This document shows positions 1 to 64,000 of a stretch of DNA of 64,000 bases, piece by piece. The position numbers and the translations under genes are program-made. Where the stretch lies: the NCBI GenBank assembly GCA_012032555.1, contig JAAUSR010000013.1, forward strand, positions 1 through 64,000, in the 5' to 3' direction. Position 1 is the stretch's first letter; each line of letters opens with the position of its first letter. This DNA is from Thioploca sp. (GTDB taxonomy: Bacteria > Pseudomonadota > Gammaproteobacteria > Beggiatoales > Beggiatoaceae). The notes beneath the pieces are model-generated. The model saw only the letters and a list, made by a program, of their open reading frames with translations, was not told the origin of the DNA and did no database searches.

Positions 1-1
1 C

Positions 2-208
2 GAACAGATATTAGGTGCAGATCATCCCGCTACTGCACTTTCGCTAAATAATTTGGCTAGTTTGCTTCGAGACCAAGGCAATTACGCGGCAGCTGAACCG
101 TTGTACCGGCGGGCGTTAGCGATTTTAGAAACAAAACTGCCACCTAACCATCCCAATATCATCACAGTACGCAATAATCTATCACAACTTTTGAAACAAA
201 AATCATGA
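2..208 (+). CDS. C-terminal end of a TPR-repeat protein (partial)
   Basis: The reading frame is open from the left edge and stops with TGA at 206-208, so only the last 68 residues are present. They contain a kinesin-light-chain-type TPR unit with the recognisable HPATALSLNNLASLLRDQG and AEPLYRRALAILE segments, followed by the start of another repeat (PNHPNIITVRNNL). TPR arrays of this kind are protein-protein interaction scaffolds; in bacteria they often sit behind NB-ARC, CHAT or similar domains that lie outside this window. The stop overlaps the ATG of the next gene (ATGA, 205-208), so the two are probably co-translated and may work together. The full domain content cannot be known from here. 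Confidence 0.85.
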   Translation, partial: EQILGADHPATALSLNNLASLLRDQGNYAAAEPLYRRALAILETKLPPNHPNIITVRNNLSQLLKQKS

Positions 209-1910
209 CTGATGTTACTCCACCAGCCGTTGAAAAAATTCCCTTAGTGATTGGTGTCACCGGACACCGTAATTTGCATCCTGAAGAAACGGAATTATTG
301 CAAGATCAAGTTCGCCAACTGTTGCGATTTTTACAGCAACGTTATCCAGATACGCCGTTGTTGTTGCTTTCGCCGCTAGCCGAAGGAGCAGATCGATTAG
401 TGGCGAAAGTGGCTTTGGCTGAGAAAATCCGCTTGATTGTGCCGTTGCCTTTGCCGGTGGCGGAATATCAACGCGATTTTGATACTCCAGCATTGCGCCA
501 AGAATTTACCGAGTTATTGGAACAAGCGGAAGATGTTTTTGAATTACCCCAACTCAGTGCCGATATTTCCCAAAAAAGACCGAAGCGCGCAACTTGCAAT
601 ACGTGCTAGTTGGCGCTTATGTTGCTCGTCATAGCCATATTCTCATTGCCTTGTGGGATGGCAAAACGGATTCCAATTCTGCCTACGCTTGGGGTAGCAC
701 CTATCAAGTGATTCAATTTCGTCTCAGCGGTGATATGGTTGGCTTACCCGAGGCTTATAAACCATCGCTGAATCCTTTGGATTTAATTGATACCGGCAAA
801 GTGTGTCACTTCAAAGTATCTCGAGCTAACGATTCCAGTCGCGCATTAGATGCCGGTGAACTAGCGTTGTTGTCGCCAGCATCGGGAATCGAACGAGGTA
901 AATTGAAAAATTTGTTGGCCCAATTACCGTCTCCCGAACTCAATAAAATCAATGAATTTAATCAAGCAGTTACTCAACCTAGTGCCCAGCCATTTAATAA
1001 ACCGATTTTACCACCGACAATTCGGGCACGGTTGTCTAAATCCTTTCAAACCTTGATAACGCTTTATGAACAAGCCAGTTTGTTATCAATTGCCCACCAC
1101 CGCCCAACTGAACGTCTGATTCGTGGCATGTTTGGTTTAGGAATCGGGATGGTCTTAGCCATTGGACTTTACGGTCAGGGAAATGACGCCAATTCTAAGT
1201 GGTTCTTATTGCTGTATTGTTTATTATTTGCCGCTGGTTATGGATTGTTTGGCATCATCCAACATCGACAACTAGAAGTTAAATATCTGCACTACCGCGC
1301 CCTAGCTGAAGCATTACGAGTCCAAATCTTCTGGCAATTGAGTGGTTTAACCGAATCCGTCGCAGATTTTTACTTACGCAAACATCGTAGTGAATTAGAA
1401 TGGGTCCGCAGCAGTTTACGGGCGTTATGTACTTACAACTGGGTCAATGATCAACTCAGTTTAGAATTGGTCCAAGCCCATTGGCTAAGCAATCAACAAC
1501 AATATTTCCAAGAACAGATAATCAACAACCAACGCCGATTAACCTGGAGTAAAACCGCAGCTAGAAGCTGTTTTATGCTCGGTTTGTTACTGACCGTGGG
1601 ATTACTTCTAATCGACTTGGGGCAATTAAACTTATCACCGTGGTTACATAATGGCTGGATTATTTTAATGATGCTCTTTCCAGCTATCGGTGCAGCAATA
1701 GATGGTTATGTCGAGAAAGCCGGTTACGATGCCCACCTCAAACGGTATACTGAAATGGCGATGATTTATCAACGTGCTCAAGCAGCATTATCCCAACAAT
1801 CAACCGTAGCTGGCAAAAAACGAGTGCTGTTGGAAACGGGCAAAGCGGCTTTGGAAGAAAATAGCGATTGGGTATTGTTGCACCGAGAACGGCCGCTGAA
1901 AAAGCCGTAA
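205..1910 (+). CDS. SLOG-like Rossmann domain + SLATT-like membrane protein (apparent frameshift)
   Basis: The product reads as one protein of about 568 residues if one base is added to the A6 run at 572-577; as given it is split into 205-609 and a piece that continues to 1910. The N-terminal part has the IGVTGHRNL motif and LAEGADRLVAKVAL, and continues after the break with YVLVGAYVARHSHILIALWDG, typical of SLOG (LOG-like) nucleotide-ligand-binding Rossmann domains. The C-terminal half has two pairs of transmembrane segments (about residues 300-350 and 450-500), with the ALAEALRVQIFW helix between them, as in SLATT membrane modules. SLOG-SLATT proteins are predicted nucleotide-sensing, membrane-perturbing effectors of bacterial conflict systems. 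The overlap with the upstream TPR gene supports a two-gene unit. The exact SLOG subfamily and the effector role are inference. Confidence 0.7.
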
Positions 1911-2093
1911 TGACTTCAACAATGTAGCCTGGATGAAACTAGCGGAATCCCGGGAAACCATAATTCCTTAATTATTCACGCTTGAATGGCTTTAAGAACA
2001 TTAGTTTTGCTACTGCACCCTAATGAGTGCAGTTACCCCTATTCGGTTGTCAATCACAATACTTAAAATGGCACCATACCTAAAATGACATGG

Positions 2094-3095
2094 TTATATA
2101 AAGTTGTAAACCGGATTTGATGGTTCCGGGATTGTTGTTACATATTTAAAAGTAGAGATGTATTCTCTTAAAGCAGATTCTATTTCCCATTGTGGTTGCC
2201 AATCAAGTAATTGACTGATCTGAGTGATATCGGCACACGAATGATGAATGTCTCCCTCACGAGGCGGTAAATATTTAGGCCGAATATTATTAGCCTTTAA
2301 AATCCGCTGTAATAATTTAAAAAGTTGTTTAATACTAATACTTCTACCACTACCGACATTAAATAGATAAGCACCTTCTCCAAACGCTTCTAGCGAATGA
2401 ATATTAGCACTGACAATATCTTTCACGTAGATAAAGTCTCGAGTCTGTTCTCCATCCCCATAAATAAAAGGTCTTTTCCTATTTAAGAGTCGATTAACCA
2501 AAATGGAGATCACCCCGGCATAAGAGGATTGAGATAATTGTCGTGGCCCATAAACATTAAAATAACGTAACCCGATGGAAGAAAGTCCATAAATTCGATA
2601 ATAAAGATTGGCTAACTGCTCAGCGTAATGCTTTTCTAAAGCATAAGGACTCAGGGGAGGTCCCGGGTTTTCTTCCTTGAGTGGCAGGTTATTATTTTTC
2701 CCATAGACAGCAGCAGAACTGGCAAAAATAATTCGTGATACACCGCTCAACCGGGCAGCTTCAAAGATATTAAAAGTTCCTATCGTGTTATGGCGAAAAC
2801 TCATTTGCGGTTGTTGAATAGAAAGCGGAACAGATACCAAACCGGCTTGGTGAAAAACATATTTAATGCCTTTCATCGCCGTTAGCACGGTATGAAAATC
2901 ACTAATATCCCCCTTGATCACTTCCAAATGCAGTTGTTTATATTTAGGTAAGTACTGTAAATTTTCCTCCCGACCAGAAGAAAAATTATCGAGTACTCGA
3001 ACCGGTTCCCCCCTATCAATCAGGTATTCAACCAGGTGGGAACCAATAAACCCTGCACCGCCGGTCACGAGTATTGCAGGATGAAATAATTTCAC
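2094..3095 (-). CDS. NAD-dependent nucleotide-sugar epimerase/dehydratase
   Basis: This is an extended short-chain dehydrogenase of 333 residues, the normal length for UDP-hexose 4-epimerases. It has the N-terminal NAD-binding motif TGGAGFIGSHL, the SSAAVYG strand that carries the catalytic Ser, and the catalytic Tyr-x3-Lys in SPYALEKHYAEQ. RYFNVYGPRQ and the RDFIYVKDI segment are typical of the UDP-N-acetylglucosamine 4-epimerase/WbpP branch. It probably makes an activated sugar in the cytoplasm for an extracellular polysaccharide. It is last in a minus-strand run with a glycosyltransferase (57 bp upstream) and a polysaccharide deacetylase. The exact sugar cannot be read from the sequence. 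Confidence 0.88.
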   Translation of the reverse strand: MKLFHPAILVTGGAGFIGSHLVEYLIDRGEPVRVLDNFSSGREENLQYLPKYKQLHLEVIKGDISDFHTVLTAMKGIKYVFHQAGLVSVPLSIQQPQMSFRHNTIGTFNIFEAARLSGVSRIIFASSAAVYGKNNNLPLKEENPGPPLSPYALEKHYAEQLANLYYRIYGLSSIGLRYFNVYGPRQLSQSSYAGVISILVNRLLNRKRPFIYGDGEQTRDFIYVKDIVSANIHSLEAFGEGAYLFNVGSGRSISIKQLFKLLQRILKANNIRPKYLPPREGDIHHSCADITQISQLLDWQPQWEIESALREYISTFKYVTTIPEPSNPVYNFI

Positions 3096-3152
3096 AGATG
3101 GGACCCTCTACCAAAAATGAATGAATTAGTAATATTTAGTTTAGTAGACAAA

Positions 3153-4361
3153 TTAAAAATTTCCCGCTAAGAATTTCGCTAAGAGTGGTTCAACGGCACG
3201 ATGGATATTAAATTCACGCTTAACTCGATGTTGTCCTTCAGTAGCAAGACGAATGCGCATCTGACTATTGCTACTTAATTGCACCAGTCGCTCAGCGAGT
3301 TCTTCCCAGTTAGCTGGACTAAACAGTAAACCGGATTGTCCTGATTCAATGAGCTCCGGAATACCAGCAATACTGGGAGCAATAACCGGTACCCCCAAAG
3401 CGAGTGCTTCGATTAACACTACCGGTAAACCTTCCATAAAACTAGCCAACACAAAGATATCGGCTAAAGTGAATTCTTTAAATACTTCTGGTTCTGAAGC
3501 TCGACCGAGCAGCAAACAACGTTCTTGGAGTCCCTGTTCTTTAATCCGTTGTTCAATATGAATTCGCTCAGTCCCTTCGCCGATCAGCCTGAGTTCAAGA
3601 TTAGCACCGCGTTTAATAGCTATCGCTAAAGCCTCTATCAAACCGAGTACCCCCTTTTCTACAGCCAGACGGCTTACACACAACACCCGCACCCGACTTG
3701 GCGTTTCTTGATCTAAATGAACCGGTAGATTTTTTATATCAATGCCACAACGTGACACGAATAACTTGTTCCAGTGAATAGGGTTTGTCAGACGCATCGC
3801 TTGAGCACGACCAAAGTGAGAAACACAAGCAACAAATTGAGCAGCTGCTACTTTTTGATTGAGAAGTTGTCCAGCTTCATAATCAAAGTCACACAGTCCA
3901 TGAAGTGTCAAGCTCCATTTAAGTTTCAAGTAATGACTGGCTAAAAAGCCGACAATAGCGCCAGCTTGAGCGAAATGGTTATGAAGATGATTGAACTGAC
4001 GTCGCTTCAGTTCTTGGGCAAGTAGGATAGCTTCAGCAAAATAAAATACGGCGTAGAATAATGCCCGCAAGCCAGGTACTCGATGCTGAAAAGCTAAAGC
4101 CAGGGTTTGCAAATAGTTCAGTGGTGCTTGAATAAAGGCAACTAGATGAGATCGCAACAAAGTAACTGGCGAAATAGGAAAAATATACCAGGTATTTTCA
4201 AATTCTTGGTGATCCACTGGCGCCATAATTTCTTCGGGTAGCGGACGTCGCACACTGAAAGTTTGGATATCGAGACCACGCTGTCGTAAAGCCGCTATTT
4301 CACGACGAATAAAGGTGTGTGAAGCGGCTGGATATTGACTGACTAGATAAGCTATACGCAT
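3153..4361 (-). CDS. Glycosyltransferase family 4 (exopolysaccharide type)
   Basis: The 402-residue protein has the two-domain GT-B layout. The N-terminus MRIAYLVSQYPAASHTFIRRE is the usual opening of colanic-acid/exopolysaccharide glycosyltransferases of the WcaL kind. The C-terminal half has the nucleotide-sugar-binding region VLCVSRLAVEKGV and the E-x7-E motif in EGLPVVLIEALALGVPVIAP. It should transfer a sugar from an NDP donor to a lipid-linked or growing glycan at the cytoplasmic face. It follows the deacetylase gene by 3 bp and precedes the epimerase gene, so the three are almost certainly one operon. Donor and acceptor are unknown. Confidence 0.88.
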   Translation of the reverse strand: MRIAYLVSQYPAASHTFIRREIAALRQRGLDIQTFSVRRPLPEEIMAPVDHQEFENTWYIFPISPVTLLRSHLVAFIQAPLNYLQTLALAFQHRVPGLRALFYAVFYFAEAILLAQELKRRQFNHLHNHFAQAGAIVGFLASHYLKLKWSLTLHGLCDFDYEAGQLLNQKVAAAQFVACVSHFGRAQAMRLTNPIHWNKLFVSRCGIDIKNLPVHLDQETPSRVRVLCVSRLAVEKGVLGLIEALAIAIKRGANLELRLIGEGTERIHIEQRIKEQGLQERCLLLGRASEPEVFKEFTLADIFVLASFMEGLPVVLIEALALGVPVIAPSIAGIPELIESGQSGLLFSPANWEELAERLVQLSSNSQMRIRLATEGQHRVKREFNIHRAVEPLLAKFLAGNF

Positions 4362-4364
4362 GGT

Positions 4365-5402
4365 TTAATGTACCGGTGGATGAAATCGACTTAATCGCCA
4401 AGTCAATCGCGATACGGAAAGATGGCCGGTTCTGGAACGAGAATGTTGACTTTGAATATCACAGCGACGAAGGGTGAACAATGATGTACCCCATTTATTA
4501 GGGCCCCACTGAGTAGTAACCGCTTGGCGATAACCCGCTTGTTGCAATGCTGTTAGAGTCCGAGCATCGTAATTACCATTAGGATAACAAAATGATTCTA
4601 CCGGGATAGCCAAACGCGCTTGGAGAATTTGGCGGGATTGATTCACTTCGTTGATAAGTTGATCTTCACTACACTGGGGTAAAATGGGGTGTGACATGGA
4701 ATGTGATCCAATCTCATGACCACTCTGCACCAATTCTTGTAATTGTTTCCAACTCATCATACCATCCCACGTTGGACAAACCGGACCACCGACAGCGTCT
4801 TCTAGTAAGGATAACCACCCGGATCGTTGCGTTGAAGTTAGTGTTTTAGCTTGTTCCACCACATTAAGGATCAACTGGTGTGATGTGGCGGCAGTCGTGG
4901 CGATACCTAATTGATTCAAGCGTTGATAAGTTGTTTTAATATCTTGCTCAAAAGAACGAGAAAGCGCATAGGCAAGACGATCTGGCCAAAGCATTTCGTT
5001 AAATTCAACGCTGTTTACCACCACAAAAAAACTAGCACGTATGCCAGCTGCTTCAAGTATCGGCTTAGCATGAAGGAAGTTATCCAGTTGGCCATCATCA
5101 AAAGTGATAGCGAGTAAAGGACGTTTGGTTACTTCACCGTTTTGCCAACGCGCTAAATTCTCAGCGAGTGGTCCACAGATAAAGTAGGTTACTAAAACTT
5201 TTATAAACCAAGTTAATTCTTCAGGAGTGACTGCTATCTCAGCCAGTGGATAGGATTTTAGCTGATTTTCAGGTAACACACGATGGAAAGTGACTATAGT
5301 AAAATAGTGATTTCCTTCTTGGGCAGGTTTGGTTAAGCCGGTCTTGTACAATAATTCACCTACCATATCACGTATCAATGGGCGAAAACTAAATAATTTC
5401 AT
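4365..5402 (-). CDS. Polysaccharide deacetylase (NodB/CE4 family)
   Basis: CE4 esterases remove N- or O-acetyl groups from glycans with a metal-dependent Asp/His triad. The motifs are visible: ITFDDGQLDN (motif 1, TFDDG), HEIGSHSMSHP (motif 2, the H-x3-H metal ligands) and ESFCYPNGNYD (motif 3). I place the start at the ATG at 5402 because a GAGG Shine-Dalgarno lies nine bases upstream; a TTG at 5417 would add five residues. No signal peptide is seen, so it may act in the cytoplasm or at the membrane, as in several exopolysaccharide loci. It is the first gene of the deacetylase-glycosyltransferase-epimerase run. Confidence 0.87.
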   Translation of the reverse strand: MKLFSFRPLIRDMVGELLYKTGLTKPAQEGNHYFTIVTFHRVLPENQLKSYPLAEIAVTPEELTWFIKVLVTYFICGPLAENLARWQNGEVTKRPLLAITFDDGQLDNFLHAKPILEAAGIRASFFVVVNSVEFNEMLWPDRLAYALSRSFEQDIKTTYQRLNQLGIATTAATSHQLILNVVEQAKTLTSTQRSGWLSLLEDAVGGPVCPTWDGMMSWKQLQELVQSGHEIGSHSMSHPILPQCSEDQLINEVNQSRQILQARLAIPVESFCYPNGNYDARTLTALQQAGYRQAVTTQWGPNKWGTSLFTLRRCDIQSQHSRSRTGHLSVSRLTWRLSRFHPPVH

Positions 5403-5645
5403 TTTAGTAATCCTCAAGTTGTCAATTGAGTCACTCCCAAGCAGTCGTGATTTAGATTATGAGGTAGTTGAATATATATTTTTATGTTATAGAAAGTTGT
5501 CTAAAAACTCAAGATAAGCGTTTTGCTATTATTCTGATGAAAGAGTTACCATAAAAAAATTATGGTTAATGAATAATGTGTTATACCCCAGTTTGGAAAG
5601 TCAATACGCTCGGTCTCGACAGAGGAGATTACCTTAACTCAGTAT

Positions 5646-6236
5646 TCATAAAATAGCGAGTTGACGTAATAAACCCGCTATCAAAATATCTGCTAATTGC
5701 AAAGCGATAATAACTACCAAAGGAGATAAATCAATTCCTTGTAAAAAGGGAAGTCGACGGCGTACTGGCCGCAGTAGCGGTTCATTGAGGTGATATAATA
5801 AATAACTTAATGGGTTATAGCTGTTTGGTGGTGTAATCCAAGTTAAAATGACCTGGATGATAATGGCAAAAATAAAAATATAAATCAATAAAGATAACAA
5901 GTTAGCGAAAGATAACAGTAATAACCCTAACCAACTCAATTTCTGCTCATATAACCAAGCAATTAAAATGAGTTCTAACATCTTTAATCCCATCATCAAT
6001 ACGATAGCTGCAAAATCAATATCGCGCCAACCAGGAATAAAATTGTATAGCAATTGTAAAGGTGGATCAGTTATGCGAATAAGTAAGCGTAAGGTAGAAT
6101 CGCCACGGAAATTAACTCGTAACCATTGCAATAAAAAACGGAGCATCAGGAGCAAAATATAAATACCAAATACGGTATTAATTAGAAACACCAACGCCGT
6201 AATGAAAGGACTCAGTAGCACGTTATTGTTCTCCAA
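5646..6236 (-). CDS. yggT: YggT family membrane protein
   Basis: The 196-residue protein contains two YGGT repeats, each a pair of hydrophobic helices flanking a conserved segment (LLLMLRFLLQWLRVNF and ITDPPLQLLYNFIPG in the first; VILTWITPPNSYNPLSYLL and LNEPLLRPVRRRLP in the second). Two-repeat YggT proteins are standard in gammaproteobacteria and sit in the inner membrane; a role in osmotic tolerance or cell-division-related assembly has been proposed, but the mechanism is not established. It overlaps the end of proC by 14 bp, the same gene order as in many gammaproteobacteria, so the two are co-transcribed. Confidence 0.9.
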   Translation of the reverse strand: MENNNVLLSPFITALVFLINTVFGIYILLLMLRFLLQWLRVNFRGDSTLRLLIRITDPPLQLLYNFIPGWRDIDFAAIVLMMGLKMLELILIAWLYEQKLSWLGLLLLSFANLLSLLIYIFIFAIIIQVILTWITPPNSYNPLSYLLYHLNEPLLRPVRRRLPFLQGIDLSPLVVIIALQLADILIAGLLRQLAIL

Positions 6237-7044
6237 ATTGGTCAGCTAAACTAATGGCACGTTGTTGAGCGGCAGCCAGTGCCTGGTCAAATAAAGACTG
6301 TAATCCACCGGCTTGTAAACAGTTAACCGCTTGTTCAGTGGTGCCGCCTTTGGAAGTGACTCGGGATCGCAAAGTAGCGACATCTTCTTGACTTTCTAAA
6401 GCCATTTTAGCCGCACCAAAAGCCGTTTGTAAGGTTAAGAGGCGGGCATATTCTTGAGGTAATCCTAAATTGATACCCGCTCTTTCTAACATTTCCATAA
6501 TCAGGAAAAAATAGGCTGGACCACTACCAGACAAAGCCGTGACCACATCCATTTGTGCTTCATCTTCTAACCATAAAGTTAATCCCACTGCACGCAAAAT
6601 ATTTTCAGCCAATTCGCGTTGCTTTGAATTCACGTATTGCCCGGCAAATAAGGCAGATGCTCCACTTCTGACTAAGGCGGGAGTATTGGGCATAACCCGC
6701 ACAATGGGTACCGAGTCACCTAACCAGCGACTTAAATCCACTAACCGTATCCCAGCCGCAATACTAATAAACAAAGGTGGTGGTGAAGGCATTGCTACCG
6801 CAATGGATTTAGCTACATCAGGAAGTATTTGTGGTTTAATCGCCAATACCACGATGTCTGCATCTATTATAGCGGCTAAGTTATCGGTATAACATTGTAC
6901 TGGAAAACGACTAGCGAGTGGTTGAGAATGAATATCAGTCACCCGAATTTGTTTACTAGCCACCCCGGTGTCCAAAAGTCCACCAATCAGGCTACTTGCC
7001 ATATTACCGCCACCGATAAAAGTGATTATGGAATCGTTGTTCAT
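6223..7044 (-). CDS. proC: Pyrroline-5-carboxylate reductase
   Basis: ProC reduces 1-pyrroline-5-carboxylate to proline with NAD(P)H, the last step of proline synthesis. The 273-residue length is normal. The N-terminal Rossmann motif ITFIGGGNMASSLIGGLL is clear, followed by VVLAIKPQILPDV, the conserved VRVMPNTPALVRSGASALF loop, and the C-terminal signature ALSGSGPAYFFLIMEML with SKGGTTEQAV that forms the active site and dimer interface. It starts at an ATG and overlaps the downstream yggT by 14 bp. Confidence 0.95.
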   Translation of the reverse strand: MNNDSIITFIGGGNMASSLIGGLLDTGVASKQIRVTDIHSQPLASRFPVQCYTDNLAAIIDADIVVLAIKPQILPDVAKSIAVAMPSPPPLFISIAAGIRLVDLSRWLGDSVPIVRVMPNTPALVRSGASALFAGQYVNSKQRELAENILRAVGLTLWLEDEAQMDVVTALSGSGPAYFFLIMEMLERAGINLGLPQEYARLLTLQTAFGAAKMALESQEDVATLRSRVTSKGGTTEQAVNCLQAGGLQSLFDQALAAAQQRAISLADQFGEQ

Positions 7045-7333
7045 CTTATTTTATTCCTCTTGTTCATGTATTACTGTACAGTTAAAAAATTCATTTAGCG
7101 AATATTATCAAAAAAGGGACGACAACTTTTAAAATATCCAGTTTGGATTGACTAACATCATCATAAAAATGAGAATTAGTTAAATAAATTAGTAGGAATC
7201 GGGGCTTGATTACTCGTCAGTATCAACATAATTTATTTAATTATGGGCCTCATTTCTATACTGAGCATCTTGTAATCGCGGCTGGGAAATAAAATGTCAT
7301 CGTTAATGGAGTTCATTATAATCTATTCATTCT

Positions 7334-7359
7334 TTGACATAAAAGGCACTAAATATAAT
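7334..7359 (+). promoter_or_regulatory. Candidate sigma-70 promoter for the hydrolase gene
   Basis: TTGACA at 7334-7339 and TATAAT at 7354-7359 both match consensus exactly, but the spacer is only 14 bp instead of about 17, so activity is uncertain. It lies 24 bp before the ATG at 7383, and a GAGGG ribosome-binding sequence lies between them. The rest of the 338 bp between proC and this gene shows nothing else I can name. Confidence 0.3.
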
Positions 7360-7382
7360 TGAACTTATTGAGGGATTACCTT

Positions 7383-8173
7383 ATGAATTTACATTTTCTC
7401 ATCATTGATCCACAGAATGACTTTGCTAACCCTAAGGGTAGCTTATTTGTTCCGGGAGCCGATAAAGATTTAGAACGTTTAGTTATCTTGCTAAAACGTC
7501 ATTTGACTCAAGTGAATGCGATTCATGTTACCTTAGATACTCATCATTGGGTAGATATTGCTCATCCGATTTTTGGGTAGATAATCAAGGTCATTCGCCG
7601 AAACCATTCACGATTATTACGGAGGAATCCGTGTTAACTGGACAATGGCAAACCCGACAACCGCATTATCAAACTCGTGCCATGGCATATGTGAAAGCAC
7701 TTAAAGCCAATGGGCGTTATCAACTAACGATTTGGCCTCCTCATTGTCTTATTGGTAGACCAGGTCATAATGTAGTCACGCCGCTGGCGGAAATTTTAAC
7801 GGAATGGGAAAATACTTTTGCTATGGTTGATTATGTGAGTAAAGGTTTAAATCATTGGACCGAACATTATAGTGCCGTTAAAGCTGAAATACCGGATCCA
7901 GATGATTCAAGTACCTTACTTAATACCAGGTTAATCAACGAGTTAAAACAAGCTGACTTAATTGTCTGTTCTGGACAAGCCTTATCACATTGTGTTGCCA
8001 ATACACTTCGTGATATCGCCGCTAATTTAGGTCAAGCCAATATTAGTAAATTAGTCTTAATTGAAGATACCACCTCACCAGTACCGGGATTTGAAGAATT
8101 GGCCCAACAATTTTTAGTGACGATGACAGCACAGGGAATGCGCACTGTTAAGTCAACTGAATTTCTGGTATAA
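7383..8173 (+). CDS. Isochorismatase/nicotinamidase-type cysteine hydrolase (apparent frameshift)
   Basis: As given, the gene is split by a stop at 7578-7580. Adding one T to the T5 run at 7570-7574 gives a continuous product of about 263 residues. It has the family's catalytic triad context: the Asp in LIIDPQNDFANP, the WPPHCLIG segment in the middle, and the nucleophilic Cys in VCSGQALSHCVANTLRDIA. The WPxHC motif is most like nicotinamidases, which bind a metal and cleave amides, but the protein is larger than PncA and the substrate is not certain. It precedes a PPM phosphatase gene by 43 bp. The N-terminal fragment alone would lack the catalytic Cys. Confidence 0.8.
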
Positions 8174-8216
8174 CAATCGGATTAAGTTATGACTGAAGTA
8201 GAATTAACCTAACACC

Positions 8217-9002
8217 ATGTTACATTATGACCACTACTATACGATGGGTAAAACTCACGTTATTTGTGAAGATTTTGCTATACAAGCAGATAAACCGATA
8301 CCATTTATTGTTCTAAGTGATGGTTGTTCTTCTTCTTACCAGACCCACATTGGTGCCCGTATTTTGACATTAACTACTAAGCATATTATTGAAAATACAG
8401 ATGATTGGCCGTTAAACTATACCCATTTTGGACAGCGGTTAATTGAGCAAGCTTGGAATGTGGCTCACCAAATGCAGCTATCGAGTAGTGTGTTAGATGC
8501 AACGGTCATGTTAGCCTTTTTATATCAAGATACTATTTTAGTCTACGTTTATGGTGATGGTTGTTTGCTCTTCAAAGATCATCAAGATAATTTAGGTACC
8601 ATAGAAGTCGTTTTTACCCATAATGCACCTTATTATTTAACCTATTGGTATGACCAAGAGCGACAGCAAGAATACGCTAAATATGAACCAACTCCCTTGA
8701 TATTGATAGATTCATTGCAAGGACAATCGCAGCCAAAGTCCTTTAATGAAGAACTGGTTTTCTGTTTTCCGTTGGAAAAATTTAAAGTCGTAGCCATTGC
8801 TTCTGATGGTGCTACTTATTGTGTTGATACTCGTTACCACCGCAAACTTTCCCTTGATGAGATCGCTACTCAGCTACTTAGTTTTCCAAATCTAACCCAG
8901 AATTTTGTCAAGCTTCATCTCCAAGACACCTTAGCACAATATGCACAGCGAGGTATTTATCCGGCAGATGATTTATCAATCGGTGTATTTGTTCAACAAT
9001 AA
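8217..9002 (+). CDS. PPM-family (PP2C-like) serine/threonine phosphatase
   Basis: This 261-residue protein shows the metal-binding scaffold of PPM phosphatases: CEDFA near residue 18 (the early Asp), FIVLSDGCSSS (the usual GVADGMGG position), SVLDATVMLAFLYQD (the SGxTA position), VVAIASDGATYCV (the second Asp-Gly), and PADDLSIGVF at the C-terminus (the final DD-x-S). PPM enzymes remove phosphate from Ser/Thr residues in a Mg/Mn-dependent way. It lies between the hydrolase and a response-regulator gene on the same strand. Several motifs are divergent, and the target is unknown. Confidence 0.72.
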   Translation: MLHYDHYYTMGKTHVICEDFAIQADKPIPFIVLSDGCSSSYQTHIGARILTLTTKHIIENTDDWPLNYTHFGQRLIEQAWNVAHQMQLSSSVLDATVMLAFLYQDTILVYVYGDGCLLFKDHQDNLGTIEVVFTHNAPYYLTYWYDQERQQEYAKYEPTPLILIDSLQGQSQPKSFNEELVFCFPLEKFKVVAIASDGATYCVDTRYHRKLSLDEIATQLLSFPNLTQNFVKLHLQDTLAQYAQRGIYPADDLSIGVFVQQ

Positions 9003-9134
9003 CCTTATTTATTGTTCGCGAGTGCGAGTTGTTTAATAGGCAATTATCTGCTTTTATAACAAATTTTGTACTTTACGGGTAGTCGGTTGGCTCAAATTAA
9101 TTCAGTATCCTTTGCTCAATTTGTTAATTTAATT

Positions 9135-10427
9135 ATGAAAGTTCTTATTGCTGAAGCAGATATCGCTGTTATTCAACTTTTAGAAACTTGGTTACCTCAA
9201 TGGGGATACACTGCTATTGGTGTAACCAATGGTGAAGCAGCATGGCAAATATTACGTGCCCAAGATCCACCGCGGTTAGCTATTTTGGATTGGCATTTAC
9301 CTCAATTAGATGGTTTAGCAGTTTGCCAACAGATTAAAAAAACTAATTTCTTTTCACTCACTTACGTTATATTGATCGCTGATCAAACGACTCACCAAAA
9401 CCTCGTAAAGTGCTTTGAAGTGGGAGCAGATGATTTTTTGTCTAAACCCATTCAATTAGAGGAATTACACTGTCGTTTAACCGTAGGGAAACGTTTACTT
9501 CGTTATCAAGAAGAATTGACTTATCGATCGGAACAATGGCATACCCTGTTATCAGCTATACCCGGTATTGTGGTCTTGAAAGATGAACAGGGACACTGGC
9601 TACAAGTTAATGAAGCGGGATTACAATTATTTCAATTGAGTGGAATTGATTATATAGGTAAAACTGATGAACAATTAGCACAATTGGCCCCGGTACGTAC
9701 CGCTTTATTAAAAGTATTATCGATTCAAGATGAAACCGCCTGGAAACAGGCTGATATTCTACATAACGAACTCGAATTTCTTAATGAACAGGGTAAATTT
9801 ATTTCCTATGAATTAATTCGAGTTCCACTATTTGATCGAGCTGGTAGACGTAAGAATATGATTCTACTGGGGCATGAAGTAACTGCGCAGAAAATTTTAC
9901 AACACCGTCTCCATCAAGAAACGAAGTATGATCCACTAACTAATTTACTTAACTATCAATATTTTGAAGAACATTTAGAAGCTGCAATTAATTATTCAAA
10001 GCGATTTAAACATCCTTTAAGTATAGCGATTGGTGATATCGATCAATTTACCTCTATCTTAGATACCTACGGTACTCAAGTAGCAGAAGGGGTCATTAAA
10101 CAGTTTAGTCAAATTATCCTTGAGAAATTACGTAATGTAGATATTGTGGGACGGTTAGGTAGAGACCAGTTTGGCATTGTCTTTTCTGGTAGTACAGCTC
10201 ATGAAAGTCTCACTTGTTTGAATCGTATTCGCGAACGTTTAGAAGATACCTTATTTCAAAATAACCATGGTGATTTCTTTTCGATATCGGGATCATTTGG
10301 AATGGCCGATTGGTTAAATCATAAAATGAGCAACAAAGACGATTTATTTAAAGCGGCTAATCAGGCTTTATATCATGCGAAAGCCAAAGGATACAATCAA
10401 GTAACTATTTACAACGATATTGATTAA
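9135..10427 (+). CDS. Response regulator with PAS and degenerate GGDEF domain
   Basis: The start is placed at the ATG at 9135, where the receiver domain begins (MKVLIAEADIAVIQLLETW). REC covers about residues 1-120, with the phospho-acceptor Asp in LAILDWHLPQLDG near residue 50 and the conserved Lys in FLSKPIQLEEL. A PAS-like segment (SAIPGIVVLKDEQGHW) covers about 135-260. A GGDEF domain follows (YDPLTNLLNYQYFEEHL to the end), but its active-site loop reads GRLGRDQFGIVF, so GGDEF has become GRDQF. Diguanylate cyclase activity is therefore doubtful, and it may bind GTP or c-di-GMP or act as a scaffold. An upstream in-frame start at 9066 has no clear ribosome-binding site. Confidence 0.85.
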   Translation: MKVLIAEADIAVIQLLETWLPQWGYTAIGVTNGEAAWQILRAQDPPRLAILDWHLPQLDGLAVCQQIKKTNFFSLTYVILIADQTTHQNLVKCFEVGADDFLSKPIQLEELHCRLTVGKRLLRYQEELTYRSEQWHTLLSAIPGIVVLKDEQGHWLQVNEAGLQLFQLSGIDYIGKTDEQLAQLAPVRTALLKVLSIQDETAWKQADILHNELEFLNEQGKFISYELIRVPLFDRAGRRKNMILLGHEVTAQKILQHRLHQETKYDPLTNLLNYQYFEEHLEAAINYSKRFKHPLSIAIGDIDQFTSILDTYGTQVAEGVIKQFSQIILEKLRNVDIVGRLGRDQFGIVFSGSTAHESLTCLNRIRERLEDTLFQNNHGDFFSISGSFGMADWLNHKMSNKDDLFKAANQALYHAKAKGYNQVTIYNDID

Positions 10428-10790
10428 TGCCACAATGTAAAAGGTTAGAATTTTTATCTAGTTAAGACAAGAAGTTATATATAAATATTCTTTGTATTCA
10501 TTCTATTAACGAATGGCAATAGGCAGTCTACCCCCGTTCACTATCTCTAAAATTTCTCCGGTTTTTCATTATGAGAAGTGAGAATGAATAGTTACAGTGG
10601 AACAAGGTTTGCATTTTTTATATTCACCCGTTAATCCGGGTATTTATAATAATAAGTAATTAATTTATTTTAATTTTTATTAGAGCAAGATATTACTATA
10701 CTAGCGGCCTTTTTTGGACCGGGAATAGAATATTGACCTTAAGTACATTACTCAACTTTTTTCAATTCTCGGCTTGTTACAACGAAAATT
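10428..10790 (+). other. 363 bp without a recognisable gene
   Basis: This AT-rich gap separates the response-regulator gene from the patatin gene. I see no RNA gene, no long open frame and no strong hairpin followed by a T-run. It probably carries the promoter of the patatin gene, but I cannot place one with confidence. Confidence 0.4.
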
Positions 10791-13028
10791 ATGTCAAACT
10801 GTTGCTTACCACCTTGGTCTGTTCCAGTCATTATTTTGTTAATTGGTGTTAACTTATTGCCAATGGATTTAGCGGCGGAAAATTTAAATCCGATCAACCG
10901 TCCTCAGATTGGGGTTGCTCTTTCTGGTGGTGGTGCTCGTGGATTTGCCCATATTGGAGTACTTGAAGCTTTGGAAGATCTCAATATCCCCATTGATTAC
11001 ATCGCGGGTACCAGTATGGGTAGCATCATCGGAGGATTATACGCCAGCGGATTAACTACACAAGAGTTACATCGTGCGGTTGAACATGAAATTGACTGGA
11101 ATCGCGCACTAAATTATACCGATGATCGCGAACTGCTTTCCTACCGAGAAAAACAAACCCAACGACGTTTTTTTCAATTAGAATTGGGAATCGATAAAAA
11201 GGGTCTCGCTGCACCGTCCGGATTTATCAATGGACAAGAACTATTTATGGAACTTAAACGGTTAACCAGAAATCTTAATATCGATGATTTTGCTAAATTG
11301 CCTATTCCATTTAAAACGGTTGCTACGGATCTGAACACCGCTAAACCTTATTTATTAGAAAAAGGTGATTTAGCACTCGCCTTACGTGCTTCAATGGCTG
11401 TTCCGTTTGCGTTTGCTCCAGTGGAAATTGATGGACATGTATTAGCTGATGGTGGCATTGTCAATAATATTCCCGTTGATATTGTCAGAAAAATGGGCGC
11501 TGATATTGTTATTGCTATTGATATTACAGCACCTTTAGAAGTCATTGAATCTACTAGTTCTTTTGTAACGGTTACTAAGCAATCACTCAATGTATCATTA
11601 ATTCAAAACGCACTCCGGTCTTTAAAAAAGGCAGATATCGTTATTACACCTGAAGTCAAAGAATTTGGTGTAGCTGATTTTTATAAAGGTCCAGGATTGA
11701 TGACAACCGGTTATGAAGCCATTATGGAAAAAGTAGCACTACTAAAAACTTTGGCTTTATCAACTGAAGAATATGCTCAATATACCGCCGCTAAACGAGC
11801 TAAAATTCCTCAAATACCCACAACGATTACGCCAACTTTTATTGAACTGAGGGGTAACAAACGAACTCACAGTGCTCTATTACAAGGTAAACTCGAAAAT
11901 CTAAAAAATCGTGAGTTACGTTTTGAAGATATCAAACGTGCGACGAAAGAATTAATGACCTTAAAAGAATTTGAGCAAATTACCTATCAAGCTACGCGTA
12001 ATTCTCAGGGTGAAACCGGTCTCGTTTTTAATATTCGTGAGAAACCTTGGGGACCGAATTATTTTCGTTTAGGTTTAAATGTATCAACGAGTTTTGATGA
12101 AAAAACTGATTTTCTCGTGTTATTACGACATGAAAAGCTCAATGTGAATCGTCTCGGTGCTGAATGGGTAAATGAAGTTGAATTTGGTACGGGTTTTTCC
12201 TTATTTACTGAATTCTACCAACCTTTAGATTATCAACGTCATTTTTTTCTGGCCCCCTACGCTAAACTAGAACATCGTTTTGTCGATATTTTTGAACAAC
12301 AACAAGGGATTGCTGAGTATGATTTAAAGGGTTCACAGATTGGGCTAGATTTGGGTACTAATTTAGGTAACCGAGCACTGTTTCGAACGGGTATTGTTTA
12401 TGAACGAGCCAATACCGGGTTACGACTAGGTAAAATTATTGCTGAGCCAACTAATGGTAATGTTCAGGAGAATTCACTGACATTCCAGTTTGGTTATGAT
12501 AGTCTTGATGCACGAGTATTTGCCAAAAGTGGAATGAAAATTGACTTAGATGGACGCATTTACTATACGGGGATTGGGTCTGACTTTAATTATCAAAAAG
12601 CTAAGTTATATACTCGGCAACATTTTCCAGTACACCGTCGAGCCACTTTAGTTTCTGAGTTAACTATCGCTACCGTGTTTGATTCCGACCCACCAAAATA
12701 TGAGGGTTTTTCAGTTGGTGGTTTTGATTTATTAGCGGGTTATCCAAACGGAGATATTGGTGGTAATCATGCACTATTATTTCGGTTAGGTGGACTTTTC
12801 AATCCCCCAGGTATTCCAAAACTCGGTTCCATTGACGCACGTTTGGTGGGATTACTTCATGTTGGCAATGCTTGGGATGACTATGATGATATTCATTTAG
12901 CTGATTTACGCTATGGTGGCTTAGCGGGTGTGGTGTGGGAAACCCAATTTGGTAGCGTGTTAGTTGGGGTTGGTTATACTGATGGTGGTAGTTTACGTTA
13001 TAATTTATCTTTAGGACACTTTTTCTAA
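10791..13028 (+). CDS. Patatin-like phospholipase fused to outer-membrane beta-barrel (type Vd autotransporter)
   Basis: The 745-residue protein starts with an export signal (hydrophobic core VPVIILLIGVNLLP). Residues about 35-320 form the patatin lipase: oxyanion loop SGGGARGFAHIGVLEAL, nucleophile Ser in GTSMG near residue 75, and the dyad Asp in ADGGIVNNIP near 220. About residues 340-420 form a POTRA-like segment (TFIELRGNKRTHSALL). The remainder is a beta-rich barrel of the Omp85/BamA kind that ends in aromatic-rich strands with a terminal Phe. This is the architecture of PlpD-type Vd secretion, where the barrel exports the lipase. It should hydrolyse phospholipids outside the cell. The gene stands alone on the plus strand. 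Confidence 0.9.
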   Translation: MSNCCLPPWSVPVIILLIGVNLLPMDLAAENLNPINRPQIGVALSGGGARGFAHIGVLEALEDLNIPIDYIAGTSMGSIIGGLYASGLTTQELHRAVEHEIDWNRALNYTDDRELLSYREKQTQRRFFQLELGIDKKGLAAPSGFINGQELFMELKRLTRNLNIDDFAKLPIPFKTVATDLNTAKPYLLEKGDLALALRASMAVPFAFAPVEIDGHVLADGGIVNNIPVDIVRKMGADIVIAIDITAPLEVIESTSSFVTVTKQSLNVSLIQNALRSLKKADIVITPEVKEFGVADFYKGPGLMTTGYEAIMEKVALLKTLALSTEEYAQYTAAKRAKIPQIPTTITPTFIELRGNKRTHSALLQGKLENLKNRELRFEDIKRATKELMTLKEFEQITYQATRNSQGETGLVFNIREKPWGPNYFRLGLNVSTSFDEKTDFLVLLRHEKLNVNRLGAEWVNEVEFGTGFSLFTEFYQPLDYQRHFFLAPYAKLEHRFVDIFEQQQGIAEYDLKGSQIGLDLGTNLGNRALFRTGIVYERANTGLRLGKIIAEPTNGNVQENSLTFQFGYDSLDARVFAKSGMKIDLDGRIYYTGIGSDFNYQKAKLYTRQHFPVHRRATLVSELTIATVFDSDPPKYEGFSVGGFDLLAGYPNGDIGGNHALLFRLGGLFNPPGIPKLGSIDARLVGLLHVGNAWDDYDDIHLADLRYGGLAGVVWETQFGSVLVGVGYTDGGSLRYNLSLGHFF

Positions 13029-13137
13029 GCGTCAGTTGGCTTATTAAGGTAGCGAATGATAACTGATAAGAAGTTGACACTTTTACCAAAGCGTGTCATC
13101 TTAACAAATTATTCCCTAACCAAAAGGAGGTTAAAAT

Positions 13138-13638
13138 ATGGGACTATTTGATATGTTTAAAGGTGATAGCGAGCAAATGACACCTCACTTGGCTTTTGCA
13201 GCAGCACTGATTTATATGATAGGAGCTGACGGTAAAATTGAAAACGAAGAAGTTGGACAACTTTTATCTGTTTTGGGGGGTGAGGAAAAGGGAGGTGTTA
13301 TTGGTGTCGGTGCTAACAATAAACAATTACTTGATCGCGCTTATAGATACTATCAAAAAACGCCAGTTGACCAATTTTTAGCTGAAGCAACACCATTGCT
13401 TTCTGATGCCCAGAAGATGTGCATCTTAACTAACTTAATTGATTCTTCCTTAGCTGATGGTCAGGCCGCACCGATAGAACAACAATTATTCAATAAATTT
13501 TTACAAGCATTTGATATTTCGGAAGACCGCTTTAGACCCTTTTTTGAAGTTATTGCGTTGAAGAATGATCGCTCGGTTTTCACTAATGCGAATCATCCCA
13601 GTAACCAACCCGGACATAACGTCCAATTATCAATCTAA
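13138..13638 (+). CDS. TerB-like (tellurite-resistance family) cytoplasmic protein
   Basis: The 166-residue protein is alpha-helical and carries the acidic TerB/DjlA-type pattern, with MIGADGKIENEEVGQL near residue 28 and LIDSSLADGQAAPIEQQLF near 107. These DG-containing loops resemble metal-binding helix-loop sequences. TerB-like modules bind divalent metals or act as membrane-associated scaffolds; the cellular role here is unknown. An AAAAGGAGG ribosome-binding site stands eight bases before the ATG, so the start is secure. A bidirectional hairpin follows the gene. Confidence 0.75.
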   Translation: MGLFDMFKGDSEQMTPHLAFAAALIYMIGADGKIENEEVGQLLSVLGGEEKGGVIGVGANNKQLLDRAYRYYQKTPVDQFLAEATPLLSDAQKMCILTNLIDSSLADGQAAPIEQQLFNKFLQAFDISEDRFRPFFEVIALKNDRSVFTNANHPSNQPGHNVQLSI

Positions 13639-13670
13639 TTAGGCAATATAATCGGGTGGTTTTAACCATG

Positions 13671-13698
13671 GATGACACTGATTATGATGAGTGTCATC
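13671..13698. terminator. Hairpin between convergent genes
   Basis: GATGACACT (13671-13679) and AGTGTCATC (13690-13698) form a perfect nine-base stem with a ten-base loop, and CCA/TGG pairing outside can extend it. It lies between the convergent TerB-like and secreted-protein genes, which fits a terminator usable from either side. The T-run is weak. Confidence 0.5.
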
Positions 13699-13757
13699 TT
13701 GGTTGTGTGTCGATCAGATTGATTATCACTGCTCGAAAGTGATCACCATTATCAACT

Positions 13758-15227
13758 TTACTTGGGCAAGTAAGATTTCGGAAGTATAGGTGGTATTGAA
13801 GCCAGTGGCTTAAAGTTATCAGGCAATAATGGTTTTTCTATACCTGGACAAGTAGTTGGTTCAAAGCTGATTCCTTCAACATCATCATAAGGGACCGACA
13901 TTTTCACCACAATTTCACAGGTAGCTAGGTCTATTCCCTGCAAATTAAGTCCAGCTTGTTGATGAACACCGAATAATAAAAATTCTTTCCCATTGTTCAT
14001 CTCCGGATGCCATATCATTTCTAATGCTTCTACCTCACTCGGTAGCGAACAGGGATGGAGAACTAAAGATTGGTTCGTATTATCATAAACCCAAAGTTGA
14101 GTTTGCCAAGCACCATAAAGTAATTTCCCCTGAGTATCCCAAGTTAAATCCTCAATATCAATTGCGGAGACTAATTCTAAGGTCGTTTGACTCGGGTTAT
14201 CGGGATTAATTTGGATCAAACCTTCTCCCTTTGCCCACCCCCATAAGCTACCCTCTTTCGGGTTAAAGGAAAGGCTATCCACTTCATCAAAATCTTGATT
14301 TAGCTTCTCATTTTTGATATCACCAACGGGAGATAATTCTCCCGTTCGAGCATCAATTTTATATAAATAACCTTTCTCTTTTCCCGCACTGACATCACGA
14401 CCCGAACTGCCATAAAGTACGTGGTTAGGACGAATATCAAGCCCTTCAATATCATAACCCGCATGCACTGCGCCCAACTGACCACCCTCAACGGTAAAAA
14501 AGAGCGAATCATTAAGTCCATTGTCCTGCACGCCATAGACTTGGCATTGAGTCGTAGTTATATCATCAACTTGAGCAATCATGCTAACATTATCAATACC
14601 TAAATTAAACCATAATTGATTATCTACTTCAGCAAAACGTAGATTATAAGTACCTGGGACCATAACGATATCAGTAATATCAAAGAGGTAATTCGTGTAA
14701 TCATACGGTGTTTGTTCACCATCAATGCCTAAATAGAGGTTTTGTAACACCGCATTGTCGGTGCTGAAAGCATTGGCACCCTCATTAAGAATATCAACTC
14801 GCGCATGTTGATTAGGTTCAGCGTTAAAATTAAGACCGGCTGAATGAACTAAAGGACCCATTCCACTTTGGTCATTAACAAACATTTGAAAAGAGAGCGT
14901 GACGGCAGTGATACCAGGTGGGATATTAACCGGTTGGATTAGCGCAATAGCACCGGGACCATATTGATCAGTGACAACATAATGATTACCACCCAACGGA
15001 TTGTTGGCGGTTGGATGCTCAGATAAAGGCGTTAAATCTCCCGCTGTAGCCAAAAAGAAATCAGTTCCATTACTTCCTTCTTGGATAATAACTTGCCATT
15101 CATCTAACCCATTTTCAAAATCACCATTAGAGATCAGTTCTTGTGCTAAAGTAACGCTATTCAGCATCGTTAAGGCTATTCCTATACAATGACTAAGCCT
15201 TGTTTTGGTTGTATTGAATAACATCAT
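13758..15227 (-). CDS. Secreted protein with jelly-roll-like and propeller-like regions
   Basis: The 489-residue protein has a signal peptide (hydrophobic core CIGIALTMLNSVTLA, cleavage likely before QELISN). About residues 30-220 begin ISNGDFENGLDEWQV, the usual opening of carbohydrate-binding-like jelly-roll domains. From about 230 to 470 there are repeated segments such as GYDIEGLDIRPNHVLYG, EVDSLSFNPKEGSLWGW and DIEDLTWDTQGKLLYGAW, which look like blades of a beta-propeller. I do not recognise a named family. It is probably extracellular or surface-attached; no anchor is seen at the C-terminus. Its upstream region is the long non-coding stretch before 15963. Confidence 0.7.
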   Translation of the reverse strand: MMLFNTTKTRLSHCIGIALTMLNSVTLAQELISNGDFENGLDEWQVIIQEGSNGTDFFLATAGDLTPLSEHPTANNPLGGNHYVVTDQYGPGAIALIQPVNIPPGITAVTLSFQMFVNDQSGMGPLVHSAGLNFNAEPNQHARVDILNEGANAFSTDNAVLQNLYLGIDGEQTPYDYTNYLFDITDIVMVPGTYNLRFAEVDNQLWFNLGIDNVSMIAQVDDITTTQCQVYGVQDNGLNDSLFFTVEGGQLGAVHAGYDIEGLDIRPNHVLYGSSGRDVSAGKEKGYLYKIDARTGELSPVGDIKNEKLNQDFDEVDSLSFNPKEGSLWGWAKGEGLIQINPDNPSQTTLELVSAIDIEDLTWDTQGKLLYGAWQTQLWVYDNTNQSLVLHPCSLPSEVEALEMIWHPEMNNGKEFLLFGVHQQAGLNLQGIDLATCEIVVKMSVPYDDVEGISFEPTTCPGIEKPLLPDNFKPLASIPPILPKSYLPK

Positions 15228-15962
15228 ATTTTACCTACCAAGCTAAGAAGTGGAACGAATAAGTTGTCTAAAAATTGGCCGATATTTCAGCGAAGTTATA
15301 CCCCTGAATTGAATGGTGCTAATTTAGGGTAACCTCCTATTTTCACCTAATTACTTAATAATAATTAAGGGGATAAATTATTTATTTTCAATACTTCAAC
15401 CGGTTCATCCTTCAATCTATTTCATTTGGTTCAGAACCAACAATTCACCAAATAACCTATTTTTTACAATTTTAGTAATGAGAATAAAAACGGTTATAGC
15501 ATAATAGTTGGTTTAAGAATTCCAAACGGGGGTGTGTATCTAACCCCATTTTTTAATCAATTTAAATAATGTTAGCAGTAATTATTGATTTTAGCAATTG
15601 TTACTAACACCACATATCCCTATGAATAACACTCTCTTTCACTAGGTTACTACTACTCTACTGCCAAAGTTTACCCTCATTCCTCATCAACCTCTCTCAT
15701 TGAAAAAAGTAGTAAGAAATTAACAAGACAAAAAGTAGAGAATAAGCTATATATAATTACTAACAATAACAAAAATAAAAACAACTCGCTTTTAATTACC
15801 ATATCGGGCTTATTTGATAATAACTATTTTTAAGGAGAAAGATTATGACCAATTCTCAACAACAAGGTTTCACTTTGCGATGTCATAAATACCTGAATTA
15901 AAAATTTTTTATACTGATTTCAAAACTCAATTTGGGTTGACTAGAACCGAGAGGAACCAATT
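15228..15962 (+). other. 735 bp intergenic region between divergent secreted-protein genes
   Basis: This AT-rich stretch separates the minus-strand secreted-protein gene from the plus-strand giant protein gene, so it should hold both promoters. The only coding-like item is an 18-codon frame at 15845-15901, listed separately. I see no RNA gene or strong inverted repeat. Confidence 0.5.
15845..15901 (+). pseudogene. Possible prepilin-leader remnant (18 codons)
   Basis: An AAGGAG ribosome-binding site (15832-15837) stands seven bases before an ATG, followed by the peptide MTNSQQQGFTLRCHKYLN and a stop. The QQQGFTL segment resembles the processing site of type IV prepilins and pseudopilins (G-FTLIE), but the usual Glu at position +5 and the long hydrophobic helix are missing. 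It may be the stump of a lost pilin-like gene or chance. It lies 61 bp before the giant secreted-protein gene. Confidence 0.3.
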
Positions 15963-18900
15963 ATGAAACGCTATATCATCCAATTAATTATCTTATTAAA
16001 TTTATTATTCTCAGGAGTTCAAGCCACAGAGTGGAGGGTACAACACCATTTACGGATGGATTTTAATGCGGTGTGGGGCAGTGCTGCCAACGATGTCTTT
16101 GCGGTTGGTCGAGAAGGTTTGATTTTTCACTATGATGGTTCCCAGTGGCGCGAGATGGATACTGGGATGATAAACAGTGAGGTATTTTATCACCTCCGAG
16201 ATATTTGGGGTACTTCAAGTACAGATGTATTTGCAGTAGGTTATGACACGATTCTTCACTATGATGGTAACCAGTGGACTGCTATGAATAGTGGAATTTC
16301 AACTATAAATCTTGAAGGTATTTGGGGTACTTCGAGTACTGATGTGTTTGCGGTAGGACATCAAGGTATAATTCTCCACTATGATGGTAACCAGTGGACT
16401 GCTATGGATAGTGGAACTTCTAGTATGATGCTTTTAAGTGTTTGGGGTAGTTCTAGCAACGATGTGTTTGCTGGTGGAAATGGAGGAATTCTTCACTATG
16501 ATGGGCAGCAGTGGACTAGCATGGCTGGTGTTATTTCTAGTGTTATTAGCATTGAGGGTACTTCCAGCACGGATGTATTTGCAATAGAAGGCATTGACAG
16601 TATTTTCCACTATAATGGCCAACAGTGGACACCTATACAACTGGGTGGCTCTATGTCGGCAACTACTGACCTATGGGTTAGTTCCAGTACCGAGGTATTT
16701 GCAGTAGGAACAAAAGGTAAAATTCTCCACTACGATGGTAGTAATTGGACCACGATGAACAGTGGAACTTCCTCTGATTTAACAAGTATCTGGGGTACTT
16801 CCAGTACTGATATCTTTGCAGTCGGATGGGATGGTACGATTCTTCACTACGATGGTAGCCAATGGAGTACCTTAAACACGATGCCTTATTCTCCTTTCAA
16901 TCGCATTTGGGGTACTTCGAGTACTGATATGTTTGCTGTAGGGGAAAACGGCAAGATTGTTCATTCCGATGGCAATCAGTTAACGGCTATGAACAGTGGA
17001 ACTTCTGCTTCTCTTAAGGACATTTGGGGAAGTTCTAATCAAAATATATTTACCGTAGGAGATAAAGGTACTCTTCTTCACTACGATGGTAACAACTGGA
17101 CTACTCTAGATAGCGGCACTGAGATTGATCTTAATGGAATTTGGGGTAGTTCTGCCACGGATATCTTTGTAGTAGGAGATACCGGTACCATTCTCCATTC
17201 CGATGGGAATAGTTGGACAACTCTGGATAGTGGGACTCCATCTAATCTTAATGGTATCTGGGGTAGTAGCAGCACCGATGTATTTATAGTGGGAAAAGCC
17301 CTTATTCTCCATTATGATGGTGCTCAGTGGACAAGTGAAAAAACCGGAATGCCTTCTTCTAACATTTGGGGCAGTTCTAGCCAAGATGTCTTTATGGTAG
17401 TAGATATTTCTGATCGGATCTTTCATTATGATGGTAATCAGTGGCAAAGTATAAATCTGGGAAATTTTTATCTCCTGACAAGCCTTTGGGGTAGTTCCAA
17501 CACCGATGTGTTTGCAGCCGGAATAACACCTGATAATCCTGGCTGGGGGATCATCATCCATTATGATGGTAATACTTGGATGGAAACCACTCAGATAGAA
17601 ATGGGCAGTGATGCTTCCCCTTCATCTACCCTCTGGGGTAGTCCTGAAGGCGATGTGTTTGCCATAATCGATTCAGCTATTCTTCGTTGTACCGACTGTC
17701 AACAAAAAACCTCCAATCTCCAATCAACTCCACGCTCCCATAACTTCTGGAATATCGCCGTTGGTGATCAGGACAGCCAAACTTTTACTGTCACCAACAC
17801 CGGTAACAGCGACGAACAACTCCAACCACTCGTGCTCGCTAACACCACTGATTTTGCACTGAACCACGACACTTGTTCTAATACCCTGCTAACACCAACT
17901 AACACCTGCCAAGTTACTGTTGACTTCCAAGCACAATCGGAAGGTACCAAACTGACTAAACTGACTATACCCAGTAGCACCGCCACTACCGACATTTTGC
18001 TTGCCGGTACGGGTTGCTCAGCTACCTTTCAACAGGTTTTCAAACTCTACCCAGAATCACCCAACTTGGGTACTATCCTCGTTGGCGATGCTATCACACT
18101 CAACCAAACGGTCAGTTTCACTGCCATTCAAGGCTGTGGTGAAGAACTCCAATTAGAAAATATTGAAGTAATTGGTGAAAGTGCAACTGAATTCAGTATT
18201 CAAGATCTCGACTGCACCAATTCTCACTGGGACAAATACTCCTATTCCTACTGCCAATTTAACACGGTTTTCACACCCACCACCGTTGGCGAGAAACAAG
18301 CCGAGTTAACCTTTAAATTACGCGATCATCCTGAGTTGCTAATTCCTACTGTCGCCCTCCAAGCGAAAGCCATCATGACTGGACCAGCTCAATTAGAACT
18401 AACACCTACTGACTATGAATTTGGCTCAGTCACTTTAGGTGTCGGTTCCAGTGAACCACAAACTTTTATCCTTAACAACACCGGTGAACTGAGTCTGAAA
18501 TTAGATAATATTACTCTCACTGGCGCAGATGCCGCTGCATTCTCCCTAGATAAATGGTCATGTACTGTCCGTAATTTTCTCCATCCGGGCGAGCACTGTG
18601 ATTTAAACGTCTGGTTCATGCCTACTTCCCTGGGTCAAAAACAAGCGACTTTAACCGTTACGGCTGGCTCCCTAATAATGGAAGCACTGCTAACTGGTTT
18701 CGCCGATAGCCCCAAAAATTGTGATAACACCAATATCACTATTGAATCTAGCCAAGATGGCAATTGGAATGTTTCCACAACTTGGTCAACTTCGCAAATT
18801 CCCAATGAACACGATGTGGTTCGCATCAATGCCGGACATACCGTTACTGCTCCAGCTGCTGCCAAAGTGAGAACCTTATGCGTCATGGGCACTTTGCAAA

Positions 18901-21583
18901 GCTTAGATAATCAAGGTACCGCTTTAGAAATTCAAGCCACCGATTATCTAGAAAATCAAGGGATCATTCTTGGTCAAGCTGGTGCGGATGAACTCGCCAG
19001 CAGTGCTTGTACACAAACATCAATTGTTGGAACCGCCGATTGTGCACAACCCGGTGCTAGCGTCATTTTGAAAGTCGGCACTGAATTTTATCAACAAGGT
19101 AAATTAGGTGATTGGTGGTGGTATGGTTCGGGTGGCCCGATTCTTAACACCGGTGAAATTATCGCTGGAAAAGGTGGAGACGGCTTACAATACGGTGCGC
19201 CAGGTGGAAATGCCCTGGTTCTCGGTCGCAATACAACCAATACTAATCGGATTCAAGCCGGTGACGGTGGTAATATTCTTAGTACTCAAGCGGGTCAAGG
19301 TGGTCGAGGTGGCTTAACCAAATTTGGGGAAAACTTGGTGGACCAGGTCATCTTTACAATCAGCACGGTGCCCAAGCGCTTGCTGGCAATGGGGGGCACT
19401 GTAATCCTGAAGGTACCCAACAAACCGGCGGAAATGGTGGCAATCTGTGGTTAGTTTCTTTACCGGATGTTCATACTGGAGGTGGCATCAGTCAAGCTGG
19501 AATGGGTGGTGAGCAATGTACCGTCAATGGTCAAGAGGGCTGGGTACGAATTGAACCCAATGTCATCTCTCTCGCCGGTGTTCAAACTCAAGTCAACGGC
19601 GGCAATATTGCTATCTATGGCGGCAATAACTGGACGTTGGATTTAAGCCACCTCAATGGTACTGTGATCGAAGCCAGTGGTAATATCACTTTAGCTGTCG
19701 GCCAAAATGGCTTAATTGATTTACGGAATAGCATTGGCCCAATTTTAAAAGCCCAAGGTGAGGTACAGCTCTTTGCGGATAATATTCTTCTTGAACCCAA
19801 CGAAACCTTAGCAGAACATATTGAAGCTAACTCTATCGTAGTTGGTCCGAGTAAACTTTTACGTGACGTCATCCTCGTTGCTCCGAGCAAAGTCTCGGGT
19901 AAATTAGGAGATACTGTTCCAGTTCAGTTAACCCTAACTAACGGTGGCATTGAAGAGGATGTTTACACAATCACCGCCACCGATTCAACTCAAAGTGGGC
20001 AACAATTAGCCAGGGTTTCGGTTAACGGGTTAGAGACAGTCAAAGTCTTAGTTAATCTCACGATATCAACTACTAACTTAGTTACGCTACAAGCGATTTC
20101 ACAGGCCGATCCCAACGTCTTCTCCACAGCAGAAATTTTTGTCATTCAGATCCCGGTGGTGGTAAATCATCCTACTCCGGATGAACCGAAAGTGATAGTT
20201 ACGCCAGTTACTACCACGCCAACCCCATCTCATAATAATTCTGTTAATCAATCGGAACCAGAAATTGAACCTACTCAATCAGTGGTCGAACCTACTCCAC
20301 CGCTAGTTGAAACCACTCAACCGGTAGTCGAGCCAATTCAACCGGTAGTTGAACCCACTCCATTGGTAGTTGAACCCGTTGAGCCGCTAGTTGAACCCAC
20401 TCCATTGGTAGTTGAATCACTTCAACCAGTAGTTGAACTACTTCAACCCGTGAGCCAATTACCTCAACCGGAATTAATCCAAGATAACCAATTAATTAGT
20501 AATTCTGAACTCTCAACCATAGCTGAACCAGCTATTGATTCCAACTACTTTGTGGTTAACACACCTAACTCCAATAATTGTCCTACCACCCCAGGTATCA
20601 TGATTGATTGGCTATGCCGCAACCAAGGACAAGTGTTGACTGACGTGACCTTAGCAAGTAACGCAAAAGTAGCCGGTGGTCAACTCGCTGGTATCGTTGC
20701 TAATCAAGGCTTTGTTGCTCAAGTAACCATTCAACCCAATACCTTATTAACGGGTGGTAAACTCAGTGGTTACATCGTCAATCAAGGCACTTTGAAAGAT
20801 TTTGAATTTGTGGGTGCGCAAGTATGGGGAGGAACTTTAGCTGGCAATATCATTAACCACAGTTTGGTCGGTGGAACTTTCCAAGATGTTCACTTAGCGG
20901 CTGGAACTCATCTTAGCGGCGGTAGTTTGCAAGGTGACATTCGCGGCGATCCGGCGGTACCAGCCTTATTGGAAGATTTAACAATTCAAGCTGGGAGTCA
21001 TCTCGCCAATGTCATTATCGGTAACAATGTCAACTGGAGTGAAGACGTTGCGTTTGAAGACAACGTTCAATTTACTGAACCACCTTCCATACCTTGTGAA
21101 AATGATTTGCCGCTAGAAATTGCTCCGGTTTTGCCATCGTTAGAGACGATGATATTCGGTCATTTAAGCGAAACTTGTACTCAATTTGCTGGTGGTATGT
21201 CTACTGATGGTGAAATATTTCAGCGACAGATGACCGTCAATTTGGTTGATGAGGTCGAAGTGCGTAGTCGAATTGCTGCCGATCCGAAGCAATTAAACCA
21301 GCCGGTTGATTGGGTATTGTATGCGACTTATTGGGCTACCGAAGCAATGCCTTCGCTCTATTTTATGGTTAATAATCAAGGTCAAGTGTTATCTTGGGAT
21401 GGTGATGCGGAGCGATTGGTGGCCTTTGAGACAGCTGTTGTATTAAAGCCGCTGCAAGAAATTATTTGGTATCGTGGCCAATTTCCGGCTACGGGCCGGG
21501 TGGCGATTCAATTTGGCTATCGGTTAGCGAATGGAACCTTAATCGTAAATAAGTTGCCGCTGGAGGTGGTGATTCAAGAGTGA
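15963..21583 (+). CDS. Giant secreted repeat protein (apparent frameshift)
   Basis: One extra base at the G4/A4 run 19326-19333 joins two frames into a product of about 1,873 residues. A signal peptide (MKRYIIQLIILLNLLFSGVQA) comes first. Residues about 27-580 hold some 14 copies of a 37-42-residue repeat of the type IWGTSSTDVFAVG then ILHYDGNQWTAM, plausibly two seven-bladed propellers. Residues about 590-920 hold three ASH-like/choice-of-anchor-D immunoglobulin-like domains (SQTFTVTNTGNSDEQ; FGSVTLGVGSSEPQTF). A G8-like beta-helix region follows (DGNWNVSTTWSTSQIP), then glycine-rich turns across the break, a PVVEPTQ-type Pro/Glu-rich linker (about 20250-20470), and a C-terminal repeat region with LAGIVANQG and LSGYIVNQG units. 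It is probably a cell-surface or sheath protein. No enzymatic motif is visible. Confidence 0.8.
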
Positions 21584-21610
21584 GCTAAGTAGGATCATTG
21601 CCATTAAGTT

Positions 21611-21636
21611 AAGGGCGAACACCTCGATTCGCCCTT
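21611..21636 (+). terminator. Probable terminator after the giant protein gene
   Basis: AAGGGCGAA (21611-21619) pairs perfectly with TTCGCCCTT (21628-21636) across an eight-base loop, 28 bp after the stop codon. The T-run after it is short (TTTCCC). The hairpin sits inside an outer inverted repeat, TTAAGTTAAG (21604-21613) with CTTAACTTAA (21648-21657). Confidence 0.55.
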
Positions 21637-21729
21637 TCCCTCAAAAGCTTAACTTAAATTTGCTGTACTCGATCACTTTGCGCCAGGTGAAATCAATCGT
21701 TAGATGAGACAATATGAGTGATTCATAAT

Positions 21730-22228
21730 TTAGTGATAAATTAAAATGCTTTTATATAAACATTTTATCTTACCTTTGCTATAAGCCTTTTTTCTAAGAA
21801 GCCATTCTCTTACCAAATCTATCTTAAACCGAATTGCTCCAATTGTTCCGTCTTCAAATTCAATTACATTATTGAACACTTCTTCCCTTTGCTTAGTTTG
21901 AATTTTTTCAATATAAAAATATCCGTCATAAAAATGTTTGTCAGGAAATTTCTTTTCTAATTCTTCAAAGGTGATACTTTGGTTTTCAACTGAGAGATAG
22001 AGAAAAAGCCTCACACTTCCGTAAAAATACAATAACTGGCTAAAGCGCCTTGTAAAAGTGCCATATTTGAACATAATAAGCGGCCTATAATTCATAAAGA
22101 ATTCTTTCATGCTTTTTTCCAGATCAGCAAAGAATAAACTTCCCTCTTCTAATACCTGAGGAATAACTGTTTCAACATCGGTGTGAGAAATTACCCTATT
22201 TAGTGCAACGTCTGCATTTTTTTTATCT
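21730..22228 (-). pseudogene. 5'-truncated gene of unknown function, cut by the insertion sequence
   Basis: The minus-strand frame ends at 21730 and encodes a basic, aromatic-rich protein tail with segments such as VIPQVLEEGSLFFADLEKS and FDDG-free stretches like SITFEELEKKFPDKHFYDG. The frame runs on to the right past 22228, but that part lies inside the insertion sequence (its inverted repeat is read as YRTQVI), so the native start has been lost. A new start at the ATG at 22311 within the element could still express a chimeric product. I do not recognise the family. Confidence 0.55.
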
Positions 22229-23344
22229 ATAACCTGAGTTCGATATAAAATTAAAGACAAGCATTTGTATCTTCTGAAGAATAGGTAATAATAGTATCTG
22301 GAAAAGATCATAAGCTTACCTACTCCCAGGAGATACCCAATGAATGTAACAGAGATATACTGCGATGTTGATGATTTCTGCAAAGTTTTTCTGCCCGCTG
22401 GGCAAGTTTCCCGGTTGCCAGAAAAACCAAACAAACGCCAACGCGTCTTGAGGATGTCGCCGGCTGAGGTGATGACCTTGCTCATCTGGTTTCAAAGCTC
22501 AAATTATCGCGACTTTAAGCACTACTACACCAACCCTGGCGCTAGTGTATTGAAACGAGAATTTCCCAACCGAGTCAGCTACAACCGTTTGATTGAACTG
22601 GCTCAATCGGTTTTAATACCTCTATGCGCTTACCTACACACCCGTCGAGTGAGTTCAAGGGGAATCGCTTTGGTCGATTCCACCCCGGTAAAGGTTTGTC
22701 ATAACCGACGTATTGGGCGTCATCGTACCCTTGCTGGCCTTGCTCAACGAGGTAAGGATTCAGTGGATTGGTTTTATGGCTTTAAACTGCATTTGAGCGT
22801 TGATGACCGAGGAGAGCGGGTCAGTTTCTTCGTGACACCAGGCAATGTTGATGAGCGCCAGGGACTCAGAAAAATGGCGAAGTTCATCAAGGGTAAGTTA
22901 TTCGGTGACAAGGGATATATTTCTAAGGTCCTAGCAGAGGAACTTTGGGATAAAGGCGTGCAGTTGGTCACCAGAGTACGTCGTCATATGAAGCCGGTTG
23001 TCCGGGACGATTTCGATAACCTCTTATTGCGGAAAAGAACTCTCATTGAGACTATCAATGACCAACTCAAAAATATCGCTCAGTTGGAGCATTCTCGTCA
23101 CCGTAGTATAACCGGTTTTATGCTCAATCTGGTTGCCGCTTGGGTGGCTTATTCTTTTCAACCTAACAAGCCTTCCCTTAAGCTTTCTCTTAATAATCAG
23201 GCTATGGTTGTGGTTGATGGGGATAACGGTTTTTATACTTCTCAATAGCCTGTGGTGGGAATTTTGTCATTTAAAATTTATACTAACTTGTTTTATTATC
23301 AAATACAACTGGTTAATTGGGAGCCTACCTCGAACTCAGGTTAT
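22229..23344 (+). mobile_element. Insertion sequence, about 1.1 kb, IS982-like
   Basis: A perfect 15-base inverted repeat, ATAACCTGAGTTCGA at 22229-22243 and TCGAACTCAGGTTAT at 23330-23344, brackets a single intact transposase gene. The 1,116 bp length and the short flanks on either side of the transposase are normal for a simple insertion sequence. I found no convincing target-site duplication next to the ends, so the ends may be off by a few bases or the duplication has decayed. Confidence 0.75.
22340..23248 (+). CDS. IS982-family-like DDE transposase
   Basis: This intact 302-residue transposase has the IS982-type opening (YCDVDDFCKVFLP), the helical DNA-binding part with LIWFQSSNYRDFKHYY, and a DDE catalytic core: Asp in GIALVDSTPVKVC, Asp in LFGDKGYIS, and Glu in RTLIETINDQLKNI. 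CHNRRIGRHRT and WFYGFKLHL are typical of this group. An AGGAGA ribosome-binding site stands just before the ATG. It has no frameshift, so the element may still be mobile. GC content is higher than in the genes around it, as expected for a mobile element. Confidence 0.88.
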   Translation: MNVTEIYCDVDDFCKVFLPAGQVSRLPEKPNKRQRVLRMSPAEVMTLLIWFQSSNYRDFKHYYTNPGASVLKREFPNRVSYNRLIELAQSVLIPLCAYLHTRRVSSRGIALVDSTPVKVCHNRRIGRHRTLAGLAQRGKDSVDWFYGFKLHLSVDDRGERVSFFVTPGNVDERQGLRKMAKFIKGKLFGDKGYISKVLAEELWDKGVQLVTRVRRHMKPVVRDDFDNLLLRKRTLIETINDQLKNIAQLEHSRHRSITGFMLNLVAAWVAYSFQPNKPSLKLSLNNQAMVVVDGDNGFYTSQ

Positions 23345-23639
23345 CTTACCTGAAAAGATAACAAAAATTACCACAATTAGGTGTCTCGATATTCACATTG
23401 GACTTTTTTCTCAATATATTGAGCAATATGAAGGCACTTCTAGTCTTAATAGATTGTAGGGTTATGCTCCGTTAACCCAACCGACATGACTGCCAAAGAC
23501 AAGGTAACTATGAGTTATAATTATGTTTAGCAGAATATGCGTTTGTAACTTGGTGATATTTAAAGGTGAAGAACAACGCTTAAGTTAGTTTTGTCATATT
23601 TTAACCTAACCGACTCATCCGAATGCTTATGGAGTTAAA
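23345..23639 (+). other. Right flank of the insertion sequence
   Basis: A plus-strand frame running out of the element continues as LPEKITKITTIRCLDIHIG and stops at 23459. It looks more protein-like than chance and may be the tail of another gene disrupted by the insertion. The rest, up to 23639, should hold the toxin-antitoxin promoter; I cannot place it. Confidence 0.3.
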
Positions 23640-23867
23640 ATGATTACTATTTCGGTCACCCAATTGCAAAACCATTTATTGGAATACTTTGATAAAGTCG
23701 AACAAGGAGAAACCATTATTATTGAACGCTATCAACAGGAAGTAGCACGGTTAATCCCCACTCAACCAACCGATTGGCGTAAAAAAATGCAACTACAGCC
23801 ACAACTGTTAGTATCGGCAGAGGAACTTATTATGCCTATTGCGGATATTTGGGAGAACTATGTTTGA
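23640..23867 (+). CDS. Phd/YefM-family antitoxin
   Basis: The 75-residue protein has the Phd/YefM N-terminal DNA-binding fold (ITISVTQLQNHLLEYFDKVEQGETIIIERYQQEVARLIP) and a short C-terminal tail that would wrap the toxin. Such antitoxins neutralise the PIN toxin and repress their own promoter. Its stop overlaps the start of the toxin gene by four bases, the usual coupling in these pairs. The length is normal for VapB-like Phd antitoxins. Confidence 0.88.
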   Translation: MITISVTQLQNHLLEYFDKVEQGETIIIERYQQEVARLIPTQPTDWRKKMQLQPQLLVSAEELIMPIADIWENYV

Positions 23868-24262
23868 AAAGTCAATACTATCTCCTTGATACTCACACCC
23901 TTATTTTTTGGAATCTTAAACAAGGCATTTCCCAAGAGTTCATTCAATTTCTAGACTATCAGGATCGATTAGGAAATTTATTTGTTTCAGCTATTTCATT
24001 TTGGGAAATCGCTTTACTTATTCAAAGAGGTAAATTGGCTCTCACCGATATTTATGCTTGGAAAGAGGAATTGTTTCAAAATACTAACCTCCAATTAATT
24101 AATCCTACTGTAGATGAAATGATTGAGGCTACACGTTTGCCCAATCACCACAAAGATCCGTTTGATCGGTTATTGATTATTCAGGCCAATTATCATCATT
24201 TATTATTGGTAACCAAAGATTCCATCATCCAAGGTTATGCCGTTCAAACTTTTTGGATGTGA
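23864..24262 (+). CDS. vapC: PIN-domain toxin (VapC type)
   Basis: PIN toxins are Mg-dependent ribonucleases that cut tRNA or rRNA. The acidic active-site residues are visible: Asp in LLDTHTLIFW, Glu in SAISFWEIALLI, and Asp in HKDPFDRLLIIQA; LLVTKDSIIQGY follows at the C-terminus. I choose the TTG at 23864 because it overlaps the antitoxin stop (TTGA) and a GGGAG ribosome-binding site lies eight bases upstream; another TTG at 23849 would add five residues. The 132-residue length is normal. It forms a type II toxin-antitoxin pair with the preceding gene. Confidence 0.88.
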   Translation: MKSQYYLLDTHTLIFWNLKQGISQEFIQFLDYQDRLGNLFVSAISFWEIALLIQRGKLALTDIYAWKEELFQNTNLQLINPTVDEMIEATRLPNHHKDPFDRLLIIQANYHHLLLVTKDSIIQGYAVQTFWM

Positions 24263-24271
24263 GAAAGTCAA

Positions 24272-24395
24272 GTAGGGTGGACAAAAGCGAAGCGCTGCCC
24301 ACCATTTTCCTACCATCTTGTTGACGGAATGGTGGGCAAAAAGCCGTGTTAGTTCCGTGTCCTCAGTTCAACGGACAGCATTTCGCCCACCCTAC
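24272..24395. repeat. Foldback element with GTAGGGTGG ends
   Basis: GTAGGGTGG (24272-24280) is matched by CCCACCCTAC (24386-24395), and an inner pair GCCCACCATT (24297-24306) with AATGGTGGGC (24328-24337) forms a ten-base stem. The element starts nine bases after the toxin stop. It has the look of a small non-autonomous repeat (MITE-like) and may also act as a terminator for the toxin-antitoxin operon. I see no second copy in this window. Confidence 0.6.
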
Positions 24396-24402
24396 CAGGC
24401 TA

Positions 24403-24495
24403 CTAGTGGTGCGTTCTCAAAATAAATCGGATTATTTAAACCTGGCCGGTGCGGTTTTCAGTCTCAAATAATTGGATTTATTGGTGGCGCACTAG
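24403..24495. repeat. Second foldback element, imperfect hairpin
   Basis: The arm at 24403-24437 and the arm at 24466-24495 are near-perfect inverted copies: AATAAATCGGATTATTT pairs with AAATAATTGGATTTATT with two differences, and CTAGTGGTGCG matches GGCGCACTAG at the outer ends with a gap. It lies seven bases after the first foldback element. The region from here to 24824 shows nothing else I can name. Confidence 0.55.
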
Positions 24496-24824
24496 AGCAA
24501 TATTTTTCAATTTGTTTCTGAACGTCGACGGAATTACTATTAACACCGATTCTATCAATAAAGAAAGTGAGTGAATGAGTGTTAAACTCCGATTAAGAAA
24601 ATGTCTTGCCACCTATCAACTTTAAGACATCGTTCGCCATCATCCCATTCAGTAAAAAATGTGAATGGTAAAATTCTTTATATATTAGAACGTTATTATA
24701 CCATATAAAGAAAATAGAAGATTAACCCAAAAATTATTAATAATGTGTCTAACAAAATAGCTCAAAAACTGCTTTAATTAAATTTAAGGACCGTTTTAAT
24801 TTAAATTTAAAGAGGTAATCAACT

Positions 24825-25442
24825 ATGGACAAATTAGTGATACAACCTACTGAGCTAGCGCAATGGCATACTCTTATCTATGAAGCTGAGGATATTTGCC
24901 ATACTCAGTTAGGGGAAGAACTGCAAAGCTATTTGGTATTTTTACTGATACGTTATACCACCACCTCAGAATTAGCTAACGCTATACTCGCTTTAGAATA
25001 CCTGAATAGTTTGCAAAGTAGTGGCAAAATACGTGAAGAGCAATTACGTGATGTGGGTGATAAATGTTTGCTGTACTCCGGTTTGTTTCCGGAACGTGCG
25101 GAACGACGGCGAGTCAAAATTAGCTACTATGTGCATCTGGGTATCAGTGCTTATGATTCTTTGGCACATTCACTCGCCGGAGTAAAAGCAAAAATATTCA
25201 ACAAACTGTCTGAACAGTTTGTATTACTGATGGATATTCTACATGCTATCCGTGAAGTAAATACTGATAAACCCACTTTACAACCTTTACAAGCGATGGA
25301 ATTGTGGAATGATACGGGTAGTGCTCATGCGTTAGCTACCTTAGCTCGTTACACACAAGCAATACCGGTTAAATTGACTGTAACTTCATCAACGGTTTCA
25401 ATGGGAAAAACCATCCGTCGGGGTAAGTCATCTCATCATTAG
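24825..25442 (+). CDS. Uncharacterised helical protein
   Basis: The 205-residue product is soluble, rich in alpha helix and lacks a signal peptide or membrane segment. Segments such as EELQSYLVFLLIRYTTTSELANAI and VKISYYVHLGISAYDSLAHSL suggest a conserved cytoplasmic family, but I do not recognise it. The last 20 residues are basic. An AGAGG ribosome-binding site stands before the ATG. It is isolated on the plus strand between the foldback repeats and the minus-strand envelope operon, with 324 bp of AT-rich sequence upstream. Confidence 0.7.
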   Translation: MDKLVIQPTELAQWHTLIYEAEDICHTQLGEELQSYLVFLLIRYTTTSELANAILALEYLNSLQSSGKIREEQLRDVGDKCLLYSGLFPERAERRRVKISYYVHLGISAYDSLAHSLAGVKAKIFNKLSEQFVLLMDILHAIREVNTDKPTLQPLQAMELWNDTGSAHALATLARYTQAIPVKLTVTSSTVSMGKTIRRGKSSHH

Positions 25443-25557
25443 AATTTCTAGAGAATATACGTTAATAGCATGAACGTGTGGGCTTATTTAGTGCAAAAAT
25501 CGTATTCTCTACTGAGGTAAAAAGTGATTTATTCAACTGTTGTGAAAATTCGCCAAG

Positions 25558-26732
25558 TTAAATTGGTGAACAAGCCACGACGACTATTTCAACCCGCCGA
25601 TTAATCGTGTCAATTATCTCACTTACAGCTGATTTTTTACGCTGACTCAGTGCTTTACCTACTGCTATCGACTTTTGTTTAATCTGGGGAAAATCAATCG
25701 CCATAAGATTTTGGATTTTCTGGGCACGTAATAAAGCGAGTTGATTATCCTGATTATTTTCAGCACGGGTGCTATATCCCTCGATTTGAAAGCATTGGTC
25801 ATTATTTTTAAAATAATTCGCTATTTGCTGTAACCAGAAATCATATTCTTCTCTTAGTTCTTTATCATCCAGAAATTCTATGGAATCAGGCAAAAATAAG
25901 AACTTGGTGTTTAATTTCTTATTTTTTTGGCACTCACTGCCAATAATTGATTAAATGCTTTTGCGGCTAGCGCTTTATTCTTTAATTGCAGATAACCTTG
26001 ATATAAACCAGCATAAGTTTTCATGACTTTGCCATCAGTACGTTGAACTGCTAAATTAAATAAACCAATTGACTTTTTATAATTCTTTTCTTCATAAGCG
26101 GTATCGGCTGCTTTTAATAAATCGGCTGTCGTTAAGGAAATATAGTGTTCTTTAGATTCCAATTCTTCTTCAAAGTTCATTTCTGTTTCTATTGGCTGAT
26201 TAGCTATTTCCTCTGGTTGTATTTCTGTTGGCGTTGTTGGTTGACTCAATAGTTCGAGGGAAGAAATAAACTCCTCTGAATTGGCAATAACCTTACCGGT
26301 TTTTAAATTCACTACCGAGGCGGAAACACGATAGTAGTTATTCGTTTTTTCTTCCCTATCAATAACACCACTTATCATATAGTGGACTTGGCGAAGATTG
26401 AGTGGTGGAAATTGAACCAAGGTAAAATTGTTGAAACGTTTCTGACTTTCGTCAGCAATCATTTTTTCAATAGCTTGACTGATTGTTATCATTTTACCCT
26501 GAGTAGCATCAACAAAGTGAGCAATCGTAATCAAAATAGGATTATCTGGTTGTGCCTCATTAATTTTCACTTGAGTTAACAATGATAAGCCATACGGTGG
26601 ATAGCAGTGTTAAAATCCAGTGGTGATATTTTTTTTAGGGATTGCATTCGGTGAAAGAGTGCATGAAACCAGCAAGCTCATTAAAAATGACCATTGGGCT
26701 AGTTTAATCCAATGATAAAAATGATATCCCAT
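25558..26732 (-). CDS. Lipoprotein with FlgO-like, TPR-like and OmpA-like regions (broken frame)
   Basis: I read three fragments as one gene of about 391 residues. It starts at the ATG at 26732, with AGAGGA upstream and 13 bp after the J-domain gene, and has a lipoprotein signal ending in MSLLVSCTLS (lipobox LVSC). An in-frame TAA at 26612-26610 interrupts it; two compensating indels would give the family-like NTAIHRMAYHLLTQVKINE. The next part (ILITIAHFVDATQGKM to ISGVIDREE) resembles FlgO/TolB-like outer-membrane proteins, and AYEEKNYKKSIGLFNLAV is a TPR-like unit. One extra base at the T7 run 25922-25928 joins the last part, an OmpA-like peptidoglycan-binding domain (FQIEGYSTRAENN, NRRVEIVV). 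The product should be an outer-membrane lipoprotein gripping peptidoglycan. The 26612 region may be truly broken. Confidence 0.62.
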
Positions 26733-26745
26733 GGGTAATTCCTCT

Positions 26746-28802
26746 TTAACGACATTGATTGCGGAAAAAACTGCTTTGTACTGATGTTAATGGTTTTACA
26801 CCCATTGATAACTGTTTTAATAATTCTGAGCAATTGCATCCTTCACAAGTCGTGTTTTTTTTCTTCGGTAACGGTTCAAGGACTGGTGGTGACGAAGCTA
26901 TTTTTGGGGATGACAATGAAGATTGGTTAGCGTGTGTTGGAGTTGATTCTTTAACCAAGATTGGAGATGAAGATTTTTGCGAAGTAGTTGTCGATTTTAA
27001 ACGCCTTTTTAACTGAGCTAAAGCCGGTAATTGTGGATTAATTTTTTGCAAACTAGCTAGGTAAACATTAGCTTTATTTAAATTATTTTGCTGGATAGCC
27101 GATTCTATCCAGCCTAAATAACGGTTTTGGATGTTATTTAATCCATTCAAAGCTTGACGATTATTCGGGTCTAATTGCAGTACGGTTTGGTAACAATCAA
27201 ATGCTGTACCTGGCGCACCGGTCGTTAAGCGATTCGCTTGATAATGAGTTTGGCATTCTTGCAATAAATGAGTGATTTTTCCTTCTGTAGCTGGAGCAGA
27301 AGCAACAACACTTGGCGGCGTTATCATCGTAGTCACCGTGACGGGTTTAATCGTTGGGATGGGGTTAACTACCGGTGGTTCTTGTAAAGCCGTTATAATT
27401 TTTTTCATCTTACTTAAGGTTCTATAATCCACATTGATCATCTGCTGTTTATTGGTTAGCAGTGCTAATGCTTCGCTTAAGTGATAATCCACTAAATTTT
27501 TTGGATTTGCGGTATTTGAGTAACTTTTTGTTGTAACCCATTATCTGTCGTCAATTGACTTAAACGACTGACTATTTTATTCGAGTCATGACTGTTTAAA
27601 TCCGCTGTAATATCATTAAATTGGCGATGAAGTGCTAAATTCTTCCACAACATTTGGCGCTCTTCATTGGGTTCGGGGAGTAATTTTTCCCAATCTAATA
27701 ATAATTTTTCTGCTTTGTCATAAGTGCTTTCAGCTAAAGCGTGCTGAATTTCTTCGGTATACATAGCAGATAAGTTAGGATCATTGGGTAAATGATGTTC
27801 AATACCAACTTGTTCTATTTTACGTCGTGCTTCTACCATACAATGGGTTCTTTCGAGTAAAGGCGCTAAAATTTGATCCAAACACTCCATGTATTGCTGA
27901 GTTAATTGTGCTAAGCGTTGCTGTTTTTGTTGTTGAATGGCTTCATATTTATTTTTGAGTTCCAAAGAAGCCGGATAGTGATTAAGTAAAGTTTCTAACT
28001 GTTGCAAAGCGGTAGAGAAATTATCAGTAGCTAATTCAGTGTTAATCTGTTGAGAATAGTAATCGGTTAACAACTGATAAATAGTATCATTTTTAAAAAT
28101 ATCCGCCTGAATCGTCGCATCATAAGTGGCTAACTGGGTCAAAATAGGTGTACCATTTTGTTGTAGATAAAAAGTCACTAGAGCTGTTTTAACTGGATTA
28201 TCTTGCAAAACTTGTCGCTGCGTTTCCGGGTCAGCTTGTTCTAAAGTGCGAATAGCAACTTTATCCTGTTGTAAAATAGCGGCTTGCCATTGCCGATGAT
28301 TATGCCAAGTTTGAATTTGTTTTAGTCCCAAATAGCCGGCAATGCCCACTAACATTAGTAAAATAGCTATTCCAAACCGCTTAAAAAAGCGAGTTAACTG
28401 TGGCGGATTTTTATTTATAGCCGCTGGATTGGTAATAGTGGGTTGAACCCGAGTGGGAGGACGAGGCTTCCAACTTTGCCATTGGAGTTTAACTCGGGTA
28501 CGTGCATCTTTTTTCGCTTGTTGCTGAGCAAAGTAATTAAGCCAAGTATTCCGTTTGCCTATAAACCATTCATAGCTATAAGGTAAAATAATTTTGAGCC
28601 GAGTGGTATAATTTGCGCGTTTCTGAGGATCTTTAAGCACTTCATAAGCCGATTTAATTTCTTTAAACCGTCGCTCCGCATCTGCTTCCTTACTAATATC
28701 GGGATGATATTTATGCGCGAGTCGATGGTAAGCTTGTTTAATTTCTTCTAAGGTCGCGTTAGGATCGACTTGTAGAATCTGGTAATAATCTTTGAATTTC
28801 AT
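26746..28802 (-). CDS. J-domain membrane protein with TPR-like C-terminal region (apparent frameshift)
   Basis: Adding one base to the T6 run at 27497-27502 joins two frames into one protein of about 685 residues. Read separately, the second frame would start at a GTG with no ribosome-binding site. Residues 1-70 are a canonical J domain ([23 protein letters not shown]) with the HPD motif in [10 protein letters not shown], which stimulates Hsp70 ATPase. A membrane helix follows near residue 145 ([18 protein letters not shown]), then a long helical, glutamine-rich region and TPR-like repeats ([37 protein letters not shown]). The J domain would be cytoplasmic and the repeats periplasmic. It is followed within 13 bp by the OmpA-type lipoprotein gene, so both probably serve one envelope-spanning function. 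Confidence 0.75.
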
Positions 28803-29400
28803 GGCATTAAAATTAACTTAACTCAGCTGAAAGTAGCCTTGTGCTAGGTTGTGGTTGAATTGTTCATCCCTTATTAGCACTATTTATGCAAATTTCCTCT
28901 CTGAGTACAAGATGAGGCGGGGGTGATTTATTGCCATTGTTAAAATAGTTAAATATCCCTTGTCTAAATAAAACGACTAGTCTAGTTTAAGACTAAATAA
29001 CATTCAAATAGATTGTGTTTTGTTTAGTTGTTATACTCAGCAGTTGCTTTCAAGAAAACTGGCCAAGATAGCTCTTTTTTGTTTGGTGTCGGCAACCGGG
29101 TTGTCGATAGCATTTATTTTGGAACGCGAGTGAGTATATTAACCCAATACCAATTAGTATCCTATTTAAAATAAATAGAGTTTAGTGAGCGTGATTTTAA
29201 AAAGAAATTAACGCCGTGACTAGTACATTTAAAAATTTTTTAGCCGAATTAACTCAATTCGTCATAGTTATTATGTGAATATGAGTAGGTAAATCAATAG
29301 AATAGATGATAAATTACCAACTAAACAAACTGTGCGGTTGGATTAAAGATCCGTCAGACAAGAGATAGCTCACTTCGGCAAGATTCGCTCTATCGTTAGC
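28803..29400 (-). other. 598 bp without a recognisable gene
   Basis: This AT-rich gap separates the end of the hybrid-kinase gene from the J-domain gene start. I see no long frame, RNA gene or strong hairpin on either strand. It presumably holds the promoter of the J-domain operon. Confidence 0.45.
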
Positions 29401-32400
29401 CTATAAAGTTGACTTTAGTTTTTCCTGTTGTAAAGCTTCAGTTAGATGCTGTGCTACTTGGGGAACTTGGTGTATGACTATTTGTGCCGCTTGTTCTAGA
29501 TCACCGGCGCGTCCAAGTGTTTCTAATTGCTTACAAAGATTAACCATGCTCATTGCGCCTAAATTTGAACAACTCCCCTTAAATTTGTGTGCCGCTAAAT
29601 ATAAGGTTTCCCCTTCATTAGTTTGAATAGCTTTATTTAATTCATTGATATAATTAGGTAATTCTCTTAAAAATAAATCAATTAACCAGTTAATACTACG
29701 ACCTTTCATGTCTTTGCGCATTTGTTCTAGTTTAGTCATAGAAAGTACTTCGTGGGTTTCTGGCATAGCGGTTAACTCCGGCGTATCAGGTGATTTTAAA
29801 TTACTTTCAGTAGATTGACTGGGATATGGTCCGCCAAAATAGCGACCTAACATTTTTTGTAAATTTTCTGATTTGACTGGTTTACTTAAATAATCATCCA
29901 TGCCCATAGCGATACACCGTTCCCGATCACCTTGCAATGCGTTGGCGGTTAAAGCAATAATCGGCAGGTGTGAATTACCAGTCTGCCAGAGTTCTTGTTG
30001 GCGAATCCGAATACTGGTTTCAAACCCATCTAAATTAGGCATATGACAATCCATAAAGATTAAATCATAACATTGTTGTGAGAGCGCTTGTAAAACTTGT
30101 TGCCCATCTTCCACCACGGTGACTTGACATCCTAAATTATGTAACATAACTTTGATAACCTCTTGATTAACTTTATTATCTTCCGCAAGGAGTATCTGTT
30201 TATTATTGAAATGAGTTGGAGTTGAAGAAGAGGATAGTGGTGGTAAAGTTACTGAATCAACTTTATCTTCACCCAAAATATAAAGTAAACATTTTAAGAA
30301 ATTAGAGGGTAACAACGGTTTATTCAAGATATATTTAATGGATTCTCGTTCTTGCTCTGCTATTTTATCCACAACGGTGAATAATACTAAGGGTAAATAG
30401 GCATACTGTAGATCGAACTGAATGGCCCGCATAAAATTCAAGCCATCTAATTGTGGAAAGTCATGTTCAATAATAACGATATCATATGTCCTATTCGCTT
30501 GCTGTAATAGTTGCAAGCCTTCGGTGGTAGTTGTAACAATATAAGCCTGTATTTCCCATTTCTGAGCGAGTGCCGTAAAAAGAATATGGTAGGCAGGATG
30601 ACTGATCACCAAGAGTAACTTTAGACCGCGCAATTTATGGACTGGTTCTACCAATGTAGTAATTGGAGTGGTTGATTTAGTGAAGGGTAAATTAAACCAA
30701 AAAGAACTCCCTTGACCCACTTGACTACTTAAGCCAATTTCCCCACCCATGATTTGTACCAAGCGACGTGAAATCGCTAAACCCAACCCGGTTCCACCAT
30801 AGCGACGGGTAGTTGAACTATCTGCTTGTAAAAACGGTTTAAATAAACGAGTCCCTTCGGCTTTACTCACCCCGATTCCAGTATCTGTTACTTCAAAATG
30901 TAAATTAAAATATTGATTTAATTCTTCAACCAGGGACACATGCAGTATAATCTCGCCTCGTTCGGTGAATTTAACCGCATTGCCGAGTAAATTATTGAGG
31001 ACTTGTCGTAACCGACTGGGATCACCGATTAATTTTACCGGTGGAAATGACGCTATTTGATAAATGAGTTCTAAACCTTTACGTTGAGTAGAGACCGTAA
31101 AGAGATTGATCACTTCTTCTAACAAAGCGGATAAGTCAAACTCAATTTGTTCCAAATTCAATTTATTGGCTTCAATCTTAGAAAAATCAAGAATATCATT
31201 AATTAAGGTCAGCAAAGCTTCACCAGAACTGCGTATCATTTCGACATAATGCTGTTGTTTAGCATCTAAAGGTGTTTGTTGTAGTAATTCGGTAGTCCCA
31301 ATAACACCGCTCATAGGGGTGCGGATTTCGTGACTCATCGTCGCCAAAAATTCACTTTTAGCTTGACTAGCCGATTCAGCGGCTTCTTTAGCTTGGCGCA
31401 AATCCGTTTCATAACGTTTCCGAATTGAAATATCACGAATAAAACTAAATAAAAATAGCGGCTGATTGATATCGTCTTCAAACTGAAAAGCCGTACTGGA
31501 GATTTCAACCTCGATTTGAGTTCCATATTTATGCCATAATTGAGTCTCAAGCCGATGGCTACCCGGTTTTATTAAATTTTGGATAGCTGCAGTCACTTCT
31601 GCTGGACTAAACTGCGCTCCAATCTGAGCGACTGGCATTCCGACTAATTCTTTTCGACTGTAACCGAGCATCTTACAAAAAGCTAGATTGACATCTTGAC
31701 AAATCCCCTCACTATTAAATAAACAAAATCCATCTATTGAGTTGGCTAATATCAAGTCATTGCGCAACATCTGTCGACGTAGATCTTGCTGGATTTGATA
31801 ATATTTAGTGATATCGACAGCGAGAATTAAAGCACCGATTAATTGATGAACATTTTCTCTTAATGGCGAGAAGGTGGTTTCAAAACAACGAGGAGAGTCA
31901 CTAAACTGCACGATTTGATTCAATCGTTCTTGACCGGCTAAGGCGGCTTGGACCGCACTGAGAAATTCAGGAAAGGCTTGATAAGTAGTAAAAATATTTT
32001 TGCCCACTAATTCATCTGGTCGCAAATCCAGTGTATTTAACCCCGTACCTCGGGAAAAAGTGAAAATCCCCTCGCAATTGATTACCCATAAAACCACCGG
32101 TAAATTATTGATAATCGTTTGTAATTGGGCTTCACTTTGGCGAAAAGCTCGTTCGAGCTGCCGCTGTTGTTTTTCGGTGCGTGCCGCCCAATGGGATAAT
32201 AGTAGCCCGGATGAGAAAAAAATAATGAAGATAACGATAGATTGATTCCAGAGCGCCCACTGATATTTTAGTAATAAGGATTTTTGTTGTAATCCCATAA
32301 CTTCCCAATGAGTATAATTGATAGGTAATCGATATAAAATCCGTTGCTGATCTTCAGGGTTGAGTTGATTATAGTTCTTGAGTGGTCGACCTTGGGCAGT

Positions 32401-33090
32401 TAACTCAATGCGATCTAACTCAGTTTGGCTCAGTAAAAGAATATCTTGTTGGTAAACTTGACCCGCTTGGAGAATAACCGTAATCATATCAGAAGGTAAG
32501 CCCAGTAAAAAAATACCACTAGTTCGATAACTTGAAGCAGATTGGGTTTTATTAGATGGCGAAGAGTTACCCCAAGGGATAATTAAATGAAAGTGTTGTT
32601 CGGAAAAATAACCAAGAACTTTGAAAGTTTGCTCCGGTTGAGTGGCAAAATCTTGTAATTGCATTTGGGTATAATTATCAATCTGTAACATACCTTGCCA
32701 AAATAGCGGGATGCCAGCTTGATTAGCAATAACGTAATCAAAATAGTTAGGGAAATAAGTAGAAACGCGTTGGCTAAATAGTTGGCGTAATTTTTCAGAA
32801 GTCGGTGATTGTGCTAAATCTTGGAGTAATTGCTCCTCTTGTTGAACTAATAGGGTAATTAATTGGCGATTTTTATTAATAAGATCAACAATTTGATTTG
32901 AAACAGCGTTAACTGAATTGGTAGCAATAGTTATTTGATACTGCTTAAAATCTTCTAAGCGTGCCTGTGTAATCCAAATCAATAAAACACCTAAACTCAC
33001 GGATGAAAATAAAAAAATAGCATAACTTTTGGAAAAAAAATTTTTCAGCATCATATTATAAAGATAGTATTTTAATAACCTATGTGTCAT
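29401..33090 (-). CDS. Hybrid sensor histidine kinase (PAS-HisKA-HATPase-REC-REC-Hpt)
   Basis: This 1,229-residue phosphorelay protein has an N-terminal membrane helix (AIFLFSSVSLGVLLIWI), a periplasmic sensor region to about residue 280, a second helix (IVIFIIFFSSGLLLSHW), and two PAS domains (about 320-560). The phospho-acceptor His is in FLATMSHEIRTPMSG near 583, with the ATP-binding G boxes in EVTDTGIGVSKAEG and RYGGTGLGLAISRRL. Two receiver domains follow: the first (about 830-945) is divergent, the second (about 968-1090) has Asp in DLIFMDCHMPNLDG near 1013. A C-terminal Hpt has its His in AAHKFKGSCSNLG near 1167. The architecture is BarA/ArcB-like. The signal and the final output regulator are not in the window. 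Confidence 0.93.
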   Translation of the reverse strand: MTHRLLKYYLYNMMLKNFFSKSYAIFLFSSVSLGVLLIWITQARLEDFKQYQITIATNSVNAVSNQIVDLINKNRQLITLLVQQEEQLLQDLAQSPTSEKLRQLFSQRVSTYFPNYFDYVIANQAGIPLFWQGMLQIDNYTQMQLQDFATQPEQTFKVLGYFSEQHFHLIIPWGNSSPSNKTQSASSYRTSGIFLLGLPSDMITVILQAGQVYQQDILLLSQTELDRIELTAQGRPLKNYNQLNPEDQQRILYRLPINYTHWEVMGLQQKSLLLKYQWALWNQSIVIFIIFFSSGLLLSHWAARTEKQQRQLERAFRQSEAQLQTIINNLPVVLWVINCEGIFTFSRGTGLNTLDLRPDELVGKNIFTTYQAFPEFLSAVQAALAGQERLNQIVQFSDSPRCFETTFSPLRENVHQLIGALILAVDITKYYQIQQDLRRQMLRNDLILANSIDGFCLFNSEGICQDVNLAFCKMLGYSRKELVGMPVAQIGAQFSPAEVTAAIQNLIKPGSHRLETQLWHKYGTQIEVEISSTAFQFEDDINQPLFLFSFIRDISIRKRYETDLRQAKEAAESASQAKSEFLATMSHEIRTPMSGVIGTTELLQQTPLDAKQQHYVEMIRSSGEALLTLINDILDFSKIEANKLNLEQIEFDLSALLEEVINLFTVSTQRKGLELIYQIASFPPVKLIGDPSRLRQVLNNLLGNAVKFTERGEIILHVSLVEELNQYFNLHFEVTDTGIGVSKAEGTRLFKPFLQADSSTTRRYGGTGLGLAISRRLVQIMGGEIGLSSQVGQGSSFWFNLPFTKSTTPITTLVEPVHKLRGLKLLLVISHPAYHILFTALAQKWEIQAYIVTTTTEGLQLLQQANRTYDIVIIEHDFPQLDGLNFMRAIQFDLQYAYLPLVLFTVVDKIAEQERESIKYILNKPLLPSNFLKCLLYILGEDKVDSVTLPPLSSSSTPTHFNNKQILLAEDNKVNQEVIKVMLHNLGCQVTVVEDGQQVLQALSQQCYDLIFMDCHMPNLDGFETSIRIRQQELWQTGNSHLPIIALTANALQGDRERCIAMGMDDYLSKPVKSENLQKMLGRYFGGPYPSQSTESNLKSPDTPELTAMPETHEVLSMTKLEQMRKDMKGRSINWLIDLFLRELPNYINELNKAIQTNEGETLYLAAHKFKGSCSNLGAMSMVNLCKQLETLGRAGDLEQAAQIVIHQVPQVAQHLTEALQQEKLKSTL

Positions 33091-33364
33091 CCGTTGAGCG
33101 CTTTAATTTGTCAAAGCTAGCTGGGAATAATCAATATTAATATTGATTATTAATTAAAAATTTAGAATTTGATTGTTACCATGCACATTTTAGGTTAAAT
33201 ATTTGACATAACAATGACCAAATGGATGGGTAAGGGAGCCAGTATTCGGAACAATTGTTAGTGATGCTGTAGAAAATGGATCACTTTTTTACATCACTGG
33301 GTTATTTCAAGTAATTTTGTTAAAGAACAAAAATACTACAGTTAGCAAGTTTACTGGAATGGAT

Positions 33365-34308
33365 TTATTTTTCAATAGGAGCAACCTGGATGACCGTAAA
33401 GGAAAGTGGTTCGCGTCCGGGAATTATCTTCATTTGTACTTCATAAGAAGTGACGCTACCATCAAAAATATTGGGTACATCAACTGCAGGCAGATATAAA
33501 CTGCCTTCAGTCAAAGAAAAGAAACCATGTACGAGTTGAGAATTAACTGGATTCGATGGTGAAGTGCACTGAGTCGTATCGATTCCACAAAAGTTGGGTT
33601 ATGTCGGCATTGAGCAATGGTTTCTTGAATAACTTGATTCAGATTAGGATCCACTTGAATACCACAAGAATTCGGATTTTTCTGACATTGTGCAATCCCT
33701 TCTTGCGTTGAACCATCGGTGTTATTATTCACAGTGATCCCACAACTGGTTGGATTAGTCAGACATTGAGTAATGCCATCTTGTTTGGACTCTATCTGAC
33801 AGGATTGTGGATCTTGACGACATTGTTCTATACCCGCTTGAGTAGAACCATCATCATTACCAACTATTTCACAACTGGTTGGATCAGCTTGGCATTTAGC
33901 GATACCTTGTTCAATCCCGGTTTGAATAAATTCATCTTTATCTGGATTAAGTTCAATATCACAAGTCGAGGGATCTTGACGACATTGCTCTATCCCGTCT
34001 TCAGTAGAGCCATCTGTGTTAGGACCGACTTTGATGCCACAAGAGGCTGGGAATTGTTTACATTGGTCTTTAATTTGTTGTTCCAAGTCGGGATTAGTGT
34101 CGTCCGAACTGAGGCTAATACCACACGCACGAGGCGTTTTACTACATAAATTCATGCCGTCTTTAAGACCGTCGTAGTATTCTTGAGAATGGTTAGTATC
34201 AGATGTCGTGGTGGAAGCTTGGGTAGTTTCTTCGCTGAAAACGGGAAAGTTAATAGTCCATAAAATAGTCACATAAAAGATTAAAACAATCGCATTTTTC
34301 ATAATCAA
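33365..34308 (-). CDS. Exported protein with Cys-x6-Cys repeats (apparent frameshift)
   Basis: A signal peptide (IVLIFYVTILWTINFPVFS) is followed by about eight repeats built on Cys-x6-Cys-[GDEQ]-Ile, for example CSKTPRACGI, CKQFPASCGI, CRQDPSTCDI and CQKNPNSCGI, most preceded by DGSTQxGIxQ. As given, the frame loses the pattern after CRHNPTF at 33591 and stops at 33511. Adding one base to the A4 run at 33588-33591 turns this into CRHNPTFCGI and extends the protein to a stop at 33365, with a well-formed tail (SLYLPAVDVPNIFDGSVTS). The paired cysteines probably form disulfides in the periplasm or outside. There is no heme motif (CxxCH). The family is not known to me. It lies 36 bp after cheB on the same strand. 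Confidence 0.72.
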
Positions 34309-34344
34309 TGACTCACTGAAAATGGAGTTTAGGATAGAATAGGG

Positions 34345-35463
34345 TTATATTTTGGTCTCGTTAGATAAATTTTGGGTATGATTACTACATAAAGAGATTA
34401 GCTTGTCAGGAATTCTATTCAAGGGTAACACATAATCTATCCCACCTTGCTTAATGGCTTCACAGGGCATACCCCAAACAACGCTCGTCTGCTCGTCTTG
34501 TGCCACTGTCACCGCACCAGTATCGTGCATTTCCTTAATTCCACGCGCGCCATCGTCACCCATTCCGGTTAGAATTACACCAATCGAATTCGTACCTACA
34601 TTTTGGGCGATGGAGCGAAATAACACATCTACTGAAGGACGATGACGATTTACCGGATTACCTTGATGCAACCGAGTAATATAGCGTGAACCATCTCGTT
34701 CCACTAATAAATGATAACCACCAGGCGCAATATAAACATGACCAGGCAAGATAACTTTATTATCTTCTGCTTCTAATACAGTCATCGTAGAGAGTTGATT
34801 CATTCTTATTGCAAAAGAAGAACTAAAAGTGGCCGGAATATGTTGGCTAATCACAATACCAGGTGTATTGGCAGGCAAATGTGTCAACAATACCTTAATG
34901 GCTTCTGTACCGCCGGTAGAAGCGCCAATAGCAATAATTTTCTCAGTTGTTTTAAAATGACGCAATGGGGAGGGATTATGAGTTAAAATAACATCCGCTG
35001 AATATTTAGGAACAATTTTGAGAATCTTATTAGAGAGGACATTAAGCGGACGTACTTTTGCCCGAGCCGCAACTCGAATTTTACTAATAATTTCTTCAGA
35101 ATAAGATTCAAACGATTGGGCGATATCAATTTGCGGTTTAGAAATAAAATCAACTGCACCATATTCTAAAGCTTGAAGGGTAATATCAGCACCTCTTTGA
35201 GTGAGAGCGGATATCATTATCACCGGAGTTGGTCGTAAGCGCATTAAATTACTTAAAAAAGCTAATCCATCCATGCGAGGCATTTCTACATCTAATGTTA
35301 ACACATCGGGATTAAGACGTTTGATCTTTTCACGCGCAATATAGGGATCTGCAGCAGCGCCGACTACTTCAATATCAGATGCTGAATTTAATATCTTAGT
35401 CAACATTTGCCGAATTAAGGCAGAATCATCAATAATAAGTACTTTAATCTTAGACACGCCCAT
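34345..35463 (-). CDS. cheB: Chemotaxis protein-glutamate methylesterase/deamidase
   Basis: CheB removes methyl groups from chemoreceptors to reset adaptation. The 372-residue protein has the receiver domain ([15 protein letters not shown], phospho-acceptor Asp in [13 protein letters not shown] near residue 57, Lys in DFISKP) and the CheB esterase domain with the catalytic Ser in [13 protein letters not shown], His in [10 protein letters not shown], and Asp in [12 protein letters not shown]. It starts at an ATG. It is transcribed after cheD with a repeat-filled 79 bp gap between them. Confidence 0.95.
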
Positions 35464-35469
35464 TTTCCT

Positions 35470-35542
35470 ATCAGTTATCAGTTATTAGTTATCATTGTTA
35501 ATTTCTCACTGATAACGGTTTACTGATAACTGACAACTGACA
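35470..35542. repeat. TGATAACTGATAACTGA-type palindromic repeat, copy 1
   Basis: The gap between cheD and cheB holds TCAGTTATCAGTTATTAGT (35471 onwards) facing TGATAACGG and ACTGATAACTGACAACTG (to 35540). The two sides are inverted copies of the same unit and can fold back. The same units occur at 59061-59211. Confidence 0.65.
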
Positions 35543-36172
35543 TTAGAATAGATCGACATCACCAGCAAGCGGTTGTTTTTCCAAATTACGTTGATAAGCA
35601 TTTTCACGTACCAATACAGTTTGTTCCATTGAACGTAACTTTTTAACACGAACCCGTCCATTTACCGGATAGTAAAGTATTTTGCGTGGGTAAATATCAC
35701 CTAAGTCTTCTGCTAATAAAGTTAATCCTTCAGTTTGAATATAATTTTTCACAAATTCTATATTTTTTTGTCCAATATTAGCCATATTTTGCATAATACG
35801 TCCACCACCAAATAATTTTACCTCCAAATTGCGACGATTACCGCCATATTTTAAAATTTCATTAATCATATGTTCCATCGCAAAACTACCGTAGCGGCTG
35901 GCAACACTCACATTGGTATATTCCCATTTATTTTTGCAAGCAACATGGGTTGGTAACATAAAATGGTTCATGCCACCAATTCCATTAACACTGTCACGAA
36001 TACAAGCCGATATACAAGACCCAACCACCGTCGTTAAAATTTCATCATGGCGAGTCACATAGTATTCGCCAGGTAAGATTTTAGCGATATAGCCGGCATG
36101 GTGATGGTCCCAATAACGTTTTATCTGTTCATAACCAGGCAAAGCACGTGGTAGTGCAAGTGGTTGTATCAT
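35543..36172 (-). CDS. cheD: Chemoreceptor glutamine deamidase
   Basis: CheD deamidates glutamines on chemoreceptors and can interact with CheC-type phosphatases. The 209-residue protein shows the catalytic Cys in TTVVGSCISACIRD, His in GGMNHFMLP, and Thr/Ser context typical of the family, plus KLFGGGRIM and the NIGQKNIEFVKNYI segment. The N-terminal extension of about 40 residues before the core (YVTRHDEIL) is common in proteobacterial CheD. It lies between cheR and cheB. Confidence 0.93.
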   Translation of the reverse strand: MIQPLALPRALPGYEQIKRYWDHHHAGYIAKILPGEYYVTRHDEILTTVVGSCISACIRDSVNGIGGMNHFMLPTHVACKNKWEYTNVSVASRYGSFAMEHMINEILKYGGNRRNLEVKLFGGGRIMQNMANIGQKNIEFVKNYIQTEGLTLLAEDLGDIYPRKILYYPVNGRVRVKKLRSMEQTVLVRENAYQRNLEKQPLAGDVDLF

Positions 36173-36243
36173 AAAAATTTTTGCTTATGGTAAGGATAAC
36201 TGATAAGAATTGATTTATCAATTAATGAGCGAGCGAGACCATG

Positions 36244-37074
36244 CTAACCACATTTTATATAGACCGTTTGACGTAGTAATTGAAAACGGGTACTCAGTTG
36301 AAATAAATTTTCTGAATGTCCTATCAGCAAATAACCTTTATCATCAAGGATATTAGCAAAGCGTTCGAATAAAACTTTTTGAGTCGCCTTATCAAAATAA
36401 ATCACTACATTACGACAAAAAATAATATCAAATAGACCGCGCATCGGCCATCCATGCATTAAATTCAGCTGCTTAAACGTAATTAACGCTTGTAATTCTG
36501 GTACGACTTGGACTCGCCCAATTTGATTTCCAGTCCCTTTTTTGAACCAGCGACGTAACCGCAGCGGCGAAATCCCACTTACTCTTTCTTCTTCATAAAC
36601 ACCTTGTATTCCTCTGGCTAATACTGATGAGTCTAAATCTGTCGCTAAAATTTTAACATCCCAATGACTCGGTACCACTTCTCTAACCACCATCGCTATA
36701 GAATAAGGTTCTTCACCACTAGCGCAACCCGCAGACCAAATTCGCAATCGCTGAGTAGCTATTTGTTTTTCCATTAATTTCGGTAAGATGATTTGTTCTA
36801 ACAGCTCAAAGTGATGGGGTTCACGAAAGAAAGCTGTTAGGTTAGTTGTCACCGCATTCACAAAGTGAATTAACTCTTCACCCCCATCATTTTGCAATAA
36901 TTTATAATAATTAGAAAAACTTTTTAAATTTAAAGCCCTTAAGCGACGTGATAATCGGCTATAAAGCATTTCTTGCTTATGATCAGACAAGTTAATGCCC
37001 GTATGTTCACTAACAAGCTTGCGTAATAAATCAAAATCTTGTTTGGTGAAATCAAATTCTCGCTCGCTTATAAT
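36244..37074 (-). CDS. cheR: Chemotaxis protein methyltransferase, probable ATT start
   Basis: CheR methylates receptor glutamates with S-adenosylmethionine. The SAM-binding domain has RIWSAGCASGEEPYSIAM, VKILATDLDSSVLARG and IIFCRNVVIYFD. An open frame starting at TTG 36990 would lack most of the N-terminal domain. Reading further upstream in the same frame gives REFDFTKQDFDLLRKLVSEH, which is the expected CheR N-terminus, back to an in-frame TAG. No ATG, GTG or TTG lies there. The best candidate is ATT at 37074-37072, four bases after a GAGGAG ribosome-binding site, giving 276 residues, the usual CheR length. A substitution or sequence error that removed an ATG is the alternative. Confidence 0.88.
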   Translation of the reverse strand: MISEREFDFTKQDFDLLRKLVSEHTGINLSDHKQEMLYSRLSRRLRALNLKSFSNYYKLLQNDGGEELIHFVNAVTTNLTAFFREPHHFELLEQIILPKLMEKQIATQRLRIWSAGCASGEEPYSIAMVVREVVPSHWDVKILATDLDSSVLARGIQGVYEEERVSGISPLRLRRWFKKGTGNQIGRVQVVPELQALITFKQLNLMHGWPMRGLFDIIFCRNVVIYFDKATQKVLFERFANILDDKGYLLIGHSENLFQLSTRFQLLRQTVYIKCG

Positions 37075-37249
37075 CGTTCTCCTCTATATAAAAAAATCTT
37101 TTGGAGGGGACTTAACTGCAAACGATTGAATAAACAAAAGAAAATATTATAGATACTAGCTACTCACTTTAATTTAATTACATTATTAATTTTATACCAA
37201 ATGATTAAAAATGTTAAAATTTTTCTTATGATTGGCATCAAATAAGAAT

Positions 37250-37711
37250 TCAATGGTCTGGTTGCTTTCGGGTTACTTCTGGTGAGTATTCATAACGAGG
37301 TAGGCGCAGATGAGATGATAGACCTAGCAACTGAGCCGCTATACATAATTGTGGGGAAGGGTCAATCCAACCAACCGTTATTTGTGGATGATTGATAAAA
37401 GTGACCAATAATTGTAAAGCGGCTGTATCAATTCGTTCCACTTCTTTGCCAATTAATTGCACTCTTGAACCACAGTATTGTTGTAATTGTTGATGTAGCT
37501 CACTTAACTGTTCTAAAGTGACTATTGGCGGCAAATAGATTGTTTTCCACTTTACTTTTAAAAGCTGGGCTGATTCCAACGGCTGTGAGGAGCCATCTGT
37601 TGCAAAGTCATGCGTTTCCGAATGAGATTGCTGAAAATAAGATTCATTAAAATCATTTACTTGAACAGTATCCACCAAAGAAAGCGAAGTGTTGTCGTCA
37701 TCGGCATTCAT
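37250..37711 (-). CDS. STAS-domain protein of the chemotaxis cluster
   Basis: The 153-residue protein has an acidic, low-complexity N-terminal 45 residues and a C-terminal STAS domain (TIYLPPIVTLEQLSELHQQL, VERIDTAALQLLVTFI, QLLGLSSHLRLP). STAS proteins work in partner-switching or as scaffolds; the usual phospho-acceptor Ser is replaced in VERIDTAALQL, where Asp-Thr takes its place. STAS genes in chemotaxis operons are common in Thiotrichales and related bacteria, but the role is not established. It lies between a chemoreceptor gene (67 bp upstream) and cheR. Confidence 0.8.
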   Translation of the reverse strand: MNADDDNTSLSLVDTVQVNDFNESYFQQSHSETHDFATDGSSQPLESAQLLKVKWKTIYLPPIVTLEQLSELHQQLQQYCGSRVQLIGKEVERIDTAALQLLVTFINHPQITVGWIDPSPQLCIAAQLLGLSSHLRLPRYEYSPEVTRKQPDH

Positions 37712-37777
37712 TTTAACTAATCTCCTAAATTGTTAATTTAGTCATGCTAACTGGATTTAAGTTAAGTTATTTTGGCG

Positions 37778-40171
37778 TTAAAATTCTTCCCAACCCTGGT
37801 GATGAAGGGTATTTTTATGAGCAGATTTCAGGCTTGATTTGAGGTGAGGGTGGGATATTTGACTGATGTGAACTGGTGTCAACGGCTTCTTGCGAACTGC
37901 TGGCTGAACTGGAGCACTACTCGCTTTACCTAATTTAAAAAAGGTGACTTGTTGTTTGAGATTTTGCGCTTGGGTACTCATTGATTCACTGGCTGCAGCC
38001 GCTTCTTGAACTAAAGCCGCATTTTGTTGAGTCATTTCATCCATTTGCGTAACAGCTTTGTTAACTTGTTGAATACCAGAAGATTGTTCTTGGCTAGCGG
38101 CAGCAATTTCGGCAATAATATCACTGACTTTTTTAACGGCGGTCACGATTTCTTCTAAAGTTTCTCCGGATTGGTTAGCTAACTTGGTTCCTTCTTCAAC
38201 TTTGGCAACACTATCTTTAATTAAGTCTTTAATTTCTTTAGCAGCACTAGCACTGCGCTGAGCTAAGTTTCGTACTTCTGAAGCAACTACCGCAAAACCG
38301 CGTCCTTGTTCACCAGCACGAGCGGCTTCAACCGCAGCATTCAAGGCTAATAGGTTGGTTTGAAAGGCAATATCATCGATAACTCCAATGATATCGGTAA
38401 TTTTTTGACTACTCTTATTAATTTCCATAATCGCCTGAATAGCGGAATTGACCACGGCACCGCCTTTGAGAGCACGTTCTTTGGCTGTTGTTGCTAATTG
38501 CGTGGCTTGTTTAGCATTATCGGCGTTTTGCTGTACTGTACTGGTCATTTGTTCCATGCTGGCTGCGGTTTCTTCCAAAGAAGCGGCTTGTTGTTCCGTG
38601 CGTTGGCTAAGACTATTATTACCTTGCATAATTTCTCCCGCCGCGAGATTGACTTTATCCGCTGTTTGTTGAATTTCAGTCATAATTTCGATTAACCGTG
38701 ATACGGTTACATTTGCGTCGTTTTTCAGTTGCTCAAAAGCACCAGTATAGTCATTTTGAATCGTTTGGGTTAAGTCACCTTGCGCTAATGCTGCTAATAC
38801 GCGCATGATATCGTCGATCATTTTTTGAGTCACTACGGTGATTTTATTAATACTTTCACTAAAAGTATGGAAAAAGCCGGTTTTATTATCGAGATTAATG
38901 CGTTGTTTAAAATTGCCTTGAGAAGCCACCTGAACGACTTCATTAATTTCCTGTTCAGTTGCGACTTCTAGCGTGCGATTATTGAATTCAACTACTACAC
39001 CCAAACGTTCACCTTGATCGTTAATGACCGGGGTGATAATATGATCAAGAATAACCCCACCCAAGCTAACTCGGGTGCGATGGGCGTCGGTTAGCTTCGC
39101 TAATAATTGCCGTTGATAAGTTGGGTTTTTGTGAAAGAAATTGATATCGGCACCCACTAAATGTTCTGCATCAAAGTTAGGTAATTCAGTGCGAATTTTA
39201 CCTTGTTCTTCTCTAAACAACCGTTGTGCTGCTTCATTAAGATAAATAATGTGATATTCGCTATCGGTAATGAGAATATTAGTAGTAGCTTTATCTAAAG
39301 CACTGTTGATTCGTAGGGCACTATCGGCGATACGTTTGTCTTCCTCCATCCGTTCTTGTAATTGGTTTTGAGTATTGGTCAATTCTTCGATGCGTTCCCG
39401 TAATTGGCTTTGCATCTTATCTAGCGATTGTAATAATTTACCGATTTCGGTGTGATTATTGATTTCGATTTGATTATGCAAATTACCACTACTAATTTGA
39501 TCAGCAATCCCAATAGCCAAATTAATTCTTTGATTAATCAGCTTCGCTATTCCTAACACCAAAGCAATTCCAATTAACATGACCATAACGACCACCGTAA
39601 TGACCCAAATGAATATCACTTGTTTTTGCGCATTGCTATTATCTAAAAATTCACCAGCCTTATTACTCGCAAAATCGGTTAATTTTTTCATAGCCGCATC
39701 TAACTTATCATAATGCTGTGCCCCTTCCCCACTAACGATAGCGGTAACCGCTTGTTCTCGATTTCCCTGTTGGGCTAAACCCATTATTTTATCCCGAATG
39801 GCTTTCCACCGACTGAAAAGATTTTTTAAATCTTCGACATCTTGTTTATCGCCTAAAAACCGTTCATTGATAATGTCAAAGTAACTATAAACTTCTTTTT
39901 CATAAGCATTAATAGCCTGGCTGGATTTCTCTACTGTACCTGGTTCCGGATTGAGGGCAATGTCTCTCATCTGTTCACGAATTCTGAGAATATTAATATT
40001 GGCATCCCGTACTGCTTTGCTCACAGTCAATGGGTGGTTATACATCTTAATAGTGAATTCAGATAAATTTCGCATTTGCCACAAAGCGAAACTACCAATA
40101 ACCATCATAAAAATTATCATGAGTCCAAAACTCAGGTAGAGTAAAGTACTTATCTTCCTATTTTTAAACAT
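37778..40171 (-). CDS. Methyl-accepting chemotaxis protein with C-terminal CheR-docking pentapeptide
   Basis: I place the start at the ATG at 40171, preceded by AAGGAG six bases upstream; an upstream in-frame start at 40255 lacks a ribosome-binding site. The product has about 797 residues: membrane helix 1 ([19 protein letters not shown]), a four-helix-bundle periplasmic sensor, helix 2 ([19 protein letters not shown]), HAMP ([15 protein letters not shown]), a PAS-like segment ([12 protein letters not shown]), two more HAMP-like units ([31 protein letters not shown]), and the signalling hairpin tip [18 protein letters not shown]. The protein ends in GWEEF, matching the xWxxF pentapeptide that tethers CheR and CheB. 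It heads the STAS-cheR-cheD-cheB run. Confidence 0.93.
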
Positions 40172-40383
40172 GATTGACTCCTTGTGGTGGAATAACGTAA
40201 CTGATTCCTCTGTCTGAATCAGAATTTTCAGGATAGTAAAATTTACAGAATTCAATTGAAGCTAAATTATCCTATTCTGTCAATTTTTTAATTTGGAGAA
40301 TTTTGATTCAGACTATTAATGGGTAATAAATCACCTACACTAATACCCAAAACCCGCGTGAAATAAAGCCTAATTTGCTAAAT

Positions 40384-43049
40384 TCAAGCAATTTCCGTTC
40401 CCTCAAGTTTGAAAAATTTGACTTGTTGTTCCAGGTTAATCGCTTCGGTATACATCGATTCACTAGCTGCGGCAATCTCTTTGACTAAATGAGTATTTTG
40501 TTGGGTTATATCATCGATGTGAGCAATCGCTTGGTTAACATAATGAATACTTTTCGCTTGTTCCTGGTTTGCTGCTGCAATTTCATCCATAATATCATTT
40601 ACTATGATGACTGCCTTAACGATTTCGGTTAATTTTTTCATCGTACTATCAACTAATCGGGAACCTTCTTGGACTTTAGTCACACTACTTTTAACTAACC
40701 GTTCAATTTCTTGCGCAGAAACAGCTGTCCGTTGTGCTAATTGCCGAACTTCAGCAGCGACAACGGCAAAGCCACGTCCCTGTTTACCGGCATGAGCCGC
40801 TTCAATCGCAGCATTCAGCGATAGCAGATTCGTTTGAAAAGCAACTTCATTAATCAGGTTGATAATTTCAACCATTTTTCGGCTACTAGCATTGATTTCG
40901 TTCATCGCCATAACGACTGCACCAACCAGGGTTTCACCTTGTTTAACATATTCTTTCGCTTGACTAGCCAATTGAGTGGCTTGACTAGCATTATTGGCAT
41001 TTTGTTCTACTGTACTCGTCATCTGTTGCATACTAGCCGCAATTTCTTCTAACGCCGCTGCTTGTCCTTCAGTACGTTGTTTCAGATTAATATTATCTTG
41101 AGAAATTTCTTGCGTTGCGGTTCTAACAGCCAGAGCGGTTTGTTTAATAATGTCTATAATTGTAGTTAAGTGAAATACTGTAGCATTGGCATCTTGCTTA
41201 ATCTGCAGGAACATACCAGCATAATGATTCTCAATAGTTTTGGTTAAGTCACCTTGGGCTAAAGCGGTAAAAATGCGTAGCGTATCTTCACTCATCGCTT
41301 GGTTCAGTTGAATAATAGTATTAATACTGGCACTCATGGTTTGAAAAAAACCATTTTTGTTATCTAACTGAATAGATTGGTTAAAATCACCCTGTGAAGC
41401 CGCTTGAATAACTTGATCAATTTCTTGTGCCATTAAAATTTCTTGAGTACGATCATTGATTTCCATAACTAAACCTAAACGTTCCTGGTTAGCATTAATG
41501 ACCGGGGTGATAGCCAGATCAAACGTCAATTCACCTACTTCAAGAGTGGTATGGTAAGTATCGTTGAGTAATTTCAATAATACCTTAAATTGAGGTGTAG
41601 TTTGTTGAAGGAGATCAAATAAGACTTGTTCTAGTTGATCCATCTCAAAGTGTGATAATTGCTGACGAAAGTGACTTTCGGCTGCTGTAAAAAAATTTTT
41701 GCCGATTCATTAAGATAAATTAGTTGTTCATGCGGATTAGTGATCAAAATCGGTGTCGTCGTACGGTCCAATGCGCTATTAAGACGTAATGCTTTTTGAG
41801 TAATCTGCTGTTCTTTTTTAAAGCGTTCCAGTAACTGTTTTTGCATTTGAGCTAAGGCGGTTAATAATTGACCAATTTCATCCTGGGTATCGATTTCAAT
41901 GGGATTATCCAACTGCCCAGTAGCAACATTTTTGGCAATATGAATAATTTGATTAAATTTTCTGCTCATACTGGCTAAGAGGAGATAAATAAATAAGGCC
42001 AGTAAAATAAGCAGGATAAACATACTAACCACTGTCAAAGTAAAATTAGCGTTAGCTTGGTAACGAATTTGACGTGAGCGCGTGGTTAATTGTTCAGCTA
42101 GCTGTTTTTCAATTTGATTAAGCCAATTAATTTTAGCGACTTGTTTTTCAAGCCAGTTTTGAAGTTGAAGGTCGATAAACTGGCTATTATTGTTCAGGTT
42201 AGCGGCGATATGCCGCAGGTATTGGGCGTCTTCAGAGAAAACGGTGGTCGTTGGAAATTCAAACTGGTCTGGTGGTTTTAGAGTTGCTAATAAATCGTTA
42301 ATTATTTGCCAATATAATTGTTGTTGGGCAACTAATTCAATAATTTGGTAAAATTGAATAGCAGTAATCACTTGTTGAGCCATTACCTGGTTCAATTGAC
42401 AATCTTCTAGACTAGCTATTTCTTGAGTAGCTAAAAAAAAAGTATAAATGAGTTTTAGCTTCAAGATATTTTCATTGGTATTCAAAGTCATTATTCGATG
42501 TACCAACTTAATCAGAACACGATTGATTTGAGAATACACTTTAATGACTTGATCATTATTTTGAGTGTTGAAGGTTTCGCGTTGTGCTGCTAAATTATTA
42601 AAAATGGTTTCTACTTGGTCAAATTCGGTTTTAAATGAACGAATTAATTTTTCTTCCTCAAAACCTTTAAAAAAAATATCTAAGGTAAAATGAATCCAAT
42701 CATTGGCATGATTACTATCAAAATTATCTGCTTTAAAATGTTTTAACAAATAATTAAATTCATAAATGGCTTGATCAGTTTCTATCCATTGTTGTTGTAA
42801 TTTATCACGGCGTTGGTTATGACCGGATTGCGATAAATTCAAGCTAAGCCGACGTTCATGTTGAAGTTGATGAATTACATTAATTCCTTGAATGACAAAA
42901 GGCATTATTTCTTCTAGATGATTCATTTCTAACACAATGCTAGCTTTGTCTTTGATGTTAACAAAAGTAAAATAAAATAAAGCCACAATGGGCAATAACA
43001 ACATTAAATAAAGTCGATACTTTATTTTTAATTGATTGAACCATTTCAT
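40384..43049 (-). CDS. Methyl-accepting chemotaxis protein (apparent frameshift)
   Basis: Adding one base to the A7 run at 41689-41695 merges two frames into a receptor of about 888 residues; the rejoined sequence then aligns segment by segment with the neighbouring receptor ([19 protein letters not shown] against its PAS-like part). The N-terminal half has membrane helix 1 ([17 protein letters not shown]), a periplasmic region of the nitrate/nitrite-sensor type size, helix 2 ([19 protein letters not shown]) and HAMP ([18 protein letters not shown]). The C-terminal half has HAMP-like units and the signalling tip [18 protein letters not shown]. It ends in [11 protein letters not shown], with no CheR pentapeptide. 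Without the repair, the C-terminal half would be a soluble receptor fragment. Confidence 0.85.
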
Positions 43050-43349
43050 ATTATCGATTCCTTACTCACTCATTTCTTAAGACACAATAAACCAGCAAAA
43101 TGATTATCAATCTTACGCTATATTGATTAGAGAAGTTAAGCGGGATTTGAAGGTGTTTGTCAGTGGGAGGTACTTTCAATAACTGACCAGATGTACTACA
43201 TTTTGAACAAGATTAACCGATTATCAGAATAGATTAGCGAGAACGGTGGGTGTCCGTCGGCTAAAAAGATCTTTGGATAATCCCAGCGAGATTGAATAAA
43301 CCTGGGTAATCAGTTAGTCCATTTAATCTGGTTCAACCATGCGTAGTGA
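43050..43349 (-). other. 300 bp intergenic region
   Basis: This gap between the methyltransferase gene end and the receptor gene start contains no open frame or strong inverted repeat that I can see. It probably holds the receptor promoter. Confidence 0.4.
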
Positions 43350-44114
43350 TTACCAAGACGGTGTATCTATTAGTTGCGGTGAAGAAAAATAATGCTTACC
43401 CCGATAAGCAATAGCAATACTATCGCCCACTACCTGAAATTTGAGGGAATATAATTTTTCCCACTGGGCAATTATTTTCCTTTCCCCATAGCGATTCGCA
43501 TCATCCAAAATAACTACAAATTCTGGCTTTAATTTATCCCAGATAAAAGGTAAAGCCGGATACCGACTGAATTGCAAGTTTTCATTACAAGCCGGTGGTC
43601 CATCGATAATAATCATATCAAAATCATCAAATGATTTAAGACTCTCTGGATTAAACCATTCAAGCTTACCCCAAGAGATATCACAAGGAAGCAACGGAGC
43701 ATGAATGATTTGGACATTGTTGGGTGCGTCTTCGGTTCTTAATTGTGCTTGAATTAAATGACACCAATTAGCATCATGTTCCACTGAAATTAATCGAGTA
43801 GACAATTGATTTCTTTTTATTAACCGAGCAATCAGAAGCGTGGAAATTCCGGAGCCAAATTCTAAAATAAATTGCCGGTTATTAATAATTATTTCATTTA
43901 AAATCATATTAATAACTAATGGTCTTAAAGCGAAAATGGATATTGGTAAATAAGGATAATTGATTAACAAACTTTGAAGTGAATTTAGGCTATAAATATC
44001 TTCACTTCTAAACAGTGCTCTTTTAATTTTTCTGGCGGCTACTCGAGTGTAGTTAACTAATTTTTTCATTTGCAAAATTTTCTGGTTAAAAATCGTTACA
44101 TCATCTATTTTCAA
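43350..44114 (-). CDS. Class I SAM-dependent methyltransferase-like protein
   Basis: The 254-residue protein has a Rossmann methyltransferase core: motif I in QFILEFGSGISTLLIARL, the acidic residue of the next strand in LISVEHDANWCHL, the DFDMIIIDGPPACNE segment, and EFVVILDDANRYGE. This is the layout of the O-methyltransferase/MTase-24 group acting on small molecules or glycans. The substrate is unknown. The start is uncertain: a TTG at 44114 gives the full frame, an ATG at 44069 removes 15 residues, and neither has a strong ribosome-binding site. It lies 159 bp after the GT-C gene on the same strand. Confidence 0.75.
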   Translation of the reverse strand: MKIDDVTIFNQKILQMKKLVNYTRVAARKIKRALFRSEDIYSLNSLQSLLINYPYLPISIFALRPLVINMILNEIIINNRQFILEFGSGISTLLIARLIKRNQLSTRLISVEHDANWCHLIQAQLRTEDAPNNVQIIHAPLLPCDISWGKLEWFNPESLKSFDDFDMIIIDGPPACNENLQFSRYPALPFIWDKLKPEFVVILDDANRYGERKIIAQWEKLYSLKFQVVGDSIAIAYRGKHYFSSPQLIDTPSW

Positions 44115-44273
44115 CTCAATGCTTACTTACTTTTGAGTCTTAACAAATAACAGGCAAAACTTGCTTTTAGCAAAATAGGATGCGTTGTTGGCATCAGCCG
44201 TAACGCACCGAATTTTTTATTCCCAATTGATTAATCTTAAACCTTCTGTTCCATGAAAACGTAAAAATTATTT

Positions 44274-46076
44274 TTACCATGATCGTCTCATTTGACACGA
44301 AACTTGAGGCCATTTATAAGATTCCAGTTGAAGTTCATTCGTTTTAGCTAAAAGATCCTGGTGTATTGCTATAAAATAATTCGCATTTTCTTTCTGTCTA
44401 CTCCAACAATCACCGGTCGTAATACGTCCGGACTGACGATAAATTAGCTGATATTTTCGCTCCGATTCATCAAGATCATTTAGCCATTCAGCAGTTCCTA
44501 ACCCACAAACAATGTCCGGTTTAGGTACTGAGCAATTTTTTTGAATATCCTTAAAATTATGAAATAAAAACCAGGGACTGATTTGAATACCAAACCGTCC
44601 TCTAAATAAATGACTACCAAATTGGCCTTGGAAATCATTCTCTAAATCACAATGAGTTAGATGATTAGTTGCCAATCCATATAAATCAATAAATTTAACT
44701 TGACCAAAATGTTTCTGGGCAATATAGAAAGGCACCATTCCCATTTCTCCAGAAACAATAGTGAGTGAAGATTTTATTTTGAGTAGACCAGTAATAATTT
44801 TATCAAGCATAATTATAGGCGGTATGAAAGCAAGGTGTTCTCGACTCATCTTTTCTGGCCAATCAAATTGATTTTGGGCTGATTTAAAGTTATTTATCAC
44901 CGGTTCAGAGACCGCTTTGGTCAGTGTTAGGAAGGTCCCACGGGATTGATATTTATTGAAGTTAGCATTATCAATCAAGGCAGCTAGGGACAGCAAAATT
45001 AATATTATCGGCGCAATTTTTAACAGAAATTGATTAACGATATAAAGCCCAGCAATTACCAATAATGGTAAAACCGGGACGAAAAACCGTCCACCCGGCA
45101 TCCAATCATTCCCTTTAGTAACAATAAAAGCCATTTGAGCTAAAAAGAATAATAAAATAATTACCCAAGCTTGCTCACGTGTATCTTGAAGATGATGCCT
45201 TAATATCTGAGTAATGCCTAAAATAACTAAACCGGTTAGAACCGCCAAGGATGGAATCCAATACTGTTGAAGCAGATATTCAATACCAGCGAGTAGGTCA
45301 CTCAGCGGTGAGGCAGCCGACTTGGCATAGACTGGTTGAGGGAAAATTTGCCCAAAAGTTGGATAACGCCAAAATGATAAAATTATAAATAAAATTAAAC
45401 TGATACTCAATAATTGCGTTAATTTTACATAATGTTGAGTGGTATAGATAACCGCCGGTTTATGGCTAAACCGATTATAAACTAATAGGTAACCCGCTAT
45501 TTCTAGGAAAAAAAGTGAGATAACAAAAATGGCTTCTGGGCGCGCTAGGAGATAAGCAAAAATAAGTAAAATGGTGAATAAAAATAGTGAATTGGTCATT
45601 GTTTGGGTAAAAACCTTAACAACTGCATAAACTAATAGTGTCACAAGTAAAGCTACCAAAGTCGTTTCTAATCCAGCAAAAGACCAATAAACAAAATAAG
45701 GAAATACAGCGCAGAAAAATATAACAAACCAAGCGTATTTTAGCTGTAAAGCATTGGCCCAATGCCAAACAACTAATAAGGTTAAGCCGCCTAGAAACGC
45801 TGACAAATAGATTCCGAGGACAGCAAAGGGGATTCCTGAAAGCTGATGTAATGTGGCTAAGATAATGACATGCAGTAAGCTAGAACTCTGTTCAAGGGTA
45901 TCACCATTGTAATTAACGATATGTCCCCCATCACTAAGCATCTTGGCTGACCAATAAGTAATATAAACATCATCCGTACCCGTCGAACCGCTATAAAGCA
46001 ACACCCCATGTAACAATGCTAAACCTAAACATAAAGTCGCTATTAACCCGTTTGAATATTGAGACATAATATACAA
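44274..46076 (-). CDS. Polytopic membrane protein, GT-C glycosyltransferase-like
   Basis: The 600-residue protein has about ten hydrophobic helices in its first 400 residues. The first periplasmic loop reads GSTGTDDVYITYWSAKML, then VNYNGDTLEQSSSLLHVIIL. The Asp-Asp pair and the following pattern match GT-C enzymes of the AftB/mannosyltransferase kind, which use polyprenyl-phosphate sugars outside the inner membrane. The C-terminal 200 residues are soluble and contain FIDLYGLATNHLTHCDLEND and cysteines that could form disulfides. A role in decorating a surface glycan or protein is likely, but donor and acceptor are unknown. The reading starts at an ATG; a second ATG lies three codons in. Confidence 0.72.
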   Translation of the reverse strand: MYIMSQYSNGLIATLCLGLALLHGVLLYSGSTGTDDVYITYWSAKMLSDGGHIVNYNGDTLEQSSSLLHVIILATLHQLSGIPFAVLGIYLSAFLGGLTLLVVWHWANALQLKYAWFVIFFCAVFPYFVYWSFAGLETTLVALLVTLLVYAVVKVFTQTMTNSLFLFTILLIFAYLLARPEAIFVISLFFLEIAGYLLVYNRFSHKPAVIYTTQHYVKLTQLLSISLILFIILSFWRYPTFGQIFPQPVYAKSAASPLSDLLAGIEYLLQQYWIPSLAVLTGLVILGITQILRHHLQDTREQAWVIILLFFLAQMAFIVTKGNDWMPGGRFFVPVLPLLVIAGLYIVNQFLLKIAPIILILLSLAALIDNANFNKYQSRGTFLTLTKAVSEPVINNFKSAQNQFDWPEKMSREHLAFIPPIIMLDKIITGLLKIKSSLTIVSGEMGMVPFYIAQKHFGQVKFIDLYGLATNHLTHCDLENDFQGQFGSHLFRGRFGIQISPWFLFHNFKDIQKNCSVPKPDIVCGLGTAEWLNDLDESERKYQLIYRQSGRITTGDCWSRQKENANYFIAIHQDLLAKTNELQLESYKWPQVSCQMRRSW

Positions 46077-46292
46077 TCCTAATTTAAATTAATTAGATGT
46101 GTGGTGCAATAAAAGCAGATGTGTTCATATCCAATATGACTACATAATCTAAGGCTTTTTATGAATAGATTCAAGCTTGAGGTCAAACTGCCGTTCCCTT
46201 TCTTCCCGCAATAATTCAAGTTGTCGATCAAATTGTTCAAACCAAAATAGGGTAACTAGACATTGCTTAGAGGTGGAGCGGAAGACACACCC

Positions 46293-47776
46293 TTATTTAG
46301 ATATTTTCTTAGCAGCTATTTTCAGGTAGAGAATTTGTATCAGTTGAACAGCCAATATCGACCAACCAACGATATCAACCGTTATATCATTATGTGCTAC
46401 TTTGCCTTCTATCCAGAAAAAAATCCCCATGCAGAAAATACTCCCGATCAAGGCAAGAGGAAATTTATAATAATTAATGATTAAGGTCAGTAAAATTACT
46501 ATTCCACCCAATAGACTGATTTTATAGAGCAGTGATGGTGGTTGAAATTGTCCAAAACGAAATAAAGTATCGATAGCATTAGCAATAACATAAGTGCTAG
46601 CTATCGGTTGATCGTGAAACGGAATAGAATAATTTACTTGATTCTCTTCATAGGTATTACCGATTAACACAATTTGTTGGTTAACCGTAATGTCTTTTTC
46701 TAAGAGAGTTAGTGCACGATAGCTGTCAATTAAGCGAGGTTGAATCGAAGTCAAATGATTAGGGGGAACAAAACGATAAATGATGCGTTCTTTAGCATTT
46801 CCCTTCGTTAAATCAATGAGGTGTACTTTATCACTCACACCAACTTTTGCGGGTAGTGTTATAGTCAGATTAGAGCAAGCAATGGTTCGACATAATTGTG
46901 GAATGGTTGAACCCCGGTGTGGATCACAAGGTAAAGCCTGTGCCCACTCATTTAAGCGTCGTTTTAAATCTCGAATCAGATAAGCGGCTTGACGAGTGCT
47001 GTCTTTACAAGAATATAACTGCGCCATGGCTGCTAATAGCGGTAGTGAGGGAACAGCAGTTAAATGATGGTCTTCGCAAGCTAAAGCGACTAATGGCCAG
47101 CGGCGTTGTACTTGATCATTATCCGGTTCTAAAAAACGGGCACTCCAAAATACATTTTGTTCTTCTTTCAGGTAACCTTCTAAAAACGAATAGGGTTTTT
47201 CCCAGAAAGCCTCAGTTTTAAGGTATCCATCGGAATCTAAAGGCTTACGATAAGTACGATTTAACAAGATGATGGGGGTATCATATTGATTCGGATTAGA
47301 AAATTCTTCATTAAGTTGTTGTAAATAAAGGCCTAATGCAATATCAGAATTCAACTGCTGCGGTGAACAAATAGGTGAATGTTCTGGTTCATGAAAACAA
47401 CCGTCACTTAACCGAGTTAAATCCAGATCAATTACAATGACATTAGCACCACCTTGCTTAGCTTGTTCGATTAAGGAGCGAAGTTGTTCTCGCGGTGCGA
47501 TAATGGGTGAACCCCATTGCCGATAGGTAAGATCATCAATCTCAATGAATGCGAGCGGTTGTATTTTTTGTCCATCCGCTAAACGGGGTTCAATGCCAAT
47601 TTGCCACGACATCCTCCAATCGAGAACAGCATCTTTAATTTCTTGAACCCAAAAATATTTTTTTCTGCATGGGATAGTGCCAACAAGACAATTGTAGCCA
47701 CAATGAAATTAAGTATCAATTGAATAATAAACGCTTTTTTTGATGGAATGGGTTGTTTTAATAAATGGATAATCAT
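46293..47776 (-). CDS. CHASE2-domain membrane protein without output domain (apparent frameshift)
   Basis: One extra base at the T7 run 47658-47664 joins an N-terminal membrane helix (IIQLILNFIVATIVLLALS) to the main frame through KKYFWVQEIKDAVLDWRMSW, which is the normal entry to a CHASE2 sensor. The extracytoplasmic domain has IAFIEIDD-type residues (LAFIEIDDLTYRQWG), GGANVIVIDLDLTRLSDG, and IVLIGNTYEE, all typical of CHASE2. Three hydrophobic helices close the protein (LLGGIVILLTLIINYY and following). CHASE2 usually feeds a kinase, cyclase or PAS output, but here the frame stops right after the last helix. The repaired length is about 494 residues. It may signal through a partner, or the output part has been lost. 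Confidence 0.8.
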
Positions 47777-47866
47777 TTTTAATTACTTATTATAACTACC
47801 TACCCCCATGCCAATTTTTCTTATGTGAAATCATTTAATTATAAAATAAGTCATTTTCTCGTTTTC

Positions 47867-48057
47867 TCGTTCCCACGCTCCGGCGTCACTGCCATTAAGT
47901 TAAGAAAAAATTCTCCCCTCCTTATCAAGGAGGGGTCGGGGTGTAATAAAATTTATCTTATTCAATTAGTTAAATACCACCCCCCAACCCCCTCCTTGGC
48001 AAGGAGGGGGAGAATCAGGCTTAACTTAATGGCAGTGACGCCGGAGCGTGGGAACGA
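47867..48057. repeat. 191-bp palindromic element with perfect 38-bp inverted ends (MITE-like)
   Basis: The arms 47867-47904 and 48020-48057 are perfect 38-base inverted repeats, beginning TCGTTCCCACGCTCCGGCGT on the left. Inside them, a CTCCCCTCCTTATCAAGGAG hairpin and a CCCCCTCCTTGGCAAGGAGG hairpin face each other, so almost the whole element can fold into one long structure. It has no coding capacity. The TGCCATTAAGTTAAG segment of the arm also occurs at 21599-21613. Confidence 0.85.
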
Positions 48058-48100
48058 GGCCAAAGAAATTAAACTAATGGGTGAACGGCCAATTACCCAT

Positions 48101-48163
48101 GTTGACACTTTGCAGTCAACTCACCTCTAGAAACATCTCGGACGCACCCCCTGCACCCCCCCA
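48101..48163 (-). other. Possible IMH-like G-rich tract and hairpin behind the DUF1566 gene
   Basis: On the minus strand, after the stop codon of the DUF1566 gene, there is a G-rich tract (GGGGGGTGCAGGGGGTGCGTC, plus-strand 48143-48163 region) and then a hairpin made of GTTGAC and GTCAAC (48101-48106 with 48115-48120, eight-base loop). Diversity-generating retroelements need a GC-rich initiation site and often a hairpin just past the variable repeat. The position fits, but the sequence has no proven match. Confidence 0.35.
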
Positions 48164-48176
48164 ATTATCAAATGAC

Positions 48177-49655
48177 CTATTGTCCACCTCTAACCGGCCA
48201 CACATAGTAGGTGTACGCCCTATCGTAGCTGTTGACGCTGCCGCTGCTGAGGGCCACGACCCACGCGTTACTCGCATTACTCGCGTACGTCGTAGCCGAC
48301 CAATAGTTGTCCAACTGGACATTTAAAAACGGATGGCCAGACGGCAAGACCGGATTAGATTGACCCCGATCTATCAAACTGAATAATTCATTCGTATTAG
48401 GCAAACGCCAATCTCCCTTTTTTGAACCATCATTCAGGCTACAACTCCCACTTGACAAATTATTCGCTGACGCTATTGCTGTAGTCCAATCTTGTTGTCC
48501 AAAGCAATTCGCCTCCTTTAACCAAATTAAACCGGTTAGATTATCCGTCACCGTCCCATTTCCTGGGTCAGTAAAACGAGGACCAGATGTTGTCACACCT
48601 TTTCGAATATTTCCGTCATCTCCAGTCACATAAGAGGTCGTTTGCCCCGTTCTCGGTACTGGAGCCAATTGACGCGTTCCCGTCACTTCCACGCCATCTA
48701 CCCACGCTTTCTTACCCGTGATAATTTCACTCGCTACGGCATCACCACTACTGGTATTCACTAAATTTTGAAGCGAGAATTTTCCCGTTATCTCCTTTCC
48801 ATCTACCCACGCCTTTTGGCCTTCTAAAATATAACTCGAACTGGCATCGCCACTACTCGTATCGACCACATTCTTATTACCAGACACCCCAAAGATTGTT
48901 ATTCCAGCTTTGATATTATCTGATACTAAATTAGCATCTCCGGTCACTACCCCAGAACCATTGTAATAGCCCGCCACTAGCGGTTGATCGGTCGTCTTCG
49001 GGGTATAGTTTTTCTCACCTTGATTGGGCATCGTCCCCACTAAATCTACTCCTTGGCTAGTTGAGAAGGTTTTCCCAGCCAACACCTCTGACACCACCGC
49101 AGTTCCCGTCGCTTTCGGGGGACAAGCCACCAGCGGCGGGCATTCATAATTACCGATCACACCAAACAGTTCTATTCCTTTCAAGATATTATTCGCGGTT
49201 AAGTCTTCATCTCCTTGCACTTTGCCTTCGCCATTATGATAGCCTTCAGCTATCACTTGATCTTTGGTACTCGGCATATAGGTTGGTGCGCCTTGATCCG
49301 CCATCGTTCCGGTTTGCTTTCCCCACTGTTCGGCTCGCAGACCCCAGTAGGTCTTTCCAGATAAGACTTGATTCGATTGCGCTCCACTCATCTCATCTTT
49401 CTTCGGTGCTACCGCCATCACGTCATTTAATGTACATCGTCGACTATTCTCTTGCGGACCACTCTCCGGTCCCGAAAACGCTTTCAATTCGCCCTCTTCA
49501 CCACTTTTTAATCGCTGGCAGATATCTTCAACTCGATACATTGCACTTTTAATGTCGTCTGGCGGCGCCGGCGAATCGATTGGCCCCGCTAACAGAGGCT
49601 TAGCCAAGAACATCAGGGAAAGGATTAATTTCGGATAGTGATTAACCAACCACAT
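48177..49655 (-). CDS. Secreted DUF1566 (Lcl C-terminal) repeat protein, candidate DGR target
   Basis: The 492-residue protein starts with a signal peptide (LILSLMFLAKPLLAGP). The middle has two copies of a unit of about 65 residues (GTMADQGAPTYMPSTKDQ; GTMPNQGEKNYTPKTTDQ, each ending LFGVIGN/IFGVSGN) and two copies of a short unit (SGDAVASEIITGKKAWVDG). The last 130 residues are a DUF1566 domain, a C-type-lectin-like fold: FTDPGNGTVTDNLTGLIWLK, DWRLPNTNELFSLID, and LDNYWSATTYASNASNAW to the end VWPVRGGQ. It is probably a surface-exposed binding protein. The last 42 codons are far more GC-rich than the rest of the gene and are dominated by NNC codons, described as a separate feature. Confidence 0.88.
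   Translation of the reverse strand: MWLVNHYPKLILSLMFLAKPLLAGPIDSPAPPDDIKSAMYRVEDICQRLKSGEEGELKAFSGPESGPQENSRRCTLNDVMAVAPKKDEMSGAQSNQVLSGKTYWGLRAEQWGKQTGTMADQGAPTYMPSTKDQVIAEGYHNGEGKVQGDEDLTANNILKGIELFGVIGNYECPPLVACPPKATGTAVVSEVLAGKTFSTSQGVDLVGTMPNQGEKNYTPKTTDQPLVAGYYNGSGVVTGDANLVSDNIKAGITIFGVSGNKNVVDTSSGDASSSYILEGQKAWVDGKEITGKFSLQNLVNTSSGDAVASEIITGKKAWVDGVEVTGTRQLAPVPRTGQTTSYVTGDDGNIRKGVTTSGPRFTDPGNGTVTDNLTGLIWLKEANCFGQQDWTTAIASANNLSSGSCSLNDGSKKGDWRLPNTNELFSLIDRGQSNPVLPSGHPFLNVQLDNYWSATTYASNASNAWVVALSSGSVNSYDRAYTYYVWPVRGGQ
48180..48305 (-). other. Candidate diversity-generating variable region
   Basis: The coding strand from the YWS codons to the stop is about 57% GC by hand count, in a window that is clearly AT-rich. 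Between the constant ASNAW and PVRGGQ ends, the codons GTC, GCC, AGC, AGC, AGC, AAC, AGC, TAC, TAC, ACC and TAC all keep C in the third position and can each be derived from AAC by changing only adenines. This is the mark left by adenine-specific mutagenic retrohoming. DUF1566 domains are established DGR targets. The template repeat and reverse transcriptase are not in this window. Confidence 0.55.
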
Positions 49656-49931
49656 TTTATTTGCTCCTCTAGATAAATAACATCAGGACTTCCTAGTCGT
49701 CATAAGTTCTTTGACCAAATAAAAATTTTACCATAATCATTTTAGCACACTACTTAATCTCGCTTCCCCGCTGCTTTAAAGGAGTACAAGTAGGCTGGAT
49801 TGATTAACACAGCTCGTTTTTTATTCAATTGATTGAACTACAAATAACAAAAAGGTGATTGGTGTTTATCTTGAATAAGAATAAGCTGGGTTTCGTTCCT
49901 CAACCCAGCCTACTCGTGCTACTCGTGCTGG

Positions 49932-50669
49932 CTATTGTTGCAATAGAGTCAAAATTTGTTGTCGAGCATAATGAGCTAATTCGCGTCGTTCTCTATGGTA
50001 AGTAGGGATAGGTGAACCAAACCATAGCTCGACGGTAAATATTTCTTCACCCAGCACACGCCATACATGTTGAATAAAAATATCATCACCAACATAAGGT
50101 ATGATTTGATTAAGACTATTACCTTGTGGATAACGTAGCGCAATGGGTTGTACCGGTACACCCGTTTGAATCGCAGCTTGAAACAACCGCGCATGAAAAC
50201 GTTTAACACTCATTCCTTCAGTGGAGGTTCCTTCCGGAAAAAATAAAACACTTCTATGATTTGACAACGCCTGAATCATCTCATTAGCAGTCGCAGTTGC
50301 TGCTTGAAATTGACCCCGTTGGATAAATAGGGTACCTACTTGCCGAGCCAATCGACCGAGAATAGGCCACTTTGCCACTTCTTGCTTAGAAACAAAAATG
50401 ACTGGAAAAGTGGCTAACAAAGCAAAAATATCTAACCAGGAGATATGATTGGCAACAAATAGGGTCGGTGTTGTAGCAACGTCACCATAACAGCGTATTT
50501 GCAAACCCACAATGTGACAGAGTTGCCGACTCCATCCCCTTACTATCGCTGAAGACCAACCAGTGGAGAGAGACCATCGAGGTGAAAATAGTAGCCAAGA
50601 TAATAAAAGTCCTATCAACACATGACTCATGAGTAACGATAGTTTTAATAACCTACGCAGCAATTTCAT
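49932..50669 (-). CDS. olsA: 1-acyl-sn-glycerol-3-phosphate-type acyltransferase (OlsA-like)
   Basis: The protein of about 245 residues has the PlsC-family motifs: H-x4-D in LFVANHISWLDIFALLA, the VSKQEVAKWPILGRLA segment, and the substrate motif FFPEGTSTEGMSV. A hydrophobic N-terminus (LLMSHVLIGLLLSWLLF) anchors it to the membrane. Next to an OlsB-like gene it most likely O-acylates lyso-ornithine lipid, although a plain PlsC role cannot be excluded. The gene overlaps the end of the OlsB-like gene. The start could be the ATG at 50669 or a GTG at 50684; neither has an obvious ribosome-binding site, which fits translational coupling. Confidence 0.8.
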   Translation of the reverse strand: MKLLRRLLKLSLLMSHVLIGLLLSWLLFSPRWSLSTGWSSAIVRGWSRQLCHIVGLQIRCYGDVATTPTLFVANHISWLDIFALLATFPVIFVSKQEVAKWPILGRLARQVGTLFIQRGQFQAATATANEMIQALSNHRSVLFFPEGTSTEGMSVKRFHARLFQAAIQTGVPVQPIALRYPQGNSLNQIIPYVGDDIFIQHVWRVLGEEIFTVELWFGSPIPTYHRERRELAHYARQQILTLLQQ

Positions 50670-51426
50670 GAATAACTTGAGCACGATTAATGAAATGTTT
50701 TAGATAACGTTGTTGTAAGTTATTAATACTTAATAGTATGAACACATCAGCCACTTTAAAGTTTGGATCCCAACAAGGTTCACCAGCAATTTGAGCACCT
50801 AAACGGAGGTAGGCTCTCAATAAAGCCGGAATAGGTAAAGGAGAATAAACGTTTTCTTTCTCCGGTTGCAAAGGTATTTTAGGAATAACCCTTAAATCAT
50901 CAGCGGTTGAGTAATGTTCTTGTAATTTAGTGAATAAGATATTGTATTTATCATTTTGCATAGGAATACTGGCACATCCCATTAAATACTCAAAGCCGTT
51001 GGCTACCATAAAACGGGCTAACCCTGACCATAATAATCCCATGATCGCTCCTTTACGGTAGTCTGGGTGAACACAAGTGCGTCCAATTTCTATAAGACCT
51101 CCTGATAATTTGAAAATTTGACTTAAATCGAATTCAGATTCTGAATAAAAGCCACCAGCGACTTTAGCTTGTTCACTGGTTAAGATCCGTGTATAACCCA
51201 CTATTTTATAAGATTTCTTTTCGTATACTACCAAGTGGTGACAATAAGGATCAAAATAGTCAATATCATAAGTAGGAATAATGGTCTTAATCTGAGCACC
51301 CATTTCTTCAGAAAAGATTCGGTAACGCAAGGCTTGCGCTTGACGAATCTCCGTCAATTGAGTTACAAATTCCACATAAAATTTAGAGTTTAGATCCGGT
51401 GTTAATAAATTCAGTTGTATGCTCAT
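50653..51426 (-). CDS. olsB: Ornithine-acyl-ACP N-acyltransferase-like protein (OlsB-like)
   Basis: OlsB-type enzymes transfer a 3-hydroxyacyl chain from acyl-ACP to ornithine. The protein of 257 residues has the acyltransferase opening (QALRYRIFSEEMGAQ), YDIDYFDPYCHHLVVYE, the IVGYTRILTSEQA segment, and IEIGRTCVHPDYRKGAIMGL, all in the order seen in OlsB/hemolysin-like GNAT enzymes. I choose the ATG at 51426, eight bases after GAGGA; an upstream ATG at 51444 lacks this site. It overlaps the acyltransferase gene downstream, so the pair would make ornithine lipids, phosphorus-free membrane lipids useful under phosphate limitation. Confidence 0.8.
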   Translation of the reverse strand: MSIQLNLLTPDLNSKFYVEFVTQLTEIRQAQALRYRIFSEEMGAQIKTIIPTYDIDYFDPYCHHLVVYEKKSYKIVGYTRILTSEQAKVAGGFYSESEFDLSQIFKLSGGLIEIGRTCVHPDYRKGAIMGLLWSGLARFMVANGFEYLMGCASIPMQNDKYNILFTKLQEHYSTADDLRVIPKIPLQPEKENVYSPLPIPALLRAYLRLGAQIAGEPCWDPNFKVADVFILLSINNLQQRYLKHFINRAQVIHEIAA

Positions 51427-51666
51427 ACCTAAAATCCTCGTCATCCGGTTAATGAGCTTTCAGATTAGCAAGGCTAAATTTCAGGGATATGACAGTTTAA
51501 TGAGAGTTTGGTGACAACATTTTTTTAATCACTCAATAGATGAAGATAACTTTTAGGATTGACACAGTTGCAGCAGGGCAAAAGAGCTATTTTATAAAAT
51601 CAATTAGTTCTGGATCTAACTGTGACAATCCTAACCGGGTTAATCCATTTGCTTGATAGGGAGAAT

Positions 51667-52617
51667 TTAACTTAAATTGATAGGTGTTGATCGACGTGAG
51701 CTGGGACGTAATCGTTTTAATATTTGATGTAAAATACTATTTTCTTGTGAAAAAACAGTTAATTGTTGTCGCAATTGTGGCGATAAGATTTGTGGTACTA
51801 TGGGTGTAGAAAAAGCTTCTGTAACTGCTCGATAATACCAAATCAATTCAAAAGATTGTAGGGCACGAATCAAACCAAAACATAACCGTGAAGTAATTAA
51901 ATAAGCCGCTATGGGCAAAGGAAAATAGCGACGAATAATCCAAATTGTATTACGAGTAGGATAATAAACCCGTCGCCAATTAGTTCGACCGAGTGGAGAT
52001 TGACGATGTATAATTCGACAATTCGGATCGTAATAAATTTTATAGTGTTGACACAAGACTCGAATGGCCACCTCCATCTCATTTTGGTAAAGAAAAAATT
52101 CTTGAGGATACCAACCAACTTGTTCGAATAATGAACGTCGAATCGCAAAACCACAACCCACAAAGGCTATAGATAAACTTGGCGTATCCGGTTGGGGTAG
52201 ATGCCAGGTAGATAAAGGTTGCCCTTGTGTCGATTCAATTCGACAAGCTACGATACCAATATCGGGATGAGTATCTAAACACTCAATAATACGATCAAGT
52301 GTGATATGATTAACCGGATGAGAATCATCATCCAACACGAGTAGATAAGTTCCTTGAGCTTGTTGGAAACCTTCATTATAACCAGCAATACCCCGGTTAT
52401 TGGGCAAAGATATCACTTGTACCCAGTGGGTTTGGGTTTGCAAAAATTCTTTAGTTCCATCAGTAGAACCGTTATCAATAGCAATAACTTCAATATCACA
52501 ACGCTGTTCCCATAGCCAAAACAGTTGTTTTAAGGTATAACGCGTTTCAACCAAGCGGTTATAATTGAGGAAAATAATGCTCAATTTAAGTTGGGTAGCT
52601 GATTTAACTTTTGTCAT
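51667..52617 (-). CDS. Glycosyltransferase family 2
   Basis: The 316-residue protein has the GT-A nucleotide-sugar-binding opening (LSIIFLNYNRLVETRYTL), EVIAIDNGSTDGTKEFLQ, and the metal-binding acidic motif in YLLVLDDDSHP. FVGCGFAIRRSLFEQVGWYP and FFLYQNEMEVAIRV are the acceptor-side motifs of rhamnosyl- or similar transferases. The C-terminal part has one hydrophobic stretch that may touch the membrane. It likely adds a sugar to a surface polysaccharide. It stands alone between the OlsB-like gene and the plus-strand FimX-like gene. Confidence 0.88.
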   Translation of the reverse strand: MTKVKSATQLKLSIIFLNYNRLVETRYTLKQLFWLWEQRCDIEVIAIDNGSTDGTKEFLQTQTHWVQVISLPNNRGIAGYNEGFQQAQGTYLLVLDDDSHPVNHITLDRIIECLDTHPDIGIVACRIESTQGQPLSTWHLPQPDTPSLSIAFVGCGFAIRRSLFEQVGWYPQEFFLYQNEMEVAIRVLCQHYKIYYDPNCRIIHRQSPLGRTNWRRVYYPTRNTIWIIRRYFPLPIAAYLITSRLCFGLIRALQSFELIWYYRAVTEAFSTPIVPQILSPQLRQQLTVFSQENSILHQILKRLRPSSRRSTPINLS

Positions 52618-52840
52618 TATTTCAGTATATTATATTTGATAAAATTGACTTTAATCCAACCGACCAATCCAGTTGACAACCGGTTAGGTCAGTAGTTTTT
52701 CTATTTGCAATAACAACACCTCAGGGTGAATGATAAAATAAAATTGGAGAAATTCATATGATTAGTTGAACTTGGGTCTATGCCTGTCACCGAACTGCTT
52801 TGCCTAGTGTAAAATACCCGTTTTTTTAAGGAGGGGGACT

Positions 52841-54931
52841 GTGATCCAAGATGATATTATCCGCTTAATTGTTATAGAAGAATCTGCTAATGATGCTGAA
52901 GTAATTTTAAATAGTTTGCGTAAAGCGCGTTATCCCATTCGTCCTCGTCATGTGGAAGACGATGAAGATTTACAGGCCGCATTGGGTGAACATGAATGGG
53001 ATCTCATTATTTCTGTTCCTCAAGTGGGTGAGTTTACTTGTGCGCAAGTTTTTGAAATGGTTAACAGTTCCAAACAAGATATCCCAGTCATTGTCTTAAC
53101 AGATAAACTGGACAGCAAAATTATTTCCACATTGCTAAATGTTGGTGTTCGTCAAGTCATTCCTAGCCAAAGTGATGGTTGTTTACAAGCAGCCGTCGGT
53201 AAAGAATTGGCTGATCTAAGTGAACGTCGTCGACGTCGATATCTTGAACAACTTTATAAGGAATCGCAAAAACATAATAAAATGCTATTAGAATCTTCGC
53301 GCGATGCGATTGCTTATGTACATGATGGCATGCATATTCATGCTAATCCCAGTTACTTAAAAATGTTCAACTATAAAAATATGGACGACATTGAAGGGTT
53401 ACCAGTCATGAATTTAATTTCGCTCGAAGATCAAGCTAAGTTTAAAGAGTTTATGCGGGATTTTATGACTGATGATCAAGAAAAGGAGCGTCAAATTGAT
53501 TTAGAAGGGATAACCGCAGACAAGAAACGTTTAAAGTTAAAACTAGAACTGAGTCATGCTATTTACGACACTGAGCATTGCGTTCAAGTGATTATTCGTG
53601 ATCAGTCTCAAAGTCAAGAATTAGAACAAAAGATTAAAGAAATTAGTCGCCGTGACCAAACCACCGGGTTACTTAATCGCCAGTATTTCGTCGAAGAATT
53701 ATTAGAAAAAGCTTTAGCCAAAGCGATGGGGTCACACACCCGTAGTGTGCTATTTTATATTGAATTGGATAATTTTAATACAATGAGAGAGAACCTAGGT
53801 ATTGGTGGTAGTGATCCGGTCATCCAGAATATGGGTAAAGTCATTCATGAGATATCAGAAGGTGGCTCTTTAGCGCGATTTGGAGAAAATGTATTTACCT
53901 TATTATTAACCGATAAAGATGGTAAAAGGTATGCCACCGCTGGACAATTAGCCGATAAAATTTGTAAAGCCGTTGAAGCCAATGTAACAGAAGTGGGTAA
54001 ACAATCCGTTGTTAGCACTTGTAGTATTGGTATTGCTCAAGTACTGGCTTCTGCTGCGACACCTCAAGATGTGTTGAATGATGCTCATAGTGCTTGTGCT
54101 ATCGCCATGAAACGCGGCGGTAATAGCTTTGAATTTTATAAAGTCAGTGGTGATCAGAAAGGTGATATGAAACTATCTGATATTGCTAAACTGATTGAAA
54201 CCGCTATCGAGGAAAAACGGTTATCACTACGTTATCAACCTATCGTTAACTTACACGGTGACTCGCAAGAAATGTATGAAGTATTTTTACGGATGCTTGA
54301 CGGAGAGGGAAAAACCGTGCCTGCCAGTAATTTGTTTGATGCTGCCGAAAAAGCTAACTTGAGTATTCAACTGGATAAATGGGTATTGGAACAATCGATT
54401 AAAAGATTAGTCCAACAGCAAAAAGCCGGTCATAAAACTCACTTTTTTATTAAGTTATCTGATCAAGCAATTCGGGATGAAAGTGTTTTACTCTACATTA
54501 GAAAACTGCTTAAATCTACTCAGCTACCTGGTAGCCGGCTTATTTTTGAATTGAGTGAGTCTATTGCTATTAGCCAAGTTAAACTAGCCAAAGCATTCAT
54601 TAGTCAGCTAAAAACTTTTGAATGTCAATCGGCATTGGAACACTTTGGTACGGGACTTAATTCGTCAACCACGCTTAAACATTTACCGGTTGACTATGTC
54701 AAAATTGATTCTTCTTATAGTCGAGGGTTATCAACCAATCAGGATAATCAGAAAGCGGTACAAGAAATTGTAAAAATGGCACATGAATTAGATAAACTAA
54801 CTATTGCTGAAGCCGTAGAAGATGCCAATAGTTTGACTGTATTATGGTCATCAGAAGTGGATTTTGCTCAAGGACATTATATTCAAGAACCGCTGGATGA
54901 ACCAGAATTTGATTTTTCTGAGGAAGAGTAA
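52841..54931 (+). CDS. fimX: FimX-like c-di-GMP receptor (REC-PAS-GGDEF-EAL, degenerate)
   Basis: The 696-residue protein has a receiver-like domain lacking the usual phospho-acceptor Asp (LIISVPQVGEFT), a PAS domain (about 150-260), a GGDEF domain with the active loop changed to ARFGENVFTLLL near residue 345, and an EAL domain whose catalytic EAL is EVFLR near residue 479 (LRYQPIVNLHGDSQEMYEVFLRM is close by). This is the architecture and the degeneration pattern of FimX, which binds c-di-GMP through its inactive EAL and controls type IV pilus assembly and twitching. The start is a GTG with GGAGG upstream. No pilus genes are in the window. Confidence 0.87.
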   Translation: MIQDDIIRLIVIEESANDAEVILNSLRKARYPIRPRHVEDDEDLQAALGEHEWDLIISVPQVGEFTCAQVFEMVNSSKQDIPVIVLTDKLDSKIISTLLNVGVRQVIPSQSDGCLQAAVGKELADLSERRRRRYLEQLYKESQKHNKMLLESSRDAIAYVHDGMHIHANPSYLKMFNYKNMDDIEGLPVMNLISLEDQAKFKEFMRDFMTDDQEKERQIDLEGITADKKRLKLKLELSHAIYDTEHCVQVIIRDQSQSQELEQKIKEISRRDQTTGLLNRQYFVEELLEKALAKAMGSHTRSVLFYIELDNFNTMRENLGIGGSDPVIQNMGKVIHEISEGGSLARFGENVFTLLLTDKDGKRYATAGQLADKICKAVEANVTEVGKQSVVSTCSIGIAQVLASAATPQDVLNDAHSACAIAMKRGGNSFEFYKVSGDQKGDMKLSDIAKLIETAIEEKRLSLRYQPIVNLHGDSQEMYEVFLRMLDGEGKTVPASNLFDAAEKANLSIQLDKWVLEQSIKRLVQQQKAGHKTHFFIKLSDQAIRDESVLLYIRKLLKSTQLPGSRLIFELSESIAISQVKLAKAFISQLKTFECQSALEHFGTGLNSSTTLKHLPVDYVKIDSSYSRGLSTNQDNQKAVQEIVKMAHELDKLTIAEAVEDANSLTVLWSSEVDFAQGHYIQEPLDEPEFDFSEEE

Positions 54932-55481
54932 TCAATAAAACCTGAGATTAGTTGGTTTTACTTAGTGCCAGTGAAATGTGTCAACTGACTTGGTGTTCAT
55001 TATCACTTCTAATATGAGAAAAGCAACAAGTGTCGATCATCAAATTTCCTCGATTTAACTGGACTTTATCGAGGAAATTCGTACAATTTTACCATTCATG
55101 GATAGCGTTTGGTATGTGAACCAAGTGACCTTGTGTTCAAGAAATTTCCAAGGAAAGCAAAGTGGGTTTCCACCAAGTGGACTGATAAAGAAATCATCAG
55201 AAAAGTGTAGTTTCTTCCAAAAAATTATCGTGCTCTCTTTGGCATTATCACAACCAATACGCTATGATACTCGTCGGTTATCTCAAATGGATAGATCAAC
55301 AGAAGTGATTAAATTGAGTTTTAATACTCAGCGGCCTCTAAGAAGAACTTTATTTTGTAGGGCGGGAATCCTTTCCGACTATGCCGGTTGGCAACGGTTT
55401 GCTAACTCACAGTCATTCTTCAGCGTAATTGGGTATAAAAAACTAGAAACTCAAATTTGACTTTGTATTTAGGTAGAAACC
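54932..55481 (+). other. 550 bp without a convincing gene
   Basis: This gap follows the FimX-like gene. A 120-codon frame at 55098-55460 has no ribosome-binding site and no recognisable domain, and I do not call it. I see no RNA gene. Confidence 0.45.
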
Positions 55482-56492
55482 ATGATGGCAAGAAAATTAA
55501 TTTATTCCATTCTAGCAATTACGATGGTGGGAAATTTAGTTACCACTTCGATAAGCCAAGCTGCTCCAGCTTGCCATGTCATAGCACCGATTATTGATAA
55601 AGATCCTAAAGGGTTGAATATTAGGAACAATCCGATGAAGGATATCATCTCAAAAATTCCTTACAGCGATTATACGGCTATTACAACTGTTCATATTATT
55701 GATGCCAAAAAAGGTTGGCTAAAGATTGATGAGTGGTCTGATGGCTCGGTAACAGCTACTTTAAAAGATGAAGCTTGGATTTATGGTGGTTTAATAGCCA
55801 CGGCACGAACGGTTTACGATAAGCCTATTTGTCAGAATTGTGATGACCCTAAAAAGATAGGTCAGTTACGTGAAGATGCTAAAGTGAAGATCCTGAATTG
55901 TAATGAATATGGTTGGTTATTCGTGCAAGGTACCGCTATTGAAGGAGAAGAAATAGAAGGTTGGTTACCTCCTTATAATGAATCACCTCATAGAACAATA
56001 GCAACGTCTCAGAACCAAACCAATGAACTCAAAACAGCCGGACGTTGTTATCACGCGAAAGGCTATATTACTGATCAAGATCACAATGGTCTCAATGTGA
56101 GAACAGAACCTTATGTTAAAGCGGAAGTGATCTCCAAAATTCCCTATAATGACTACAGCATAACTAGCATAGTAGATATTAGCGATGCTCAAAATGGTTG
56201 GCTTAAATTACGTCAATGGACTGATGGCGCGGTTATAACTTCTTTTAGTGGTCAGGCTTGGATTTATGGTAAATTAGTAGCCACTTTAGTTAAGGTAGGT
56301 GGCGATAATAACATTTATGCAGCAGCCGTTCACACGGCTCGTAAAAGTGGTCAATTTGTACCGGGTCGAGCAGTTAAAGTGTTAGATTGTGGTAATGAAT
56401 GGTTATTTGTTCAAGGTCAATCTACTGAAGGGAAACGAGTCAAAGGTTGGTTGTCTCCTTATGGACAATCTCTTATACCCTATGCTGAATAA
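55482..56492 (+). CDS. Exported protein with two bacterial SH3 domains
   Basis: The 336-residue protein has a signal peptide (LIYSILAITMVGNLVTTSISQA). Two copies of an SH3-like unit follow, the first starting PIIDKDPKGLNIRNNPM and the second YITDQDHNGLNVRTEPY. Each has the YSDY/YNDY turn, a GWLKI/GWLKL core and an EAWIYGGL/QAWIYGKL strand, and each is followed by a WLFVQG unit. Bacterial SH3 domains usually bind peptidoglycan or peptides in the periplasm. The downstream gene is a shorter paralogue 17 bp away. No enzymatic domain is attached. Confidence 0.82.
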   Translation: MMARKLIYSILAITMVGNLVTTSISQAAPACHVIAPIIDKDPKGLNIRNNPMKDIISKIPYSDYTAITTVHIIDAKKGWLKIDEWSDGSVTATLKDEAWIYGGLIATARTVYDKPICQNCDDPKKIGQLREDAKVKILNCNEYGWLFVQGTAIEGEEIEGWLPPYNESPHRTIATSQNQTNELKTAGRCYHAKGYITDQDHNGLNVRTEPYVKAEVISKIPYNDYSITSIVDISDAQNGWLKLRQWTDGAVITSFSGQAWIYGKLVATLVKVGGDNNIYAAAVHTARKSGQFVPGRAVKVLDCGNEWLFVQGQSTEGKRVKGWLSPYGQSLIPYAE

Positions 56493-56509
56493 ATAGGAAT
56501 TATATTGAT

Positions 56510-57106
56510 ATGAAAAAACAAAAGTTTCACCTCATCATGATAGCTATGATAATAGCTAACTTATTCATAGTCTGTTTTGCTGAAGAAAATAATCAGCCCG
56601 CTCGATGTGATGTGTCTGCTTTCATTACCGATAAAGATCCTAAAGGGTTAAATGTCAGATCAGCACCGGATAAAAATGTTATCTCCCGAATTCCTTATAA
56701 AAATTATCAGCCTGAACAACCAATTACTGTTCATATTGTCGATGCTAAAACCGGTTGGTTAAAAATTGATCGCTGGACTGATGGATTAACTATCGGTAAA
56801 TTTGCGGGAGAAGCTTGGATCTATGGCAAACTAGTTGCTGTCTCGATAAAGGGTGATGAAAATATAAAAGTATATGGCGGTCCCGAAGGTGCGACAACCC
56901 ACCTCGTGGCTAATATTCATGAAAAGCCGGCTGCAGAAACACCGTTATTAGGGCAACTTGACGCAGAAAATCAATTAGTTAATGTTCTCGATTGTCAAGA
57001 TAAATGGATATTGACGGCAGGTAAAATGTTAGATGGTAAATTGTTAAAGGGGTGGTTGGCTCCTCAACAGCAATGTCCTAATTTTTCATCGGCCTGTGTA
57101 TTATAA
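56510..57106 (+). CDS. Exported protein with one bacterial SH3 domain
   Basis: The 198-residue protein has a signal peptide (FHLIMIAMIIANLFIVCFA) and a single SH3-like unit (FITDKDPKGLNVRSAPD, GWLKIDRWTDG, GEAWIYGKLVAV) plus a second half that ends in WILTAGKMLDGKLLKGWLAP. It is a shortened paralogue of the gene just upstream; the shared segments DKDPKGLN and GEAWIYGK show a tandem duplication. The 17 bp spacing makes co-transcription near certain. The function is unknown. Confidence 0.82.
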   Translation: MKKQKFHLIMIAMIIANLFIVCFAEENNQPARCDVSAFITDKDPKGLNVRSAPDKNVISRIPYKNYQPEQPITVHIVDAKTGWLKIDRWTDGLTIGKFAGEAWIYGKLVAVSIKGDENIKVYGGPEGATTHLVANIHEKPAAETPLLGQLDAENQLVNVLDCQDKWILTAGKMLDGKLLKGWLAPQQQCPNFSSACVL

Positions 57107-57187
57107 ATTTCCGCTTCACTGGTTCTCCCGCTTTCTCTGTTGTCCACGAGTGGGAATTCTTTTAGCCAAGGGCAGTCTATATATAAA

Positions 57188-57679
57188 ATGAAACTGCTTT
57201 TATTAGGAATAGGTAATTTATTACTTAGCGATGAAGGAGTAGGAATTCATGCGCTTCGCTATTTAGAACAAAATTATAGTTGGCTACCGCCAGTCGAATT
57301 ACTTGATGGGGGCACAGCCGGGATGGAATTGCTTGCCCCAATTACTATAGCAACTCACCTGATAATATTAGATGCTATCCAAACCCAAGCACCACCCGGC
57401 ACAGTCGTACAGATTGCCCATTCTGACATACCAGCTTTTTTTCGCACTAAGTTGTCATCCCACCAAATTGGACTTGCTGATGTACTGGCTGCAGCTACTT
57501 TAACGGATAATTTACCCCGATACCTCACTTTAGTGGGTGTGGTCCCGGCTAGTTTGAAACTCGGGGTTGAGTTAACACCAATTGTTGCTGCTCAAGTGGT
57601 TTCTTTGGCGAGTCGAGTTGTTCAAGAATTAAGCATTTTGGGAATTACCGTCGTTGCTAAACAGCCTTCTCCAATTTGA
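57188..57679 (+). CDS. [NiFe]-hydrogenase maturation protease (HyaD/HybD family)
   Basis: These endopeptidases cut the C-terminus of the hydrogenase large subunit after nickel insertion. I take the ATG at 57188, where the family N-terminus begins (KLLLLGIGNLLLSDEGVGIHAL, with the nickel-sensing Glu in DEGVG). LLDGGTAGMELL, IILDAIQTQAPPGTV and the metal-ligand His in SSHQIGLADVLAA are all present. The 163-residue length is normal. No hydrogenase structural or hyp gene is in the window, so its substrate must be encoded elsewhere. Confidence 0.87.
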   Translation: MKLLLLGIGNLLLSDEGVGIHALRYLEQNYSWLPPVELLDGGTAGMELLAPITIATHLIILDAIQTQAPPGTVVQIAHSDIPAFFRTKLSSHQIGLADVLAAATLTDNLPRYLTLVGVVPASLKLGVELTPIVAAQVVSLASRVVQELSILGITVVAKQPSPI

Positions 57680-57720
57680 TTAACTACCGAAAATATTAGG
57701 TTTAACCTCATGATAATCCT

Positions 57721-58329
57721 TCAAATAACGAATATTCCTTCCATTTCTAACATCTGCACTAATCGAATTAGAGGTAAGCCAATTAATGCGGTTGGATCAT
57801 TCCCCATCATGTTGTCAAGAAGTGCAATACCCAAGCCTTCTGATTTAAAGCTACCTGCACAATGATATGGTTTTTCACGATGTAAATAGTTTTCTATTTG
57901 TGATAAGGTCAATGGGCGAAATAAGACACTAAAACATACTATATCAGTTTGAGCCAAATGAGTCATGGTATTGAATAAACATAAGCCGGTTAAAAAATCA
58001 ACTGTTTTGCCACTAACAGCCATTAACTGTTGGATCGCTTGTTCATGTGTTTGCGGTTTACCCAAAATATGACCATTATGGACAGCCACTTGATCAGAGC
58101 CAATAACCAAGGCATTAGGATAGGTTAATTGTGCCGCACGTGCTTTTAATTCGGCTAATCGAATAACCAATGCAGTTGGAGATTCTAGCAATAGTGGTGT
58201 TTCATCAACGTGAGGGGCATAAGTTTCAAAAGGTATACTTAATCGCTCCAACAAATTTTTTCTAAAAGGTGAAGTTGAAGCGAGGACTAATGAATAAGTA
58301 GAAGCTGATGAAATGGGGATATCAATCAT
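57721..58329 (-). CDS. maf: Maf-family nucleoside triphosphate pyrophosphatase
   Basis: Maf proteins hydrolyse non-canonical or certain canonical NTPs to monophosphates. The motifs are clear: LVLASTSPFRKNLLERL at the N-terminus, YAPHVDETPLL, ALVIGSDQVAVHNG, KPQTHEQAIQQLMAVSGKTV and YHCAGSFKSEGLGIAL. This last part and the chromosomal position beside yceD match the YceF branch, which acts on m7GTP. I start at the ATG at 58329 since it begins the conserved domain; a longer frame from 58377 adds 16 residues of no recognisable sequence. The gene is divergent from yceD. Confidence 0.92.
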   Translation of the reverse strand: MIDIPISSASTYSLVLASTSPFRKNLLERLSIPFETYAPHVDETPLLLESPTALVIRLAELKARAAQLTYPNALVIGSDQVAVHNGHILGKPQTHEQAIQQLMAVSGKTVDFLTGLCLFNTMTHLAQTDIVCFSVLFRPLTLSQIENYLHREKPYHCAGSFKSEGLGIALLDNMMGNDPTALIGLPLIRLVQMLEMEGIFVI

Positions 58330-58401
58330 GCTATTCTCATTTGGGGTTCGGCAATGGTTAAATTTGACATAACTCAATCACTATAATAATATTTTTAATC
58401 T

Positions 58402-58905
58402 ATGTTGGAAGAATTACCTCGATTTATTGATCCAAAACAACTTGCACTCCAAAATGCCTATTTGAAAGGGGAAGTAGCCTTAGCGCAACTCAAAAGATTA
58501 CATGACAGTCTGTGTGAAATTCAAGGAATAGTTAAGATTGAGTGGATATTTGCATTGGACAATAAACAGCGTCCTACCATACAAGGCTCGATTCAAGCAC
58601 GACTACCGATGCGTTGTCAACGTTGTTTGCAACCATTGCCATGGACTGTTGATACCCAAATTGCCCTGGTTGTATTCAATGGTGAACCACATCCCAACGA
58701 AGAATTGCTGATAGGATATGAAATAATTACTCTAAATCATCATCGACTTTCATTATTGAGCTTAATTGAAGACGAGATTATTTTGGCTTTACCTATTGTA
58801 GCTAAACATGATATTTGTATTGCTAATGAATATCAATTATCAGCCGAAAAAATGACGAATAATGCTTCTTCTAATCCGTTTCAGCTATTATTAAAATTAA
58901 AATAA
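58402..58905 (+). CDS. yceD: YceD family (DUF177) protein
   Basis: The 167-residue protein has the DUF177 core with a Cys pair in PMRCQRCLQPLPW and the acidic C-terminal half (SLIEDEIILALPIVAKHD). YceD is linked to 23S rRNA accumulation and ribosome biogenesis in other bacteria, and it always sits next to rpmF. The N-terminus LEELPRFIDPKQLALQNAYL is typical of gammaproteobacterial members. A 320 bp gap containing an inverted repeat separates it from rpmF here, which is longer than usual. Confidence 0.92.
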   Translation: MLEELPRFIDPKQLALQNAYLKGEVALAQLKRLHDSLCEIQGIVKIEWIFALDNKQRPTIQGSIQARLPMRCQRCLQPLPWTVDTQIALVVFNGEPHPNEELLIGYEIITLNHHRLSLLSLIEDEIILALPIVAKHDICIANEYQLSAEKMTNNASSNPFQLLLKLK

Positions 58906-59060
58906 TGCCAGTTTTATCTTAAATGAATAAACTAATTAATGATAGACCGTTATTTTTGCTAAATAAAATAACTTCAAAGCTAACGCTTGATAATAAACAA
59001 CAAAAAGAAATTCAATTGCAAATTGAAAAGGGATAATGAATAATTTACAGTTATTAGTCG

Positions 59061-59211
59061 TCAGTTATCAGTTATTAATAAGTACTTAGTACTAAATTAT
59101 TATTTTAAATAAGGTAATTTTAAAAATTTTATTTTTAAACCCTATTAGGGTAATCCCTTAACGAGTAATAACTGATAACTGATAACTGACCACTGATAAC
59201 TGATAACTGAC
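59061..59211. repeat. TGATAACTGATAACTGA-type palindromic repeat, copy 2
   Basis: TCAGTTATCAGTTATTAATA at 59061-59080 faces a tandem run of AACTGATAACTGATAACTGA units at 59168-59211. The two sides can pair over an 88-base spacer. The same units are found between cheD and cheB. The repeat fills most of the yceD-rpmF gap, so it may lie in the leader of rpmF. No other gene is present in 58906-59224. Confidence 0.65.
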
Positions 59212-59224
59212 TAAAGGAATTAAT

Positions 59225-59404
59225 ATGGCTGTACAACAAAATCGTAAAACATCTTCCAAACGGGATATGCGTCGTTCTCACGACGCTTTAACACCGCCCA
59301 CTTTATCAATTGAACCGCTTATAGGAGAAGTTCATCTTCGTCATCATATCAGCCCGAATGGTTATTACCGAGGGCGTAAAATTCTCACTACCAAGGATGA
59401 ATAA
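59225..59404 (+). CDS. rpmF: 50S ribosomal protein L32
   Basis: The 59-residue reading frame encodes [20 protein letters not shown], the invariant opening of proteobacterial L32, and continues [20 protein letters not shown] and [21 protein letters not shown]32 is a component of the large ribosomal subunit. An AAAGGAAT ribosome-binding site precedes the ATG. It is followed by plsX with a 3 bp gap, the conserved order. Confidence 0.96.
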
Positions 59405-59407
59405 AAT

Positions 59408-60517
59408 TTGATACCGTGTATTGCATTGGACGCGATGAGTGGTGATTATGGCCCACCGGTCGTTGTACCAGCGGCACTGCAAGTTTTATCAACTATAGAA
59501 AATGTGCACTTAATTTTAGTTGGTGATGAAAAACTCCTGACGCAAGCAGTAGGTCAACAACCGGCAAAAATAATACAACGTTTATCTATTTATCATGCTA
59601 ATCAGCGCGTCGAAATGGATGAATTACCGGCGCATGCCTTACGTAATAAAAAAGATTCTTCCATGCGAGTAGCTATTAATTTGGTTAAGCAAGGCAAAGC
59701 CGAAGCATGTGTCAGTGCTGGTAATACCGGTGCATTGATGGCAACTGCTCGTTATGTCCTGAAGATGCTACCCGGTATCGATAGGCCTGCTATCATCACG
59801 GCTTTACCTAATATGTTAGGAACCTGTACTCATGTGCTTGATCTCGGTGCTAATGTCGATGCCAGTCCAGAACATTTGTTCCAATTTGCAGTGATGGGAA
59901 CGGTTCTAGCACAAGCGGTTGATAATTTAGCTAATCCTCGAATTGGTTTATTGAATATTGGTCAAGAAGACATGAAAGGTAATGAACGGGTTAAAAAAGC
60001 TAATCAATTACTCGTTTCGAGTCCAATTAATTACATTGGCTTTGTGGAGGGAGATGATATTTATAAAGGCACTGTTGATGTCGTCGTCTGTGATGGCTTT
60101 GTCGGGAATGTTTCTCTTAAAACCACGGAAGGTGTGGCTAAAATGATTAGCCATTATGTTAAACAAAGTTTTAATAAAAATTTATGGACTCGTTTTGCCG
60201 GTTTATTAGCTTTGCCGATCATAAAAAATATCCGTCAAAAAATTGACCCGCGTCGCTATAATGGTGCAAGCTTGTTAGGGTTACGTGGTATTGTTATTAA
60301 AAGCCATGGTAGCGCCGATATATTATCATTTACTTATGCTATCAAAGAAGCCATTATTGAGGTACAAAAAAATGTACCGGCACAAATTAGTAATCAATTA
60401 GCAACTTTACTTACTGAAAAAAGAGAAGAAGTCATTGTTGAAATCGCTTCAACTCGACCAACACCTATGACTAATCAATTAACTGGATTGCTGAATGAAA
60501 AAAGGTGTGTCGGGTGA
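59408..60517 (+). CDS. plsX: Phosphate acyltransferase PlsX
   Basis: PlsX makes acyl-phosphate from acyl-ACP, the first step of the PlsX/PlsY route to phosphatidic acid. The 369-residue protein has [55 protein letters not shown], and [19 protein letters not shown]. The start is TTG, with AAGGA ten bases upstream inside the end of rpmF. The C-terminal 30 residues carry a second copy of [23 protein letters not shown], a local duplication not seen in typical PlsX. Its stop overlaps the fabH start. Confidence 0.94.
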
Positions 60518-61473
60518 ATTATTCTTGTATTATCGGAACGGGAGGTTACCTTCCTGAACGGTGTGTTTCCAATAAAGAACTCGAACAATGGGTTAATACC
60601 AACGATCAATGGATTATTGAAAGAACGGGTATTCTTAATCGCCATTTAGCAGCAGAAGGTCAAGATTTGTGTGACTTGGCTGAAATAGCTGCACGTCGTG
60701 CTCTTGATACCGCCCGCTGTCAAGTTCAACAAATTGACTTAATTGTATTAGGTACCACTACACCCGATCGGGTTCATCCCAGCACGGCTTGTTTACTTCA
60801 AGCACGTTTAGGAAATCATGGTGCAATGGCATTTGATATCCAAGCCGTTTGTAGTGGGTTTATTTATGCTTTAAGTATAGCTGACCAATTTATCAAAACG
60901 GGGGTTATTCAAACAGCGCTAGTGGTTGGTGCTGATATTTACTCACGATTGGTTGATTGGACTGATCGAAATACGTGTATTTTATTTGGCGACGGTGCCG
61001 GCGCTGTCGTACTGGAAGCCCGTCAAGAACCAGGTATTTTGTCTTCACATTTACATGCTGATGGCGCTTACAAAGATGTATTAACCGTTTCTGGAACAGT
61101 TGCGCAAGGACGTCTCCAAGGTGATGGTTTTACTAAGATGCAAGGAAATGAAGTGTTTAAGTTCGCAGTCAAAGTACTCACTGAGGTTGTTGAAGAAGCC
61201 TTAGTCGCTAATCATTTGAATATAAACGATATTGATTGGTTAGTTCCTCACCAAGCGAATTTGCGTATTATTACCGCAACCGCAAAGAAATTAGGACTGC
61301 CAATGGAAAAAGTGGTTATTACTTTAGCAGAACAAGGTAATACCTCTGCCGCTTCTATTCCATTAGCCTTAGATATTGCGATCCGTGATGGTCGAATTCA
61401 ACGTGGTCATAAATTGCTACTAGAAGCAGTAGGAAGTGGATTTACTTGGGGTTCAATCTTGGTAAAATATTAA
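60514..61473 (+). CDS. fabH: 3-oxoacyl-[ACP] synthase III
   Basis: FabH condenses acetyl-CoA with malonyl-ACP to start fatty-acid synthesis. The catalytic triad is complete: Cys in [14 protein letters not shown], His in [12 protein letters not shown], and Asn in [15 protein letters not shown] choose the GTG at 60514 because it begins the family N-terminus ([19 protein letters not shown]), overlaps the plsX stop and has AAGGTG upstream; a GTG at 60505 would add three residues. The product has 319 residues, a normal length. Confidence 0.95.
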
Positions 61474-61565
61474 CCTCATTAGCAGCCTATATTCATTGAA
61501 GGCCATTTTAGGTATATACTGAAAAATTTGTTAAAAGTTTGATGGTTATTTAATCTATTTAATCC

Positions 61566-62525
61566 ATGATGAAATACGCATTCGTTTTCCCAGGTCAAGG
61601 TTCACAATCCATCGGTATGTTGGCTGATTTAAATGCGAGCTACCCGGTGGTCAAACAAACTTTTGTAGAAGCTTCTGAATGGTTAGGTTATGATTTATGG
61701 AAATTAACGCAATTCGGTCCAGAAGCTGATTTAAATCAAACTGATAAAACACAACCGGCTTTATTAGCAGCGAGTGTGGCAGTATGGCGAGTTTGGCGAG
61801 AACAAGATGGGTTATTACCCATTTTGATGGCCGGACATAGCTTTGGAGAATATAGTGCCTTAGTTTGTGCTGGTGCCTTAAAATTTAAGGATGCGGTTGG
61901 GCTTGCCCAAGATAGGGGTCGATTTATGCAGGCAGCCGTGCTCACCGGTGAAGGTGCTATGGCTGCCTTAATTGGGCTATCAGAACAACAAGTAACCGAA
62001 ATTTGTGCCCAAGTAGCTCAAGGTCAAATCGTTTCCCCAGTGAATTTCAATGCGCCTAGTCAAGTTGTAATTGCCGGACATACCCCAGCTATTAACCGGG
62101 CGATTGAACAAGCAAAGCGAATCGGTGCTAAAAAAGCAGTCTTGTTGCCAGTAAGTGTTCCAGCACATTGTCAATTAATGAAGCCAGCCGCAGAAAAGAT
62201 GGCTGAACGTTTAGCTCAAGTCGTGGTTACGACCCCTAATATACCCGTAATCCATAATGTAGATGTTACTGTTAAATCCAAACCTATTGATATCTGTCTC
62301 GCGTTGACTACCCAACTTCACTCTCCAGTACGTTGGGTCGAAACCATTGAAACGATGGTAACGGAAGGTGTCAAAACGGTGTTTGAATGTGGACCTGGTA
62401 AAGTATTAACCGGATTGAATAAACGGATTGCTAACACCTTGACAACTTTGTCTATAGGAACTAGCCGTGGCTTAGAACAAGCCATGACTATGATAGAAGA
62501 AATAACGGTATGCACATCGATCTAA
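61566..62525 (+). CDS. fabD: Malonyl-CoA:ACP transacylase
   Basis: FabD loads malonyl groups onto ACP. The 319-residue protein has the N-terminal FPGQGSQSIGMLADL motif, the nucleophile Ser in MAGHSFGEYSALV, the Arg in the DRGRFMQAAV segment, and the catalytic His in VPAHCQLMKPAA. The ATG at 61566 is followed by a second Met codon. A 92 bp gap follows fabH, and the gene overlaps fabG by 16 bp. Confidence 0.95.
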   Translation: MMKYAFVFPGQGSQSIGMLADLNASYPVVKQTFVEASEWLGYDLWKLTQFGPEADLNQTDKTQPALLAASVAVWRVWREQDGLLPILMAGHSFGEYSALVCAGALKFKDAVGLAQDRGRFMQAAVLTGEGAMAALIGLSEQQVTEICAQVAQGQIVSPVNFNAPSQVVIAGHTPAINRAIEQAKRIGAKKAVLLPVSVPAHCQLMKPAAEKMAERLAQVVVTTPNIPVIHNVDVTVKSKPIDICLALTTQLHSPVRWVETIETMVTEGVKTVFECGPGKVLTGLNKRIANTLTTLSIGTSRGLEQAMTMIEEITVCTSI

Positions 62526-63253
62526 CTAACGAAGTTGCTCTGGTTACCGGTGCGAGTCGCGGTATTGGTCAGGCAATTACCTCTGCACTTGGACAAGCTG
62601 GTGCTAAAATTATTGGCACAGCAACCACACCAGCGGGTGCAGAAAAAATTACGCAAACTTTACAAGAACAAAATATCGCTGGAAAAGGTCAAGTACTGGA
62701 TATTACTGAATCTGAATCAATTGATACTTTAATTAGCAGTTTAAAGGAGGAAATGCCGACTATTTTAGTGAATAATGCGGCAATTACCCGTGATAATCTA
62801 TTAATGCGTCTGCCTGAAGTAGATTGGGAAAAAGTAATCCAAGCGAACTTAACGACGGTTTATCGTTTATCTAAAGCTTGTCTTCGTGCTATGATGAAAG
62901 CTCGACAAGGACGTATTATAACGATAACCAGTGTAGTCGGTTTGACCGGAAATGCTGGACAAACAAACTATGCAGCTGCTAAAGCGGGTGTCATTGCTTT
63001 CAGCAAATCCTTAGCGAGAGAAGTGGGTAGCCGTGGTATTACCGTTAATACCATTGCCCCCGGTTTTATTGACACCGATATGACTCGTGATTTACCCGAA
63101 GCACATCGTGCTACCTTATTACAACAAATTCCACTTAATCGGGTTGGAGAAGCGAAGGAAGTGGCTTGGGCGGTAGTATTTTTAGCCTCTAAGGCAGCCG
63201 CTTACATTACAGGAGAAACGTTACATGTCAATGGCGGAATGTATATGCCATGA
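62510..63253 (+). CDS. fabG: 3-oxoacyl-[ACP] reductase
   Basis: FabG reduces 3-oxoacyl-ACP with NADPH. The 247-residue protein is a classical short-chain dehydrogenase: cofactor motif VTGASRGIGQAIT, ILVNNAAITRDNLLMR, catalytic Ser in ITSVVGLTGNAGQT, catalytic Tyr-x3-Lys in NYAAAKAGVIAFSK, and the C-terminus GETLHVNGGMYMP. The gene overlaps the end of fabD, so translation is coupled. Confidence 0.96.
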   Translation: MHIDLTNEVALVTGASRGIGQAITSALGQAGAKIIGTATTPAGAEKITQTLQEQNIAGKGQVLDITESESIDTLISSLKEEMPTILVNNAAITRDNLLMRLPEVDWEKVIQANLTTVYRLSKACLRAMMKARQGRIITITSVVGLTGNAGQTNYAAAKAGVIAFSKSLAREVGSRGITVNTIAPGFIDTDMTRDLPEAHRATLLQQIPLNRVGEAKEVAWAVVFLASKAAAYITGETLHVNGGMYMP

Positions 63254-63382
63254 ACATAAAACGTTTAACCTTTGAAGAAAAAGTTGTTTACATCAGAATA
63301 GCAACAACTTTGTTCAGGATTTTTTAATGTAACTTATTTCATCGGATTGTCTGTTCAATTAATCAAATCCAGATTAGCTAAT

Positions 63383-63410
63383 TTGACAGTGAATGCTCTG
63401 GAGATAAATC
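63383..63410 (+). promoter_or_regulatory. Candidate promoter before acpP
   Basis: TTGACA at 63383-63388 is followed after 16 bases by TAAATC (63405-63410), a partial -10 match, in the 288 bp fabG-acpP gap. acpP commonly has its own promoter because ACP is needed in excess. The -10 match is weak, so this is a suggestion only. Confidence 0.25.
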
Positions 63411-63541
63411 AGTAGAATACTTGTTTAAATGATAATTGAACGACAATTAGGGGAATATTTTTTTAAGGAAGGATTGACTTTGTTAACCCATTTAATTAAC
63501 AGCACTTGCTATTTTTCACTTTGGAGAGAGGCAAACTTGTT

Positions 63542-63781
63542 ATGAGTAGTAGCGTCGAGGAACGTGTCAAGAAAATTGTAGTTGAGCAGCTTGGCGTCAA
63601 GGAGGAAGAAGTCAGTAATGAGTCCTCTTTTGTCGATGATTTAGGTGCGGATTCTCTTGATACAGTCGAGTTAGTGATGGCACTTGAAGAAGAATTTCAA
63701 TGTGAAATTCCAGATGAAGAGGCGGAAAAAATTACCACCGTACAACAAGCCATCGATTATATTACTAATTATTCACAATAA
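63542..63781 (+). CDS. acpP: Acyl carrier protein
   Basis: ACP carries growing acyl chains on a phosphopantetheine attached to the Ser of DSL. The 79-residue acidic protein has the site in [20 protein letters not shown] and the C-terminal helix [11 protein letters not shown] start at the ATG at 63542 ([13 protein letters not shown]), with a GGAGAGAGG ribosome-binding region upstream; a longer frame from 63506 does not fit the family. Confidence 0.97.
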
Positions 63782-63863
63782 CCCATAAATAAAGGCACTT
63801 TGTGATAAGGTGTAATGAATTGCAAACAACGTTAGCCTTTTCTCTAAGGTATTTATAACAGTG

Positions 63864-64000
63864 ATGAAAAGACGAGTTGTCATTACCGGCTTGGGTGCAC
63901 TCTCTCCAGTCGGTTTAACGGCTTTTGAAAGTTGGCAAGCTGTATTAGCTGGTAAAAGCGGGATTGCCCACATTACTGAATTTGATGTTAGCAGTTTTTC
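63864..64000 (+). CDS. fabF: 3-oxoacyl-[ACP] synthase II (partial, right edge)
   Basis: The frame starts with [20 protein letters not shown], the invariant opening of FabF, and runs off the window end after 45 residues. It is the condensing enzyme for chain elongation and follows acpP as in Escherichia coli. An in-frame GTG directly precedes the ATG. The active site lies outside the window. Confidence 0.92.

Follow-up and report, generated by a model that had tools for sequence, protein, structure and literature searches.

Directly behind cheB in a chemosensory operon of Thioploca sp. lies a gene for a protein, predicted to be exported, in which eight regularly spaced cysteine units are followed by a beta domain of about 53 residues at the C-terminus. 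The gene is found on the minus strand (34302-33365) of the window, i.e. the whole stretch of 64,000 nucleotides that was analysed. By profile comparison, the unit and the beta domain are separable modules that are common in the Beggiatoaceae and, in the samples searched, almost confined to them. The explanation we tentatively prefer, while giving it somewhat less than an even chance, is that the protein would be a spacer of the envelope or cell surface, built like beads on a string and combined with an attachment module, and would form part of the chemosensory operon. To our knowledge, chemotaxis operons mostly encode cytoplasmic and membrane parts, and it is unusual for one of them to include a conserved repeat protein that is exported.

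The reading of the gene starts at ATG 34302, with TTG 34308 as an alternative, and the signal peptide, MKNAIVLIFYVTILWTINFPVFSEE, is followed by a spacer and then by the units. These follow the pattern G-x3-C-x2-[DN]-P-x-S-C-G-I, seven of them being complete in one frame and the eighth being completed past a frame change (Table 1). In detail, unit 8 begins in the first frame (CRHNPTF) and its second cysteine belongs to the other frame; the first open frame itself runs on to 33511 in a meaningless tail, and the second reads CGID...PIEK up to its stop codon at 33365-33367. The orthologue in G040, the only other genome of the window's genus among the genomes searched (the window genome being G000), reads through all eight units to the C-terminus in a single frame of 320 residues from stop to stop. 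The frames and this intact copy confirm the original prediction that the eighth unit appears only after the run of four A has been repaired, and the predicted export is in line with the signal peptide.

Table 1. Features of the unit gene and of the surrounding chemosensory cluster in the window
Feature	Position	Strand	Evidence and remarks
Hybrid histidine kinase with receiver and Hpt domains at its end	29401..33090	-	Pfam; downstream of the unit gene
Second frame of the unit gene	33365..33589	-	Remainder of unit 8, then linker, beta domain at the C-terminus and stop codon
C-terminal beta domain	33374..33532	-	About 53 residues, four predicted strands; profile match 4.5e-18
A4 run, site of the frame change	33588..33591	-	Intact single-frame copy in the same-genus genome G040
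First frame of the unit gene	33592..34302	-	Signal peptide (about residues 1-23), Cys units 1-7, first half of unit 8
cheB	34345..35463	-	Pfam CheB_methylest and Response_reg; directly upstream of the unit gene
cheD	35543..36172	-	Pfam CheD
cheR	36244..36990	-	Pfam CheR
STAS-like protein	37250..37711	-	Pfam STAS_2 2.1e-4, under the curated cut-off
Methyl-accepting chemotaxis protein with periplasmic four-helix sensor	37778..40255	-	Pfam 4HB_MCP_1, HAMP, MCPsignal
Second chemoreceptor with NIT sensor, two frames	40384..43049	-	Pfam NIT, HAMP, MCPsignal in two open frames

Codon comparison with G040 indicates that both halves of the gene, including the part past the frame change, are under purifying selection. 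The first frame shows 89.5% identity over 237 codons with a dN/dS of 0.095, and the second 98.6% identity over 74 codons with 13 synonymous changes and one non-synonymous change (dN/dS 0.02); for cheB the same two genomes give a dN/dS of 0.061. Because the ratio is low on both sides, either selection maintained the protein up to the very recent past or the break is a sequencing error, and long-term decay of the gene is rejected. In these sequences, a genuine frameshift of very recent date and a sequencing error would look alike at the A4 run.

The regularity of the units is far above what composition would give. The first frame contains seven C-x3-P-x2-C motifs and seven C-x6-C motifs, as against a mean of 0.05 (maximum 2) and of 0.86 (maximum 6), respectively, when the same residues are shuffled 20,000 times. 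The original prediction of about eight regular cysteine units in one protein was therefore correct, the eighth lying across the frame change, and so was its description of the pattern, in which the second cysteine is followed by G, D, E or Q and then by I. The fetched loci yielded 210 distinct units in 54 open reading frames, with G-[IKR]-x-x-C-x-x-[DN]-P-x-S-C-G-I as their consensus; the search pattern itself had fixed or restricted C, P, C and the two positions that follow the second C. Of these units, 161 have G at position -4, 170 have D or N at +3 and 167 have S at +6. Units most often follow one another at a spacing of 26 residues, as in 74 of the 159 intervals listed.

Among 31 proteins, in which units were defined by spacing and true units were told from accidental matches by eye, both cysteines are present in 185 units, neither in four and a single one in another four. 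All four units without cysteine belong to one protein and have V and Y in its place. By this count the unit cysteines come and go as pairs, as is required of a disulfide-stapled repeat. For 14 relatives the cysteine content amounts to five to eight pairs plus 0-5 other cysteines, with 0-5 histidines per protein; the CxxCH haem motif is absent from all 14, which excludes a multihaem c-type cytochrome and agrees with the earlier remark that there is no haem motif. At another locus (L038, 5515-5988, minus strand) a small exported protein, for which Pfam has no family, contains three C-x2-[DN]-P-x2-C motifs with charged helical surroundings.

The linkers are far less constant than the units. NTDGSTxE is the linker of the che-linked type, and QAQLDAAAQTAR or AKEEGVKQGKQ takes its place in other unit proteins; the overall linker consensus is N-T-D-G-S-T, with N in 74, D in 98 and G in 74 of the 210 units. 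This consensus might point to metal or calcium binding, with ions held by the cysteine pairs or by the N-x-D-G-S-T linkers, yet we find this hardly credible, as the linker is swapped for quite different sequences while the cysteine unit stays, histidines are few, and the loop end bears no acidic residue. Of the EF-hand-like pattern (D-x-[DN]-x-[DN]-G with an acidic position 12) the N-x-D-G part is common among the 210 units and the acidic position 12 is not. Calcium loops as a general feature were rejected because of the differing linkers.

Profile searches of Pfam, NCBIfam and PDB gave only sub-threshold matches for the unit protein. One of the 14 relatives matches YHYH_alt (1.6e-6) and one FliH (0.0012), both of which were taken as local. 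The STI1/HOP DP domain (STI1-HOP_DP, PF17830) was rejected with 22.5 bits against a gathering threshold of 29.1, and the single relative out of 14 that matched it was also under the cut-off; the weak likeness lies in a DP-containing helical stretch, and the domain lacks the cysteine logic of the unit. The portions of the literature covered here, including PMC6390638, PMC11172852, PMC4914600, PMC5728499 and PMC5108060 and mostly excluding subscription papers, contain no account of the present unit array and none of an exported protein linked to cheB. The unit protein is thus absent from the libraries and papers searched, just as the original prediction had not recognised the family; the profile search it had proposed recovered the repeat in relatives and matched no known repeat family of these libraries above threshold.

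Structure prediction, likewise proposed at the outset, was of divided value. For the full-length protein AlphaFold2 reached a mean pLDDT of 43.6, with a helix of about ten residues per unit and often a short helix of four, and this model was kept out of the fold searches. Because of the poor full-length prediction, the bead geometry is drawn from secondary structure only. The beta domain alone (12 sequences) was predicted with good confidence, at a mean pLDDT of 77.4 and with block means of 86-92 for residues 21-70, as a domain of four strands with the consensus G-x-L-x-[IL]-P-x-[VI]-x-V...Y-x-V-x-[LM]...F. Its search against PDB gave a best Foldseek E-value of 0.7 and a best VIA-align Z of 4.4, so that neither program found a significant fold counterpart there. 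This domain is a second, independently used module, which had been missed when the protein was described as built from repeats; the repeats themselves stand.

Among 83 distinct open reading frames with the beta domain in the fetched loci, 69 have it at most 16 residues from the C-terminus. The other 14, in which more than 16 residues follow the domain, have it internally or directly behind the signal peptide, which rules out a strict C-terminal sorting signal. One of these (L138) has a unit, the beta domain and then a molybdate-binding protein domain; L137 is a further example of a beta domain that is not C-terminal, and in L159 and L129 it stands ahead of what we read as an amidohydrolase-like sequence. 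The 83 frames come from loci picked by score or by unit, and the 41 of them that also contain units are therefore not to be read as a frequency. At L169 (1026-2999) no stop codon separates the frame of a YoeB-like toxin from that of a propeller protein with two beta domains; these are probably two genes sharing an open frame.

The unit profile matches in 32 of the 42 Beggiatoaceae genomes, which also constitute the order sample, and the beta domain was found in 40 of the 42. Across the class sample, 3 of 274 genomes have the unit, all three being Beggiatoaceae, and the same three have the beta domain. Four of 398 genomes in the phylum sample match the unit profile, namely the window genome, two genomes with credible short unit-plus-beta proteins (L113 and L114) and one with an unconfirmed match (L115). 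A phage or plasmid origin was rejected, as a tblastn search with a 105-residue array of L012 gave no match.

Most unit-bearing proteins are unrelated to che genes. Pfam families in 44 of the 83 beta-domain frames, counted among 25 of the 37 families matched, include laminin-G (6), PKD (4), endonuclease I (3) and Peptidase_C13 (2), besides propellers, peptidyl-arginine deiminase, solute-binding protein, HAD and GDPD, and NCBIfam (25 of 38 families) adds the choice-of-anchor C family; units likewise occur in nuclease, lectin-like and propeller proteins. By its predicted domains, the window protein is the form that has units and beta domain and no passenger. At three of three loci (L031, L032 and L026) passenger-free unit arrays lie directly behind a gene for a DUF4384 lipoprotein-like protein.

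Such passengers, in particular laminin-G, PKD and the choice-of-anchor C family, together with the position of the beta domain at one end of most carriers (C-terminal in the 69, directly behind the signal peptide in several others), would fit a secreted adhesin or a slime or sheath component, in which the beta domain would be a carbohydrate-binding or sorting module carried outward by the array and its display would be under chemosensory control. We regard this as distinctly unlikely, as the fold searches lend the domain no known counterpart, its binding is putative, and its N-terminal or internal position in the 14 frames is unlike a strict C-terminal sorting signal.

The evidence for a tie to the chemosensory pathway comes from gene order. 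In the window, cheB ends 36 bases upstream of the unit gene, and behind the latter follows a hybrid kinase, the Hpt part of which matches the separate Hpt genes that come after the orthologues in L041, L046 and L048 (tblastn, 55-59%). The window contig carries no cheA, which lies on other contigs of the genome; two cheA-domain matches on contig C20 are also in two frames. Several chemotaxis genes of the window draft look frame-shifted, and the NIT chemoreceptor, for instance, is one frame of 860 residues in G040.

Our search of the 42 Beggiatoaceae genomes gave 26 with a cheB orthologue of at least 70% identity. Testable were the 23 loci with more than 500 bases downstream of cheB, which leaves out G029, G034 and G028. 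The unit gene is the next one after cheB on the same strand in nine of the 23, spread over six genera (G000, G040, G030, G031, G016, G020, G032, G033 and G022), and relatives of the window protein are carried by metagenome-assembled genomes or drafts of Thioploca, Parabeggiatoa, Halobeggiatoa and Thiomargarita. Both genes of G029, cheB and the unit gene, are located where a contig ends, which is consistent with linkage and was not counted. Nor was L055 (G014), where a gene of another type, with one unit and the beta domain, is convergent to cheB. On the CheB tree the presence of the unit gene clusters, with four changes as against a mean of 7.7 in shuffled data and none of 500 shuffles as low; this number of changes may even be too high, because G029 and G034, which have only 165 and 199 bases of contig left behind cheB, were scored as lacking the gene.

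The genes that follow are shared as well. An Hpt or receiver signalling gene lies directly behind the unit gene in seven of the nine loci, counting the kinase fusion of G000 and G040, the other five (G030, G031, G032, G033 and G022) having Hpt, receiver or both there. In G031 a CheC-like gene comes after the receiver; G020 has receiver and CheC genes about 5.6 kb away on the opposite strand, and near the unit gene of G016 no Hpt, receiver or CheC gene was seen. Within flanks of 510 bases to 1.5 kb at most, none of the 14 cheB loci without the unit gene contains an orthologue of the Hpt or receiver genes.

The original prediction had left it undecided whether the position behind cheB was chance or a link to sensing. 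As judged from these loci, it is not chance, and the gene is kept next to cheB in part of the Beggiatoaceae; a role in sensing is what we infer from this. It does not always stand next to chemotaxis genes, being absent there from 14 of the 23 loci and, in the four genomes of genus g7 with an orthologue, lying among unrelated genes away from che. These absences and relocations, and the many relatives unrelated to chemotaxis, could mean that the protein is a mere operon passenger, that is, a structural protein of the envelope or a secreted one that uses the che promoter and takes no part in sensing. We consider this possible though doubtful. The position has been kept over six genera despite the fast divergence of the protein itself (30-50% identity, as against about 70-80% for CheB), and it is shared with the signalling genes behind it.

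A further question is how the cysteines would be used. Neither DsbB nor VKOR was detected in the window genome or in G040; DsbB occurs in 7 and VKOR in 5 of the 42 genomes, and of the 32 unit-bearing genomes eight have one or the other and 24 have neither detected. The usual disulfide-making route, in which one of the two would re-oxidise the oxidant, is thus not evident, and this speaks against a disulfide in the units. In addition, a paralogue away from che adjoins a thiol-redox gene in both loci seen. In L049 (4260-9463) it is preceded on the same strand by a ResA-like thioredoxin and by three ATPases of the T2SSE type, which by eye resemble PilT/PilU. In L091 (8840-10204) the gene immediately after the orthologous paralogue encodes a glutaredoxin-like domain (sub-threshold) fused to a membrane protein that by eye resembles CcdA/DsbD.

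The scarcity of DsbB and VKOR and these neighbours make a redox reading worth a test. The cysteine pairs would then be reversible thiol/disulfide (or persulfide) switches, and periplasmic sulfide or oxygen would set the number of closed beads and thereby the length of the chain or its contact with a chemoreceptor, placing the filaments in the oxygen-sulfide gradient. The hosts are sulfide oxidisers, the gene lies in a chemosensory operon, and the proteins have few cysteines outside the pairs. However, the thiol-redox neighbours belong to the paralogue and not to the che-linked gene, and some Beggiatoaceae genomes without units lack DsbB and VKOR as well. The redox reading is further weakened because the unit is used in many proteins without a sensing role, such as those nuclease, lectin-like and propeller proteins, where it would be a structural part; taken together, we think it unlikely. 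Improbable in our judgement is also a wider version, according to which the Beggiatoaceae would own a toolkit for outer proteins, with the C-x6-C bead and the end-of-chain beta module placed on dozens of unrelated exported proteins in the manner of Bacteroidota secretion tags, and the bare cheB-linked form would be a periplasmic redox ruler for the chemosensory pathway of the gliding filament, its cysteine pairs answering to sulfide or oxygen without DsbB or VKOR.

According to the spacer-and-attachment reading that we prefer, the protein would be an exported soluble chain, each unit of which would be a helix ending in C-x2-[DN]-P-x2-C-G-I, with the cysteine pair closing a tiny staple. Five to eight such beads would be joined by polar linkers, the array setting the reach of the chain, and the four-stranded beta domain at its end may attach to or recognise some component of the envelope or sheath. 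Since it has no other domain, the cheB-linked form would be the free-standing version of the modules that these bacteria otherwise put on many exported enzymes and binding proteins. The gene stays in a cheR-cheD-cheB-(Hpt)-(receiver)-(CheC) operon, and for this reason the protein probably serves the chemosensory pathway outside the inner membrane, where it could act only on the periplasmic domains of the receptors or at the surface. It may thus be a periplasmic or surface partner of the receptors or a surface component of the gliding behaviour controlled by the pathway. This action on the outer side is the best-supported reading, its last step, like the disulfide in the units, the cellular location, the attachment and the partnership with receptors, being one that we infer.

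For the surface sensing or action of gliding giant sulfur bacteria, no genes are named in the parts of the papers that were examined, and the cheB-linked protein offers a handle on it. Neither module has a name in Pfam or NCBIfam; naming both would annotate many exported proteins of the Beggiatoaceae at once, and genomes full of exported cysteine pairs without DsbB or VKOR pose a directly testable question.

Gene content and order around the unit gene are those of cheR-cheD-cheB clusters with a CheC-type phosphatase; in contrast to standard clusters of this kind, an exported repeat protein follows cheB, and the window contig is without cheA. The T9SS CTD and PEP-CTERM are C-terminal sorting modules, which the beta domain resembles as a short conserved end domain on unrelated exported proteins, including those with choice-of-anchor C and a Porphyromonas-type deiminase domain. 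Unlike them, it also occurs at N-terminal or internal positions, shows no transmembrane segment or basic tail by eye and has no known machinery. Finally, EGF-like and thrombospondin type 3 repeats are short, cysteine-bearing tandem repeats of exported proteins that contain extracellular disulfides. The unit array resembles them in that short cysteine repeats serve as spacers between or before other domains, and it differs from them in having one C-x6-C pair around a conserved [DN]-P in a unit that is predicted to be helical.

Follow-up and report, generated by a model that had tools for sequence, protein, structure and literature searches.

The 3' end of a DUF1566 gene of Thioploca sp. is rich in GC and in NNC codons, which raises two questions: whether this stretch is the variable region (VR) of a DGR, and whether it is still being rewritten. 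The gene lies in a window of 64,000 nucleotides, the whole stretch of DNA that was analysed. The sequence evidence strongly supports the identification of the region as a DGR variable region that sits apart from its machinery. The VR is most likely an orphan left behind by a decayed DGR: a variant of a C-type-lectin surface protein that has become fixed.

The target gene and its 3' end

The features of the locus include:
48177..49655, minus strand: target gene of 492 aa, taken from the open reading frame
48189..48557, minus strand: Lcl_C domain, aa 367-489 (PF07603 match, coordinates converted by hand)
48177..48310, minus strand: DGR variable region; homology to the inferred template spans at least 48163-48306
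48147..48162, minus strand: G-rich tract after the stop codon; the plus strand reads CCCCCTGCACCCCCCC
48101..48120, no strand: small hairpin with 6-bp arms and an 8-nt loop
47866..48058, no strand: MITE-like inverted repeat just downstream of the target gene, with two 70-nt arms that are 86% complementary

The target protein has a hydrophobic, signal-peptide-like N-terminus (judged by eye) and a C-terminal Lcl_C/DUF1566 domain (PF07603, E 1.6e-27, aa 367-489 of 492), which is a C-type lectin domain. An AlphaFold2 model of the domain (mean pLDDT 79) matches the C-terminal domain of Legionella Lcl (8q4e) and then, weakly, C-type lectins; the sequence profile of the domain agrees with the Lcl match. 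The protein is predicted to bind a ligand at the surface. A search of IMG/VR with the protein as query gave no match. Among the Pfam domains of DGR targets, DUF1566 is reported to be the most frequent (PMC6642488), in line with the preliminary description of this DNA, which had named it a known target.

The GC richness that had been put at about 57% by hand count is borne out, as the last 126 bases of the gene are 58.7% GC, compared to 39% for the window and 46.9% for the remainder of the gene, and rank first among 3042 sampled 126-bp stretches of the window. The excess of NNC codons likewise holds (16/41 in the 3' end vs 61/451 elsewhere in the gene; Fisher p 1e-4).

The G-rich tract and the small hairpin described after the stop codon both exist, but the hairpin is not shared with sister DGRs. 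The tract corresponds to the 5' half of a post-VR hairpin of the sister DGRs L155 (Magnetococcales) and L153 (Verrucomicrobia); this hairpin, formed by the G-tract and a C-rich return arm, is present in L155 and in both L153 targets. After the window VR, the G-tract and first hairpin arm are kept, while the C-rich return arm is missing. The small hairpin at 48101..48120 is probably incidental, and the DNA fold of the post-stop stretch is unexceptional (z -1.25). The core of the MITE-like repeat, CGTTCCCACGC, recurs after the VR on contig C62 and upstream of a reverse transcriptase (RT) relic on contig C158.

Variation among the five copies

A DNA search of the Thioploca sp. genome (5.55 Mb, 198 contigs, 99.7% complete) located four more copies of the 3' end, on contigs C19, C62, C21 and C45 (77-82% identical), along with a 44-bp remnant on contig C92; a look for other genes sharing this end had been suggested. 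The VR genes on C19 and C62 are open over their full length, that on C45 matches over aa 231-492 only, and the C21 copy is broken up over several different frames. The constant 3' end of the VR is common to all five copies. A further relative, on contig C50, has an intact frame and a 3' end without the VR pattern.

The third codon positions of the VR are nearly frozen. Between the window gene and C62, 2 of 42 third positions differ in the VR compared to 43 of 108 upstream, while first and second positions of the VR account for 23 differences. When the five copies are compared in all ten pairings, which are not independent of one another, third positions contribute 49/254 of the differences in the VR and 461/1041 upstream. 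In the control comparison of the window gene with the ordinary paralogue on C50, 22 of 42 third positions differ over the same region.

With the genome's own template repeat (TR) missing, the concentration of changes at adenines was assessed by comparing the paralogues with one another and with TRs from other species. Independent templates were obtained by aligning the C158 RT relic with the RT of Candidatus Venteria ishoeyi HSG18 (G016) and pulling DGR RT loci from named genomes. TRs that are 78-84% identical to the inferred TR occur in L155 (Magnetococcales), L150 (Chloroflexi), L162 (Brocadiaceae), L151 (Anaerolineales) and L153 (Verrucomicrobia). Columns variable among the five Thioploca sp. 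copies fall on 30 of 41 adenine sites of the L155 TR vs 17 of 89 other sites (p 7e-9), and the concentration is significant with each of the six external TRs tested (p 1e-6 to 7e-9). Within the external loci, TR-VR differences are at A in 15/17 (L155), 14/14 (L158), 21/21 (L171) and 20/21 (L153) cases. Compared to the inferred TR, the window VR is changed at 15 of 44 A sites and 0 of 86 other sites, and the non-A changes number 3 in C62, 2 in C19, 5 in C21 and 6 in C45; as the inferred TR was built partly from the same five VRs, these counts may be too low.

The window gene has two hallmarks of a DGR target: (i) the VR is at its 3' end, in a C-type lectin domain, and (ii) differences concentrate at template adenines, with other positions conserved, including synonymous ones. 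The claim of a DGR VR at the 3' end of a DUF1566 gene is upheld by the A-site concentration, the frozen third codon positions and the sister VRs.

Remains of the machinery

A template repeat was not detected in the 5.55-Mb assembly by blastn or by pattern search with 3 mismatches, the smallest contigs sampled being about 3 kb. A 26-bp stretch at 8669-8694 of C92, 88% identical to the inferred TR, was considered and judged a chance match. The Avd accessory protein is present in many, not all, DGRs; the genome has no match to PF05635 or PF22296. No intact DGR RT catalytic core occurs in the contigs seen (at least about 3 kb), which hold only N- and C-terminal relics. None of the RVT_1 matches examined was recognised as a DGR RT: four frames, scanned against NCBIfam, best fit the group II intron RT model and others are interrupted fragments. 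Apart from the two relics, the RT matches of the genome look like group II intron or CRISPR-associated types. On contig C197 (L008), a 298-aa RT frame, with the group II intron RT model as its best NCBIfam match, is followed by other frames, one resembling the end of Cas1, and is possibly a CRISPR-associated RT.

The relics were found with a profile of eight DGR RTs (A2), which has its best PDB match in 8ub7 ('Reverse transcriptase', E 4e-57), presumably the Bordetella phage DGR RT. The C158 relic (profile positions 299-417, E 4.5e-27) is a C-terminus of about 100 residues close to the end of a 3.1-kb contig; between it and the upstream contig end lie the palindromic CGTTCCCACGC repeat and further repeats. 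The C19 relic (profile positions 17-59, E 8.5e-7) comprises about 33 residues of the N-terminus, INANHPLFRLENLYQAYRQCRRRSNTCNALAFE, lies about 1.1 kb downstream of the C19 VR gene and runs into a BrnT toxin frame. Just before this relic, 14 bases (GTTCAGTCGGACCA) equal the sequence immediately 5' of the C19 VR, whereas the longest comparable match in 396 control stretches is 9; this TR edge is without a TR body. C19 carries two BrnT-type toxin frames (PF04365; 7298-7862 and 7929-8372 of L075), one between the VR gene and the RT relic and one directly after the RT start, the second being in frame with the RT codons.

The order of VR gene, TR edge and RT start on C19 is that of L155 and G016; since it matches intact sister DGRs, C19 is interpreted as the place where the DGR probably once resided, its TR body since lost by deletion. 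One shared template would have rewritten at least five VRs by adenine-specific mutagenic retrohoming, probably from this locus on C19. Deletions, together with the insertion of repeats and toxin-antitoxin genes, may then have dismantled the home locus, taking out the template body, Avd and RT core and leaving two RT ends, those of C19 and C158, which may once have formed one gene. With nothing but fragments of the machine left in the available assembly, the variability of the VR is probably a relic of past activity and not a live process.

The preliminary description had proposed a remote target of a DGR elsewhere in the genome. This is only partly right: the VR does lie away from machinery, but in the assembly the DGR survives only as the C19 and C158 relics. 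The search for a template and RT, which had been put forward as the check, leaves the proposed origin standing (RT relics, TR edge and four sister VRs) and speaks, for this assembly, against present activity. The statement that the protein is 'diversified at will' is not sustained: the assembly has no template, RT catalytic core or Avd, and the RT is reduced to two broken ends. Continued diversification is unsupported in the contigs seen, which are of about 3 kb and more, so that the absence of TR and RT is strong but provisional.

The fossil reading presumes that the unassembled DNA holds no intact DGR copy. An alternative, possible but rather unlikely, is that the DGR is alive, with an intact TR and RT serving all five VRs in trans and the C19 and C158 pieces being degenerate extra copies. 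The active TR and RT would then be located in unassembled DNA, in contigs outside those searched or in part of the population. Recent activity would likewise account for the zero non-A changes of the window VR, although the template was derived in part from this VR, and an assembly whose smallest contigs seen are about 3 kb, and in which C158 ends near its RT relic, could lack a DGR core that is flanked by repeats. Trans action on remote targets, with intact variants coexisting beside degenerate loci, is moreover known from Thiohalocapsa PB-PSB1 (PMC10907252). Against a live DGR are the 99.7% completeness of an assembly that lacks TR, RT core and Avd, the broken state of the probable home locus, the 2-6 non-A changes of the other VRs, the C21 gene that matches in several frames, and the loss of the post-VR hairpin in the window.

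It is very improbable that no DGR was ever involved, and that these are ordinary Lcl_C lectin paralogues with surface residues diverged under selection and a 3' end made GC-rich by chance or gene conversion. In favour of this reading, some of the residue pattern AW.V.L..G.V comes with the Lcl_C family itself: the non-VR paralogue C50 has TSNAWSVSFRTGSS. Ordinary lectin divergence is nevertheless rejected by the codon-position test, in which third positions are nearly frozen while first and second positions vary in the VR, the opposite of what is seen upstream and in C50. It is also at odds with variation that tracks the adenines of external TRs, and with the RT relics and TR edge downstream of one VR gene. 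An orphaned target of a decayed DGR remains the favoured interpretation.

Relation to known DGRs and to the family

The DGRs with DUF1566/Lcl_C targets (PMC6642488; L155 of Magnetococcales, L150, L153 and L162) share with the window gene the target domain, a VR at the extreme 3' end, the type of the inferred TR, a related RT and a G-tract after the VR. These DGRs, by contrast, keep the TR and a complete RT frame next to the target, whereas the Thioploca sp. assembly lacks both the TR and the RT core and has its targets on several different contigs. Thiohalocapsa PB-PSB1 is similar in having several C-type-lectin targets per genome, MITE-like repeats, which there replace the RT or TR, and targets away from the machinery that are acted on in trans (PMC10907252). 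Each class of Thiohalocapsa PB-PSB1 keeps one complete locus, however, and its diversification is measured in reads, while the Thioploca sp. system is known from an assembly alone, in which no complete locus was found. The DGR fragments of DUSEL4 Nanoarchaeota (PMC4372165) are comparable as sites with a DGR history that lack an RT gene and are interpreted as fossils or remote targets, but are archaeal, with targets of no detected similarity to known proteins.

Within the same family, Candidatus Venteria ishoeyi HSG18 (L068, L161) has Lcl_C-like targets and a complete DGR, with an Avd-like gene, a TR, a 525-aa RT and two VR genes. Of the RTs in 43 family genomes, its RT comes closest to the C158 relic (49% identity), while its VR ends in VRLVRDGQ vs VWPVRGGQ in the window type. 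VR-like 3' ends of the window type occur in the relatives G002, G003, G018, G026, G027, G033 and G034. The RT search (E 1e-5) detected DGR-like RTs of a shorter type in G026, G027 and G033 and no DGR RT in G002, G003, G018 and G034; the single same-genus genome compared (G001) has neither VR nor DGR RT.

There are precedents for DUF1566 targets, for remote VRs and for degenerate DGR loci. It is tentatively suggested that VRs outlive their DGR across this family of large sulfur bacteria, and that, once the TR and RT are lost, several genomes may retain sets of lectin domains that were formerly hypermutated and are now fixed, as ordinary genes. The locus illustrates a route of DGR death in which the machinery gives way to deletions, repeats and toxin-antitoxin genes, while the targets retain traces that allow much of the lost template to be deduced. 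A textbook VR signature is, hence, no proof of present diversification. DGR histories missed by RT-first surveys can surface in VR-first searches; Roux et al. state that their own approach would not detect remote targets (PMC8144416).

The DGR-like RTs of about 300-350 aa in L113 (G033 C425), L120 (G027 C20) and L122 (G026 C9) carry IGNLTSQ and lie beside Avd-like genes. Such RTs of about 350 aa in other family genomes were considered as the machine for the window VRs and discarded, as their loci have no match to the inferred TR. G018 carries six VR-type Lcl_C 3' ends (L062, L065, L070 and L071), among which the A-site bias is not significant (p 0.1-0.3); these sequences are too diverged for a significant signal and represent either an older decay or another history.
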